From the NCBI RefSeq assembly GCF_010378095.1, contig NZ_WNJL01000030.1, positions 1-47,500 on the forward strand: a DNA stretch of 47,500 bases. The letters run 5' to 3'. Shown in pieces: positions 1 through 47,500 of the stretch. Numbering within the stretch: position 1 is the first letter of the stretch; every line of letters starts with the position of its first letter. The notes beneath the pieces are model-generated. The model saw only the letters and a program-made list of their open reading frames with translations. It did not search any database and had not been told where the DNA came from. A program made the position numbers and the translations under genes. Source of the stretch: Acidithiobacillus ferrianus. Lineage in GTDB: Bacteria; Pseudomonadota; Gammaproteobacteria; Acidithiobacillales; Acidithiobacillaceae.

Positions 1-146
1 CCCTCAAAACCCTCACCACCAGACCGGTAGGCGCGCAACCCCTCCGCCAGAGATCGGTCCCCCTCCGCCAGCCCGCAAAGAAACGCTTCATCCAACCGAC
101 CAAGACCCTCGTCGGAAATAAGTCCTGAACAAGAGAATTCATGCAT
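1..146 (-). CDS. Unrecognised protein, N-terminal part only (runs off window)
   Basis: An open frame starts with ATG 30 nt after the stop of the fdxA gene and stays open to the left edge (48 codons visible). The product begins MHEFSCSGLI and is acidic and Leu/Gly/Glu-rich, with no recognised motif. Same strand and short spacing suggest it is the next gene of the redox operon. The Shine-Dalgarno is weak (GAGATC about 6 nt upstream), so the start is uncertain. A second overlapping frame is also open, so coding is not certain. Function is unknown. Confidence 0.4.
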   Translation of the reverse strand, partial: MHEFSCSGLISDEGLGRLDEAFLCGLAEGDRSLAEGLRAYRSGGEGFE

Positions 147-176
147 GGGAGATCTCATGATCCATTCCAAGCCGGC

Positions 177-509
177 TTATGGCTCAAAAACAATGAGATG
201 ATCTATTTTATGCGTCACACCATCCCATTGGTCCGCATCCGCAGCGGTAATACTCCGCTCGGTGATCACCGGCCACCGGGCGGATAACTGTGCATTCAGC
301 TCAATGAATTCGTGAAATTCATACGGTACATCACTGTCTTTATAAATAGCCCCTGCGGGACATTCCGGCTCACAGAGCGTACAATCGATACACTCCATTG
401 GATCTATGACGAGAAAATTGGGGCCTTCATGAAAGCAATCCACAGGACATACCTCGACACAATCCGTATATTTGCAATTGATACAATTATCCGTAACCAC
501 AAACGTCAT
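177..509 (-). CDS. fdxA: 7Fe ferredoxin, [3Fe-4S][4Fe-4S], FdxA type
   Basis: This is a small soluble electron carrier of 110 aa. Cysteines at 9, 12, 17, 21, 25, 40, 43, 46 and 50 have the spacing of Azotobacter ferredoxin I, whose Cys 8/16/49 bind the 3Fe cluster and Cys 20/39/42/45 the 4Fe cluster, with one free Cys. The C-terminal extension (residues 60-110, ending [10 protein letters not shown]) is typical of FdxA. The ATG at 509 was chosen because AGGAG lies 9 nt upstream and the N-terminus MTFVVTDNC matches the family; an in-frame ATG at 551 would overlap the previous gene. It follows the HEAT-repeat gene by 11 nt and is probably an electron donor or acceptor for the AprA-like flavoprotein upstream (inference). 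Confidence 0.93.
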
Positions 510-520
510 TATAAATGCTC

Positions 521-1450
521 CTATATTGCCTGTAGCTTTGCGATAGCCCACGCCGCGATCTTCTTCACGTCCGGATCCCTATCCAAAAGGGCGGCACGCA
601 GACTGGCGATAGCCACAGGATTTCCGATTTCTCCAAGGCACATGGCGGCTTCCTTGCGCACATTGCTCACCGGATGTGTTAACATTTCGGCCACTTCGGA
701 TACTGCGTCATGACACTTGATTTTGCCGATCGCCACCAGCAGCTTCGCAATCACTTGCCACTGCGTTTCTGTGGACATAGCCATGACCACTTCGCCACAT
801 GCCTCGTCGGCGCCGAATTTCGCCACGGTTCCGGCGGCTTCCGCCCGCACTGGCCACACATGGTCATGCAAGCCCTGAAGGGCGGCCGCCAAAGTCTCCG
901 GCGTCAGCACGTAGCTAATCGCCCCGACGGCAACCCGCCTCACCTCCGGACTCTCATCATTTACCGCCACTTTAGATAGATCGTGGGCATATGCGGGGTC
1001 TTGCAAGTAGCCGAGGACACCGACGCTTTCCAGACGTACCGGCTGCGATACATCATTCAACCCCTGTAACGCATGGGGGCCCACCCCAGGGATCCGCAAA
1101 GGCCTGAGAGCCCGCAACACGGAGGATCTCACGAAGTCACCCGCATTGGTGATCCATGCCTCATATATGTTGCTCAACTCCTTTACGTTGCACTCCGACA
1201 AGGTTTCCGCGGCGGTCATACGGACTTTTTCATCATCGTCTTCAAGCAACTTGAGCAGGGGCACCAACATGTGGTCCCCCGGAATATCCGCGATCGCTCT
1301 AGCCGCCTCTTCGCGAACAGTGCCTTCCGTATCATTGAATCCATCGAGAATCACGCGTAAGGCGGTCTCTCTCTCCAACTCTATGGCGTGCATTATAGCC
1401 AAGCGTCTCACATCCGGATCAGGATTGTAGTTTTCTTGATCTCGTGGCAT
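521..1450 (-). CDS. HEAT-repeat (PBS-lyase-like) protein
   Basis: The 309-aa protein is built almost entirely of ~30-residue helical HEAT repeats, recognisable by recurring patterns such as [39 protein letters not shown] and [13 protein letters not shown]. It has no signal peptide or membrane segment, so it is cytoplasmic. Such solenoids serve as protein-binding scaffolds, and some (the CpcE type) as chaperones or lyases for cofactor attachment. AAGGAG about 8 nt upstream fixes the ATG at 1450. It sits between two ferredoxin genes (28 nt after one, 11 nt before the other), which points to a role in assembling or docking this redox system. That role is inferred; no enzymatic motif is visible. 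Confidence 0.85.
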
Positions 1451-1478
1451 TAAATATCTCCTTCAATGTCATTTTCAT

Positions 1479-1712
1479 TCACTTAACCAGATACGGAATA
1501 TCCACGGTTAAGGCATGAGTCGGGCAATCCACCTCACACGGGGTGCAATACCAACATTCATCATATTGCATGAGTGCGACACCATTGTTCATATCGATCA
1601 CGAGCACATCAAGCGGACATACATCCACACATACGGTGCACCCTTTTGATGCAATGCACTTGTCGGCATCGACAGATACAGGAACCTTGACAGACATTGA
1701 TGCTGTAGCCAT
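1479..1712 (-). CDS. 2[4Fe-4S] ferredoxin, AprB-like
   Basis: The 77-aa ferredoxin carries two cluster motifs: Cys19, 25, 28 and 32 (followed by Pro) and Cys53, 56, 59 and 63 (followed by Pro). The CWYCTPCEVDCP segment resembles the second cluster motif of AprB, the beta subunit of dissimilatory APS reductase, but the ~70-residue C-terminal tail by which AprB wraps around AprA is absent. GAGG upstream of ATG 1712 supports the start. The gene follows the AprA-like flavoprotein by 21 nt, so the two probably form a flavin/iron-sulfur pair analogous to AprAB. The substrate need not be APS. Confidence 0.88.
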   Translation of the reverse strand: MATASMSVKVPVSVDADKCIASKGCTVCVDVCPLDVLVIDMNNGVALMQYDECWYCTPCEVDCPTHALTVDIPYLVK

Positions 1713-1733
1713 TGTAATATCCTCTACGGTAAC

Positions 1734-3464
1734 TTATACCATGTCCTTGGTAACAATTCTGAGCCGTTCATATGCCTGAATTTCACCTGCGTCTGGTTCG
1801 AATATATAAGGTTCAACAGGAATTTTCTTGCACACCATCCGCCCCTCTCCGTCCTTATATAGCTGTACATGACAAAGCCAATCGTCATCTTTCTCTGGAT
1901 AATCCACCCGATAGTGATATAGACCCCATCGACTTTCGGTTCGGTAGAGAGATGAAACCGCTGCCATCTCGGCACAATCAAGAATATCGTGTACTTCCAT
2001 GGCGCGCAGTAGATTATGCGGGCCATCTGCCCAGAGCCCCTCTAAATCATCACGAACCTCTGAGAAACGGCGCAGTCCAAGCTCCATTTTCCTGGTGACT
2101 TTTGGAGGTTGAAGGTAATCGTTTACCAAGCGTCTAATTTTATACTCGGCTTGGTAGGGTGTAATACCGCTTTTCCGTTTTAATGGCCGCAGAATGCGCT
2201 CACTCTCGCGTACCATAAACTCTTTGTCCGTTTCTTCGCCACGCATGTCCTCACAATACTTTACCGCTTCCAACCCTGCAATCTCACCATATACGAAGGC
2301 GCCCAACATATAATTATGCGGCACACAGGCAACATCCCCAGCGGCATAGAGTCCCGGAATGGTCGTTTCCGCACGCTCATTCACCCATATGCCAGAAGCG
2401 CTATGTCCACTGCACAATCCAATTTCAGAAATGTGCATTTCAATCATATCGTCACGGTAGTTAGTACCTCTGCCTTTATGGAAGCGACCCCGACTGGGAC
2501 GCTCATTGGTATGCAGAATATTTTCTATTGTGGAAATAGTCTCTTCAGCCAAATGGTTTACTTTAAGAAAAACGGGTCCGTTGCCACCTTCAAGCTCCCT
2601 GAAGAACTCCAGCATCATCTGACCACTCCAGTAATCACACTCAATAAACCGCTCCCCATGCGCATTGGCCGTGTAACCACCCAGTGGTCCGGTTACATAG
2701 GCACAGGCAGGACCATTGTAATCCTTGATCAGTGGGTTTATTTGAAAACACTCTATGCCGGAGAGCTCCGCACCGGCATGATACGCCATGGCGTATCCAT
2801 CGCCGGCGTTCGTAGGATTCTCGTATGTGCCGAACAAGTAACCGGAAGATGGGAGACCAAGCCGCCCGGCCGCGCCGGTACAGATTATTACCGATTTGGC
2901 TTTAATGAATACAATCTCCGCCGTTCTTGTATCCACCGCCATGACACCTGAAACGCGATGGTTTTTCCCGACGGCCACGCGCGTTACTTTATACCTATTC
3001 GTGACATCCACCCTGTTTTTTTTGAGCAGCCTATATAATATCTTCTTTACATTATGGCCTTCGGGCATGGGCAGCACGTAGTTTCCGAGATGATGCACCT
3101 TTTTTACCGCGAACTCGCCCGTCTCGTCTTTCTCGAACTTTACCCCCCATTTGTCCAACCTTTGAATCATCTGGAAACTATTACTGGCGTAGGCCAATAT
3201 GGCTTGCTGATTTACAATTCCATCATTGGCAATAGTTATTTCCCGTACATACTGCTCAGGTGTGGCATGCCCTGGAATCACGGCGTTGTTCAAGCCATCC
3301 ATGCCCATGGAGATTGCCCCGCTCCGCTTTACATTTGCCTTCTCGATGAGCATTACGTTTAGCCGTGGATTAGTTTCCTTGGCTCTAATCGCAGCCATGG
3401 GTCCGGCAGTGCCTCCGCCCACCACGAGAATGTCAACTTCTCTTTCAGAATATTCCATACCCAT
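1734..3464 (-). CDS. AprA/FrdA-family FAD-dependent oxidoreductase
   Basis: The 576-aa flavoprotein belongs to the fumarate reductase / succinate dehydrogenase / APS reductase alpha family. The N-terminal FAD Rossmann motif is at 13-21 (VVGGGTAGP), the second FAD motif GLYAAGD at 371-377, and a CSGHSASG segment at 351-358. RSGAISMG (47-54) resembles the RSGAVAQG segment of AprA. There is no signal peptide and no heme motif, so this is a cytoplasmic enzyme with separate iron-sulfur partners. It starts 10 nt after the GntR gene stop with GAGGGCGGA upstream. It is probably the catalytic subunit of the operon, exchanging electrons with the AprB-like ferredoxin and FdxA. Sequence alone does not give the substrate; known family members reduce or oxidise APS, fumarate, aspartate and others. 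Its composition looks more AT-rich than the genes to its right. Confidence 0.85.
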   Translation of the reverse strand: MGMEYSEREVDILVVGGGTAGPMAAIRAKETNPRLNVMLIEKANVKRSGAISMGMDGLNNAVIPGHATPEQYVREITIANDGIVNQQAILAYASNSFQMIQRLDKWGVKFEKDETGEFAVKKVHHLGNYVLPMPEGHNVKKILYRLLKKNRVDVTNRYKVTRVAVGKNHRVSGVMAVDTRTAEIVFIKAKSVIICTGAAGRLGLPSSGYLFGTYENPTNAGDGYAMAYHAGAELSGIECFQINPLIKDYNGPACAYVTGPLGGYTANAHGERFIECDYWSGQMMLEFFRELEGGNGPVFLKVNHLAEETISTIENILHTNERPSRGRFHKGRGTNYRDDMIEMHISEIGLCSGHSASGIWVNERAETTIPGLYAAGDVACVPHNYMLGAFVYGEIAGLEAVKYCEDMRGEETDKEFMVRESERILRPLKRKSGITPYQAEYKIRRLVNDYLQPPKVTRKMELGLRRFSEVRDDLEGLWADGPHNLLRAMEVHDILDCAEMAAVSSLYRTESRWGLYHYRVDYPEKDDDWLCHVQLYKDGEGRMVCKKIPVEPYIFEPDAGEIQAYERLRIVTKDMV

Positions 3465-3474
3465 TCGTCCGCCC

Positions 3475-4221
3475 TCAATTACGTCTCAGGTTAATCATAT
3501 ATTTCAATGCGTCACCACGATAATAAATATGCTCATAATCAATGGGCGCATCTTCCGCTGTATAAGTGAGTCGCTCCATCCTGAGGATCGGAGACCCCAC
3601 CTCTATTTTTAGAAGCCGGGAGAGCGCCTCGTCCGATAGTATTGACTCCAGCTGAATCTCTGCACGACCAAGCTGAAGGCCATATTTATTTTCCAGGATG
3701 ACAAAGATATCCTGCGTCGCGAGATCCTCCAAAACCAGTCGTCTGCCAATACTGCATGGCACATAGGTAATGTCCACGGATATCGGTTCTCTATTCAAAT
3801 AACGCAACCTTCTAATTTCCATAATATCCGTGCCTTCGCATTTTAATTTTGATCTCACCGTGCTGTTCTCGATGGTCTCCCTTGCGCCAAGAAACGTCGA
3901 AAACGTTTCATGTCCCTTTGCGATCATGGCTTCGCCGAAGCCTTGCAGAGAGATTAATTCTTGTGTGGCTTTTGGTCTGGAAACAAAAGAACCCTTACCC
4001 GGAACTTTAACGATCAAACCATCTGACTGCAGATCTCTCAGTGCCTGTCTCACCGTGGTTCTACTCACGTTAAAAGACTTGACCATGTCACTTTCCGAGG
4101 GCATCTGAGAATGTGGGGGATACGTTCCGTCCAGGATGCTGGACCGTATTTGCTCTTTCAGTTGCAAATACAATGGATGCATCGAGGTGATTGTCGTGCA
4201 GGTGTGTTTTATGGATGCCAT
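3475..4221 (-). CDS. GntR-family (HutC/UTRA) transcriptional regulator
   Basis: The 248-aa regulator has a winged helix-turn-helix at about 16-83 (PLYLQLKEQI, SRTTVRQALRDL, GKGSFVSRP) and a UTRA ligand-binding domain at about 100-243 (RRLRYLN, ISVDITYVP, MERLTYTAE, YEHIYYRG). Proteins of this subfamily usually repress their own operon until a small metabolite binds UTRA. AAGGAG 7 nt upstream fixes the ATG at 4221. It is the first gene of the redox operon. A perfect 7+7 bp palindrome 19-36 nt upstream of its start codon overlaps the predicted transcription start and is its likely operator. The ligand is unknown, but is presumably the substrate of the flavoprotein system or something derived from it. 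Confidence 0.92.
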   Translation of the reverse strand: MASIKHTCTTITSMHPLYLQLKEQIRSSILDGTYPPHSQMPSESDMVKSFNVSRTTVRQALRDLQSDGLIVKVPGKGSFVSRPKATQELISLQGFGEAMIAKGHETFSTFLGARETIENSTVRSKLKCEGTDIMEIRRLRYLNREPISVDITYVPCSIGRRLVLEDLATQDIFVILENKYGLQLGRAEIQLESILSDEALSRLLKIEVGSPILRMERLTYTAEDAPIDYEHIYYRGDALKYMINLRRN

Positions 4222-4239
4222 CGTGCCGCTCCTTGGTGA

Positions 4240-4257
4240 TACCTGTAGGAACAGGTA
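4240..4257. promoter_or_regulatory. Perfect palindrome, candidate GntR operator
   Basis: TACCTGT and ACAGGTA form a perfect 7-bp inverted repeat around a 4-bp spacer. The site spans the predicted sigma-54 transcription start (about 4246) and directly precedes the GntR gene, where a bound repressor would block initiation. That the GntR protein binds it is inferred from position only. Confidence 0.6.
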
Positions 4258-4272
4258 GCAATATCAATGCCA
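4257..4272 (-). promoter_or_regulatory. Sigma-54 (RpoN) promoter of the GntR-flavoprotein operon
   Basis: Read on the minus strand, TGGCATTGATATTGCT has the -24 GG and -12 GC exactly 10 nt apart and matches the sigma-54 consensus TGGCAC-N5-TTGC at all but one of its fixed positions. Initiation would fall near 4246, giving a leader of about 25 nt that contains the AAGGAG of the GntR gene. Two NtrC-like sites lie about 105 and 118 bp upstream of the start, a normal enhancer distance. Confidence 0.75.
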
Positions 4273-4306
4273 AGCGGGCCGCATCGTAAATATCATAGAA
4301 ATCATT

Positions 4307-4316
4307 GTGATATCAC
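4307..4316. promoter_or_regulatory. 10-bp palindrome GTGATATCAC between enhancer and promoter
   Basis: This perfect self-complementary 10-mer is centred about 65 bp upstream of the predicted sigma-54 start site. A third regulator (for example IHF, a second GntR contact or a CRP-like protein) could bind here, but nothing in the sequence says which. It may be chance. Confidence 0.25.
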
Positions 4317-4342
4317 TACTGCAGAAATGCTCACGGTTAAAA

Positions 4343-4359
4343 TGCACTATGCGGGTGCA
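4343..4359. promoter_or_regulatory. NtrC-type enhancer site 1 (promoter-proximal)
   Basis: TGCACT-N5-GGTGCA has the length and dyad of the enterobacterial NtrC consensus (TGCACC-N5-GGTGCA), with one mismatch in the half-sites. Its centre lies about 105 bp upstream of the predicted sigma-54 start. It shares the TGCA at 4356-4359 with the second site. Confidence 0.65.
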
Positions 4360-4372
4360 CCATTGGAGTGCA
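4356..4372. promoter_or_regulatory. NtrC-type enhancer site 2 (overlapping)
   Basis: TGCACC-N5-AGTGCA is a second 17-bp dyad in phase with the first, with TGCA cores at 4343, 4356 and 4369, i.e. every 13 bp. Paired NtrC sites allow cooperative binding of two dimers, as at glnA promoters. The rest of this gene-free stretch (4373-4549) shows no open frame with a ribosome-binding site and no other signal I can support. Confidence 0.65.
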
Positions 4373-4549
4373 TCGCACTAAAATCGGGCGCGACGCGGTC
4401 CGGTGGAATCACGGCTTCCGTGGAGACTTCGAATCATGTTGCTGGCGCGGGATTCCGCGCAGGGCATACCATAAAGTCCCGGCGCTTGAAAACGTACGCT
4501 TGGGCATGTGCGCGGATGATCCGGACGACACCGGACACGCGCGGGGGAT

Positions 4550-5053
4550 TTATTTCCGGTAGTGCTTCCGCCGAAACAAGTCCGTCTTGCGCGAGACCAG
4601 TCGGTCCAAAAAAAGGAAACCGTCCAGGTGGTCTATTTCATGCTGAATGGCTCGCGCCTCAAAGCCCTCGCATTCGTAGCTTCGCTCCCGCCCTTGTGCA
4701 TCTTGTGCCTGCACCTGTATGCGTTCAGCGCGAATGACATTACCGGTGAAGTCCGGGACCGACATGCAACCTTCCCGGCCCACTGCCATGCCCTCCCAGG
4801 CCACCAACTCGGGATTGATCAGTACCATCAGTCCATGACAATCATCCCCCAGTTTGGGGCGCACATCGACAAGAACGATACGCTGGAGGCGGTCCACCTG
4901 CGGCGCGGCGATGCCCACACCACCGGGGCCGGCGGACATTGTTTCGGTCAGATCATCGACGAAATGGCGCAATTCCTCATCAAAGAGGCTGACGGGCTCA
5001 GCCACGCGATGCAACCGGGAGTCCGGATACGTCAGAATGGACAGCATGACCAT
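4550..5053 (-). CDS. def: Peptide deformylase
   Basis: The 167-aa metalloenzyme removes the N-formyl group from nascent proteins. All three family motifs are present: GGVGIAAPQ (44-52), EGCMS with metal ligand Cys96, and QHEIDHLDG with ligands His138 and His142 and catalytic Glu139. The start at 5053 overlaps the stop of the preceding ACT-domain gene (TGATG); an in-frame ATG two codons later is possible. It is the last gene of the rluD-to-def operon. Its usual neighbours fmt and dprA are not here, so this may be a second copy elsewhere partnered with fmt (inference). Confidence 0.95.
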   Translation of the reverse strand: MVMLSILTYPDSRLHRVAEPVSLFDEELRHFVDDLTETMSAGPGGVGIAAPQVDRLQRIVLVDVRPKLGDDCHGLMVLINPELVAWEGMAVGREGCMSVPDFTGNVIRAERIQVQAQDAQGRERSYECEGFEARAIQHEIDHLDGFLFLDRLVSRKTDLFRRKHYRK

Positions 5054-5574
5054 CAGAACACCGCCGCCTCAATAGGATGCACACCGATTTCTATGTCTTC
5101 CGTCTCTCGTAGCGGTGCCAACGTCTTGCGCACGCTCTCCACCCCTTCCGGGGCATGGCCCTGAATCACCATGACATACAAGGGCCGTTCGGCGCTGCCC
5201 GAACTCTCGCTTTCCAAGTCGATGACATTGAAGCCGATGCTGGCCAAAGCACCCGTTACGCTGGCAACGATGCCGGGATGATCGGCGCCATAGACCGTAA
5301 CCCGGGTATTGGGCAGATCGGCCACCGGCGCCACGCTGGAGATGGGGTCCAAATGTACCCGCAGATTCAGATGCTTGATAGCCGGGTCCAGCGCCATCTC
5401 CACAGAACCCAGGTCATAGGGATATTCAATGATCTGCATAATGGTGAAATACCCGCCGAGGCGCATCATGGAAGCATCTCCGATGGAGCAGTTCGCCGTA
5501 TACAAGGCTTGGGTGACGGCGGCGACAATACCGGGGCGGTCTTCGCCGATGACCGTGAGAAGGGCTTGACTCAT
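5053..5574 (-). CDS. Double ACT-domain protein, GcvR-like
   Basis: The 173-aa protein consists of two ACT domains (about 3-80 and 90-165), each opening with a DRPGIVAAVT or DHPGIVASVT signature. The arrangement is that of GcvR, the accessory repressor of the glycine cleavage system, and of related ACT regulators that bind amino acids. No DNA-binding or catalytic domain is present, so it probably acts through protein partners. It starts 1 nt after the mtnB stop and overlaps def. Its place at the end of a methionine-salvage operon leaves its ligand open; an amino acid is likely. Confidence 0.8.
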   Translation of the reverse strand: MSQALLTVIGEDRPGIVAAVTQALYTANCSIGDASMMRLGGYFTIMQIIEYPYDLGSVEMALDPAIKHLNLRVHLDPISSVAPVADLPNTRVTVYGADHPGIVASVTGALASIGFNVIDLESESSGSAERPLYVMVIQGHAPEGVESVRKTLAPLRETEDIEIGVHPIEAAVF

Positions 5575-5575
5575 C

Positions 5576-6196
5576 CTAGACTCCTATGGCGAGGGCTTTC
5601 GCCTGTACGAGATAACGAAAACAGTATTCCAGCAATTCGAGATGGTGCCTGGCCGCCAGAAAATCCGAACCCCAGGCGGTCACCCCGTGATGGTGGATCA
5701 GCACCCCGGGAATGCGGGGCTGTGCCGACGTAAAAGCTGCATCCATCTCTTCGGCAATCCGGGCGACGTTCACATGATTGGCGAAGACCGGCAGATCCAC
5801 CCGTGGCTCGGCATCAGGCACCCCCAGACCCTTGAGCATTTCCAGTGCCGGCAGGCGCAGCCGGCCCTGTTGCGCGAAGTGCCCGCAGAGATTGGCCTCG
5901 ACCGAGTGGACATGGAAAATGACCCGGGCGTCCGCCACATGCCGGTAGACCACCTCGTGGAGGGCGACTTCGGCAGAGGGTCTACGTCCCGGCGGGGCTT
6001 GCACCACCTGACCGCAGCGATCCACCAGGACAAAATCCCCGGCATCCAACCGATCCTTGGGGCGGCCGCTGGCGGTAATCCAGAAAGCGTCCGTGTCGCG
6101 GCGCGCCGACAGGTTGCCCGCGGTGCCCAACATCCAGCCGCGCGCATAAAAATCGCGAGCCGCCGCGGCGAGGTGCGTGCGCGGGTCATCGTGCAT
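5576..6196 (-). CDS. mtnB: Methylthioribulose-1-phosphate dehydratase
   Basis: The 206-aa protein has the class II aldolase fold and dehydrates 5-methylthioribulose-1-phosphate to 2,3-diketo-5-methylthiopentyl-1-phosphate in methionine salvage. Visible motifs are GTAGNLSAR (25-33), ITASGRPK (40-47), zinc ligands His95 and His97 in FHVHS, and the HHHG segment at 168-171. The ATG at 6196, overlapping mtnX by 11 nt, gives the usual length; an upstream in-frame ATG would add 11 low-complexity residues. Assignment to this substrate rests on the adjoining mtnX, mtnW and mtnD. Confidence 0.92.
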   Translation of the reverse strand: MHDDPRTHLAAAARDFYARGWMLGTAGNLSARRDTDAFWITASGRPKDRLDAGDFVLVDRCGQVVQAPPGRRPSAEVALHEVVYRHVADARVIFHVHSVEANLCGHFAQQGRLRLPALEMLKGLGVPDAEPRVDLPVFANHVNVARIAEEMDAAFTSAQPRIPGVLIHHHGVTAWGSDFLAARHHLELLEYCFRYLVQAKALAIGV

Positions 6197-6839
6197 GGGC
6201 GGGCTCCCGCCACCAGCCGCGTTGCGCAAGGGCTGCGCTCACCTCCGTGAAATCATCGAAGTGCACGAAGTCCCTCCCCTCCGCCCGCAAATATTCCGCG
6301 AGACGATCCCGCGCGCAGACCAGGGGACATTGCCGGGCTACTCGCAAATCGGTGATGGAGTCCCCGATGCAGACGGCATCCTCGGGATGATAGTGCGCGA
6401 CCACCGCGGCCTTGGCCACCAGTTCATGGTCATCCTGCCAGGGTGAGAACACCCGCAGGCATGCACCGGTGGTGTCCGCCTCCAGACCATGGATGGCGTA
6501 AATTTCCTGACGGTAAGGCGCGAGGACGATCTCCGCCATGCGCGTGAAGCCGCCAGTCACGACAATGAAAGGGGTATCGGCTTTTTTGGCCTGAGCCAAT
6601 AATCCGGCCAACCCTGGACGCAACACCGTGTCCCGTACAAACGCCTCCAGATCCGGCCAGCATCGCGAGGGGATGGTGCCGAGCACCTGCGGCAGACCAT
6701 CGCGCAAGGTCAGACGTTGCGCGTAGATCTCCGGCAGCACCCGGGCGGCGGCCTCCGGCGCAAAATGGCGCATCAGGGCCACAAAGACTTCAGCCTCGGT
6801 GATGGTGCCGTCGAAATCGCAAAAAATGGCTCTTTGCAT
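6186..6839 (-). CDS. mtnX: 2-hydroxy-3-keto-5-methylthiopentenyl-1-phosphate phosphatase
   Basis: The 217-aa HAD-superfamily phosphatase carries DFDGT with Asp8 (nucleophile) and Asp10, VTGGF as motif II, and GDSITD as motif IV. In the Bacillus-type route it dephosphorylates the enol product of MtnW to give the acireductone used by MtnD. The start at 6839 overlaps the mtnW stop (TGATG). The related serine-phosphatase branch of the family is an alternative, but the neighbours decide for MtnX. Confidence 0.9.
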   Translation of the reverse strand: MQRAIFCDFDGTITEAEVFVALMRHFAPEAAARVLPEIYAQRLTLRDGLPQVLGTIPSRCWPDLEAFVRDTVLRPGLAGLLAQAKKADTPFIVVTGGFTRMAEIVLAPYRQEIYAIHGLEADTTGACLRVFSPWQDDHELVAKAAVVAHYHPEDAVCIGDSITDLRVARQCPLVCARDRLAEYLRAEGRDFVHFDDFTEVSAALAQRGWWREPAHAR

Positions 6840-8011
6840 CAGCCCGGCCCCCATTTTTCCACCGCCGCCCTCAGGGGTCCGGCGGGCAAATCTTCCAGAG
6901 CGCGCGGCGCCGCATGCTGCCAGCGCGCGATGGCTTCGTGGAAAGCCAGCACCCCGCTCGCGGGGCTCTGGGGATGGTCCATGATCCCGGTTCCCGCATT
7001 GAGGATGACCTCGGTTCCATAGTCATCGAGGATGCGCCCCACCATGCCGGGATGCACGCCCGCCGAAGGCACCGGCGCCACGCTCCGCGCCCGCAGCGCG
7101 GCGACGATGGCCCATTCGTCCGCCGCGGCGAAGGGCAGGCTGCCGTAATGGGCCGGATAGAGCACCGCATCCGCGCCGCCACAGGCCATCAACGTGCCCA
7201 ACAACACCCCATAGGAAAAGCCGTAATCCGGCGCGCCACACCAGGCACCCGCCAAAGCGGGGTGCGCGAAGATCGGCACATCGATGTCGGGATCGGCGGC
7301 CAGCGCCTCCAGTAGCGGAAAACCGTAAGCCAGCACGTTGAGAAGCAGCGCATTGGCCCCGGCGGCCACCAGTTGTCGAGCCAGATCTTGCACTTGCTGC
7401 GCATCCCCAGAGAGATTCACCGCATAAAGCAGATCACGGCCTGTCTGGTCACGCCGTGCCGCGATCACCGGCGCGCAGGCTTCCCAACGCGCCAGGGCCG
7501 CAGCCATCGGCAGGTTCGGGAGGATTTCGTCATCTTTGATGATATCCAGCCCGGCAGCGGCAACCTCCGCCAGAATCGCGGCATGGTCCGCCGCCGTCAG
7601 CCCCAGCGCCGGCTTGAAAATGGCCATAACCAAGGGCCGTTCCTGCACCCCCAGTCGTGCGCGGATGCCATCCAGCCCGAAGCGCGGCGCCTGTCCGAAG
7701 CGCTCCGGCAGACGAATCGCCGTCACCTTGGCGGGACCCGCCAGAGAGTATTTGCCGAAAATCATCGTCAGCAGGCTGCCGAGACGACCATCCACATTGG
7801 CGGCGGGGAAGCGCACCGTGGCCTGATGCCGCCCAGCCGCCAGTTCGGCCATGGCGATCACCTCCCCCAGATGGCCGCGCAATTGCGCCTCCCGGTGCTG
7901 AAAGCGTGCATCCCAGCTCCCTGCAGTCTGGCCGATGGCAATGGCCTGTGCCTGCCGCCGGGCGTCTACCCCGGCGGGAAACTGGTAATCGACCTCAATG
8001 AAAGCCGTCAT
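6839..8011 (-). CDS. mtnW: RuBisCO-like protein, diketo-methylthiopentyl-1-phosphate enolase
   Basis: The 390-aa form IV RuBisCO homologue is not a CO2-fixing enzyme in this context; it tautomerises 2,3-diketo-5-methylthiopentyl-1-phosphate. Catalytic elements shared with RuBisCO are visible: KPALGLT with Lys133, and KDDE with Lys159 (the carbamylated lysine of RuBisCO), Asp161 and Glu162 as metal ligands. It overlaps mtnD (ATGA) and mtnX (TGATG), so it is made with the other salvage enzymes. Another RuBisCO-like subgroup acts as a methylthioribulose isomerase, but the adjacent mtnX and mtnB favour the MtnW role. Confidence 0.92.
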   Translation of the reverse strand: MTAFIEVDYQFPAGVDARRQAQAIAIGQTAGSWDARFQHREAQLRGHLGEVIAMAELAAGRHQATVRFPAANVDGRLGSLLTMIFGKYSLAGPAKVTAIRLPERFGQAPRFGLDGIRARLGVQERPLVMAIFKPALGLTAADHAAILAEVAAAGLDIIKDDEILPNLPMAAALARWEACAPVIAARRDQTGRDLLYAVNLSGDAQQVQDLARQLVAAGANALLLNVLAYGFPLLEALAADPDIDVPIFAHPALAGAWCGAPDYGFSYGVLLGTLMACGGADAVLYPAHYGSLPFAAADEWAIVAALRARSVAPVPSAGVHPGMVGRILDDYGTEVILNAGTGIMDHPQSPASGVLAFHEAIARWQHAAPRALEDLPAGPLRAAVEKWGPG

Positions 8012-8556
8012 GAGCCGGGGAAATGTTGAAGGGCGCGATTCGTATAATGCGGCGTCCAGCCACCGCGCGCACTGAAGTAGCGCACTGCTTTGATCCGCTG
8101 CGCGTCATTCAGGCGGAACCAGTGCTCCACGTCCGCCGGGATGTGGATATAATCCCCCGCCTGCACGGTCAACTCGACCTGTGCACCGTCTTCCAGAACG
8201 AAGCCAAAAACTCCCTCTCCGTCCACAATATAGCGCACCTCTTCATCCTCATGGGTATGTATCCGGCGGAAACGGGCATCGAGTTCCGGCAACTGCGGAT
8301 GTCCGGGATACAGCACGACCAGATCCCGCTCCTGATAGCCCTTTTCTCGCTGCAAACGCTGAAAGACATCATCCAGGGCCGCCAGCAGTGCCGCTTGTGC
8401 GTCCGCGTCCAATTGCGCCTGGGCCAACAGCGCCGCCGCACCCGCCGCCATCACCGGGATCTCTCGCACGCCAACCCCCAGAGGGGCGAGGATGGCGGCA
8501 ACCCGCTCCATATCGGTGATCCGCTGCATTGATTCCGCATATTGCAAAACTGCCAT
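8008..8556 (-). CDS. mtnD: Acireductone dioxygenase
   Basis: The 182-aa cupin metalloenzyme oxidises acireductone to 2-keto-4-methylthiobutyrate and formate, the last carbon step before transamination to methionine. Metal ligands are His100, His102 and Glu106 in HTHEDEE, and His145. The gene starts 1 nt after the pgeF stop and overlaps mtnW by 4 nt. With Fe(II) the product is the methionine precursor; with Ni(II) the enzyme makes an off-pathway product. Sequence does not show which metal is used here. Confidence 0.95.
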   Translation of the reverse strand: MAVLQYAESMQRITDMERVAAILAPLGVGVREIPVMAAGAAALLAQAQLDADAQAALLAALDDVFQRLQREKGYQERDLVVLYPGHPQLPELDARFRRIHTHEDEEVRYIVDGEGVFGFVLEDGAQVELTVQAGDYIHIPADVEHWFRLNDAQRIKAVRYFSARGGWTPHYTNRALQHFPGS

Positions 8557-8557
8557 G

Positions 8558-9307
8558 CTACACGTCCTCCTTCCAGATCAGAGAGGCCATACGCCCGGTA
8601 ACGCCATCGCGCCGATAAGAAAAGTACTGCATGGGATCCGCCACCGTACACAGGGTACCACCAAAAACAGATCGAACGCCGATCCGCCGCAAGCGCTGCC
8701 GTGCCAGCATATACACGTCCGCCAGCCAACGATCCGCCTTGCCGGGGTGGAAGGCCTCTGTCGCGGCCGCGTCTTCCGCCACGAACGCCGCGCGCAGTTC
8801 CGGCCCCACCTCGAAATGCTCCGGCCCGATAGCCGGCCCCAAGTATATCAGAAGTTCCTCCGGTGCTATCGGCAAAGCAGCCACGCCCCGCTCTAGGATA
8901 CCTGCCAGCAAACCCCGCCAACCCGCATGGAAGGCGCCCACATAGCGACCATCCCGGCTGCAAGCCAGCACTGGCAGACAATCAGCGGTAAGCACCGCCA
9001 GCACTACGCCCGGCGTGGCGGTCACCGCGGCATCCGCCTCTGGCGGGCTGACGGGGCGGGACTTCAGATGTATCACCTCCGCGCCGTGGCTCTGCCGCAA
9101 CCAGCAAGGCTCTTCCGGCAGGGCCAATATCTCGCGCAGGTGCCGCCGGTTTTGCGCCACCGCCTCCGGCGCATCGCCCACGTAATCACTGAGATTGAAA
9201 GAAGCATAGGCGCCCTGACTGACGCCGCCGTTACGCCGGGTGATGGCGCTGCGAACGCCACGGGGCAAGGGCCAATCCGGCGTCCAGTGACAGGGATCAG
9301 CCGCCAT
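8558..9307 (-). CDS. pgeF: PgeF/YfiH family multicopper-like purine nucleoside enzyme
   Basis: The 249-aa protein has the family signatures QSHG (His74), LTADCLPVL (Cys110) and GAFHAGWRG (His127), which form the metal site. Known activities in the family are editing of wrongly made UDP-MurNAc-L-Ser (E. coli PgeF) and adenosine/methylthioadenosine phosphorylase activity (the FAMIN/LACC1 group). The ATG at 9307 overlaps rluD by 11 nt and gives the family length. The rluD-pgeF order is common in proteobacteria; the direct continuation into mtnD is less usual and suggests a link with methylthioadenosine. Confidence 0.88.
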   Translation of the reverse strand: MAADPCHWTPDWPLPRGVRSAITRRNGGVSQGAYASFNLSDYVGDAPEAVAQNRRHLREILALPEEPCWLRQSHGAEVIHLKSRPVSPPEADAAVTATPGVVLAVLTADCLPVLACSRDGRYVGAFHAGWRGLLAGILERGVAALPIAPEELLIYLGPAIGPEHFEVGPELRAAFVAEDAAATEAFHPGKADRWLADVYMLARQRLRRIGVRSVFGGTLCTVADPMQYFSYRRDGVTGRMASLIWKEDV

Positions 9308-10256
9308 CACGCGCGCGCCGCAGCAACACCAGCAATTCGGCCATATCTTCAGGCAGCGGGCTTTCCCAAGCCATCCGTTCACCGCTTTCCGGATGGTACA
9401 GGCGTAGTCTCCAAGCGTGCAGGGCCTGCCGCCGGAACAGACGCCATCGCACCAGTGCCTCATCATTCAGGCCCTGGGGAACCATCATCCGTCCGGCGTA
9501 CACCGGGTCTCCCACCAGCGGGTGGCCGATATGCGTCATATGGACGCGAATCTGGTGAGTACGCCCCGTCGCCAGACGCAGTCGCAGGTAGCTGTGACGG
9601 GGAAAACGCTCCACCAGCCGATAATCCGTCTGCGCCGGCCGGCCCTCTTCCCGCACCGCCATCCGCAGGCGATCCTGGGCATGGCGGCCAATAGGCGCAT
9701 CCACCCGCCCGCCACCGGTCACCGCGCCCATCACCAAGGCGAGATATTCACGGTGCAGGGTATGGTCCCCGAGCTGATCGATGAGGGACTGTCGTGCCCT
9801 CTCCGTTTTCGCCACCACCAGCAGGCCGGTAGTATCCTTGTCCAGGCGATGCACAATACCGCCGCGGGGCAGATAGGCGTTACCGGGCACATGGGCGAGC
9901 ACACCATTGACCAAGGTGCCGCCCGGATGACCGGCACCGGGATGAGTCAACTGACCGGCTGGCTTGTGGAGGACGAGCAGGTCGGCATCCTCGTGCAGAA
10001 TGTGCAGGGAAAGATTTTCCGCCTGCCAGACCCCGGCCTCCGCCTCCGGCCAGTCGATTTCCACTCGTTCACCACCGCGCACCCGCGCACTCGGACGCCC
10101 GGCCACGCCATCCACCAGAATACGGCCATCCCGCAACCAGGTCTGAATGCGGCTGCGGCTGGTTTCAGACAACAACTGGGTCAACACCGTGTCCAGACGC
10201 TCGCCCGCCCTCTCCTCTGGCAAAATCATGGGAATACCCGTACTATCGTCGATCAT
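9297..10256 (-). CDS. rluD: 23S rRNA pseudouridine synthase RluD
   Basis: The 319-aa enzyme isomerises uridines in helix 69 of 23S rRNA. It has an N-terminal S4 RNA-binding domain (about 14-75, GERLDTVLTQLL) and the catalytic segment HRLDKDTTGLL containing the nucleophilic Asp. The C-terminal half includes RTHQIRVHM and GHPLVGDPVY. It is the first gene of the operon, divergent from bamD with only 28 nt between the start codons, an arrangement well known for rluD/bamD (comL). Confidence 0.95.
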   Translation of the reverse strand: MIDDSTGIPMILPEERAGERLDTVLTQLLSETSRSRIQTWLRDGRILVDGVAGRPSARVRGGERVEIDWPEAEAGVWQAENLSLHILHEDADLLVLHKPAGQLTHPGAGHPGGTLVNGVLAHVPGNAYLPRGGIVHRLDKDTTGLLVVAKTERARQSLIDQLGDHTLHREYLALVMGAVTGGGRVDAPIGRHAQDRLRMAVREEGRPAQTDYRLVERFPRHSYLRLRLATGRTHQIRVHMTHIGHPLVGDPVYAGRMMVPQGLNDEALVRWRLFRRQALHAWRLRLYHPESGERMAWESPLPEDMAELLVLLRRARDGG

Positions 10257-10284
10257 GGCACGCCACTATAGACTATTGTCCTTC

Positions 10285-11037
10285 ATGAGCAAACGCATAC
10301 TGATTACCCTGTGTTGCACCACCCTGATCGCCGGTTGTGCCGGCGGCCCGAACAAACCAGAGGCTTCCGCCGGCCGGCATGAATCCGCCGAGATGCTGTT
10401 TCAGCCCGCCCAACGGGCCATGGAACGCGGCGACTACAGTGCCGCCATCAAACTGTATGAAACCCTGGAGACACGCTATCCCTATGGTCCCTACGCCGAG
10501 CAGGCGCAGCTCGATACGGCCTACAGCTACTATCGGCGCGGTGACTCGGAAGCCGCCGTGGCCGCCGCTGAGCGTTTCATCAAGCTGCATCCCGCCAATC
10601 CCCATGTGGATTATGCCTGGTACCTGAAGGGCATCGCTTATTATCAGGCCGTCCAGGGTGCCGAGTGGAACCCGAAGCCCGCCGAAGAGGCGTTAGCCAC
10701 CCTGAACACCGTGGCAACACGCTGGCCGAATAGTGCCTACGCCACGGACGCCCGTTTGCGCATGGCCAAAATCATCCACATTCTCGGAAAGCGCAATCTG
10801 GAAATCTGCAAGTTCTACTATATGCGCCACGCCTACGTGGCCGCGGCGAATCGCTGCAGCACGGTCATCACCCGTTACCAACTGAGTTCGGCGCGGGAGG
10901 AGGCACTCTACTACCTGGCCCGTTCTTACCGGCATCTCAACCTGCAAAAACTGGCCCGGACCACGACGGCGATCCTCGCTTACAACTACCCCAAGAGTAA
11001 ATATCTTTCCGACCTCGGTAGCGGAGCCAAATCATAA
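10285..11037 (+). CDS. bamD: Outer-membrane assembly lipoprotein BamD
   Basis: The 250-aa lipoprotein of the BAM complex inserts beta-barrel proteins into the outer membrane. It has a signal peptide and lipobox LIAGC with Cys18, followed by TPR repeats (AMERGDYSAAIKLYETLE, QLDTAYSYYRRGDSEAA). The ATG at 10285 puts the lipobox at the right distance; upstream in-frame starts would overlap rluD. No clear Shine-Dalgarno is visible. A hairpin right after the stop probably ends transcription from both sides. Confidence 0.95.
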   Translation: MSKRILITLCCTTLIAGCAGGPNKPEASAGRHESAEMLFQPAQRAMERGDYSAAIKLYETLETRYPYGPYAEQAQLDTAYSYYRRGDSEAAVAAAERFIKLHPANPHVDYAWYLKGIAYYQAVQGAEWNPKPAEEALATLNTVATRWPNSAYATDARLRMAKIIHILGKRNLEICKFYYMRHAYVAAANRCSTVITRYQLSSAREEALYYLARSYRHLNLQKLARTTTAILAYNYPKSKYLSDLGSGAKS

Positions 11038-11064
11038 GGGGCCGTCCCAAGCCCTTGCGGCCCC
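11038..11064. terminator. Hairpin between convergent bamD and glnB
   Basis: GGGGCCG and CGGCCCC form a perfect 7-bp stem with a 13-nt loop immediately after the bamD stop and 14 nt beyond the glnB stop. There is no good T-run, so a factor-assisted or bidirectional terminator is more likely than a strong intrinsic one. Confidence 0.5.
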
Positions 11065-11077
11065 ACCCCTCTTTCAT

Positions 11078-13061
<1,984 letters not shown>

Positions 13062-13062
<1 letters not shown>

Positions 13063-13934
13063 CAGTATCCCATCACCTCGGCGGCACGGATACCCAGTTC
13101 GGCGGGAGAGTGCACACAATGCACACCCGCCGCTTCCAGCACCGCGTATTTGGCCGCCGCCGTTCCCGCGCCGCCGTCGATAATGGCCCCCGCGTGGCCC
13201 ATGCGCTTACCCTTGGGCGCCGTGGAACCCGCAATGAAGGCCACTACCGGCTTGCGAACCTGCTCTTGAATAAAAGCCGCGGCGTCTTCCTCCATGCGTC
13301 CGCCGATCTCGCCCACCATGACAATCACCTCGGTCTGCGGGTCCGCCTCAAAAAGTTGCAAGGCCTCGTTGAAGTTCATACCAACCAGGGGATCGCCGCC
13401 GATACCCACGCAGGTACTCTGCCCCAGACCCAGACGCGTGGTCTGCTCCACGGCTTCATAGGTGAGCGTACCGGAACGGGAGACGATGCCCACCCGTCCG
13501 GGTTGATGGATGGCACCGGGCATGATCCCGATCTTGGACTGCCCTGGCGTGATGATTCCCGGGCAATTGGGACCGATGAGTCGCGCCGGCGCTTCCGCCA
13601 GATAATGCTTCACCATCAACATGTCATGCACCGGAATGCCCTCGGTGATGCAAACGATGAGCTGGATGCCCGCGGCGGCCGCCTCGATGATGGCATCGGC
13701 GGCAAAAGGTGAGGGTACGTAGATCACGCTGGCTTCGGCGCCGGTGTCCCGTACAGCGTCGGCCACTGTGTCAAACACGGGCAAATCGAGATGACGGCCG
13801 CCGCCCTTGCCGGGTGTCACTCCACCCACCATGCGGGTCCCGTAGGCGATCGCCTGTTGCGAGTGGAAAGTCCCTTGCTTGCCGGTAAAGCCCTGGCAAA
13901 TCACCCGAGTGTCACGGGACAGCAATATACTCAT
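13062..13934 (-). CDS. sucD: Succinyl-CoA ligase, alpha subunit
   Basis: The 290-aa CoA-binding subunit contains the phosphohistidine region [10 protein letters not shown] and the CoA-binding motif [10 protein letters not shown] near residue 16. With SucC it interconverts succinyl-CoA and succinate with substrate-level phosphorylation. The ATG at 13934 overlaps the preceding small gene (ATGA) and lacks its own Shine-Dalgarno, so translation depends on coupling. The gene for a small membrane protein separates it from sucC. Confidence 0.96.
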
Positions 13935-14275
13935 AGTTGCACCAGAATCACGAGAAGAAGAACACCGATTACCGCCTCTCCCAGGAGCAGGAGAAGCACA
14001 TAGGGATTGCGCCGGGGTACTGGACTGATTCTGGCGACCGCTGTACGCAAGGCCGTCAAATCCTGGCGCAATGCCTCCAAATCGTCGGCCTGCGCCACGG
14101 ACTTGAGCCGTTCGTCGAGAATCTGGTCGAGCAACACTGCCATCTCGGCCATCACCTCGGCACTTTTCTGATCCGCACCACGTTTCACGTAAACATCGGC
14201 GAGACGCGAAATCAGCGGACCGGAATTACGCAGCACCGGCCACAGGCGTTGCAACCAGAATAGGTTGATGGACAC
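13931..14275 (-). CDS. Small protein with C-terminal membrane anchor, unrecognised
   Basis: The 114-aa product is of unknown family. Residues 1-90 are helical and charged, with a stretch likely to form a coiled coil (about 40-82, [22 protein letters not shown]). Residues 91-113 ([21 protein letters not shown]) make one hydrophobic transmembrane helix at the very end, so the protein is probably tail-anchored in the inner membrane facing the cytoplasm. It starts with GTG 1 nt after sucC and overlaps sucD by 4 nt. Its fixed place between the two ligase subunits suggests it tethers or regulates that enzyme (inference). Confidence 0.75.
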
Positions 14276-14276
14276 G

Positions 14277-15440
14277 TCAGCCTTGCGCCGCCGCCACAGC
14301 CTTCATGGCCGCATCGGCAAGACCATCGGCGGTAATCAGAGAGAGGCCGCTGCCGCGCAGCAAGGCCATGCCCTCTTCCTTTTTGGTACCTTCCAGACGC
14401 ACCACCACCGGCAGATGAAGACCCACCTCCGCCGCTGCCTGGATGATGCCCTCCGCCAGCAGGTCACAGCGGGTGATGCCACCGAAGATGTTGACCAGTA
14501 TCGCCTTCACCCGGCTATCCGAGAGAATGAGTTTGAAGGCCTGGGTGACCTTATCCGCGGCCGCGCCCCCGCCCACATCGAGGAAATTGGCGGGCTCACC
14601 GCCGTGCAGCTGGATGAGGTCCATGGTCGCCATGGCCAGTCCGGCCCCGTTGACCATACAGCCGATGTTGCCCTCCAGAGAGATATAATTCAGTCCAAAC
14701 TGCCGCGCGGTGATTTCCCGCCCATCCTGCTGAGTGGAATCGAAGAGCTCGTCCGACTCGGGATGACGGTAGAGCGCGTTATCGTCCATCACCACCTTGG
14801 CATCCAGGGCCAGCAGTTTGCCTTCCGTCGTGATGGCGAGGGGGTTGATCTCCACCATCAAGGCATCCAGTCGCTGCGCCAGACGGTACATGCCCTGCAT
14901 GATGCGCGTGAACTGCTGCACCTGACCGGCATCCAGCCCGAACCGGAAACCGAGCTGGCGCGCCTGAAAAGGCAGAAAACCGGTGCTGGGCTCGACCACC
15001 ACCCGATACAGGGACTCCGGCCGAGAGGCCGCCAGCGCCTCGATATCCATACCGCCTTCCTGAGCCGCGAGGAAGGTGATCCGCGCCTGCCCACGATCCA
15101 CCATCAGGGCCAGATAGAGCTCGCGGGCAATGCGGCTGGGCTCCTCGATGAGCAGAGCCGCCACATGCTGACCCTGGGGACCGGTCTGTGCCGTGACCAG
15201 CGGCTTGCCCAACAATTCCTGCGCGGCCTTTTCCACTTGGGCAATGCTATCCACCACCCGCACGCCACCAGACTTACCGCGCCCACCAGCGTGGATCTGT
15301 GCTTTGACGACCCAGGCGCCCCCCCCCAGTTCACGGGCCTGATTCACCGCCTCCCGCACCGAGAAGGCAGGAATGGCATGGGGCACCGGCACCCCCTCTT
15401 CGGCCAGCAAACGTTTGGCCTGATATTCATGCAGATTCAT
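14277..15440 (-). CDS. sucC: Succinyl-CoA ligase, beta subunit
   Basis: The 387-aa ATP-grasp subunit starts [12 protein letters not shown], the family hallmark. Nucleotide-binding segments [15 protein letters not shown] and MVEINPL and the C-terminal [13 protein letters not shown] are visible. GAGGAAG upstream of the ATG at 15440 overlaps the icd stop. It pairs with SucD. No 2-oxoglutarate dehydrogenase gene is nearby, so in this organism the ligase may serve the reductive or biosynthetic branch of the cycle (inference). Confidence 0.96.
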
Positions 15441-15449
15441 GAAACTTCC

Positions 15450-16742
15450 TCACAGGCGACGCACCAGCGCCGCGCCAAACTCCGTCGTGCTCAAGGCCGG
15501 CACGTCACCGCGCAACGCCGCCAGATCGCCGGTCACTTCGCCGCTGGCAATGGCCGCGTTCATGGCCATGCCGATACGCTGCGCCGCCTCGCCCCAGCCC
15601 AGATGTTCCAGCATCATCACCGCCGACAAGATCAGTGAACTAGGATTGGCTTTACCCCGACCGGCGATATCCGGTGCCGTGCCGTGGGTGGCCTCAAAAA
15701 TCGCATGGGTGTCCGACAGGTTCGCGCCCGGTGCCATACCGATGCCCCCCACTTCCGCCGCCAGCGCGTCGGAAATGTAATCGCCGTTGAGATTGAGCGT
15801 GGCCACCACCGAATAATCCTCCGGCCGCAGCAAAATCTGCTGCAGGAAGTTGTCGGCGATCACGTCCTTGATCATCAGTTTGCCATCGGCGATGGCCTGC
15901 TGTTCCACCTTCTGGGCCGCCACCTTACCCTCTGCCCGGACAATGGCCGCCTTCTGCCGCCAGGTGAAGACCCGTCCGGCGAACTCCCGTTCGGCCAAGG
16001 CGTAGCCCCAGTCGCGGAAGCCGCCCTCGGTGAACTTCATGATATTGCCCTTATGCACCAGACTCACCGAAGGCTTGCCATGCTCCAGCGCATACTGGAT
16101 GGCGCGGCGCACCAGACGCTCCGAGCCCTCCACCGACACCGGCTTGATGCCGATGGCCGAACTGGCCGGGAAGCGGATTTTGCTGACCCCCATCTCGTCC
16201 TGCAAAAAGCGGATGATTTTTTCCGCTTCCGGACTGCCCGCCGGCCACTCGATACCCGCGTAAATGTCCTCGGCGTTTTCCCGGAAGATGACCATATCGA
16301 CATTTTCCGGATGGCACATGGGGCTGGGCGTACCCGCAAAATAACGTACCGGCCGCAAGCAGACGTAGAGGTCCAGATCCTGGCGCAGTGCCACATTGAG
16401 GCTGCGGATTCCGCCACCCACCGGGGTTTCCAACGGCCCCTTGATGGCGACCTTATACGCACGGATAGCGGCCATGGTTTCTTCGGGAAGATACTGCCCC
16501 TCACCGTAGAGCGCCACCGCCTTCCGCCCGGCAAAAAGCTCCATCCAGGCAATCCGCCGCTGGCCGCCATAAGCGGCCTGCACTGCGGCATCCACCACCG
16601 CACGCATGGCCGGCGTGACATCACCACCGATCCCATCCCCCTCGATGAAGGGAATAATGGGCTGATCGGGCACCCGCAGCACCCCATCCACCTGGGTGAT
16701 GGGCTTCCCCTGAGCCGGAACCTGAATATGCGCCATGGTCAC
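15450..16742 (-). CDS. icd: Isocitrate dehydrogenase, NAD-type signature
   Basis: The 430-aa homodimeric-type isocitrate dehydrogenase converts isocitrate to 2-oxoglutarate and CO2. The substrate loop [12 protein letters not shown] contains Ser114, equivalent to E. coli Ser113. At the cofactor-deciding position E. coli has Lys344-Tyr345 (HGTAPKYAG) for NADP; here it is Asp358-Ile359 (HGTAPDIAG), the combination of NAD-dependent enzymes. The start is GTG 16742 (GGAG 8 nt upstream, 4-nt overlap with acn) or the ATG two codons on. An NAD-dependent enzyme is reported for Acidithiobacillus thiooxidans. Confidence 0.93.
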
Positions 16743-18676
16743 GATACTTTCTCCAGTTGTTCGCTGGCCCAGGACAAGGCGCCCCCCTTCAGAATCAACT
16801 CCAGATCACGGGCGCTCGCCAACTGCGGCATGACCGGAATATCCAACCCTTGGGTTTCATCGCGCAGCGTCAGCGCCTGGCCCAGCGCCAGCCCCCGGAT
16901 ATCCAGACTGAGCTGATCCCCCGCCTGCACCCTGGCATAATCCGCCGCGTCCACGAAAGTCAGGGGCAAGATGCCAAAGTTGATGAGATTAGCCAGGTGA
17001 ATGCGCGCAAAAGACTTGGCCAGCACCGCACGCACGCCGAGATAGCGGGGCGCCAGTGCCGCATGTTCACGGCTGGAACCTTGCCCGTAATTGTGGCCCG
17101 CCACGATAAAACCACCCCCGGCCGCCTTGGCCCGGGTCGGGAAGGTCTCATCCACAATATGAAAGACAAACTCCGAAATGGCGGGCAGATTGGAGCGTAG
17201 CGGCAGCACCTTGGCTCCGGCCGGCATGATGTGGTCGGTGGTGATGTCATCTTCCAGACGAATCAGCACCTCGCCCTGCAGGTTTGCCGGAGCGGCCTGG
17301 CCGGCGGGGAGTTTGGCGATGTTGGGGCCACGGATGATGTCCACCGGGCTGCCTTCGGCGGCGGGGGCGAGCACCATCCGGTCATCGACCAGAAAGTGCT
17401 CCGGCACCGGCACGTGAATAGGCGCCAGCCCCAGATCGCGGGGATCGGTGATCACCCCGGTCAGGGCACAGGCGGCACAGGTTTCCGGGCTCGCCAGATA
17501 CACCGCCGCATTTTTAGTACCGGAACGTCCATAGAAATTGCGGTTGAAGGAACGCACCGAGACGCCTTCCGTAGGCGGTGCGAAGCCCATGCCGATACAA
17601 GGCCCGCAGGCCGATTCCAGAATGCGCGAACCGGCCCCGATGAAGTCCAGCAGGCCGCCATCCCTGGTCACCATTTCCATGACCTGACGGGAACCGGGCG
17701 ACACCCCCAGGCTGACGCCGTCAGCGACGACCTTGCCCTTGAGCATGCTCGCCACGGTCATCAAATCCGTATAGGACGAGTTGGTGCACGATCCGATGGC
17801 CACCTGCGCCACGGGCGTTCCCGCCACCTCGCGCACTTTCCGGACGTTGTCGGGGCTGTGCGGACAGGCGATGAGGGGCTCCAACTGGTCGAGATCGATT
17901 TCCAGCACCTCGTCATAGCCGGCATCCGCATCCGCCACCCACTCCGACCAGGAGGCGTCGCGCCCCTGCGCCGCCAGATAACGGCGGGTCACGGCATCAC
18001 TGGGGAAGACACTGGTGGTGGCGCCCAATTCGGCACCCATGTTGGTGATGGTCGCCCGCTCCGGCACACTGAGGTGGGCGACGCCCGGCCCGAAATACTC
18101 AAAGACTTTGCCGACGCCGCCTTTCACCGTCTTGTGGCGCAGCACTTCGAGGATAATGTCCTTGGCACTGACGAAAGGCTGCAAGCGGCCGGTCAGCTTG
18201 ACCCCAACCACCTGCGGCATATTGAGGTTGAAAGGCAACCCGCCCATGGCCAGGGCAATGTCGAGACCACCCGCACCAATGGCCAGCATGCCCGCTCCGC
18301 CGGAAGTCGGCGTGTGGGAATCGGAACCCAGCAGGGTACCGCCCGGCCGGGAAAAGCGCTCCAGATGCACCTGATGGCAGATGCCATTGCCGGGGCGGGA
18401 AAAATGCACGCCATATTTCGCGGCAAAGCTCTGCAGAAAACGGTGATCGTCGGCGTTTTCGAAGCCGGACTGGAGCATGTTGTGGTCCACATAGGACACC
18501 GACAGCTCCGTGCGCACACGCGGCAGGCCGAGGGCCTCGAATTGCAGATAGGCCATGGTCCCCGTGGCGTCCTGGGTCAGGGTCTGGTCGATATGGATAG
18601 CAATAGAGCGCCCCGCTTCCAGCGTGCCACTGACCAAATGGGCGGCAATAATCTTCTGGGTGACATTCATAGCCAT
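16739..18676 (-). CDS. acn: Aconitate hydratase (short bacterial type)
   Basis: The 645-aa enzyme isomerises citrate to isocitrate through a [4Fe-4S] cluster. Cluster ligands lie in IGSCTNSS and [21 protein letters not shown] and the swivelling C-terminal domain with [15 protein letters not shown] are visible. It is clearly shorter than E. coli AcnA (~890 aa) and belongs to the ~650-aa group also seen in Aquifex and Geobacter relatives. The ATG at 18676 has AGGAG 7 nt upstream. It is the first gene of the acn-icd-sucC-x-sucD-nadE-glnB operon. Confidence 0.94.
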
Positions 18677-18726
18677 GAACTGCTCTCCTGATCTGCGGAA
18701 ATCGGTCGGGAACAACGGGCCTCTCC

Positions 18727-18755
18727 ATCATCGCAAAAGCACCGCCCCGCGCCAA
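18727..18755 (-). promoter_or_regulatory. Candidate sigma-70 promoter of the acn operon
   Basis: On the minus strand TTGGCG and GATGAT are separated by 17 nt (four of six matches each), ending about 50 nt before the acn start codon. The match is modest and rests on position and spacing only. Confidence 0.3.
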
Positions 18756-18784
18756 GTATCAGCAGACCCTAAACAGCAAAAACC

Positions 18785-18811
18785 CCGCCGCGCCGGATAC
18801 CGGTTCGGCGG
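18785..18811. repeat. Inverted repeat in the acn/sulP divergent region
   Basis: CCGCCG pairs with CGGCGG (6 bp), with an inner CCGG/CCGG stem around ATA. It lies between the divergent acn and sulP genes and could be a regulator site or an RNA hairpin. No T-run follows, so it is not an intrinsic terminator. Confidence 0.35.
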
Positions 18812-18892
18812 ATGACAATTCCGGCAACGCCGTTATATCATGCGTATTCACAAAAACCATTTGAAAAACACGGGAACAGACGACAGCGGCCC

Positions 18893-18918
18893 CCACGGGA
18901 ACCCCACCCTGCCCGTGG
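18893..18918. repeat. Inverted repeat in the sulP leader
   Basis: CCACGGG and CCCGTGG form a perfect 7-bp stem with a 12-nt loop, 54 nt upstream of the sulP start codon. It is likely transcribed as part of the sulP leader. No known riboswitch fold is recognised. Confidence 0.35.
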
Positions 18919-18971
18919 CACATCCGTAAGGCGTCCGCCCTGCGCCCGCTGCGGGTATTCAAGGAGTCTTC

Positions 18972-20765
18972 ATGTTTCGTACCCCCGCGGTCGATCCCCT
19001 GTGGCTTTATCGACTGCTTCCTTTTCTGCGCTGGATGCCACGAGTCGGCAAGGAATCTCTGCGCGTCGACCTGGTCGCGGGCGTTACCGGCGCCATCATC
19101 GTGCTCCCCCAGGGGGTCGCCTTTGCCACCATCGCCGGGTTGCCCCCGGAATACGGCCTGTATACCGCCATGGTACCCGCCATCATTGCCGCCCTTTTCG
19201 GTTCGTCCTGGCACCTGGTCTCCGGACCCACCACCGCCATCTCTATCGTCATGTTCGGCGCGCTGAGCCTCATGGCTGAACCGGGAACACCGTATTACAT
19301 CGAACTCGCGCTCACCCTCACTTTGTTGACGGGGCTCTTCCAGCTTGCCATGGGCATCGCGCGGCTGGGCACTCTGGTCAACTTTATCTCCCATACCGTG
19401 GTGATTGGTTTCACCGCGGGGGCGGCCCTCCTCATCGCCAGCAGCCAGATCAAGAATTTCTTCGGCCTCAATCTTCCGCATGGTGCCTCTTTTGGCCAGA
19501 CCATGCTCGGCTTTTTCCACCGAATCGGGGAAATCAATTTTTACGTCCTGGGCGTGGCCCTGGTCACGCTCCTCACCGGAATGGTCGTCAAACGATTCGC
19601 CCCTCGCTTTCCATATATGATCGCCGCCATGCTGGCCGGCAGCCTGATGGCCTTGGCACTCAACCACTATCTGGGCGACGCACGCACCGGGATTCGCCTG
19701 CTCGGCGCCCTGCCTGGTCGGTTACCGCCCCTGTCTCTACCGGACTTCGATCCCAAGGTCCTGGGTCAGCTTGCCCCCAGCGCCCTCGCCGTGGCGATGC
19801 TCGGTCTCACCGAGGCTGTCTCCATCGCCCGCGCCATCGCGGTACGCGCCGAACAGCGCATCGATGGCAATCAAGAATTTATCGGCCAAGGGCTCTCCAA
19901 TATCTTCGGCAGCTTTTTTTCCGCTTATGCATCCAGTGGATCTTTCAACCGTTCCGGCCTGAATTTCGAGGTGGGCGCCCGTACTCCGCTGGCCGCCGTT
20001 TTCGCCTCTATCGCGTTGGGCATCATTCTCCTGCTGGTGGCTCCCCTCATGGGCTACCTGCCCATCGCCTCGATGGCGGCCATCCTCTTTTTGGTGGCCT
20101 ATGGGCTGGTCGACCTACACCACATCAGGGCCATCTTCAAGGCCAGCAAACGCGAGACCGCCATATTGCTGGTGACCTTTTTCTCGACCCTGTTTGTCGA
20201 GTTGGAGTTCGCGATCTACGTCGGTATCATACTCTCGCTGATCTTTTATCTGATGCGAACCTCACGCCCCAATGTCGTTGCCGTAATCCCCGACCCCGGA
20301 ACCTCCCCCCATCCGTTGTCGGCCAGCGCGCAACTCCCGTACTGCCCACAGGTACAGGTAGTGCGTATCGACGGTTCTCTGTTTTTCGGCGCCGTTCACC
20401 ATGTGGAACAACGCCTGGCCGAACTCGAGCAACAATACCCAGAGCAAAAAATACTGCTCCTCAACGCACGGAGCATCAACTTCATCGACATTGCCGGTGG
20501 AGAGTCCCTGGCGCAGGAGGCCAAGCGTCGGCGCAAACAGGGTGGCGACCTCTATATCTATGGCATCAAACCCGCCATGTACGAGGTCATGGAGCGTGGC
20601 GGGTTTATCCGCGCCCTGGGGTCAGACCATATTTTTGCCCATCGAAAGGAGGCGATCCGCCACCTTTTCCCGCTTCTGGATGCCGAAACCTGCGCCCGCT
20701 GCACGCAGCGGGTATTCGATGAGTGCAAGGCGTTACCCATGCCACTCTCCACAACCGCCTCATGA
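18972..20765 (+). CDS. SulP-family anion transporter with STAS domain
   Basis: The 597-aa inner-membrane protein has 10-14 hydrophobic segments in residues 25-435, including the SulP segment IVLPQGVAFATIAGLPPEYGLY, and a cytoplasmic STAS domain at about 455-560 (VVRIDGSLFFGAVHHVE, LLLNARSINFIDIAG). Substrates known in the family are sulfate, bicarbonate and other anions. Sequence does not decide between sulfate uptake and BicA-like bicarbonate uptake; both would suit a sulfur-oxidising autotroph. AAGGAG 6 nt upstream fixes the ATG. It overlaps the next gene by ATGA. Confidence 0.9.
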   Translation: MFRTPAVDPLWLYRLLPFLRWMPRVGKESLRVDLVAGVTGAIIVLPQGVAFATIAGLPPEYGLYTAMVPAIIAALFGSSWHLVSGPTTAISIVMFGALSLMAEPGTPYYIELALTLTLLTGLFQLAMGIARLGTLVNFISHTVVIGFTAGAALLIASSQIKNFFGLNLPHGASFGQTMLGFFHRIGEINFYVLGVALVTLLTGMVVKRFAPRFPYMIAAMLAGSLMALALNHYLGDARTGIRLLGALPGRLPPLSLPDFDPKVLGQLAPSALAVAMLGLTEAVSIARAIAVRAEQRIDGNQEFIGQGLSNIFGSFFSAYASSGSFNRSGLNFEVGARTPLAAVFASIALGIILLLVAPLMGYLPIASMAAILFLVAYGLVDLHHIRAIFKASKRETAILLVTFFSTLFVELEFAIYVGIILSLIFYLMRTSRPNVVAVIPDPGTSPHPLSASAQLPYCPQVQVVRIDGSLFFGAVHHVEQRLAELEQQYPEQKILLLNARSINFIDIAGGESLAQEAKRRRKQGGDLYIYGIKPAMYEVMERGGFIRALGSDHIFAHRKEAIRHLFPLLDAETCARCTQRVFDECKALPMPLSTTAS

Positions 20766-21676
20766 AACGCCCCGCGCATGTCCACCTGGGTGCCATGCTG
20801 CTGCTTCTGGGCATCTGCACGGCTCCCACCGTGGCGGTTGCCGAGAGTCCCAGCGAAATCAGCGCCATTCAGAATGCCGCCCGTCACGGCAATCAGGGCG
20901 CGGAACTGCTCCTCGCCCTGATCTACTTCGAGGGACGTGGCGTCTCCCCCAACCCGGTCAAGGCCCGTCAATGGATGCAGCATGCCGCCGACGATGGACA
21001 ACCCTACGCCCAGTACCTGCTGGGCAACTGGTATGCCGACGGCATCGCGGGTCTGCCAAAGAATCCCGACCTGGCCGTGCAATATTGGCGAAAGGGAGCG
21101 GCGCAAGGACAGGCGCAAGCCGCCTATCGCCTCGCCGAAGCCTACCTGAGCGGCATCGGCGTCAAAACCGATCCGGAAGCGGCCAAACACTGGTTGCGTC
21201 GCGCCGCGGAGGCGGGATACGCCCCGGCGCAGCGCCTCTTGGGTAAAATGTACCAGGGCGGCTATGGCGTCCCTAAAGATACTCTGGAAGGCAAGGACTG
21301 GCTGGCCCGCGCGGCCGCCCAGGGAGACAACGAAGCCATCCGTTTGCTGAGCATCTTCGTCGAACTGGGCGAAGATGCCTTGCAGGGGTTCCGGCAAGGC
21401 GGTCCCGAACTCCAGGCGCGGGCCCGGTCGGGTGACAGCGTCGCCCAGTATCAACTCGCCCTACGCTACGAAACCGGCGCCTGGGGGTTGCCGCAAAATG
21501 ATGCATTGGCCTTGCACTGGTTCAGGGCATCGGCGGCACAAGGCAACCGGATGGCCATGCGCAGCCTGGCCGACATCTATACCCACGGACTCCTCGGCCA
21601 GTCCAAGTCCGCGCGGCAGGCAGAGTACTGGCGACAACGCGCCGACCATCGGGAATTGCCCGAAGTGGAACGCTAG
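20762..21676 (+). CDS. Periplasmic Sel1-like repeat protein
   Basis: The 304-aa protein has a signal peptide (about 1-27, MKRPAHVHLGAMLLLLGI, cleavage after AVA) and then at least five Sel1-like TPR repeats of ~36 residues, for example AARHGNQGAELLLALIYFEGRG and WMQHAADDGQPYAQYLLGNWY. Such solenoids mediate protein contacts in the envelope. The ATG at 20762 overlaps the SulP stop with no ribosome-binding site of its own, so translation is coupled. A partnership with the transporter or with peptidoglycan factors is inferred from this; no enzyme motif is present. Confidence 0.85.
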   Translation: MKRPAHVHLGAMLLLLGICTAPTVAVAESPSEISAIQNAARHGNQGAELLLALIYFEGRGVSPNPVKARQWMQHAADDGQPYAQYLLGNWYADGIAGLPKNPDLAVQYWRKGAAQGQAQAAYRLAEAYLSGIGVKTDPEAAKHWLRRAAEAGYAPAQRLLGKMYQGGYGVPKDTLEGKDWLARAAAQGDNEAIRLLSIFVELGEDALQGFRQGGPELQARARSGDSVAQYQLALRYETGAWGLPQNDALALHWFRASAAQGNRMAMRSLADIYTHGLLGQSKSARQAEYWRQRADHRELPEVER

Positions 21677-21692
21677 GTGGCGCGCGCAGCGG

Positions 21693-23093
21693 TCAGATCC
21701 AGGTGATGGCCCGCCGCAAACGCGCCAATGTTTCTTCCTTCCCCAATAAAGCCAAGGTCGCATCGATAGGCGGCGACACCGCCCGCCCGGCCACCGCCAC
21801 CCGCAGGGGTTGCGCGACCTTGCCCATCTTGCCGTCGGCATGGGTCACCGCGAGTTCCTGTATCACGCTGTGAATCGCCGCCGCCTCCCAGTTCGGCAAA
21901 GCCGTCAGCGCCTGGATCACGGCCGCCAGCAAGGCGCCCTGTCCGTGCAGATGTTTCTCCACATCTTTGGGCGCACCAGCCCCCGGCGCCACATAAAACA
22001 TCTCCGCCGCCGCCGCCATCTCCACCAAGGTCTTGGACCGCTCCTGCAACAGCGCCACCACCTCCGGGAGGGCCGGTCCGGCCGCCACCAAGGACTCGGT
22101 TACGCCAACGGCGTTGAGGTAAGGCAGCAGATGCTGCGCCAGCCCCTCCGGCATCAGCCGCTGCATATGCTGGGCGTTGATCCACAGCAGCTTCTCCGGG
22201 TTGAAGGCCGATGCCGCCTTGTTCACCGCCTCGATGCGGAAAAGTTCCACCATGTCCTCGCGGGTAAAGATTTCCTGATCGCCATGGGACCAGCCCAGCC
22301 GCGCCAGAAAATTGAGCAGCGCGTCGGGCAGAAAGCCCTGTTCGCGGTATTCCAGCACGCTCACCGCCCCGTGGCGCTTGGACAGCTTCTGCTTGTCCGG
22401 CCCGAGAATCATCGGCACATGGGCATAAACGGGCACCCGGGCGCCGAGCGCCTGCAGAATCTGCATTTGCCGCGGCGTATTATTGAGATGATCGTCGCCG
22501 CGGATCACATGGGTGATCGCCATATCCCAGTCATCCACCACCACGCAGAAGTTGTAGGTCGGCGTCCCGTCGGAGCGCGCGATGATCAAGTCATCCAACT
22601 CGCTGTTCTGAAAGCGTACGGTTCCATGAATGAGGTCTTCCACCACCGTTTCGCCACAGTCCGGACTCCGAAAACGGATGACCGGCGAGATTCCTTCACG
22701 GGGTGCCGTGCGCTGCCGGCAGCGTCCGTCATATCGCGGCTTTTCACCGCGCCGCCGCTGGTCCTCACGCATGGCATCGACTTCTTCACGACTGCAATAG
22801 CAATGGTAGGCCGTCCCCGTCGCCAGCATCTGCGCCAGTACCTCCCGGTAGCGGTCCATGCGCCGCATCTGATAGAACGGGCCTTCGTCCCAGTCCAATC
22901 CCAACCAGGCCATTCCCTCCAGAATGGCGGTCGTCGCCTCCGGGGTCGAACGCTCCACATCGGTATCCTCGATGCGCAGCACGAAGCCCCCCCCCTGCTG
23001 GCGCGCGTGCAGCCAGGCGTAAAGGGCGGTGCGCACCCCGCCAATATGCAGATAACCGGTGGGACTGGGGGCGAAACGGGTACGAACGGACAT
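21693..23093 (-). CDS. gltX: Glutamyl-tRNA synthetase
   Basis: The 466-aa class I synthetase has the HIGH-type motif in FAPSPTGYLHIGG, the KMSKS-type motif KLSKRHG, and a zinc-type CYCSREEV...CRQR segment at about 105-135. The anticodon-binding C-terminal half follows. The ATG at 23093 matches the family N-terminus (MSVRTRFAPSPTG). Acidithiobacillus ferrooxidans has two GluRS paralogues, one of which charges tRNA-Gln for transamidation; which of them this corresponds to cannot be told here. It is convergent with the Sel1 gene (16-nt gap). Confidence 0.95.
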   Translation of the reverse strand: MSVRTRFAPSPTGYLHIGGVRTALYAWLHARQQGGGFVLRIEDTDVERSTPEATTAILEGMAWLGLDWDEGPFYQMRRMDRYREVLAQMLATGTAYHCYCSREEVDAMREDQRRRGEKPRYDGRCRQRTAPREGISPVIRFRSPDCGETVVEDLIHGTVRFQNSELDDLIIARSDGTPTYNFCVVVDDWDMAITHVIRGDDHLNNTPRQMQILQALGARVPVYAHVPMILGPDKQKLSKRHGAVSVLEYREQGFLPDALLNFLARLGWSHGDQEIFTREDMVELFRIEAVNKAASAFNPEKLLWINAQHMQRLMPEGLAQHLLPYLNAVGVTESLVAAGPALPEVVALLQERSKTLVEMAAAAEMFYVAPGAGAPKDVEKHLHGQGALLAAVIQALTALPNWEAAAIHSVIQELAVTHADGKMGKVAQPLRVAVAGRAVSPPIDATLALLGKEETLARLRRAITWI

Positions 23094-23211
23094 GGTGCGC
23101 AACCTGAAGCAGTCAAAAGTGGGATAGTAACAGTCTCTTCGGCCCGCTGGTATCCTGCGCGCCGCCAGCTTTCGCCGCGAATCCCGCCCCGCACCGACCG
23201 GTAAACAGCGT

Positions 23212-23241
23212 TTGACTCAGGGCATTCCTTTTGCCTATCAT
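23212..23241 (+). promoter_or_regulatory. Sigma-70 promoter of the mltD-like gene
   Basis: TTGACT (five of six matches) and TATCAT (five of six) are spaced 18 nt apart. Transcription would start near 23248, leaving a leader of about 108 nt before the ATG at 23356. The remainder of 23094-23355 shows no gene. Confidence 0.55.
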
Positions 23242-23355
23242 CCGGGTGAGGATAGCAAGCACCATGCCAACACCATGTTTATAATGGCGTCCTTATTATG
23301 CGGGGTTACATCTGCGGGACGCCCATTGCGGATCGAACCGCCAGGAAGGAGCAGC

Positions 23356-25161
23356 ATGAAAAAGCGATTTATCGCTATCGCCACCCTGGTGGCGCTAGGG
23401 GGCATTCCTATGGCCTGGGCGGATAGTCAGGCCATAGGGCTGCAACAAAGTGGTCTTCAGGACATACCTGGCACGGTCAACACCATAGGCCAGACTACGG
23501 GCATGCCAGATGGCGTACCCGCTACCGGCCAAGGGGGAAGATCCAGTGGTCTGTCGGCCACCCTGCAGCAATTTGAAGCGTCAGGCGCGTTTGGCGATCC
23601 AACGGAACCAGACAACGTCTGGGCGCACATCGATGATGGCCTACGCCTCAGCGACGTTTCGCGGGTGGAAGTCAACAAGTGGCGCACCTGGTTCTTGCAG
23701 CACCAGGGCAAGTTGGAGCAGATCCTCGACAACTCCCGTCCTTTCCTCTACTACGTGGTGACCGCCGTTGCGCAGCGCGGCCTGCCCATGGAATTGGCCC
23801 TGTTACCGGCCATCGAAAGCGGTTATAATCCCAGGGCCTATTCTCCGGCGGCCGCTGCGGGTCTTTGGCAATTCGTACCAGGTACCGCACGCAATTTCGG
23901 GCTGCAGAATACCCGCTACGGTGATCCCCGCCTGAGTCTCACCGCCTCCACGAACGCAGCCCTCGATTATCTGTCTTACCTCTACAACTACTTCGGGGGC
24001 AACTGGCTCCTCGCCATCGCCGCCTACAATGCCGGGCAAGGCAGTGTCTCCGCGGCCATCCAGCAAAATGTCGCGGCCGGCAGGCCCACGGATTTCTGGG
24101 ATCTCAACCTCCCGGAGCAAACGGAAAACTATGTTGCCGAGTTGCTCGCACTGGCGCAGGTCATCAAAAACGCCAAGGCGTACCATATTTCCCTACCCTC
24201 CATTCCCAACGCGGCACATATCGCGGTGGTGACCACCCCGAAATCTGTGGCCCTCAATGTGGCCGCAAACCTCATGAACATGCCGGTCAGCGAACTGCGA
24301 CACCTCAATGCCGGCCTGAGCTACGGCGTCGCCCCCGCCGATTACCAACTGGTGGTTCCCAAGAATAAGGCTGAAACGCTGAAAACAGCGCTTTTGACCA
24401 TGCCACAGGAAGCGGCCGCACAACCCGTCGCCGCGCCGCGGCAAATGCAGTTCAGCCACGTGACGCTACACTCGGGTGAAACGCTCTGGAGCCTGGCGCA
24501 ACGGGTCGGGGTCAGCACTTCCAAACTCAAGCGCTGGAATCACATCCGCTCCGCCCGCGACCTGCGCGTCGGGCAGCGCTTGGTGATCCGTAGCGCCGGC
24601 GGACTGGGTAATGCGGTCTATGCCCAGCGTGGCAGCCGACTGACCGTCCGGCCCGGCGACACCCTCTCGCAATTGGCGCGCCGGGCCGGTGTCAGCGTCC
24701 GCGACCTCATGCGCTGGAACAACCTGCGCTCCGCGCGTGACCTGCAGATCGGTGAACGGCTTATGGTGCGTGGTGGCGGGGCTACGCCGGTCTATACGGC
24801 GGCGCGCGGCCATCAGCGGCTTACCGTCCGACCTGGCGAAAGCCTGTGGCAAATCGCCCGACGCGCGGGTATTGGCGTCTCCGCGCTGGCTCGCGCCAAT
24901 CATCTCACCAGGCACACCGTTCTCCATCCCGGACAGGTACTGGATATCCCGGCACACACAGTAGTTGCCGCTATCAATCACCGGCAGGAACGCGCGGCCA
25001 CCCAGGGACGAACGACGACTTATGTAGTGCGTCAGGGCGACACGCTCTGGCAGATTGCCCAGCAATTCCATGTCCAGCCCCACTCACTGATGCAGTGGAA
25101 TCGCCTGGCATCGGCCAGCCGTATTCAACCGGGCGCACGTCTCACCATTTACACGCGCTGA
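23356..25161 (+). CDS. mltD: Membrane-bound lytic murein transglycosylase D type, four LysM domains
   Basis: The 601-aa exported protein begins with a signal peptide (MKKRFIAIATLVALGGIPMA, cleavage after AWA). The SLT catalytic domain spans about 130-290, with catalytic Glu154 in PAIESGYNPRAYS and the following AAGLWQFVPGTA. Four LysM peptidoglycan-binding domains follow at about 366-412, 427-473, 488-535 and 555-600. It cleaves glycan strands in the periplasm. No lipobox cysteine is seen, so membrane attachment as in E. coli MltD is not supported. AAGGAG precedes the ATG. An upstream in-frame ATG is rejected because it precedes the promoter -10 and would hide the signal peptide. Confidence 0.93.
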   Translation: MKKRFIAIATLVALGGIPMAWADSQAIGLQQSGLQDIPGTVNTIGQTTGMPDGVPATGQGGRSSGLSATLQQFEASGAFGDPTEPDNVWAHIDDGLRLSDVSRVEVNKWRTWFLQHQGKLEQILDNSRPFLYYVVTAVAQRGLPMELALLPAIESGYNPRAYSPAAAAGLWQFVPGTARNFGLQNTRYGDPRLSLTASTNAALDYLSYLYNYFGGNWLLAIAAYNAGQGSVSAAIQQNVAAGRPTDFWDLNLPEQTENYVAELLALAQVIKNAKAYHISLPSIPNAAHIAVVTTPKSVALNVAANLMNMPVSELRHLNAGLSYGVAPADYQLVVPKNKAETLKTALLTMPQEAAAQPVAAPRQMQFSHVTLHSGETLWSLAQRVGVSTSKLKRWNHIRSARDLRVGQRLVIRSAGGLGNAVYAQRGSRLTVRPGDTLSQLARRAGVSVRDLMRWNNLRSARDLQIGERLMVRGGGATPVYTAARGHQRLTVRPGESLWQIARRAGIGVSALARANHLTRHTVLHPGQVLDIPAHTVVAAINHRQERAATQGRTTTYVVRQGDTLWQIAQQFHVQPHSLMQWNRLASASRIQPGARLTIYTR

Positions 25162-25184
25162 TTCTAACGTAAGGGGTTCTCGCA

Positions 25185-25958
25185 ATGGGTTTTATGGAAG
25201 GTAAAAAGGCGCTGGTGGTCGGCGTGGCCAATGACCGCTCCATCTGCTGGGGCATCGCGCAAGCCATGCACCGCCAAGGCACGGAGGTACTGCTCACCTA
25301 TCAAGGTGAGCGCACCAAAAGCCGTGTGGAGGAGTTGGCGGGCCAACTCGGCGCACCGGAACCCTTGGAACTGGATCTGATGAACTCAGACCACCTCGTT
25401 AAAGTCACCCATAAAATCCAGTCTCTCTGGGGGGGTGTCGACATCGGCATTCATGGCGCCGCTTTTGCTCCCAAGGAAGAACTGAGCGGCAATTATCTGG
25501 ACGTCACCACCCGCGAGGGTTTCCGCATCGCGCACGAGGTGTCTTCCTATAGTTTCACCGCCATGGCCAAGGCCATGCACCCGCTCATGCAGGGTCGGCA
25601 GGGGGCCCTGCTGACCCTCAGCTACCTCGGTGCCGAACGGGCCATGTCCAACTACAATGTGATGGGGCTCGCCAAGGCCAGCCTTGAGGCCAGTATTCGC
25701 TACCTGGCCTACGCACTCGGGCCGGACGGCATCCGCGTCAACGCCATCTCCGCCGGCCCTATCCGCACCCTGGCGGCCAGTGGCATCAGCGAATTTCGCA
25801 AGATTCTGGATCATTACGCGGAACATGCGCCATTGCGCCGCAACGTGACGCAGGAAGAGGTCGGCAACACCGCGGCCTTCCTCTGCTCCGACCTCGCTTC
25901 CGGCATCACCGGCGAGATCACCTACGTGGATGCCGGCTTCAACACCGTCGGGTTTTGA
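25185..25958 (+). CDS. fabI: Enoyl-ACP reductase (NADH), FabI
   Basis: The 257-aa short-chain reductase performs the last step of each fatty-acid elongation cycle. FabI features are the N-terminal [13 protein letters not shown] and the catalytic YNVMGLAK (Tyr-x3-Met-x-Lys, with Met as is usual in FabI), preceded by [11 protein letters not shown]. The gene follows mltD by 23 nt and has AAGGGG 8 nt upstream. Its transcription probably continues from the mltD promoter unless a separate one lies in the mltD 3' end. Confidence 0.96.
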
Positions 25959-25989
25959 GGACGCACCAAAGCCAATGACGGCACGCTGA

Positions 25990-27081
25990 TCACATCGTTG
26001 CGCGCTCCACCTCGGCAAGCATCTCCTCGAAACTCCGCGCAAAGGCGGCCAGTCCTTCCATCTGCAACTGCTCCGCCACATCTCCGTCCATGTCGATACC
26101 CAAATGGGCCAGTTGCTCCATGATCCGCCGCGCGCCCGTCATATCCTCTTCGACCCGCGCCGCCAAGGTGCCATGGTCACGAAGCTTGCTCAGGGTTTCG
26201 TCCGGCAAGGTATTGATGGTCTCTGGTCCCATCAACGGCTCGACATAGAGCAAATCAGGGTAGGCCGCGTTTTTGGTACTGGTACTTGCCCAGAGCAGAT
26301 ACTGGGGCCGCCCCCCCGCAGCGCGCAGCGCGGCGAAGTGCTCGCCATGAAACGTTTCCCGATAAATGGCGTAGGCCGACTTCGCCAGTGCCACCGCCGC
26401 TTTGCCACGCAAAGCCAAAGCCTCTGGGGAACCGATCATCTCCAGCTTCTTATCCACCAGTGTATCCACCCGCGACAGGAAGAGACTGGCCACCGCTTTG
26501 ACCCGGCGCGGATCGCCACCACCCGCCACCCATTGCGTCAAACCCTTCTGGTAGGCCGCATACACCGCACGAACATGCGCCAATCCAAACATCAAGGTCA
26601 CGTTGATCGATATCCCCTGAGCGATCAGCGTGGACAGGGCACGCACGCCGGCGGGCGTGGCGGGCACCTTGATCAGGAGATTGTCCCGCTGCACCAGTCC
26701 GCGCAGCCGCTGCGCCTCAGCCACCGTAGCGGCTTCATCCTGCGCCAAGCGCGGCGATTCCTCCCAACTCACCCAGCCGTCGTCACCGTCCGTCTCCCGA
26801 TGCACCGGGTGCAGCAAATCACAAGCCATGCGCAGATCTTCCACCACCAGGCGCTCATACAGCCGCTCCGCAGGTTCCGCGGAGCGGCGCAGATCATCCT
26901 GATAATAGGGGCTGGAGTGAATGGCCTTTTGAAAGATACTGGGGTTGGACGTCACTCCACTGATTCCGTCTTCGTCGATGTAACGCCGCAGAATGTCGTC
27001 ATGAATGAGGGTGCGCGACAAATTGTCCAGCCAGATACTTTGTCCCACCCGCTTCCTGAGTGCCCATAAATCCGTTGCCAT
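25990..27081 (-). CDS. tal: Transaldolase
   Basis: The 363-aa pentose-phosphate enzyme shows the family N-terminal motif GVTSNPSIF (42-50) and NLLIKVPAT with Schiff-base Lys138. Its length and motifs fit the subfamily found in actinobacteria and cyanobacteria rather than E. coli TalB. In an autotroph it interconverts Calvin-cycle and pentose-phosphate sugars. AGGAGG 7 nt upstream supports the ATG at 27081. It follows the YdeP-like gene by 133 nt on the same strand. Confidence 0.93.
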   Translation of the reverse strand: MATDLWALRKRVGQSIWLDNLSRTLIHDDILRRYIDEDGISGVTSNPSIFQKAIHSSPYYQDDLRRSAEPAERLYERLVVEDLRMACDLLHPVHRETDGDDGWVSWEESPRLAQDEAATVAEAQRLRGLVQRDNLLIKVPATPAGVRALSTLIAQGISINVTLMFGLAHVRAVYAAYQKGLTQWVAGGGDPRRVKAVASLFLSRVDTLVDKKLEMIGSPEALALRGKAAVALAKSAYAIYRETFHGEHFAALRAAGGRPQYLLWASTSTKNAAYPDLLYVEPLMGPETINTLPDETLSKLRDHGTLAARVEEDMTGARRIMEQLAHLGIDMDGDVAEQLQMEGLAAFARSFEEMLAEVERATM

Positions 27082-27214
27082 GCCGATCCTCCTGACCCGA
27101 TTCCACCGTTGTGGGCGATCCCTCTCTCCAGTGTAGACCAGAGCCTGCTGACGCGCCGGCCCGGCCAGCGGATGCTTCGCCAGCGCCCCCGGTTGCTACC
27201 AGGGACGCTCGGAT

Positions 27215-29500
27215 TCAGATGGGCTTACGCTGGATACGGACGGGCACACTCTTCGACGCGGGGGTCTTGGAGGCTTCGTCATGGTACCACAACGGAATCA
27301 ACGGGTTCATCTCCGGGTAGTAGCCGCCAAGGCAACCGGCAGGGAGATCGAAAGGCGTCACCATCAATCCCGACACCTGACGATGCACGTCATCGCCAGC
27401 ATCACTCACCAAGCTTACGACGTCCCCTGCGCACAGTCCTTCCCGAGCCATGTCGTTCGGGCCGATCAGCAGGATCATGCGCGAGCCCTCCAGTCCGCGC
27501 AGGCGGTCGCTGAACCCGTAGATGGTGGTATTGAATTGGTCGTTTGAACGCATGGTAATCAGATGATAACGACCTGGCGCGGTCCCCACGCCCAAGGCGG
27601 ACATGACGCTGGGGCAAGTAAACTCCGCCTTGCCGCTGTCGGTTTCCCAAATCCGTTCGCGCGCGTGGTTGCCACGATAAAATCCACCGGCGTCAAACAT
27701 GCGCTGGTTGAAACTGCGGAATTGATCCGGATAAGTCTCCTCGATCAGATCGCGGACACGGGCGTAGTCGGCGATCCATTCGTCCCAACGCCACCTGGGG
27801 TGCGGCGGCAGGAGCGCTTTGGCGATACCCGCCACAATGGCCGATTCGGAGCGCAGATGTGTACTGGCCGGTTTGCGTGTGCCGATGGAGCCATGGATGT
27901 GACTAAAACTGTCTTCAATCGTCACGGCTTGCGGACCGCCTTCCTGTAGATCTTCCTCGGAGCGCGCCAAACAAGGAAGCAGCCAGGAAGCGCGCCCATG
28001 CACCAGATGGCTGCGATTGAGTTTCGTGGCGATGTACACCGTGATCGCTTGTTTCTGCCAGGCTTCCTCCATGGCACCCTGTTCCGGGATCGCGCGGACG
28101 AAATTGCCGCCCAGACTGATGAAACCGCGCACCGATCCGTCGCGGATACCCTCACAGGCCTCCACGGTATTCAGCCCTTTGTCCCGCGGCGGTTCAAAAT
28201 CAAAGCGTTGCGCCAGCCAGTCCAGCGGTACCAGCTCGGGCTTCTCTGAAATACCGACCGTGCGCTGACCTTGGACGTTGGAATGCCCGCGTACGGGCGA
28301 GATGCCCGTACCCGGCCTACCGATATTGCCGCGCATCAGCAACAGGTTTATCAGCATGGCAATGCATTGGGAGCCGTGAACGTGCTGAGTCAGGCCCATG
28401 CCGTACACACCAATCACCCGCTCGGCCGCCATGTAGACATGGGCCGCTGCCTCCAGATCCGTACGCCGCAGTCCCGAGATGGTTTCGATCTCCCGCCAAT
28501 CGGCCGCCCGGGCCGCTGTTGCGAACGCATCGAATCCGCGGGTGTGCTCGGCGATGAAGTCGTCGTCGAGCACACCCGGCGCGCCGGCCCGACGGCGCGC
28601 CTCATCCACCGTCAGTACATGTTTACAGAGCCCCATGAGCGCGGCGATGTCCCCGCCGGGTTTGACCTGCAGGTACATATGCGCCAAGTCCGTACCGTGC
28701 CCGGTCAGCATCTCCATCGGGTTCTGCGGATTGACGAACTCCATCAACCCCTTTTCGCGCACCGGGTTGAAGACGATGATCTTACATCCGCGTTTTACGG
28801 CCTCCTGCAGCGGGTGTAGAAAACGCCCGCTGTTGGTGGCGGGATTCTGCCCGAAGTAAAAGATGGCGTCGCAGCGCGCGAAATCTTCCAGCAGACAGGT
28901 ACCCACCGGCGTTCCGATCACTTTTTTCAGGCTCACCGAGGTGGTTTCGTGACACATGTTGGAACTGTCCGGCAGATTGTTACTTCCGTACAAACGCGCG
29001 CACAGGGCGTACAGGTAGGAGGTTTCCAGAGAGGCCTTCCCAGAGGCGTAAAAAACCACCGATTTGGGATCAAGGGCCTTCAGTTCCGCAGCAATGCCCG
29101 CGAACGCGTCCTCCCAGTCGCACGCAACATACCTGTCGCTGATCGGATCGTAGCGCAGGGGCGCCGTGAGGCGTCCCTGCATCTCCAGATCATAATCCCG
29201 CCACTGCAGCAACTCCGTGACCGTGTGTTTGGCGAAGAACTCGGGCGTGCAGCGATCGTGTGTCAGATCCCAGATGGTCGACTTCGCGCCGTTTTCGCAA
29301 AACTCGAAGACATGGGGACGAACCGGCTTGCCCCAGGCGCAGGCGCTACACATGTAGCCCTTGGCCTTGTTCTGCCGCATCAGCGTCTCGGCGATCCCCG
29401 GAGTGGCCAGTTCCCGCGCGAGAACACGGCTGATCCCCTTGAGCGATCCCCAGCCACCGGCTGGACCCGCGTAGTACTTCGGTGCCACGGTATCGGTCAT
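27215..29500 (-). CDS. YdeP/FdhF-like molybdopterin oxidoreductase
   Basis: The 761-aa protein of the molybdopterin (bis-MGD) oxidoreductase family matches the FdhF/YdeP group. Near the N-terminus Cys51, Cys54 and Cys68 (CSACAWGKP, FEFCENG) suggest a cluster site; SSNMCHETTSV holds the Cys-His pair at the position of the metal-ligand Cys/Sec of formate dehydrogenase. No Tat signal is seen, so it is cytoplasmic. E. coli YdeP takes part in acid resistance, but its substrate is unsettled; formate is possible. AAGGAG 7 nt upstream fixes the start. No partner subunit or fdhD gene lies in the window. It is divergent from lysC. Confidence 0.87.
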   Translation of the reverse strand: MTDTVAPKYYAGPAGGWGSLKGISRVLARELATPGIAETLMRQNKAKGYMCSACAWGKPVRPHVFEFCENGAKSTIWDLTHDRCTPEFFAKHTVTELLQWRDYDLEMQGRLTAPLRYDPISDRYVACDWEDAFAGIAAELKALDPKSVVFYASGKASLETSYLYALCARLYGSNNLPDSSNMCHETTSVSLKKVIGTPVGTCLLEDFARCDAIFYFGQNPATNSGRFLHPLQEAVKRGCKIIVFNPVREKGLMEFVNPQNPMEMLTGHGTDLAHMYLQVKPGGDIAALMGLCKHVLTVDEARRRAGAPGVLDDDFIAEHTRGFDAFATAARAADWREIETISGLRRTDLEAAAHVYMAAERVIGVYGMGLTQHVHGSQCIAMLINLLLMRGNIGRPGTGISPVRGHSNVQGQRTVGISEKPELVPLDWLAQRFDFEPPRDKGLNTVEACEGIRDGSVRGFISLGGNFVRAIPEQGAMEEAWQKQAITVYIATKLNRSHLVHGRASWLLPCLARSEEDLQEGGPQAVTIEDSFSHIHGSIGTRKPASTHLRSESAIVAGIAKALLPPHPRWRWDEWIADYARVRDLIEETYPDQFRSFNQRMFDAGGFYRGNHARERIWETDSGKAEFTCPSVMSALGVGTAPGRYHLITMRSNDQFNTTIYGFSDRLRGLEGSRMILLIGPNDMAREGLCAGDVVSLVSDAGDDVHRQVSGLMVTPFDLPAGCLGGYYPEMNPLIPLWYHDEASKTPASKSVPVRIQRKPI

Positions 29501-29766
29501 TTTTTGCTCCTTGTCACGGGCGGCCCCGTCCCCTGTGCCGACTGCACCGGCACGGCTCCCCGCTCTGATCTGGGTGACTTCCAGAGAAGATTATAGTAAA
29601 AACCCGCGACCGCGACCCCCGCAGCCGGGGGTACACCGGACTCTTGCACCTTTGCGGGCGCCCCCGCGGATCACCATGCGCTTCGCGGCGACACAAGCCA
29701 TCCTGTACAGACCCTGCCGCAACGATTTATCATCACCCCTTAATTTTTCCACAAAACCACTGAAAA

Positions 29767-30993
29767 ATGGCACTTATCATACAAAAATTCGGCGGCACCT
29801 CCGTCGGTAGCGTCGAACGCATCCGGGCGGTGGCGGAACGGGTGACGGCCAAGCATCGCGCTGGTCATCAGGTCGTGGTGGTCGTCTCCGCGATGTCGGG
29901 CGAAACCGACCGTCTCCTGCAACTGGCGCGCACCCTGGCAGAGGCCCCGACCGGACGGGAACTGGATACCCTGCTCAGCACGGGCGAGCAGGTCGCCATC
30001 GCGTTGCTGAGCATCGCCGTGGAGAATCTCGGGCAACCCGCCATTTCGTTCACCGGAGGACAGGTCGCCATCGCCACCGATTCGACGCATAATCGGGCGC
30101 GTATCGAGCATATTGACGATCGTAAGATCCGGGCGGCACTGGATGCCGGCAAGATTGTGGTCGTCGCGGGCTTTCAAGGAGTCGATCCCCACGGTAACAT
30201 CACGACCCTGGGGCGCGGCGGCTCCGATACCACCGCCGTGGCCCTGGCGGCGGCCCTGCGCGCCGAAGAGTGCGACATCTTCACCGACGTGGACGGCATT
30301 TACACCACCGATCCGCGGGTGGAATCCCGGGCGCGCCGCCTGGACCGCATCACCTTCGAAGAAATGCTGGAGATGGCCAGCCTCGGCGCCAAGGTGCTGC
30401 AAACCCGTTCCGTCGAATTCGCCATGAAATACAATGTCCCCGTGCGGGTCTTGTCCTCCTTCCAGGATGGCCCCGGCACCTTGGTTACCAATGAGGAAAA
30501 TTCTGTGGAAGCTCCCCGCGTCTCCGGCATCGCCTTCTCCCGCAATGAAGCCAAAGTCACCGTGATCGGTGTACCCGACCACCCGGGCATCGCTTCCGCC
30601 ATCCTGGGTCCGATCTCTGCGGCCAGCATCAATGTGGACGTCATCCTCCAGAATGTTTCCGAGGCCGGCAAAACCGACTTCACCTTCACGGTGGAACGCA
30701 ACGACTTCGCCCGGGCCCGCGACATCCTCCAAGAGGTGGCGCGGGCACTGGGTGCCGAGGAGGTGCGCGGCGATACCCATATCGTCAAGGTTTCCGTGGT
30801 CGGGGTCGGTATGCGTTCCCATGCGGGCATTGCCGCCACCATGTTTGAGACCCTCGGGCGGGAAAACATCAACATTCAGATGATTTCCACTTCCGAGATC
30901 AAGATTTCGGTAGTCATTGAAGAAAAATATCTGGAGCTGGCCGTGCGCGCCCTGCACGCCGCCTTCGCCCTGGATGGGGAGGTTCGGGTCTGA
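29767..30993 (+). CDS. lysC: Aspartate kinase, monofunctional
   Basis: The 408-aa first enzyme of lysine, threonine and methionine synthesis phosphorylates aspartate. KFGGTSVG (7-14), FTDVDGIYTTDPR and two C-terminal ACT domains (about 265-400, DHPGIASAI and RSHAGIAATM) are visible; the ACT domains indicate feedback control. It is not fused to homoserine dehydrogenase. There is no clear Shine-Dalgarno before the ATG. The stop overlaps argD (TGATG). The 266-bp gap before it (29501-29766) holds no gene; its promoter could not be assigned with confidence. Confidence 0.95.
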   Translation: MALIIQKFGGTSVGSVERIRAVAERVTAKHRAGHQVVVVVSAMSGETDRLLQLARTLAEAPTGRELDTLLSTGEQVAIALLSIAVENLGQPAISFTGGQVAIATDSTHNRARIEHIDDRKIRAALDAGKIVVVAGFQGVDPHGNITTLGRGGSDTTAVALAAALRAEECDIFTDVDGIYTTDPRVESRARRLDRITFEEMLEMASLGAKVLQTRSVEFAMKYNVPVRVLSSFQDGPGTLVTNEENSVEAPRVSGIAFSRNEAKVTVIGVPDHPGIASAILGPISAASINVDVILQNVSEAGKTDFTFTVERNDFARARDILQEVARALGAEEVRGDTHIVKVSVVGVGMRSHAGIAATMFETLGRENINIQMISTSEIKISVVIEEKYLELAVRALHAAFALDGEVRV

Positions 30994-32159
30994 TGGCACT
31001 CATGTCCACCTACACCCGCCTGCCCGTCGCCTTCACGCGCGGTGAAGGCGTCTGGCTCTATGATACCGAGGGGCGGCGTTATCTGGACGCGCTGGCGGGA
31101 GTCGCCGTCTGTGGTCTGGGGCATAGTCATCCGGCGGTGACCCGCGCGTTGCAAACGCAGGCCGGACAACTGCTGCACACCTCCAACCTCTATCATATTC
31201 CGGCGCAGGAACGGTTATCCGACACCCTCTGCGAAATCAGTGGCATGGACGCCGCCTTTTTCTGCAACAGTGGCGCTGAGGCCAATGAGGCGGCCATCAA
31301 GATCGCCCATCTCCACGGCCATGGCAAAAACATTGCCGAACCGCAGATTCTGGTCTTTACCCACGCCTTTCACGGCCGGACGCTGGCGACACTGACGGCC
31401 ACCGGCAATCCGCGCATTCAGGAAGGTTTCAGTCCCTTGGTGGCAGGCTTTGTGCGTGCGCCCTATGGCGATCTCCACACGGTACGGGCGCTGGTGCAGG
31501 CCAATCCCGGCATTTGCGCCATTCTGGTGGAACCGGTCCAAGGGGAGGGCGGCGTGCATCCAGCGCCTGAAGGGTTCCTCATGGGGTTGCGGGAGATTTG
31601 CGATGCGCACGGGCTGCTCCTGATGCTGGACGAGGTGCAGACCGGGATTGGCCGTACCGGGACTTTCTTCGCCTACCAGCGGATTCCCGGTCTACGGCCC
31701 GATGTCCTCAGCCTCGCCAAGGGACTGGGCAACGGGGTGCCCATCGGCGCCATGCTGGCCCGCCAGCCGACCGCCGCGCTCTTCGGACCGGGCAAACACG
31801 GCACCACCTTCGGCGGTGGACCTCTGGTCTGCGCCGCCGCCCAGGCGGTGCTCGACACCATGCGGCAAGAGGCCATCCCTGCCCATGCGGAACACATGGG
31901 GGTTCTGCTCCGGCAGCGCCTGCAGGAGCGTCTTGGTGGGCACCCCGAGGTGCTGGAGGTACGCGGCATGGGTCTGATGGTGGGTATCGAACTGGCCCAT
32001 AAACCCGAACGCCTGGTGGAACGCGCCCTGGAGGCCGGTCTGCTCATCAACGTCACTGCCGAACGGGTGATCCGTCTGTTGCCACCGCTGATTCTGCGGG
32101 AAGCGGAAATCGACCTGCTCGTTGCTGGCCTGGCCAAGCTTCTGGAGTCCGGCACATGA
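30993..32159 (+). CDS. argD: Acetylornithine aminotransferase
   Basis: The 388-aa class III PLP aminotransferase makes N-acetylornithine from the semialdehyde. Visible are [12 protein letters not shown], the [14 protein letters not shown] segment and the PLP lysine in [14 protein letters not shown]. In many bacteria ArgD also acts as N-succinyl-diaminopimelate aminotransferase in lysine synthesis, which would explain its overlap with lysC. The start at 30993 overlaps the lysC stop; a second ATG three codons later is possible. It overlaps argF by ATGA. Confidence 0.95.
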
Positions 32160-33091
32160 GCGTCCGTCATTTTCTGCGGCTCTCCGACTTCAGTCCGGTG
32201 GAACTGCGCGCGCTCCTGCAACGCGCCATCGCCCTGAAGCAAATCCAGCATGCGGGCGAACGCTACGCCCCTTGCGCAGGCCGGACGCTGGCGATGATCT
32301 TTGAGAAATCCTCCACCCGCACCCGCGTGTCCTTTGAGACCGGCATGGCGCAACTGGGCGGCCACGCCCTTTTCCTCTCACCACGCGATACCCAACTGGG
32401 GCGCGGCGAGAGCATCGAGGACACCGCCAAGGTGATCTCCCGCATGGTGGATATGGTGATGATCCGCACCTTCGGCCATGACAATCTCGTCCGTTTCGCC
32501 GCCGCTTCGCGAGTACCGGTGATCAACGGTCTCTCCGACGATCACCACCCCTGCCAGCTCCTGGCCGACCTGATGACCGCGACGGAGCACTGGGGTGACC
32601 TGCGCGGCAAGACCGTGGCCTATATCGGCGATGGCGCCAACAACATGGCCCATTCCTGGATGGAAGCCGCACGGATTTTCGACTTTCAATTGCGCATCGG
32701 CAGCCCCGCGGGTTACGCGCCCACCGCCGAAATGCTGCGAACCGGTGATAACCACGTCACAGTCCAGCACACGGCGAGCGCCGCGGTACGCGGCGTCCAC
32801 CTGATCGTGACCGACGTCTGGACCAGTATGGGGCAGGAAAAAGAAACCGCCGCGCGCAAGGCGATTCTCGGCCCCTTCCAGGTCAATGCCGATCTCATCG
32901 CCAGCGCCGCGCCAGACGCCCTGTTCATGCACTGCCTTCCCGCCCATCGTGGTGAGGAGGTGAGCGCCGAAGTCATCGATGGCCCCCAATCCGTCGTCTG
33001 GGAAGAGGCGGAAAACCGCCTGCACGCCCAGAAAGCCCTGATGGAATTTTTATTCGGCATCGGCCCCGTCGCCGCATTGCAAGGAGATTGA
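32156..33091 (+). CDS. argF: Ornithine carbamoyltransferase
   Basis: The 311-aa enzyme forms citrulline from ornithine and carbamoyl phosphate. The carbamoyl-phosphate motif [10 protein letters not shown], the HHPCQ segment and the ornithine-site [11 protein letters not shown] are present. The ATG overlaps the argD stop (ATGA), and argG follows after 3 nt, so the three arginine genes are cotranscribed. Confidence 0.96.
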
Positions 33092-33094
33092 TGC

Positions 33095-34294
33095 ATGGTC
33101 AAGAAAGTCGTTCTCGCTTATTCCGGTGGTCTGGATACCTCGGTCATCCTCAAGTGGCTGCAGGATCAATACCAGTGCGATGTGGTCACCTTCACCGCCG
33201 ACATCGGCCAAGGTGAAGAACTGGCACCCGCGCGCACCAAGGCCGAACAACTTGGTGCCAAGGAAATCTTCATTGACGATCTGCGCCAGGAATTTGTCCG
33301 TGATTACGTTTTTCCCATATTCCGCGCCAACGCGATTTACGAGGGAACGTACCTGCTCGGCACTTCCATCGCCCGGCCACTCATTGCCAAGCGCATGGTA
33401 GAGATCGCCGCCGACGTCGGCGCCGATGCCGTCGCCCATGGGGCCACCGGCAAAGGCAATGACCAAGTGCGTTTTGAACTGGGGGCCTATGCCCTCAACC
33501 CGGATATTCGGGTGATTGCCCCCTGGCGGGAATGGGATCTCAACTCCCGCGAAAAGCTCCTCGCTTATGCCGAACAGCACGGCATTCCGGTGGAACGCCA
33601 CGGCCAGAAGTCCCCCTACTCCATGGATGCCAACCTGCTGCATATCTCCTATGAGGGGGGACTTCTCGAAGATCCCTGGGTGGAAGCGGAAAGCAGCATG
33701 TGGCGCTGGACCACGGCGCCGGAGCGGGCCCCGGACCAGCCCCGTTACCTGGAGATCACTTTTGCCCATGGCGATCCGATTGCCATCGACGGCGAGTCCC
33801 TCAATCCCGCGCAGTTGCTGGCGCACCTCAACACGATCGGAGGCGAACATGGCGTCGGGCGCCTGGATATCGTCGAAAACCGCTACGTCGGCATGAAATC
33901 CCGGGGTTGTTACGAAACGCCCGGCGGCACCATTCTGCTCAAGGCGCATCGCGCCATCGAGTCCATCACCCTGGATCGGGAAGTCGCCCATCTCAAGGAT
34001 GAACTCATGCCCCGCTATGCCAGCATCATCTACAACGGCTTCTGGTGGAGCCCGGAACGCCGCGCCCTGCAAACACTCATTGATCAGACTCAGCGGCTGG
34101 TCAGCGGCGTGGTGCGCCTCAAACTCTACAAGGGCAACTGCTCAGTGGTAGGACGCCGATCGCCGGAAAGTCTCTTCGATTCCCGTATCGCCACCTTTGA
34201 GGATGATGCCGGTGCCTATAACCAGAAGGACGCCGAAGGCTTCATCAAGCTCAATGCGCTACGCCTGCGCATTGAAAAACGCCTGCAGGGCTGA
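33095..34294 (+). CDS. argG: Argininosuccinate synthase
   Basis: The 399-aa ATP-dependent enzyme joins citrulline and aspartate. The N-terminal [10 protein letters not shown] is the ATP pyrophosphatase P-loop; [11 protein letters not shown] and [10 protein letters not shown] are further family segments. AAGGAG 7 nt upstream lies within the argF end. argH, which would complete the pathway, is not next to it; after an inverted repeat comes gloA. Confidence 0.96.
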
Positions 34295-34302
34295 TTTTTC
34301 AG

Positions 34303-34346
34303 CGTCCGCGCAGGGTCACCCGCCGAGAGGAGGGCATGCGCGGACG
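34303..34346. repeat. 9-bp inverted repeat between argG and gloA
   Basis: CGTCCGCGC (34303-34311) and GCGCGGACG (34338-34346) are perfectly complementary with a 26-nt loop. The position, 8 nt after the argG stop, suggests an RNA hairpin that ends or protects the lysC-argG transcript. The absence of a T-run argues against a classical intrinsic terminator. Confidence 0.4.
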
Positions 34347-34374
34347 GGACTACGCTCAACATGAGGAGGAAATC

Positions 34375-34782
34375 ATGCGTCTCTTGCACACCATGCTGCG
34401 CGTCGGGGATCTGGACCGCGCCATTGCCTTTTATACCGAAATACTCGGGATGCGTCTGCTGCGGCGCAAAGAGTATCCCGAGGGCAAATTCACCCTGGCC
34501 TTCGTCGGTTATCAGGAGGAAAGCGCCGGTGCCGTAATCGAGTTGACCTACAACTGGGGAGTGGATCATTACGCGCTCGGCGAGGGCTTTGGGCATATCG
34601 CCCTGGAAGTCGAAAACGCGGCAGCGGCCTGCGACACCATCCGCCAACGGGGCGGCAAGGTCGTGCGCGAGGCCGGTCCCATGAAACATGGCAGCACGGT
34701 CATCGCCTTCGTTGAAGATCCTGACGGCTACCGCATCGAACTCATCGAAAAGAGCGCGGATTTCGTCGAGCATCCGGCTTGA
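34375..34782 (+). CDS. gloA: Lactoylglutathione lyase (glyoxalase I)
   Basis: The 135-aa metalloenzyme isomerises the glutathione-methylglyoxal hemithioacetal. It starts [17 protein letters not shown] with metal-ligand His5; FGHIALEV and the C-terminal [14 protein letters not shown] contain further ligands. GAGGAGG upstream selects the ATG at 34375 over an in-frame ATG 39 nt earlier. gloB lies about 2.1 kb downstream, so both glyoxalases are in this neighbourhood. Confidence 0.95.
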
Positions 34783-34821
34783 GCGATATCACACCGCCAG
34801 GCAGAAAGGCGGGCCCAGGAA

Positions 34822-35568
34822 TCACTCATCCTGCCATAAAGCAGCTGGTCCCATGTGGCGCAGATACTGCTGATGCGCGGCACATTCCCCGTCGTTGGCA
34901 CGAATCACGCGCAATGCGGTCTCGTGCCGCCGGGACCCCGGGTCGTCGGGCCGTGGTTCGGCGCCACCACTGATGGTGGCGCCGGAGAGCCTCCGGGCTG
35001 CCGAGGAGACCACTGGCGGTGACTCTACGGGGCTTAGAAGACCCATCATATCCACCTGTCCCCCGGTCATGGCCAGGTAGACTTCCGCGAGTATCTGACA
35101 GTCCAGCAAAGCGCCGTGCAGTTCGCGCCCGCCATTATCCACGCCATAGCGGCGGCACAGGCTGTTCAGGTCATTTTTCTGGCCCGGATGGCGCCGACGC
35201 GCGTCCACCAGGGTATCCAGCACCGCTTGCGGCAGCGGTGATCTTCCCACTTTCTGTAGTTCATCATTCAAAAAACCCAGGTCAAACGGCGCATTGTGAA
35301 TGATGAGTTCCGCATCGCCCAGGAATTCCAGAAAGGCGTCCGCGACTTCCGCGAAACTTGGCTTATCCTGCAAAAACGCATCCGTCAGCCCATGCACCCG
35401 CAACGCCTCGGCATCACTGCTGCGCTGCGGATTCAGGTATTGCTGGTAATGCACCCCCGTCACCCGCCGGTCGATCAGTTCCACCGCGCCGATTTCGATC
35501 ACCCGGTGCCCCTGCTTCCAGTCAATACCCGTGGTTTCCGTATCCAGCACCACCTGCCTCACAGCCAT
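34822..35568 (-). CDS. dnaQ: DNA polymerase III epsilon subunit (3'-5' exonuclease)
   Basis: The 248-aa proofreading subunit has ExoI DTETTG with Asp9 and Glu11, ExoII HNAPFDLGFL, and ExoIII H-x4-D in HGALLDCQILAEVY. The C-terminal ~65 residues are low-complexity and would hold the polymerase-binding segment. It overlaps rnhA by 10 nt (ATGGCTGTGA). The rnhA-dnaQ pair is well conserved, though divergent in E. coli and here in the same direction. Confidence 0.95.
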   Translation of the reverse strand: MAVRQVVLDTETTGIDWKQGHRVIEIGAVELIDRRVTGVHYQQYLNPQRSSDAEALRVHGLTDAFLQDKPSFAEVADAFLEFLGDAELIIHNAPFDLGFLNDELQKVGRSPLPQAVLDTLVDARRRHPGQKNDLNSLCRRYGVDNGGRELHGALLDCQILAEVYLAMTGGQVDMMGLLSPVESPPVVSSAARRLSGATISGGAEPRPDDPGSRRHETALRVIRANDGECAAHQQYLRHMGPAALWQDE

Positions 35569-36035
35569 CCTTCGCCCTCCTGCGCCTGCCCGCCCGCCGC
35601 ATACCGATCCATGACCAGATTCAGCAACGCGTCTACCCGTTCATTCTCGACATGCCCCGAATGCCCTCTCACCCACTCCCACTGAATCTCGTGACGGGCC
35701 GCCACGGCCGCCAGCGCTTCCCAGATATCCCGATTTTTGACCGCGTCCCCCCCCGCGGTTCGCCAACCCCGGCGCTGCCAGCCCGCCAGCCATCGGGCCA
35801 TGCCATCGCGCAGATAACGGGAATCACTGACCACCCGCACGATGCTGGGACGCTTGAGCGCCTCCAGGCCACGCAAGGCCGCGGTCAATTCCATCCGGTT
35901 GTTCGTCGTTTCCGGAACGAAGCCCCACAAGACCTTCTCCCGTCCGGCCGACCGCAGACACGCACCCCAAGCCCCCACACCCGGATTGCCGCGGCAACCC
36001 CCATCGGTGAATAAGTCTACGATTTTTTCGGACAT
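35559..36035 (-). CDS. rnhA: Ribonuclease HI
   Basis: The 158-aa enzyme degrades RNA in RNA-DNA hybrids. Catalytic residues are Asp11 (LFTDGGCRGNPG), Glu49 (NRMEL), Asp71 (VSDSRY) and the Asp in NERVDALLN, with His in VRGHSGH. It overlaps the methyltransferase gene before it by 19 nt and dnaQ after it by 10 nt. Confidence 0.96.
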   Translation of the reverse strand: MSEKIVDLFTDGGCRGNPGVGAWGACLRSAGREKVLWGFVPETTNNRMELTAALRGLEALKRPSIVRVVSDSRYLRDGMARWLAGWQRRGWRTAGGDAVKNRDIWEALAAVAARHEIQWEWVRGHSGHVENERVDALLNLVMDRYAAGGQAQEGEGWL

Positions 36036-36817
36036 GACGCAGGGTTCTCGGCAGAATCGGGGCCATCATAAGCCACCGGCGCTTCGGAACGGACTTTTTG
36101 GCGTCCGGAACGCCGCTTGAGCGGCCGCAGCGCGCCAACCAGCGGGCGCTCGGGGTCACGCCGCTGCGCCAGCAACAGATAGGCGTTGGCCCCTGCCGGC
36201 CACCAGCGGTCACCCATCAATTCCATCCATGGCGCATTGCGCTTTAGACCGGGCACGGAATACTGAAAGTAGCGTCCCTCGCGCAGCACGAAATCCTGCG
36301 CTTCCAGCAGGGTACGCAGTCGCCCCAGGGGCAAAAAGGGACGCCGCCACGGCCAGGCGCGATCGCGGCGCCAGAGGTGCCAGCGGCGGACCATACTCAG
36401 GCTGCCCCCCGGATTGAAATCCATAATCAGCACATGTCCCTCGGGACGCAGCACCCGCCAGCACTCCTCCAACACCGCCTGTGGATGGGCTATCCGGGTA
36501 AGGCAGAAAGGGACGATAACCAGATCGAAGCGCATGGCCGCAAAGGGCATCGCCTCACAGGCGCCATAGGCTTGCAGATACTCATCGGAAGGCAAGGCAA
36601 AGCCATCGTTGAGCAGCACCCAGATGTGCTCATGGCCGGGCGGCAGTCCCCAGAAAACGGGTGGCCCGAGTTGCAGAATAGTCTCCGGCTGCAGGCGTTC
36701 TATCCAGCGCGGCAGAATATCCCGGGCACGGTCCAGTAAAAGGCGACCGCTGCTCCCTTCCCACCAGATGGCGGCACGACGCGCCCGCGGCTGGCTGCGA
36801 TATTTCAGACTCTGCAT
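36017..36817 (-). CDS. SAM-dependent methyltransferase, YafS-like
   Basis: The 266-aa class I methyltransferase domain protein shows LQLGPP as the SAM-binding turn, MRFDLVIVPFCLTRIAHPQAVLEECWRVLRPEG-type order in strand 4 to helix, and GHVLIMDFNP. It resembles YafS, found beside gloB, rnhA and dnaQ in E. coli, whose substrate is unknown. The C-terminal ~40 residues are basic and extended beyond the fold. It is divergent from gloB across 110 nt that carry an AT-rich TAATAG element but no convincing promoter pair. Confidence 0.85.
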   Translation of the reverse strand: MQSLKYRSQPRARRAAIWWEGSSGRLLLDRARDILPRWIERLQPETILQLGPPVFWGLPPGHEHIWVLLNDGFALPSDEYLQAYGACEAMPFAAMRFDLVIVPFCLTRIAHPQAVLEECWRVLRPEGHVLIMDFNPGGSLSMVRRWHLWRRDRAWPWRRPFLPLGRLRTLLEAQDFVLREGRYFQYSVPGLKRNAPWMELMGDRWWPAGANAYLLLAQRRDPERPLVGALRPLKRRSGRQKVRSEAPVAYDGPDSAENPASCPKKS

Positions 36818-36927
36818 ATATCAGCGCAGTGACCTCGCCGCGGCAAAAAAGGAAAACACGAGCGTCCAGTACCCCTATTCAATGCCATAATAGACCTATG
36901 GTACCCTGCCCGTAGCGAGATGCAAAA

Positions 36928-37680
36928 ATGCCCATTCATTTTATTTCCGCCTTCACGGATAACTACATCTACGTCGCAGAAACGCCCGCAGGGGCATGGA
37001 TCATCGACCCTGGTTGCGCGGAGCCCGTCTTTACCTGGTGCGCTGAACACCACATCCGTCCCAGCGCCATTCTCTGCACGCACCATCATGCGGATCACAC
37101 CGGTGGCGTGGCGGCACTGGCGCAACATTTTCGCCTACCGGTCTACGGCGCCAACCAACGCATCCCGCAACTCACTCACGCGGTCAGCGCGGGCCACCTG
37201 CCGCTGGATACGGAGTCACTCGCGGTTCTGGAAGTGCCCGGCCATACCCGCGATCATCTCGCTTATGTCTGGAGAGACGCGCTTTTCTGCGGAGACACCC
37301 TCTTCGCCGCCGGTTGCGGGCGCCTCTTTGAGGGCACGGCAGCACAGATGTTTCGCAGTCTGCAACAGTTCGCCGCATTGCCGGAGGATACCCTCGTCTA
37401 CTGCGCCCACGAATACACGCTCAGTAACCTGCGTTTTGCGGCACAGGTCGATCCGGAGAATCCGGTCATAGCGCAGCGCCAAAAAGAGGCCATCGAACAA
37501 CGCGCGCGCAACACACCCACCTTACCCTCCACCATGGCCCTGGAGCGCGCCAGCAACCCCTTTCTGCGCTGCCATGAGCCCGCCTTGATCCACAGTGCCA
37601 ACGCCTTCGATCCGAATACCGGCGGCGACCCCGTCCGCGTCTTCAGCACGCTGCGTCGCTGGAAGGATCATTTTTCCTGA
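36928..37680 (+). CDS. gloB: Hydroxyacylglutathione hydrolase (glyoxalase II)
   Basis: The 250-aa metallo-beta-lactamase-fold hydrolase splits lactoylglutathione into lactate and glutathione. The metal motif THHHADHTGG (51-60), the GHTRDHLAY segment, the GDTLFAAGCGRLFEG signature and CAHEYTLSNLRFA are all present. Its 3' end overlaps the M16 peptidase gene on the other strand by 38 nt. Confidence 0.96.
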   Translation: MPIHFISAFTDNYIYVAETPAGAWIIDPGCAEPVFTWCAEHHIRPSAILCTHHHADHTGGVAALAQHFRLPVYGANQRIPQLTHAVSAGHLPLDTESLAVLEVPGHTRDHLAYVWRDALFCGDTLFAAGCGRLFEGTAAQMFRSLQQFAALPEDTLVYCAHEYTLSNLRFAAQVDPENPVIAQRQKEAIEQRARNTPTLPSTMALERASNPFLRCHEPALIHSANAFDPNTGGDPVRVFSTLRRWKDHFS

Positions 37681-38923
37681 GTCGAGGCCGCGCTGGCAGG
37701 CACACCCATTCAAAGTGCTCGGTCCAGGCCGCACGCAAAATCCGCAGCACGGTATCGGCGTCCACAGCGGCAAGGGTCTGGAGGGATTCCTCCACCGGTA
37801 CCAGGCGCCCCAGATACAGCCATTGCCGCGTCAGGCGGTTCATGCGAATTTCCGCATCCTCCTGTCCCAACAGAAGCTGGATCCGCAAACTACGCTTCGC
37901 CCAAGCCATATCTTCCTCCGTAGGACCACGCTCCAGCAACATCGCCAGGACTTCCGCCATGGCCTCTGTCGCCTGCGTTTCCTGCGCGCCCGGTGTGGCC
38001 GCATAGAGCGTCCACTCTCCGCAATCGCGGAGGGCCTCGAGATGGGAGAAGACCTGATAGGCCAACCCTCTTTTTTCGCGCAGTTCGCGGAACAGATAAG
38101 ACGCCGTGCCCCCACCCAGTATGGCATTGGCCACTACATAGGCCAGATGGTCCTCCGCGGCGACGCGGCATCCCGGTGCCATCCAGATGAGATGCGCCTG
38201 TTGTGCTTGGGCGCGGCGTAAGCGTTTCCGCCCACCATGGAAGCGCGGAATTGGCCCTGCGACACGGGCGCCATGGCGCGCTCTCTGGAAGGCCGCCTCT
38301 CCCCAGGCACAGAGCGCCGCATGTTCCACTTCCCCGACAGCGGTGACGACAAGAGGCGATTCGGCGAGTATCCGCTGATGATAGGCTTGCAGCCGCTGCC
38401 GATTCGCGGTCCGGATACAATGCGCATCCCCCAATACCGGCCAGGCCAGGGGGTGATCCCCCCAGATCTCCGCAAGGGCGCGCTCCTGCGCCCAATCCTC
38501 CACATCCTCGGCGGCCATGGCTGCCTCTTGCGCGACCACCCGCTTTTCGAGGCGGAGATCGGCGTGGTCAAAACGGGGCTTCATCAGTAGCTCGGTCAGC
38601 AGCGCAAACGCTTCGGCGGCATCCTCCGCCAGCACGGTCCCGTGAAGCACCGTGCTTTCGCGGTCCGTAAACGCATTGATGGTGCCACCCAGCAATTCCA
38701 TGGCCGCATTGAGGGTATCGCCATCGCGCGTCGTACTGCCTTTGAAGAGCATGTGCTCCAGCAAATGGGCAAAGCCGTTTTCGCCTGGGGTCTGATCCCG
38801 GCTGCCATTGCCGACGGTCAAAGACAGCGCCACGCTGCGACGTCCGGGCAGGCGCTCACTGATCACCGTCACACCGTTATCCAGCGTGGTGCAGCATGGC
38901 GGTGATTCGGGAGCGTGCGTCAC
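37643..38923 (-). CDS. M16-family zinc metallopeptidase
   Basis: The 426-aa pitrilysin-family peptidase has the inverted zinc motif His-x-x-Glu-His at 53-57 (HLLEHMLFKG) with the downstream Glu of VVAQE. The second inactive-like half contains the family Arg/Tyr region (LREKRGLAYQV). Such proteins act as soluble or envelope peptidases, and bacterial genes like this often follow pnp. The start is GTG 38923 without a clear Shine-Dalgarno. The gene follows pnp by 97 nt and its 3' end overlaps gloB convergently. No signal peptide is seen. Confidence 0.88.
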   Translation of the reverse strand: MTHAPESPPCCTTLDNGVTVISERLPGRRSVALSLTVGNGSRDQTPGENGFAHLLEHMLFKGSTTRDGDTLNAAMELLGGTINAFTDRESTVLHGTVLAEDAAEAFALLTELLMKPRFDHADLRLEKRVVAQEAAMAAEDVEDWAQERALAEIWGDHPLAWPVLGDAHCIRTANRQRLQAYHQRILAESPLVVTAVGEVEHAALCAWGEAAFQRARHGARVAGPIPRFHGGRKRLRRAQAQQAHLIWMAPGCRVAAEDHLAYVVANAILGGGTASYLFRELREKRGLAYQVFSHLEALRDCGEWTLYAATPGAQETQATEAMAEVLAMLLERGPTEEDMAWAKRSLRIQLLLGQEDAEIRMNRLTRQWLYLGRLVPVEESLQTLAAVDADTVLRILRAAWTEHFEWVCLPARPRLRKNDPSSDAAC

Positions 38924-39020
38924 GGCTGAAGAGCACCACGACGCAGGGGTGGACGCGGGTATGGTCCAGCCCTGCTACCAGAATGGCTCAGCACCGCTGG
39001 TAAGGATGTCGGCGGACCGC

Positions 39021-41099
39021 TTATTGCGGGATATCCTTCATGCTCAATTTGATCTTGCCCTGGCGATCCACTTCCAGGACTTTGACACGCACCGTTTGCC
39101 CTTCCTTGAGGTGGTCGTGGACATCATTGACCCGCTCGCTGCTGATCTGGGAAATGTGCAGCAGACCATCCCGTCCCGGCAGAATCGTCACAAAAGCGCC
39201 AAAATCCATGATCTTGGCCACTTTCCCATCGTAAATGGTATCGACCTGCACATCCGCCGTCAGCAGCTCGATACGCCGCCGCGCGGCTGCGCCCGCTTCA
39301 CCATCCACAGAAGCGATCGTCACCGTACCGTTGTCTTGAATATCGATGGTTGCCCCGGTCTCCTCAGTCAACGCGCGGATGATCTTGCCGCCCGGGCCGA
39401 TGACGTCGCGGATGCGATCCGGATTGATGTGGATCGTGATGATACGCGGCGCATAGTCGGACAATTCGCCGCGCCCCGCGGACAGCACACCGTTCATCAG
39501 TCCGAGAATATGCAACCGCCCCACCAGCGCCTGTTCGAGTGCCCGCGCCATGATTTCCCGGGTAATCCCGTCGATCTTGATATCCATTTGCAAGGCAGTC
39601 ACCCCGTGCTCCGTGCCCGCCACCTTGAAATCCATATCGCCCAGATGGTCTTCGTCACCCAGGATATCGGTGAGCACGGCAAAACGGTCCCCTTCCTTGA
39701 TGAGACCCATGGCCACACCCGCCACCGGCGCCTTGAGCGGCACCCCGGCATCCATCAGCGCCAAGGAGGCACCACAAATCGTCGCCATGCTGGAAGAGCC
39801 ATTGGACTCCAGCACTTCGGAAACCACCCGCACACTGTACGGAAATTCGCCGTTATCAGGCAAAACCGCCACCATTGCCCGCTTCGCCAGGCGCCCGTGG
39901 CCTATTTCCCGGCGCTTGGGGGAGCCCACCATACCCGTCTCGCCAGTAGAGAAAGGCGGAAAGTTATAGTGCAGCATGAAGCGGTCACGACTCTCCCCTT
40001 GCAGGGCATCGATAATCTGTTCATCGCCCTTGGTACCCAAGGTCGCCACCACCAGGGCCTGGGTTTCCCCTCGGGTGAAGAGCGCCGAACCGTGGGTTCG
40101 CGGCAGCACGCCCGCTTCAATGGTGATGGGACGCACCGTCTTGCTGTCCCGACCATCAATGCGTGGCGCGCCATCCAAAATACGTCCGCGCACGATGCGG
40201 GTTTCAATTTTTTTCAACAGGCCGCGGACCAGGTCGCCGCACTGCGCATCCTCCGCGGCACAACTCATCACCACCGACTGCCGCACTTCTTCCAGACGCT
40301 TGCTGCGTGCCTGCTTCTCCGTCAGCGCATAGGCTTCCTGCAAGAGCGGCGTGGCTTTCTCGCGCACCTGCATGCCCAGCGTCTCCTCAGCCAGCGGTGC
40401 CACCCATTCCCAGCGCGGCTTTCCGGCCTCCCGCGCCAAGGACTCGATCGTCGCGATCACCGGCTGGAACTGCGCATGACCGAACATCACCGCTTCCAGC
40501 ATGATCTCTTCGGACAACTGCTGCGCCTCGGACTCCACCATGAGCACCGCCTGTCGAGTCCCCGCCACCACGAGATCCAATTGTGAAGCGTTCAACTGCG
40601 AATAGCTGGGGTTCAGCACATATTGCCCGTTGATATAGCCCACCCTGGCCGCACCAATCGGACCGTTGAACGGAATGCCGGAAACCATCAGGGCCGCCGA
40701 GGCGCCAACCAGCGCCAGAATATCGGGATCATTATCCCGGTCCACCGACAGCACCGTAGCGATCACCTGCACTTCATTCATGAAGCCCTTGGGAAAAAGC
40801 GGCCGGATGGGACGATCGATCAGGCGTGAAGTCAGTGTTTCTTTTTCCGCAGGCCGCCCTTCACGCTTGAAAAAGCCACCGGGGATTTTGCCTGCCGCAT
40901 AGGTTTTTTCCTGATAGTTCACCGTCAACGGAAAGAAATCCTGGCCCGGCTTCACCTCCCGGCGACCCACCGCCGTCACCAGAACGACGGTATCCCCGCT
41001 AGAAACCAGTACCGCACCGTCCGCCTGGCGTGCCATACGGCCCGTTTCCAGTTGCAGGCGGCGACCACCAAAATCCACCTCTTTCCGAATAATGGTCAA
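39021..41099 (-). CDS. pnp: Polynucleotide phosphorylase
   Basis: The 692-aa 3'-5' exoribonuclease and polymerase has two RNase PH domains (about 5-230 and 315-545), then a KH domain (about 550-610, [16 protein letters not shown]) and an S1 domain (about 620-690). I place the start at TTG 41099, giving [19 protein letters not shown] lies 6 nt upstream, directly after the rpsO stop, and the N-terminus then matches the family. The only upstream ATG would lie inside rpsO. The rpsO-pnp order is classical. Confidence 0.95.
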
Positions 41100-41109
41100 G
41101 ACCTTCTCC

Positions 41110-41379
41110 TTACTTACGCAGACCCAGACGTTCAATCAGCGTACGATAGCGATTCACATCCCGTTTCTTCAAATAGTCCAGCAACTTGCGGCGCTGACCG
41201 ACCATTTTCAAAAGGCCCTGGCGGGAATGGTGGTCATGCTTGTTGACTTTGAAATGATCGGCCAACCCTTCAATACGCGTGGTCAGCAGGGCGACCTGCA
41301 CCTCGGGGGAACCGGTATCCCCCGCATGCGTGGCATAACCCTGGACAACTTCTGCTTTGGTATCACGAGACAATGACAT
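41110..41379 (-). CDS. rpsO: Ribosomal protein S15
   Basis: The 89-aa small-subunit protein binds 16S rRNA and bridges the subunits. [16 protein letters not shown] and [16 protein letters not shown] segments ([12 protein letters not shown]) are the family signature. GAGGAG precedes the ATG. The 42-nt gap to truB contains a run of eight T on the coding strand without a strong stem, so read-through from truB is likely. Confidence 0.97.
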
Positions 41380-41421
41380 AAATTCCTTCTCCTCGGAAAT
41401 TCTAAAAAAAACAACGGCCCC

Positions 41422-42303
41422 CTAGTCTACTCTCATGAGACGGCGAGGCGCCACCCTTCCATCGTCCATGACCTCTCCCAAGCCAAGAAATTGCTCCCCC
41501 GGCCCATAGAGGCGGATACGCCCGAAGGAAGGCGCGTGCGCAACCACAACCCCCTGCCCCTGACGCAGATAATAGGCGGTATGCTCCGTCAGCGTCACCG
41601 ACGGTAAATATCCCAAAGCCAGATCCATGGCTTTAAGCGGACACTCTCCACGCTCAAGCGCATCGGCAAGCGTTTCCAGGGTCAACGCTTGCGCAACATC
41701 GAAGGGACCAGTGGAAGTGCGCCGCAGCCCCTCGACATGCGCACCACATCCCAGCGCCGCGCCAATGTCCACCGCCAGGCTGCGGATATACGTGCCCTTG
41801 GAACAGCGCACATCCAGTAGCAACCGGTCGTTTTCCAACGAAATCAGTTCAAGCGCATCGATGCGTATCCGCCGTGCCGCCCGCTCCACCTCCAGGCCTT
41901 TGCGCGCCAGTTCGTAAAGCGGCCTACCCCCCTGCTTGATCGCCGAGTACATGGGCGGTATCTGCGCGATCTCACCGAGAAACCGTGGCAATACCACACG
42001 CACTTGCGCTTCGCTGACCGCGACGGACCGATCTTCCAGCACCTCGCCTTCGCTATCCCCCGTCGCCGTGATCTGTCCCAGACGCAGGGTAACCCGATAA
42101 GACTTGTCCGCATTGAGAATATAGTCCGAGACTTTGGTGGCCTCACCGAAAAGCAAAATCAGCAGTCCGGTGGCAATGGGATCGAGGCTGCCCGTATGTC
42201 CGGCCTTTTTACTGGACAACAGGCGCTTGGCGCGTTGCAGGACCGCGTTAGAGGTCAAACCCGCAGGCTTGTCAAGCAACAACAATCCATCCCGACAACT
42301 CAC
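41422..42303 (-). CDS. truB: tRNA pseudouridine-55 synthase
   Basis: The 293-aa enzyme makes the universal pseudouridine of the tRNA T-loop. LLLDKPAGLTS at the N-terminus, the catalytic Asp in GHTGSLDPIATGLL and the C-terminal PUA-like region are visible. The ATG overlaps the rbfA stop by 4 nt. Confidence 0.96.
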   Translation of the reverse strand: MSCRDGLLLLDKPAGLTSNAVLQRAKRLLSSKKAGHTGSLDPIATGLLILLFGEATKVSDYILNADKSYRVTLRLGQITATGDSEGEVLEDRSVAVSEAQVRVVLPRFLGEIAQIPPMYSAIKQGGRPLYELARKGLEVERAARRIRIDALELISLENDRLLLDVRCSKGTYIRSLAVDIGAALGCGAHVEGLRRTSTGPFDVAQALTLETLADALERGECPLKAMDLALGYLPSVTLTEHTAYYLRQGQGVVVAHAPSFGRIRLYGPGEQFLGLGEVMDDGRVAPRRLMRVD

Positions 42304-42686
42304 GACGTTTCCTCGGGAGGCGGCGGCAAGCGCGCCAACAATTCGGCCATCTCCGCACCCCGGTCAAAGCGCGCGTCATAGACAAAACGCAACGGCGGGA
42401 TCCGCCGCAGGGCCAGCCGTTTACCCAACAACTGACGAATTTGTCCGGCATGATCCTGCAACACCTGACGTACCGCGCCCGCCCGCCCGGGCCCATCCAT
42501 CAACGAAAAATAGACCACGGCCGAGCGCATATCCGTCGGCAAATCCACCAGCGTGATGCTGGGGGGCAACAAGGCCACCTCAGCGGTCAACCCATGCAAG
42601 CGCGGCAATACCGCCGCAATTTCCTCCCGCAACAGATGCGCTACCCTGGCACCCCTTGGATACGTGCGATGAGCACTCTGCACCAC
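42300..42686 (-). CDS. rbfA: Ribosome-binding factor A
   Basis: The 128-aa KH-fold protein matures the 5' end of 16S rRNA. The family pattern RVAHLLREEIAAVL is at about 14-27 and LPPSITLVDLPTDMRSAVVYFS-type strand order follows. It lies 6 nt after infB and overlaps truB. Confidence 0.94.
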   Translation of the reverse strand: MVQSAHRTYPRGARVAHLLREEIAAVLPRLHGLTAEVALLPPSITLVDLPTDMRSAVVYFSLMDGPGRAGAVRQVLQDHAGQIRQLLGKRLALRRIPPLRFVYDARFDRGAEMAELLARLPPPPEETS

Positions 42687-42692
42687 TGTCTC

Positions 42693-45332
42693 CTAGACCG
42701 TCCGCGCCACTTCAGTGGTTTCGAAGGTCTCGATCACATCGCCGTTCTTCAAATCATTGAAGTTGCGGATGCCCACACCGCATTCAAAGCCTTCCCGTAC
42801 CTCCCGCGCATCTTCCTTGAAGCGGCGCAGCGAGATCATTTCGCCCGTATGAATGACGACATCCTGGCGGATGACCCGTACCTTGGCATTACGTCGCAGA
42901 ATACCGTCAGTGACCATACAACCCGCAATCGTGCCTATCTTGGGGACCCGGAAGATATCGCGCACCTGCGCATGGCCCAGTATCCGTTCACGAATTTCCG
43001 GCGCGAGCATGCCACTCATGGCCGCCTTCACCTCATCCACCGCATCATAAATCACACTGTGATAACGGACATCCACGCCACTATGTTCAATCAGGCGCCG
43101 CGCCGGTGCCTCGGCACGCACATTGAAGCCGATGATTACCGCCTGGGAGGCAGCGGCCAGGTTGACATCCGATTCACTGATGCCACCGACCCCCGAGTGA
43201 ATCACGTTCACCCGCACCTCGGAGGTCGACAAACCTTCCAGTGTCGTCACCAAAGCCTCGGCCGAGCCCTGCACGTCTGCCTTGACCAGCAAGTTCAACT
43301 GCTGCAACTGCCCATCGGCAGCGGCCTCGAAGAGACTCTCCAACGTCGCCTTCTGGTTTTTGGCCAGACGCACATCGCGGAATTTACCCTGACGGAACAG
43401 GGCCACTTCGCGGGCCTTGCGCTCATCGGCGACTACCACCACCTCATCGCCGGCCTGGGGAACATCCCCCAGGCCCAGCACTTCCGCGGGCAATCCAGGC
43501 CCCACGTCCTGGGTCGACTTGCCGGTATCGTCCACCAAGGCGCGTACCCGCCCAAATTGGGCACCGGCGAGCAACATGTCTCCGGTATGCAGGGTGCCCT
43601 GACGCACCAGCACGGTCGCCACAACACCGCGCCCGCGATCCAGTCGCGACTCGATAACCACCCCTTTCGCCGGGCCATTGATCTGCACGTCCAGATCCAG
43701 CATTTCCGCCTGCAACAAGATCGCATCGAGCAAATCATCGATATGCAGCCCCGCCTTCGCGGAGACGTTCACAAATTGCGTATCCCCACCCCACTCCTCA
43801 GGCACCACCTCGTGTCCCGCGAGTTCTTGGCGAATGCGCTCGGGGTCCACCGACGGCTTGTCGATCTTGTTGACCGCCACGACGATGGGCACCTTGGCGG
43901 CCTTGGCGTGATGCACCGCCTCGATCGTCTGTGGCATCACCCCGTCATCCGCCGCCACGACCAGCACGACGATATCCGTTGCCTGCGCACCGCGGGCGCG
44001 CATGGCCGTAAACGCCTCGTGCCCCGGCGTATCCAAGAAGGTCACCATCCCTTTGGGGGTTTCCACATGGTAAGCGCCGATGTGCTGGGTAATCCCCCCG
44101 GCCTCACCGCTCGCCACCTGCGCAGAGCGAATCCGATCCAGCAGAGAGGTCTTGCCATGATCCACATGACCCATCACCGTCACCACAGGTGGGCGCCTGC
44201 CCATGATCGGGACTTCCACCTGTTCACCGTCTATCAGCAGGGCTTCGGGACTGGTGATCCCCACCATTTTCACTTTGTGCCCCAGTTCTTCCACCACAAT
44301 CGCGGCGGTTTCCTGGTCGATGATTTGATTGATGGTGGCCATTACGCCCATCTTCATCATGGCCTTGATCACATCACTCGCCTTGATCGCCATCCGGTTG
44401 GCCAGATCACCGATCGTAATCGTCTCGGGGACGGCCACCTCGCGGATTACCGGTGCCACCGCCCATTCGCTGGGAGTCGCCGGGGTGCTCCTGCCGCGAT
44501 TTCGTTTGTCTCCGGATTTGCGGCGCCGCGCCAGAGCATCGGTACCGCTGCCCTCTTCACCGCGTCGCCCCCCGCGCCGAGCTGCGCCACCACGCCAGGC
44601 ATCCCGCTCATCGCCTCCGGGACCCGCTTTTTTACCTTTGGCGGGCGCCGCGGAAGGGGCTCTTCCGACGGGCGACGCTGCCAGTCGAGGACGATCCGCG
44701 CCGACTGTCGGAGCACGTGAGCGATCCAGCACAGGACGGTCAGGAGTACGGGATGGCGCACGCGCCACCGGTTCCGAAGACGGCGGCGTCTTGGTAATCA
44801 CGGGTTCTTGAACGACGGTTTCCGTCTCCGCCGCCACGTCGGGCGCAGCAGCAGGGCCATGGGGCTCACCGAACGTCGCTCTAGGCGGCGTCCGTACCTC
44901 GGTATCCGTGGTCACCGCTGCTGCGGTCGTTTCTAATCCCTGTGCCTGTGCCGGTTCCGCAGCGGTCTGCTGAACGGGCTCCCGCGCGGGGGAGGATTCC
45001 AGGAGCGCGGCTTCCGCCACGTCCTCGAGCAATGCCTCCCTTTTGACGTAAGTGCGCTTGCGGCGCACCTCCACCTGCACGGTACGTGATTTCCCCGCCC
45101 CCACGGATTGTTTAATCTCCGTCGTGCTGGTGCGGTTCAGCGTAATGCGGCGTAGCTCCCCACCCTCCTCTCCGTGCGCGCTGCGCAGCGATGCAAGAAG
45201 ACGATGTTTATCCTCCTCAGTGACTACATCCTCGGCCGTATGCTTGGGAATGCCCGCAGCCTTCAACTGCTCTAACAAACGAGCATTCGATACACCCAAT
45301 TCCGCAGCAAAGTTGGCGACAGTTACCGTCAT
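42693..45332 (-). CDS. infB: Translation initiation factor IF-2
   Basis: The 879-aa GTPase places initiator tRNA on the 30S subunit. The N-terminal IF2N domain (1-50) is followed by an Ala/Pro/Arg-rich linker (about 60-300). The G domain has [15 protein letters not shown] and NKIDKP in its middle, then the beta-barrel and C-terminal fMet-tRNA domains. The ATG at 45332 ([13 protein letters not shown]) fits the family, with GGAG about 10 nt upstream; an ATG 3 codons earlier is less likely. Confidence 0.96.
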
Positions 45333-45392
45333 GATCCTCATTCTCCAAAACCACCACCCCGCCGACACGCGTCCCGGGGACAGGGCCTGTAA

Positions 45393-46874
45393 TCAAGCAA
45401 ACCAGGGCGCACGCGCCTCCAGAATAAGCGCCTTGGCGCGCTCTTCATCCATACCGACCATCTCGCACAATTCGCTCGCGGCCAGTTCCGCCAAGTCTTC
45501 GGAAGTCGCAATGCCCTTGCTGGCCAGCAAGTGTGCCAATCCCCTGTCCATGCCAGTCAGAGACAGCAGGTCTTCAGCGGGTTCACTCAATGCCACCTGT
45601 TCTTCCTGAGCGATTGCTTTGTTCAATAAAACATCGCGCGCACGGCGCCGCAATTCACCGACAAGCTCTTCGTCGAGCCCCTCGATCTCCATCATCTCAG
45701 CGACCGGCACATAAGCCACTTCTTCGATAGAGGTGAAGCCCTCACTCACCAGCAGATTGGCCAGGTCCTCGTCAATACCCAACTCTTGGATGAAATGATG
45801 GAGGAACACCGACTCCTCCTCGTCGCGTTTGGTCTGGGCCTCTTCCTCGGTAAGGATATTGATCGTCCACCCCGTGAGTTGGGTCGCCAGGCGCACATTT
45901 TGCCCGCCCCTGCCGATCGCCTGCGACAGGTGCTCGGGCCCGACCACCACATCCATGCTGTGGGTATTCTCATCCACCACGATGCTGGAAACCTCTGCCG
46001 GAGAGAGCGCGTTGATCACATAACTGGGTGGATCGGCCGCCCAGATCACAATATCGATCCGCTCACCCTTCAATTCGTTAATCACCGTCTGCACCCGATT
46101 ACCGCGCAACCCGACGCAGGCCCCTACGGGATCCACTCGCGGATCGTGAGAGCGTACCGCCAGCTTGGCCCGCAACCCCGGGTCACGGGCGGCGCCCATG
46201 ATTTCGATCATTCCATTACTGATCTCCGGAACTTCTTGAGCAAAGAGTTTAATCAGCAACTCCGGGCTGGTACGCGACAAAAAGAGTTGCGGCCCCCTCT
46301 GCACCCGCCGCACGTCCTGGAGATACGCCTTAACCCGGTCACCCGGGCGGATGGCTTCGCGCGGCATCATCTCCTCTTTGGGAAGCACCGCCTCGGCACG
46401 GCCCATATCCACGATGGCATTCCCTTTTTCCAGACGCTTCACGAGCCCGCTGATAATATCCCCCTTACGCAGCGCAAAGTCCGAGACGATGCGATCGCGT
46501 TCGGCATCCCGCACCTTTTGGACAATCACCTGTTTGGCGGTTTGCGCCGCGATCCTTCCGAATTCCACGGGCGGCAGCACCTCTTCAATGTAGTCGCCCA
46601 AGGCCACATCGGGGCGCGTCCGGCGCGCGTCGCTCAGGGATATCTGTTGGTCTGCATCAAACTCGGTACTATCGTCCGCCACGACTTCCCACAGACGGCG
46701 GGTCACATAGTCGCCCGTCTTGCGATCGACGCTCACCGCGATATGCCAATCCTGCCCATATTTTTTCTTGGAGGCGGAAACCAAAGAGGCCTCCAGGGCC
46801 TGGAAAATCACTTCCCGGTCCACATCCTTCTCATGGGCGACGGCATCCGCCAGATAAAGAAGCTCACGACTCAT
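45393..46874 (-). CDS. nusA: Transcription termination/antitermination factor NusA
   Basis: The 493-aa RNA polymerase-binding factor has an N-terminal domain (1-125), S1 (about 130-200), KH1-KH2 (about 205-345, GACVGLRGNRVQ, GRGGQNVRLA) and two C-terminal helix-hairpin-helix repeats (about 360-490, GFTSIEEVAYV and GIATSEDLAELA). The ATG at 46874 (MSRELLYLADAVAHEK) has GAGGAG 8 nt upstream. NusA is known to influence its own operon through leader terminators in some bacteria. Confidence 0.96.
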   Translation of the reverse strand: MSRELLYLADAVAHEKDVDREVIFQALEASLVSASKKKYGQDWHIAVSVDRKTGDYVTRRLWEVVADDSTEFDADQQISLSDARRTRPDVALGDYIEEVLPPVEFGRIAAQTAKQVIVQKVRDAERDRIVSDFALRKGDIISGLVKRLEKGNAIVDMGRAEAVLPKEEMMPREAIRPGDRVKAYLQDVRRVQRGPQLFLSRTSPELLIKLFAQEVPEISNGMIEIMGAARDPGLRAKLAVRSHDPRVDPVGACVGLRGNRVQTVINELKGERIDIVIWAADPPSYVINALSPAEVSSIVVDENTHSMDVVVGPEHLSQAIGRGGQNVRLATQLTGWTINILTEEEAQTKRDEEESVFLHHFIQELGIDEDLANLLVSEGFTSIEEVAYVPVAEMMEIEGLDEELVGELRRRARDVLLNKAIAQEEQVALSEPAEDLLSLTGMDRGLAHLLASKGIATSEDLAELAASELCEMVGMDEERAKALILEARAPWFA

Positions 46875-46905
46875 TGACCTACTCCTCTCCGCATGTTCCG
46901 CCTGC

Positions 46906-47358
46906 TCACCATTGAGGCACCAGTTTCGCCTTCTGGATCTCCTCCAGCGCAACCTCCCAGCGTCCTTCTGAATTCACCCAAACCACCCTCTGCTTCACCA
47001 CGCCGAGCAATTCACCCCGCCAGTGTCGCCGCCCTTGCAGCAAAGCGTGCAAATGGATTTCCACCTGAGATCCCTTGAATCGTTCAAAATCCTCCAGCCT
47101 TTTCAGTGGCCGGTCTAAACCAGGGCTGGAGACTTCCAGACGATACGCCGCGTTGATGGGGTTTTCCACATCCAGCCACAGGCTGAGTTGACGACTCACG
47201 GCCGCGCAATCATCAATGTTGACTCCGCCGGTTTCTTCTTTCTCTATGAAGACCTGCAAAGTCACCGCACGGCCCACGCGCACCATACGCGCATCCACCA
47301 GGGCGCAGCCCATGGCGCCGACCTGCTGTGCAATGCCTGTGTATAATCGTGTTTCCAC
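46906..47358 (-). CDS. rimP: Ribosome maturation factor RimP
   Basis: The 150-aa factor is needed for 30S assembly. The LEVSSPGLDRPLK segment is the family signature, with a C-terminal SH3-like domain. The start is taken as GTG 47358 (METRLYTGIAQQVGAMG after initiation), with AGGG 5 nt upstream and the normal family length; an in-frame ATG at 47388 would add ten unlikely residues inside the leader hairpin. First gene of the nusA operon. Confidence 0.93.
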   Translation of the reverse strand: METRLYTGIAQQVGAMGCALVDARMVRVGRAVTLQVFIEKEETGGVNIDDCAAVSRQLSLWLDVENPINAAYRLEVSSPGLDRPLKRLEDFERFKGSQVEIHLHALLQGRRHWRGELLGVVKQRVVWVNSEGRWEVALEEIQKAKLVPQW

Positions 47359-47386
47359 GTTTACCCTATTGTGTGCTGGGAGAAAC

Positions 47387-47413
47387 AAAAAGTGGGCACT
47401 GGGCCCACTTTTT
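47387..47413. terminator. Perfect 11-bp hairpin with T-run in front of rimP
   Basis: AAAAAGTGGGC (47387-47397) and GCCCACTTTTT (47403-47413) are perfectly complementary around a 5-nt loop. It has a T-run in both orientations, so it can terminate on either strand. It lies 29 nt upstream of the rimP start codon. It may be the second half of a tandem terminator for the gene to the right, or a leader attenuator of the rimP-nusA operon. Confidence 0.65.
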
Positions 47414-47437
47414 TGCGCATGGTACGCAAACGCCCAT

Positions 47438-47472
47438 AAAAAAACAACCCCGTCTCGTTGGTGGAGACGGGG
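47438..47472 (-). terminator. Intrinsic terminator of the gene right of the window
   Basis: On the minus strand CCCCGTCTC pairs with GAGACGGGG (9 bp, 7-nt loop) and is followed by TTGTTTTTTT. This is a strong rho-independent terminator for a minus-strand gene or RNA ending near 47480-47500. What that upstream gene is cannot be seen. Confidence 0.8.
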
Positions 47473-47500
47473 TCGATGGGTATAGGCGTCTGGCGGTGAC

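Follow-up and report, generated by a model that had tools for sequence, protein, structure and literature searches.

A putative NtrC/sigma-54 promoter with a predicted GntR operator in front of a flavoprotein redox operon of Acidithiobacillus ferrianus

Gene content of the locus

The window analysed here is a stretch of 47,500 nucleotides from Acidithiobacillus ferrianus, which corresponds to bases 1–47,500 of contig C24 in a genome of 3.17 Mb. The intergenic stretch 4222–4549 separates a peptide deformylase gene from the gene of a GntR family regulator. Both genes are on the minus strand, so that a promoter located in this stretch has no evident target other than the GntR gene and those that follow it. 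These genes and the regulatory elements in front of them are listed in Table 1. Gene calling was crude: the deformylase gene of the window was missed, and some genes of the related loci were split or fused.

Table 1. Genes and regulatory elements at the start of the window
Feature	Position	Strand	Remarks
Large (~1200 aa) FAD/NAD(P) oxidoreductase, 5' end	1..146	-	cut by the contig start; judged by eye
Ferredoxin FdxA	177..509	-	inner ATG chosen as start; NF045490, 158.2 bits vs cut-off 135
HEAT-repeat protein, 309 aa	521..1450	-	PF13646; similar to the C-terminal part of PRK13800, a fused flavoprotein family
Small 2x[4Fe-4S] ferredoxin, 77 aa	1479..1712	-	Pfam Fer4 families; adjoins the flavoprotein in many loci
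FAD flavoprotein, fumarate reductase/AprA superfamily	1734..3464	-	NCBIfam PRK08275, 1029.7 bits vs cut-off 587
GntR family regulator with UTRA ligand domain (HutC/NagR-type)	3475..4221	-	PF00392, PF07702
Predicted GntR operator	4240..4257		perfect 7+4+7 palindrome TACCTGT-AGGA-ACAGGTA over the predicted start
Sigma-54 promoter	4257..4272	-	TGGCATTGATATTGCT, GG-N10-GC, exact
NtrC-type dyad, nearer the promoter	4343..4359		TGCACTATGCGGGTGCA, TGCAC-N7-GTGCA, no mismatch
Second NtrC-type dyad	4356..4372		TGCACCATTGGAGTGCA, no mismatch; TGCA common to both dyads

The regulator, which combines GntR DNA-binding and UTRA domains, is encoded beside its predicted targets. Its UTRA part matches TIGR02018, and its nearest relatives of solved structure are NagR (YvoA) and DasR. 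The 77-residue ferredoxin is probably the partner of the flavoprotein. The HEAT-repeat protein aligns with positions 612–896 of NF010374 with a score of 81.3 bits, below the cut-off. A search with the PRK13800 profile was discarded as unspecific: it matched all 20 genomes and 13 of the 14 controls, none of them over the cut-off.

The gene order in Acidithiobacillus, assembled from several contigs, is GntR, flavoprotein, ferredoxin, HEAT protein, FdxA and large oxidoreductase, then a zinc-ribbon protein, a binding protein, a permease, an ATPase and an OprD-type porin. The window contains the first five genes and the start of the sixth. The importer genes are on another contig of the same genome (C46), which opens with the end of such an oxidoreductase gene according to a visual inspection of the translation. 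No piece of the large oxidoreductase was found in the genome itself (G000) at an E value of 1e-20 or better. Several assemblies, among them those of the relatives G006, G012 and G013, break inside this gene.

The same genes (GntR, flavoprotein, ferredoxin, HEAT protein, FdxA, FAD oxidoreductase, porin and importer) are found on the plasmid pTcM1 (L127) of A. caldus. There, in the region 14551–20324, the importer genes have the opposite orientation, and the insertion sequence ISAtc1 separates the permease gene from the binding-protein gene. The gene set is widespread: flavoprotein relatives are encoded in at least 594 stretches of species-representative genomes. Among 57 related genomes, eight contain the flavoprotein gene (E 1e-60): 6 of 17 in the genus, the genome studied here included, 1 of 12 from the family's other genera, 1 of 2 at the level of the order and 0 of 26 at that of the class.

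Architecture of the promoter region

Read along the minus strand, two exact TGCAC-N7-GTGCA dyads are followed by TGGCATTGATATTGCT, by TACCTGT-TCCT-ACAGGTA and by the GntR start codon at 4221. These elements, their conservation and the gene order can be read directly from the DNA. The palindrome sits directly after the -12 element. Counting 12–13 bases past this element places the predicted transcription start at about 4246, within the palindrome, and the dyad centres lie 105 and 118 bp upstream of this start. The elements described in the earlier note are therefore all present: two overlapping NtrC-type dyads, a sigma-54 promoter with exact spacing about 105 bp away, and a perfect 7+7 palindrome across the predicted start, just before the GntR gene. 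A scan of 4200–4560 for a sigma-70 alternative gave a single weak pair of hexamers, located on the opposite strand.

The exact sigma-54 pattern occurs at 31 sites in the genome, and the reversed control at none. When one mismatch is allowed, matches are not rare in the window (4 found for 3.6 expected), so that the position of the site and its conservation carry the weight. The exact dyad pattern is found at eight places in the 3.17-Mb genome, compared to none for the reversed pattern, and two of the eight are the overlapping pair of the window. Dyads with up to two mismatches are not enriched in the window (11 found vs 7.3 expected; 10 of 100 shuffles reach 11), which is why only the exact pair counts. 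Weak dyads at 1624–1653 were rejected as sites, as they lie inside the ferredoxin gene (1479–1712). The two exact dyads overlap in a 13-bp register and share TGCA, so that two NtrC dimers would hardly be able to occupy both at once.

No second copy of the palindrome was found in the genome at zero or one mismatch, and two mismatches give three other places, compared to ten for the reversed control. In the window, the 16-bp core of the palindrome is the sole match with at most one mismatch (0.07 expected; 7 of 100 shuffles have one).

A promoter of similar appearance precedes the importer genes. On contig C46, an exact sigma-54 site (791–806) lies before the gene of the importer binding protein and is followed by an operator-like palindrome. 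The same two elements are found before the binding-protein gene in three relatives (L119, L120 and L121). By eye, the palindrome on the importer side deviates from the operator pattern by one mismatch in L120 and L121, by two in the genome studied here and by three in L119. In L122, no sigma-54 or operator-like site was found before the binding-protein gene.

Conservation in related loci

The comparison covers 92 loci (the window, L017–L103 and L127–L130), 82 of which have an upstream GntR gene. Eighty of the 92 are the best 80 of the at least 594 flavoprotein relatives, a choice in which distant members are not represented. Matches were present in 51 plasmid records, of which 11 were examined, two of these without annotation. 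Close kin were kept (L018/L019, L020/L021 and many Ralstonia and Paraburkholderia loci), and the loci are therefore not independent events. L024 is the same contig as L017; when it is left out, the counts become 81 GntR loci, 35 with a sigma-54 site and 55 with an operator.

A sigma-54 site with at most one mismatch is present in 36 of the 82 GntR loci, compared to 89 of 4920 background windows (1.8%), which originate from these loci and could contain the promoter itself; for exact sites the numbers are 25 of 82 and 36 of 4920. With at most one mismatch, the operator pattern ACYTGT-N4-ACARGT is found in 56 of the 82 loci vs 82 of 4600 background windows (1.8%) of the same origin, and exactly in 27 of 82 vs 48 of 4920. 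Of the 36 loci with a sigma-54 site, 16 have dyads with at most one mismatch at a distance of 50–170 bp upstream of it (19 of 2160 windows), and 28 have dyads with at most two mismatches there (160 of 2160 windows).

We also aligned seven upstream regions, each of them cut around its own sigma-54 site and hence chosen for having one. The four closest rows agree at 100% of the positions of the sigma-54 site, 94% of those of the operator, 57% of those of the dyads and 35% of the other non-coding positions; for all seven rows the values are 69, 50, 30 and 15%. The sigma-54 site is identical in the four closest rows, and the outer TGCAC of the second dyad is kept in seven of seven rows, window included. 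In near relatives, the sigma-54 site and the operator are strongly conserved, and the dyads moderately. L017 and L019 have dyad pairs in the same 13-bp register as the window, with one or two mismatches. The two best dyads (at most two mismatches) are 31 bp apart in L022, L028 and L029 and 30 bp apart in L023, a spacing nearer to that of a classical NtrC pair, whereas the dyads of the window overlap.

The earlier note had proposed a scan of orthologous upstream regions for conservation of the three elements. This conservation holds for the sigma-54 site and the operator in the loci counted above and for the dyads in a moderate, degenerate form, but it does not extend to the 46 of 82 GntR loci in which no sigma-54 site with at most one mismatch was found. 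The latter include the named Burkholderia, Ralstonia, Pseudomonas and Acinetobacter loci, most of which keep the GntR gene and the operator. Control by nitrogen is thus not common to all members of the family. A sigma-54 site is present in 10 of the 11 loci with a called large oxidoreductase, compared to 25 of the 70 others; this count considers called genes only, and the window, cut contigs and plasmid loci are counted among the others.

An operator within two mismatches is found in 30 of the 36 sigma-54 loci, the six others being L020, L021, L033, L050, L067 and L094. In 25 of the 30, it begins 16, 18 or 23–24 bp past the start of the sigma-54 site. The distance is 16 bp in seven loci (window, L017, L018, L019, L022, L024 and L025), 18 bp in one and 23–24 bp in 17; in five the operator lies elsewhere. 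It is very unlikely that the palindrome is a chance inverted repeat or the site of a regulator other than GntR. The variation of its centre between lineages would be in line with this idea, as would the 26 of 82 loci in which it has more than one mismatch, but the pattern was found in none of the 10 loci that lack GntR, a small sample in which the stretch before the flavoprotein gene was scanned and which includes one locus with only 85 bases. The near-fixed distance from the sigma-54 site and the operator-like copy before the importer also argue for a GntR operator. Moreover, one G, an A-C pair and a second G are invariant in 55 of 55 sites, which were selected by the pattern.

NtrC and RpoN

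The genome encodes NtrC (TIGR01818, 768 bits vs a cut-off of 558.6) and RpoN (TIGR02395, 519.9 bits vs 277.35). One of the six exact dyad places outside the overlapping pair lies before a histidine-kinase gene, which we take to be ntrB on account of its position directly before the sole gene that scores over the ntrC cut-off. Others precede an ammonium transporter (PF00909), an amino-acid permease, an NMT1-type binding protein of an ABC importer with its permease gene, and a porin gene; the sixth has no clear gene. The sole exact sigma-54 site at the usual distance from one of these dyads is that of the porin gene, 98 bp on. The dyad of the NMT1-type binding protein has a site with one mismatch at 122 bp, and that of the histidine-kinase gene a site with two mismatches at 112 bp. 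An exact site lies 446 bp from the place without a clear gene, the best one for the amino-acid permease has three mismatches, and no site was found within 500 bp for the ammonium transporter.

Another activator, such as NtrX or an unassigned enhancer-binding protein, might act on a real sigma-54 promoter here, in which case the operon would not respond to nitrogen starvation in the classical way. Candidates exist, since the NtrC model has 28 matches in the genome, 15 of which cover the central part (the sigma-54 activator part, as read from the match ranges); in addition, four loci (L041, L044, L045 and L052) have sigma-54 sites without a dyad at up to two mismatches in the 350 bases searched. 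We consider this unlikely all the same: only one of the 28 matches passes the ntrC cut-off, exact dyads occur beside the ntrC operon and the ammonium transporter, and dyads are enriched upstream of the sigma-54 sites of the related loci, as described above.

The earlier note read the region as an NtrC/sigma-54 promoter under GntR repression. Taken as a prediction, this reading is well supported, because the elements are conserved in relatives, ntrC and rpoN are present and a similar promoter precedes the importer.

The flavoprotein and the oxidoreductase

The earlier note also called the flavoprotein AprA-like. This is correct at the level of the superfamily, which comprises AprA, PAPS reductase and fumarate reductase, but probably does not extend to the function of AprA. 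That the module is a true APS or PAPS reductase, involved in sulfate reduction or sulfite oxidation and placed under nitrogen control, is hardly credible. It is true that the nearest solved chain is 8a8o_A, the alpha subunit of the PAPS reductase of Methanothermococcus thermolithotrophicus, followed by AprA, and that a small 2x[4Fe-4S] ferredoxin comes behind the flavoprotein. However, the flavoprotein scores 155.5 bits with the aprA model, vs a cut-off of 641.75, and the aprB model reaches 29.3 bits, vs 135.65. We aligned 91 homologues with two AprA proteins from a Thiobacillus genome. The positions of a Trp and an Arg, which we take to be the active-site residues Trp234 and Arg265 of AprA, are occupied by Tyr and Leu in 91 of 91 homologues, and this makes an APS reductase unlikely; the equivalents of Asn74 and His398 are kept in all 91. 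The flavoprotein is also linked to an importer.

The likeness to AprAB and to the PAPS reductase of M. thermolithotrophicus thus lies in the FAD fold family and the small 2x[4Fe-4S] partner, as far as the available part of the published description goes (PMC10322725). The system studied here differs by the replaced Trp and Arg, by its aprA score far below the cut-off and by its linkage to a HEAT protein, an importer and an oxidoreductase.

The large oxidoreductase, examined through the homologue of L027, has GltD-like and FNR-like parts, and is reminiscent of NfnAB at low scores (PRK12778, 100.2 bits vs 1103; PRK06222, 38.5 bits at the C-terminal part). Its best NCBIfam match is PRK06567 (587.7 vs 1072), and a PDB search gives NfnI alpha with 36.5 bits. 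In six loci and one plasmid without a called large oxidoreductase, a gene for a ferredoxin-NADP reductase is located close by. This resemblance, together with the nearby reductase genes, favours a reductive direction of the predicted electron flow.

The importer and its possible substrate

The binding protein of the importer is nearest to the taurine and sulfonate binders TauA and SsuA. As in TauABC and SsuABC, it is of the NitT/TauT kind and is accompanied by a permease and an ATPase. In TauA, Gln30 and Gly61 contact the sulfonate, and Glu106, Thr132 and Asp205 contact the amine of taurine, according to the published description (PMC6906117). The residues Q38, S81 and G82, which align with Gln30 and Ser60-Gly61 of TauA, are found in 45 of 45 binding proteins, and the position of Gly79 is occupied by Gly in 22 and by Ala in 23. 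The positions of Glu106 and Asp205, on the other hand, are Asn and His in all 45, and that of Thr132 is Thr in 23, Ala in 18 and Ser in 4. Since the sulfonate contacts are kept but the amine contacts are changed to Asn and His, the ligand may be an anion other than taurine. The protein further differs from TauA and SsuA by a C-terminal extension of about 130–150 residues, which is unusual for a taurine-type binder, and its L027 homologue (13434–14885) scores below both cut-offs (SsuA_fam, 119 vs 163.5; taurine, 85.4 vs 304.25). The extension of this homologue shows a weak match to NosL (E 0.012, below the cut-off), and none is listed for the protein of the genome studied here.

Homologous genes on plasmids of Fervidacidithiobacillus (Acidithiobacillus) caldus have been interpreted in terms of organosulfonates and sulfur: the available text of that study predicts a role in sulfur assimilation (PMC12375680). 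Its section 22 does not discuss the promoters of these genes, and the word nitrogen does not occur in the available text. The promoters described here point to nitrogen instead.

Sulfur oxidation is characteristic of the genus Acidithiobacillus, and the bacterium studied here is presumably an acid-loving sulfur oxidiser. An operon that takes up organosulfonates as an alternative source of sulfur, with NtrC/sigma-54 control as a secondary feature, would agree with the nearness of the binding protein to TauA and SsuA, with its invariant sulfonate contacts and with the possible organosulfur genes that lie near some loci of heterotrophs. We nevertheless regard it as doubtful. It fits poorly with promoters in which NtrC/sigma-54 sites precede both the redox operon and the importer, and a sulfur oxidiser would hardly be short of sulfur. 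No desulfonating enzyme of the SsuD/TauD type is found among the ten most widespread neighbour families, and the changed amine contacts and the partial conservation of the Thr132 position also argue against this function.

Proposed mechanism

We consider it likely that the region 4240–4372 is a doubly gated sigma-54 promoter of an import and redox operon that releases nitrogen. The operon would comprise the genes from GntR to the large FAD/NAD(P) oxidoreductase, through the flavoprotein, the ferredoxin, the HEAT protein and FdxA. Under nitrogen limitation, phosphorylated NtrC would bind the upstream dyads and activate the RpoN polymerase at 4257–4272. GntR bound to the palindrome would block transcription from the start site as long as it is not released by its ligand, which is probably the substrate or a product. 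The genes of the substrate-binding protein, permease, ATPase and OprD-like porin would be driven by a second promoter of comparable design. This suggests that the operon is on only when nitrogen is short and GntR lets go, and that it serves to scavenge nitrogen and not sulfur.

The imported compound is most likely a small anion, and electrons derived from NAD(P)H would pass through the ferredoxins and the flavoprotein to release usable nitrogen from it. We infer the binding, the activation, the response to nitrogen, the reductive direction and the release of nitrogen. The presence of nitrogen in the substrate, which the earlier note had also predicted, is deduced from regulation only, and is a reasonable inference for this lineage. 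As a more specific proposal, to which we give a small chance, the substrate could be a small molecule with nitrogen and an oxyanion such as a sulfonate, for example an N-sulfonated one like sulfamate, and the flavoprotein, descended from AprA but with a changed active site, could split it by reduction into sulfite and an amine or ammonia. In sulfur oxidisers, the operon would then be kept under NtrC for nitrogen, and many heterotrophs without the sigma-54 site may keep it for sulfur.

HutC, the regulator of the hut genes, is a GntR/UTRA protein. In the hut system of Pseudomonas, NtrC activates a sigma-54 promoter in response to nitrogen from two distant palindromic subsites upstream, and HutC provides substrate-dependent derepression, according to the available part of the published description (PMC8871633). 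The same combination of activation by NtrC and sigma-54 with a GntR/UTRA repressor is predicted here. By this analogy, the control logic is already known and the promoter is not of a new kind. It differs from hut by the location of the operator, which covers the predicted start site directly beside the -12 element, and by the controlled genes, a set of flavoprotein, ferredoxin and importer. The words GntR, fumarate and sulfonate are absent from the available main text on the NtrC regulon of the Acidithiobacillia (PMC12194929), and a limited search of the open literature found no paper on the promoter described here.

At least in the lineages that have the sigma-54 site, the promoter provides a physiological clue, nitrogen supply, for a widespread and uncharacterised gene set. 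It calls into question two labels in use, APS reductase and sulfonate as a sulfur source. It also makes the substrate searchable by simple experiments, namely growth tests with one nitrogen source at a time and screens for ligands of the binding protein and of GntR.

Neighbouring genes

In Aquabacterium olei (L140), a gene for a TauE/SafE sulfite exporter and ammonium-transporter/glnK genes flank the operon (7328–8071 and 15966–17749). The exporter has no match among the open reading frames of the first 12 kb of the window and of L013–L103, and it was therefore not used as evidence.

Methionine-salvage genes are found upstream of the deformylase gene, at 5576–8011 of the window; among them, mtnB scores over its cut-off and an mtnW-like RuBisCO-like protein below its cut-offs. 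Another exact match to the sigma-54 pattern lies at 23254–23269, on the minus strand. A gene for a P-II protein of the GlnB/GlnK type (11078–11452) is located about 7 kb from the promoter, and its product is 68% identical to GlnK of the Aquabacterium plasmid.
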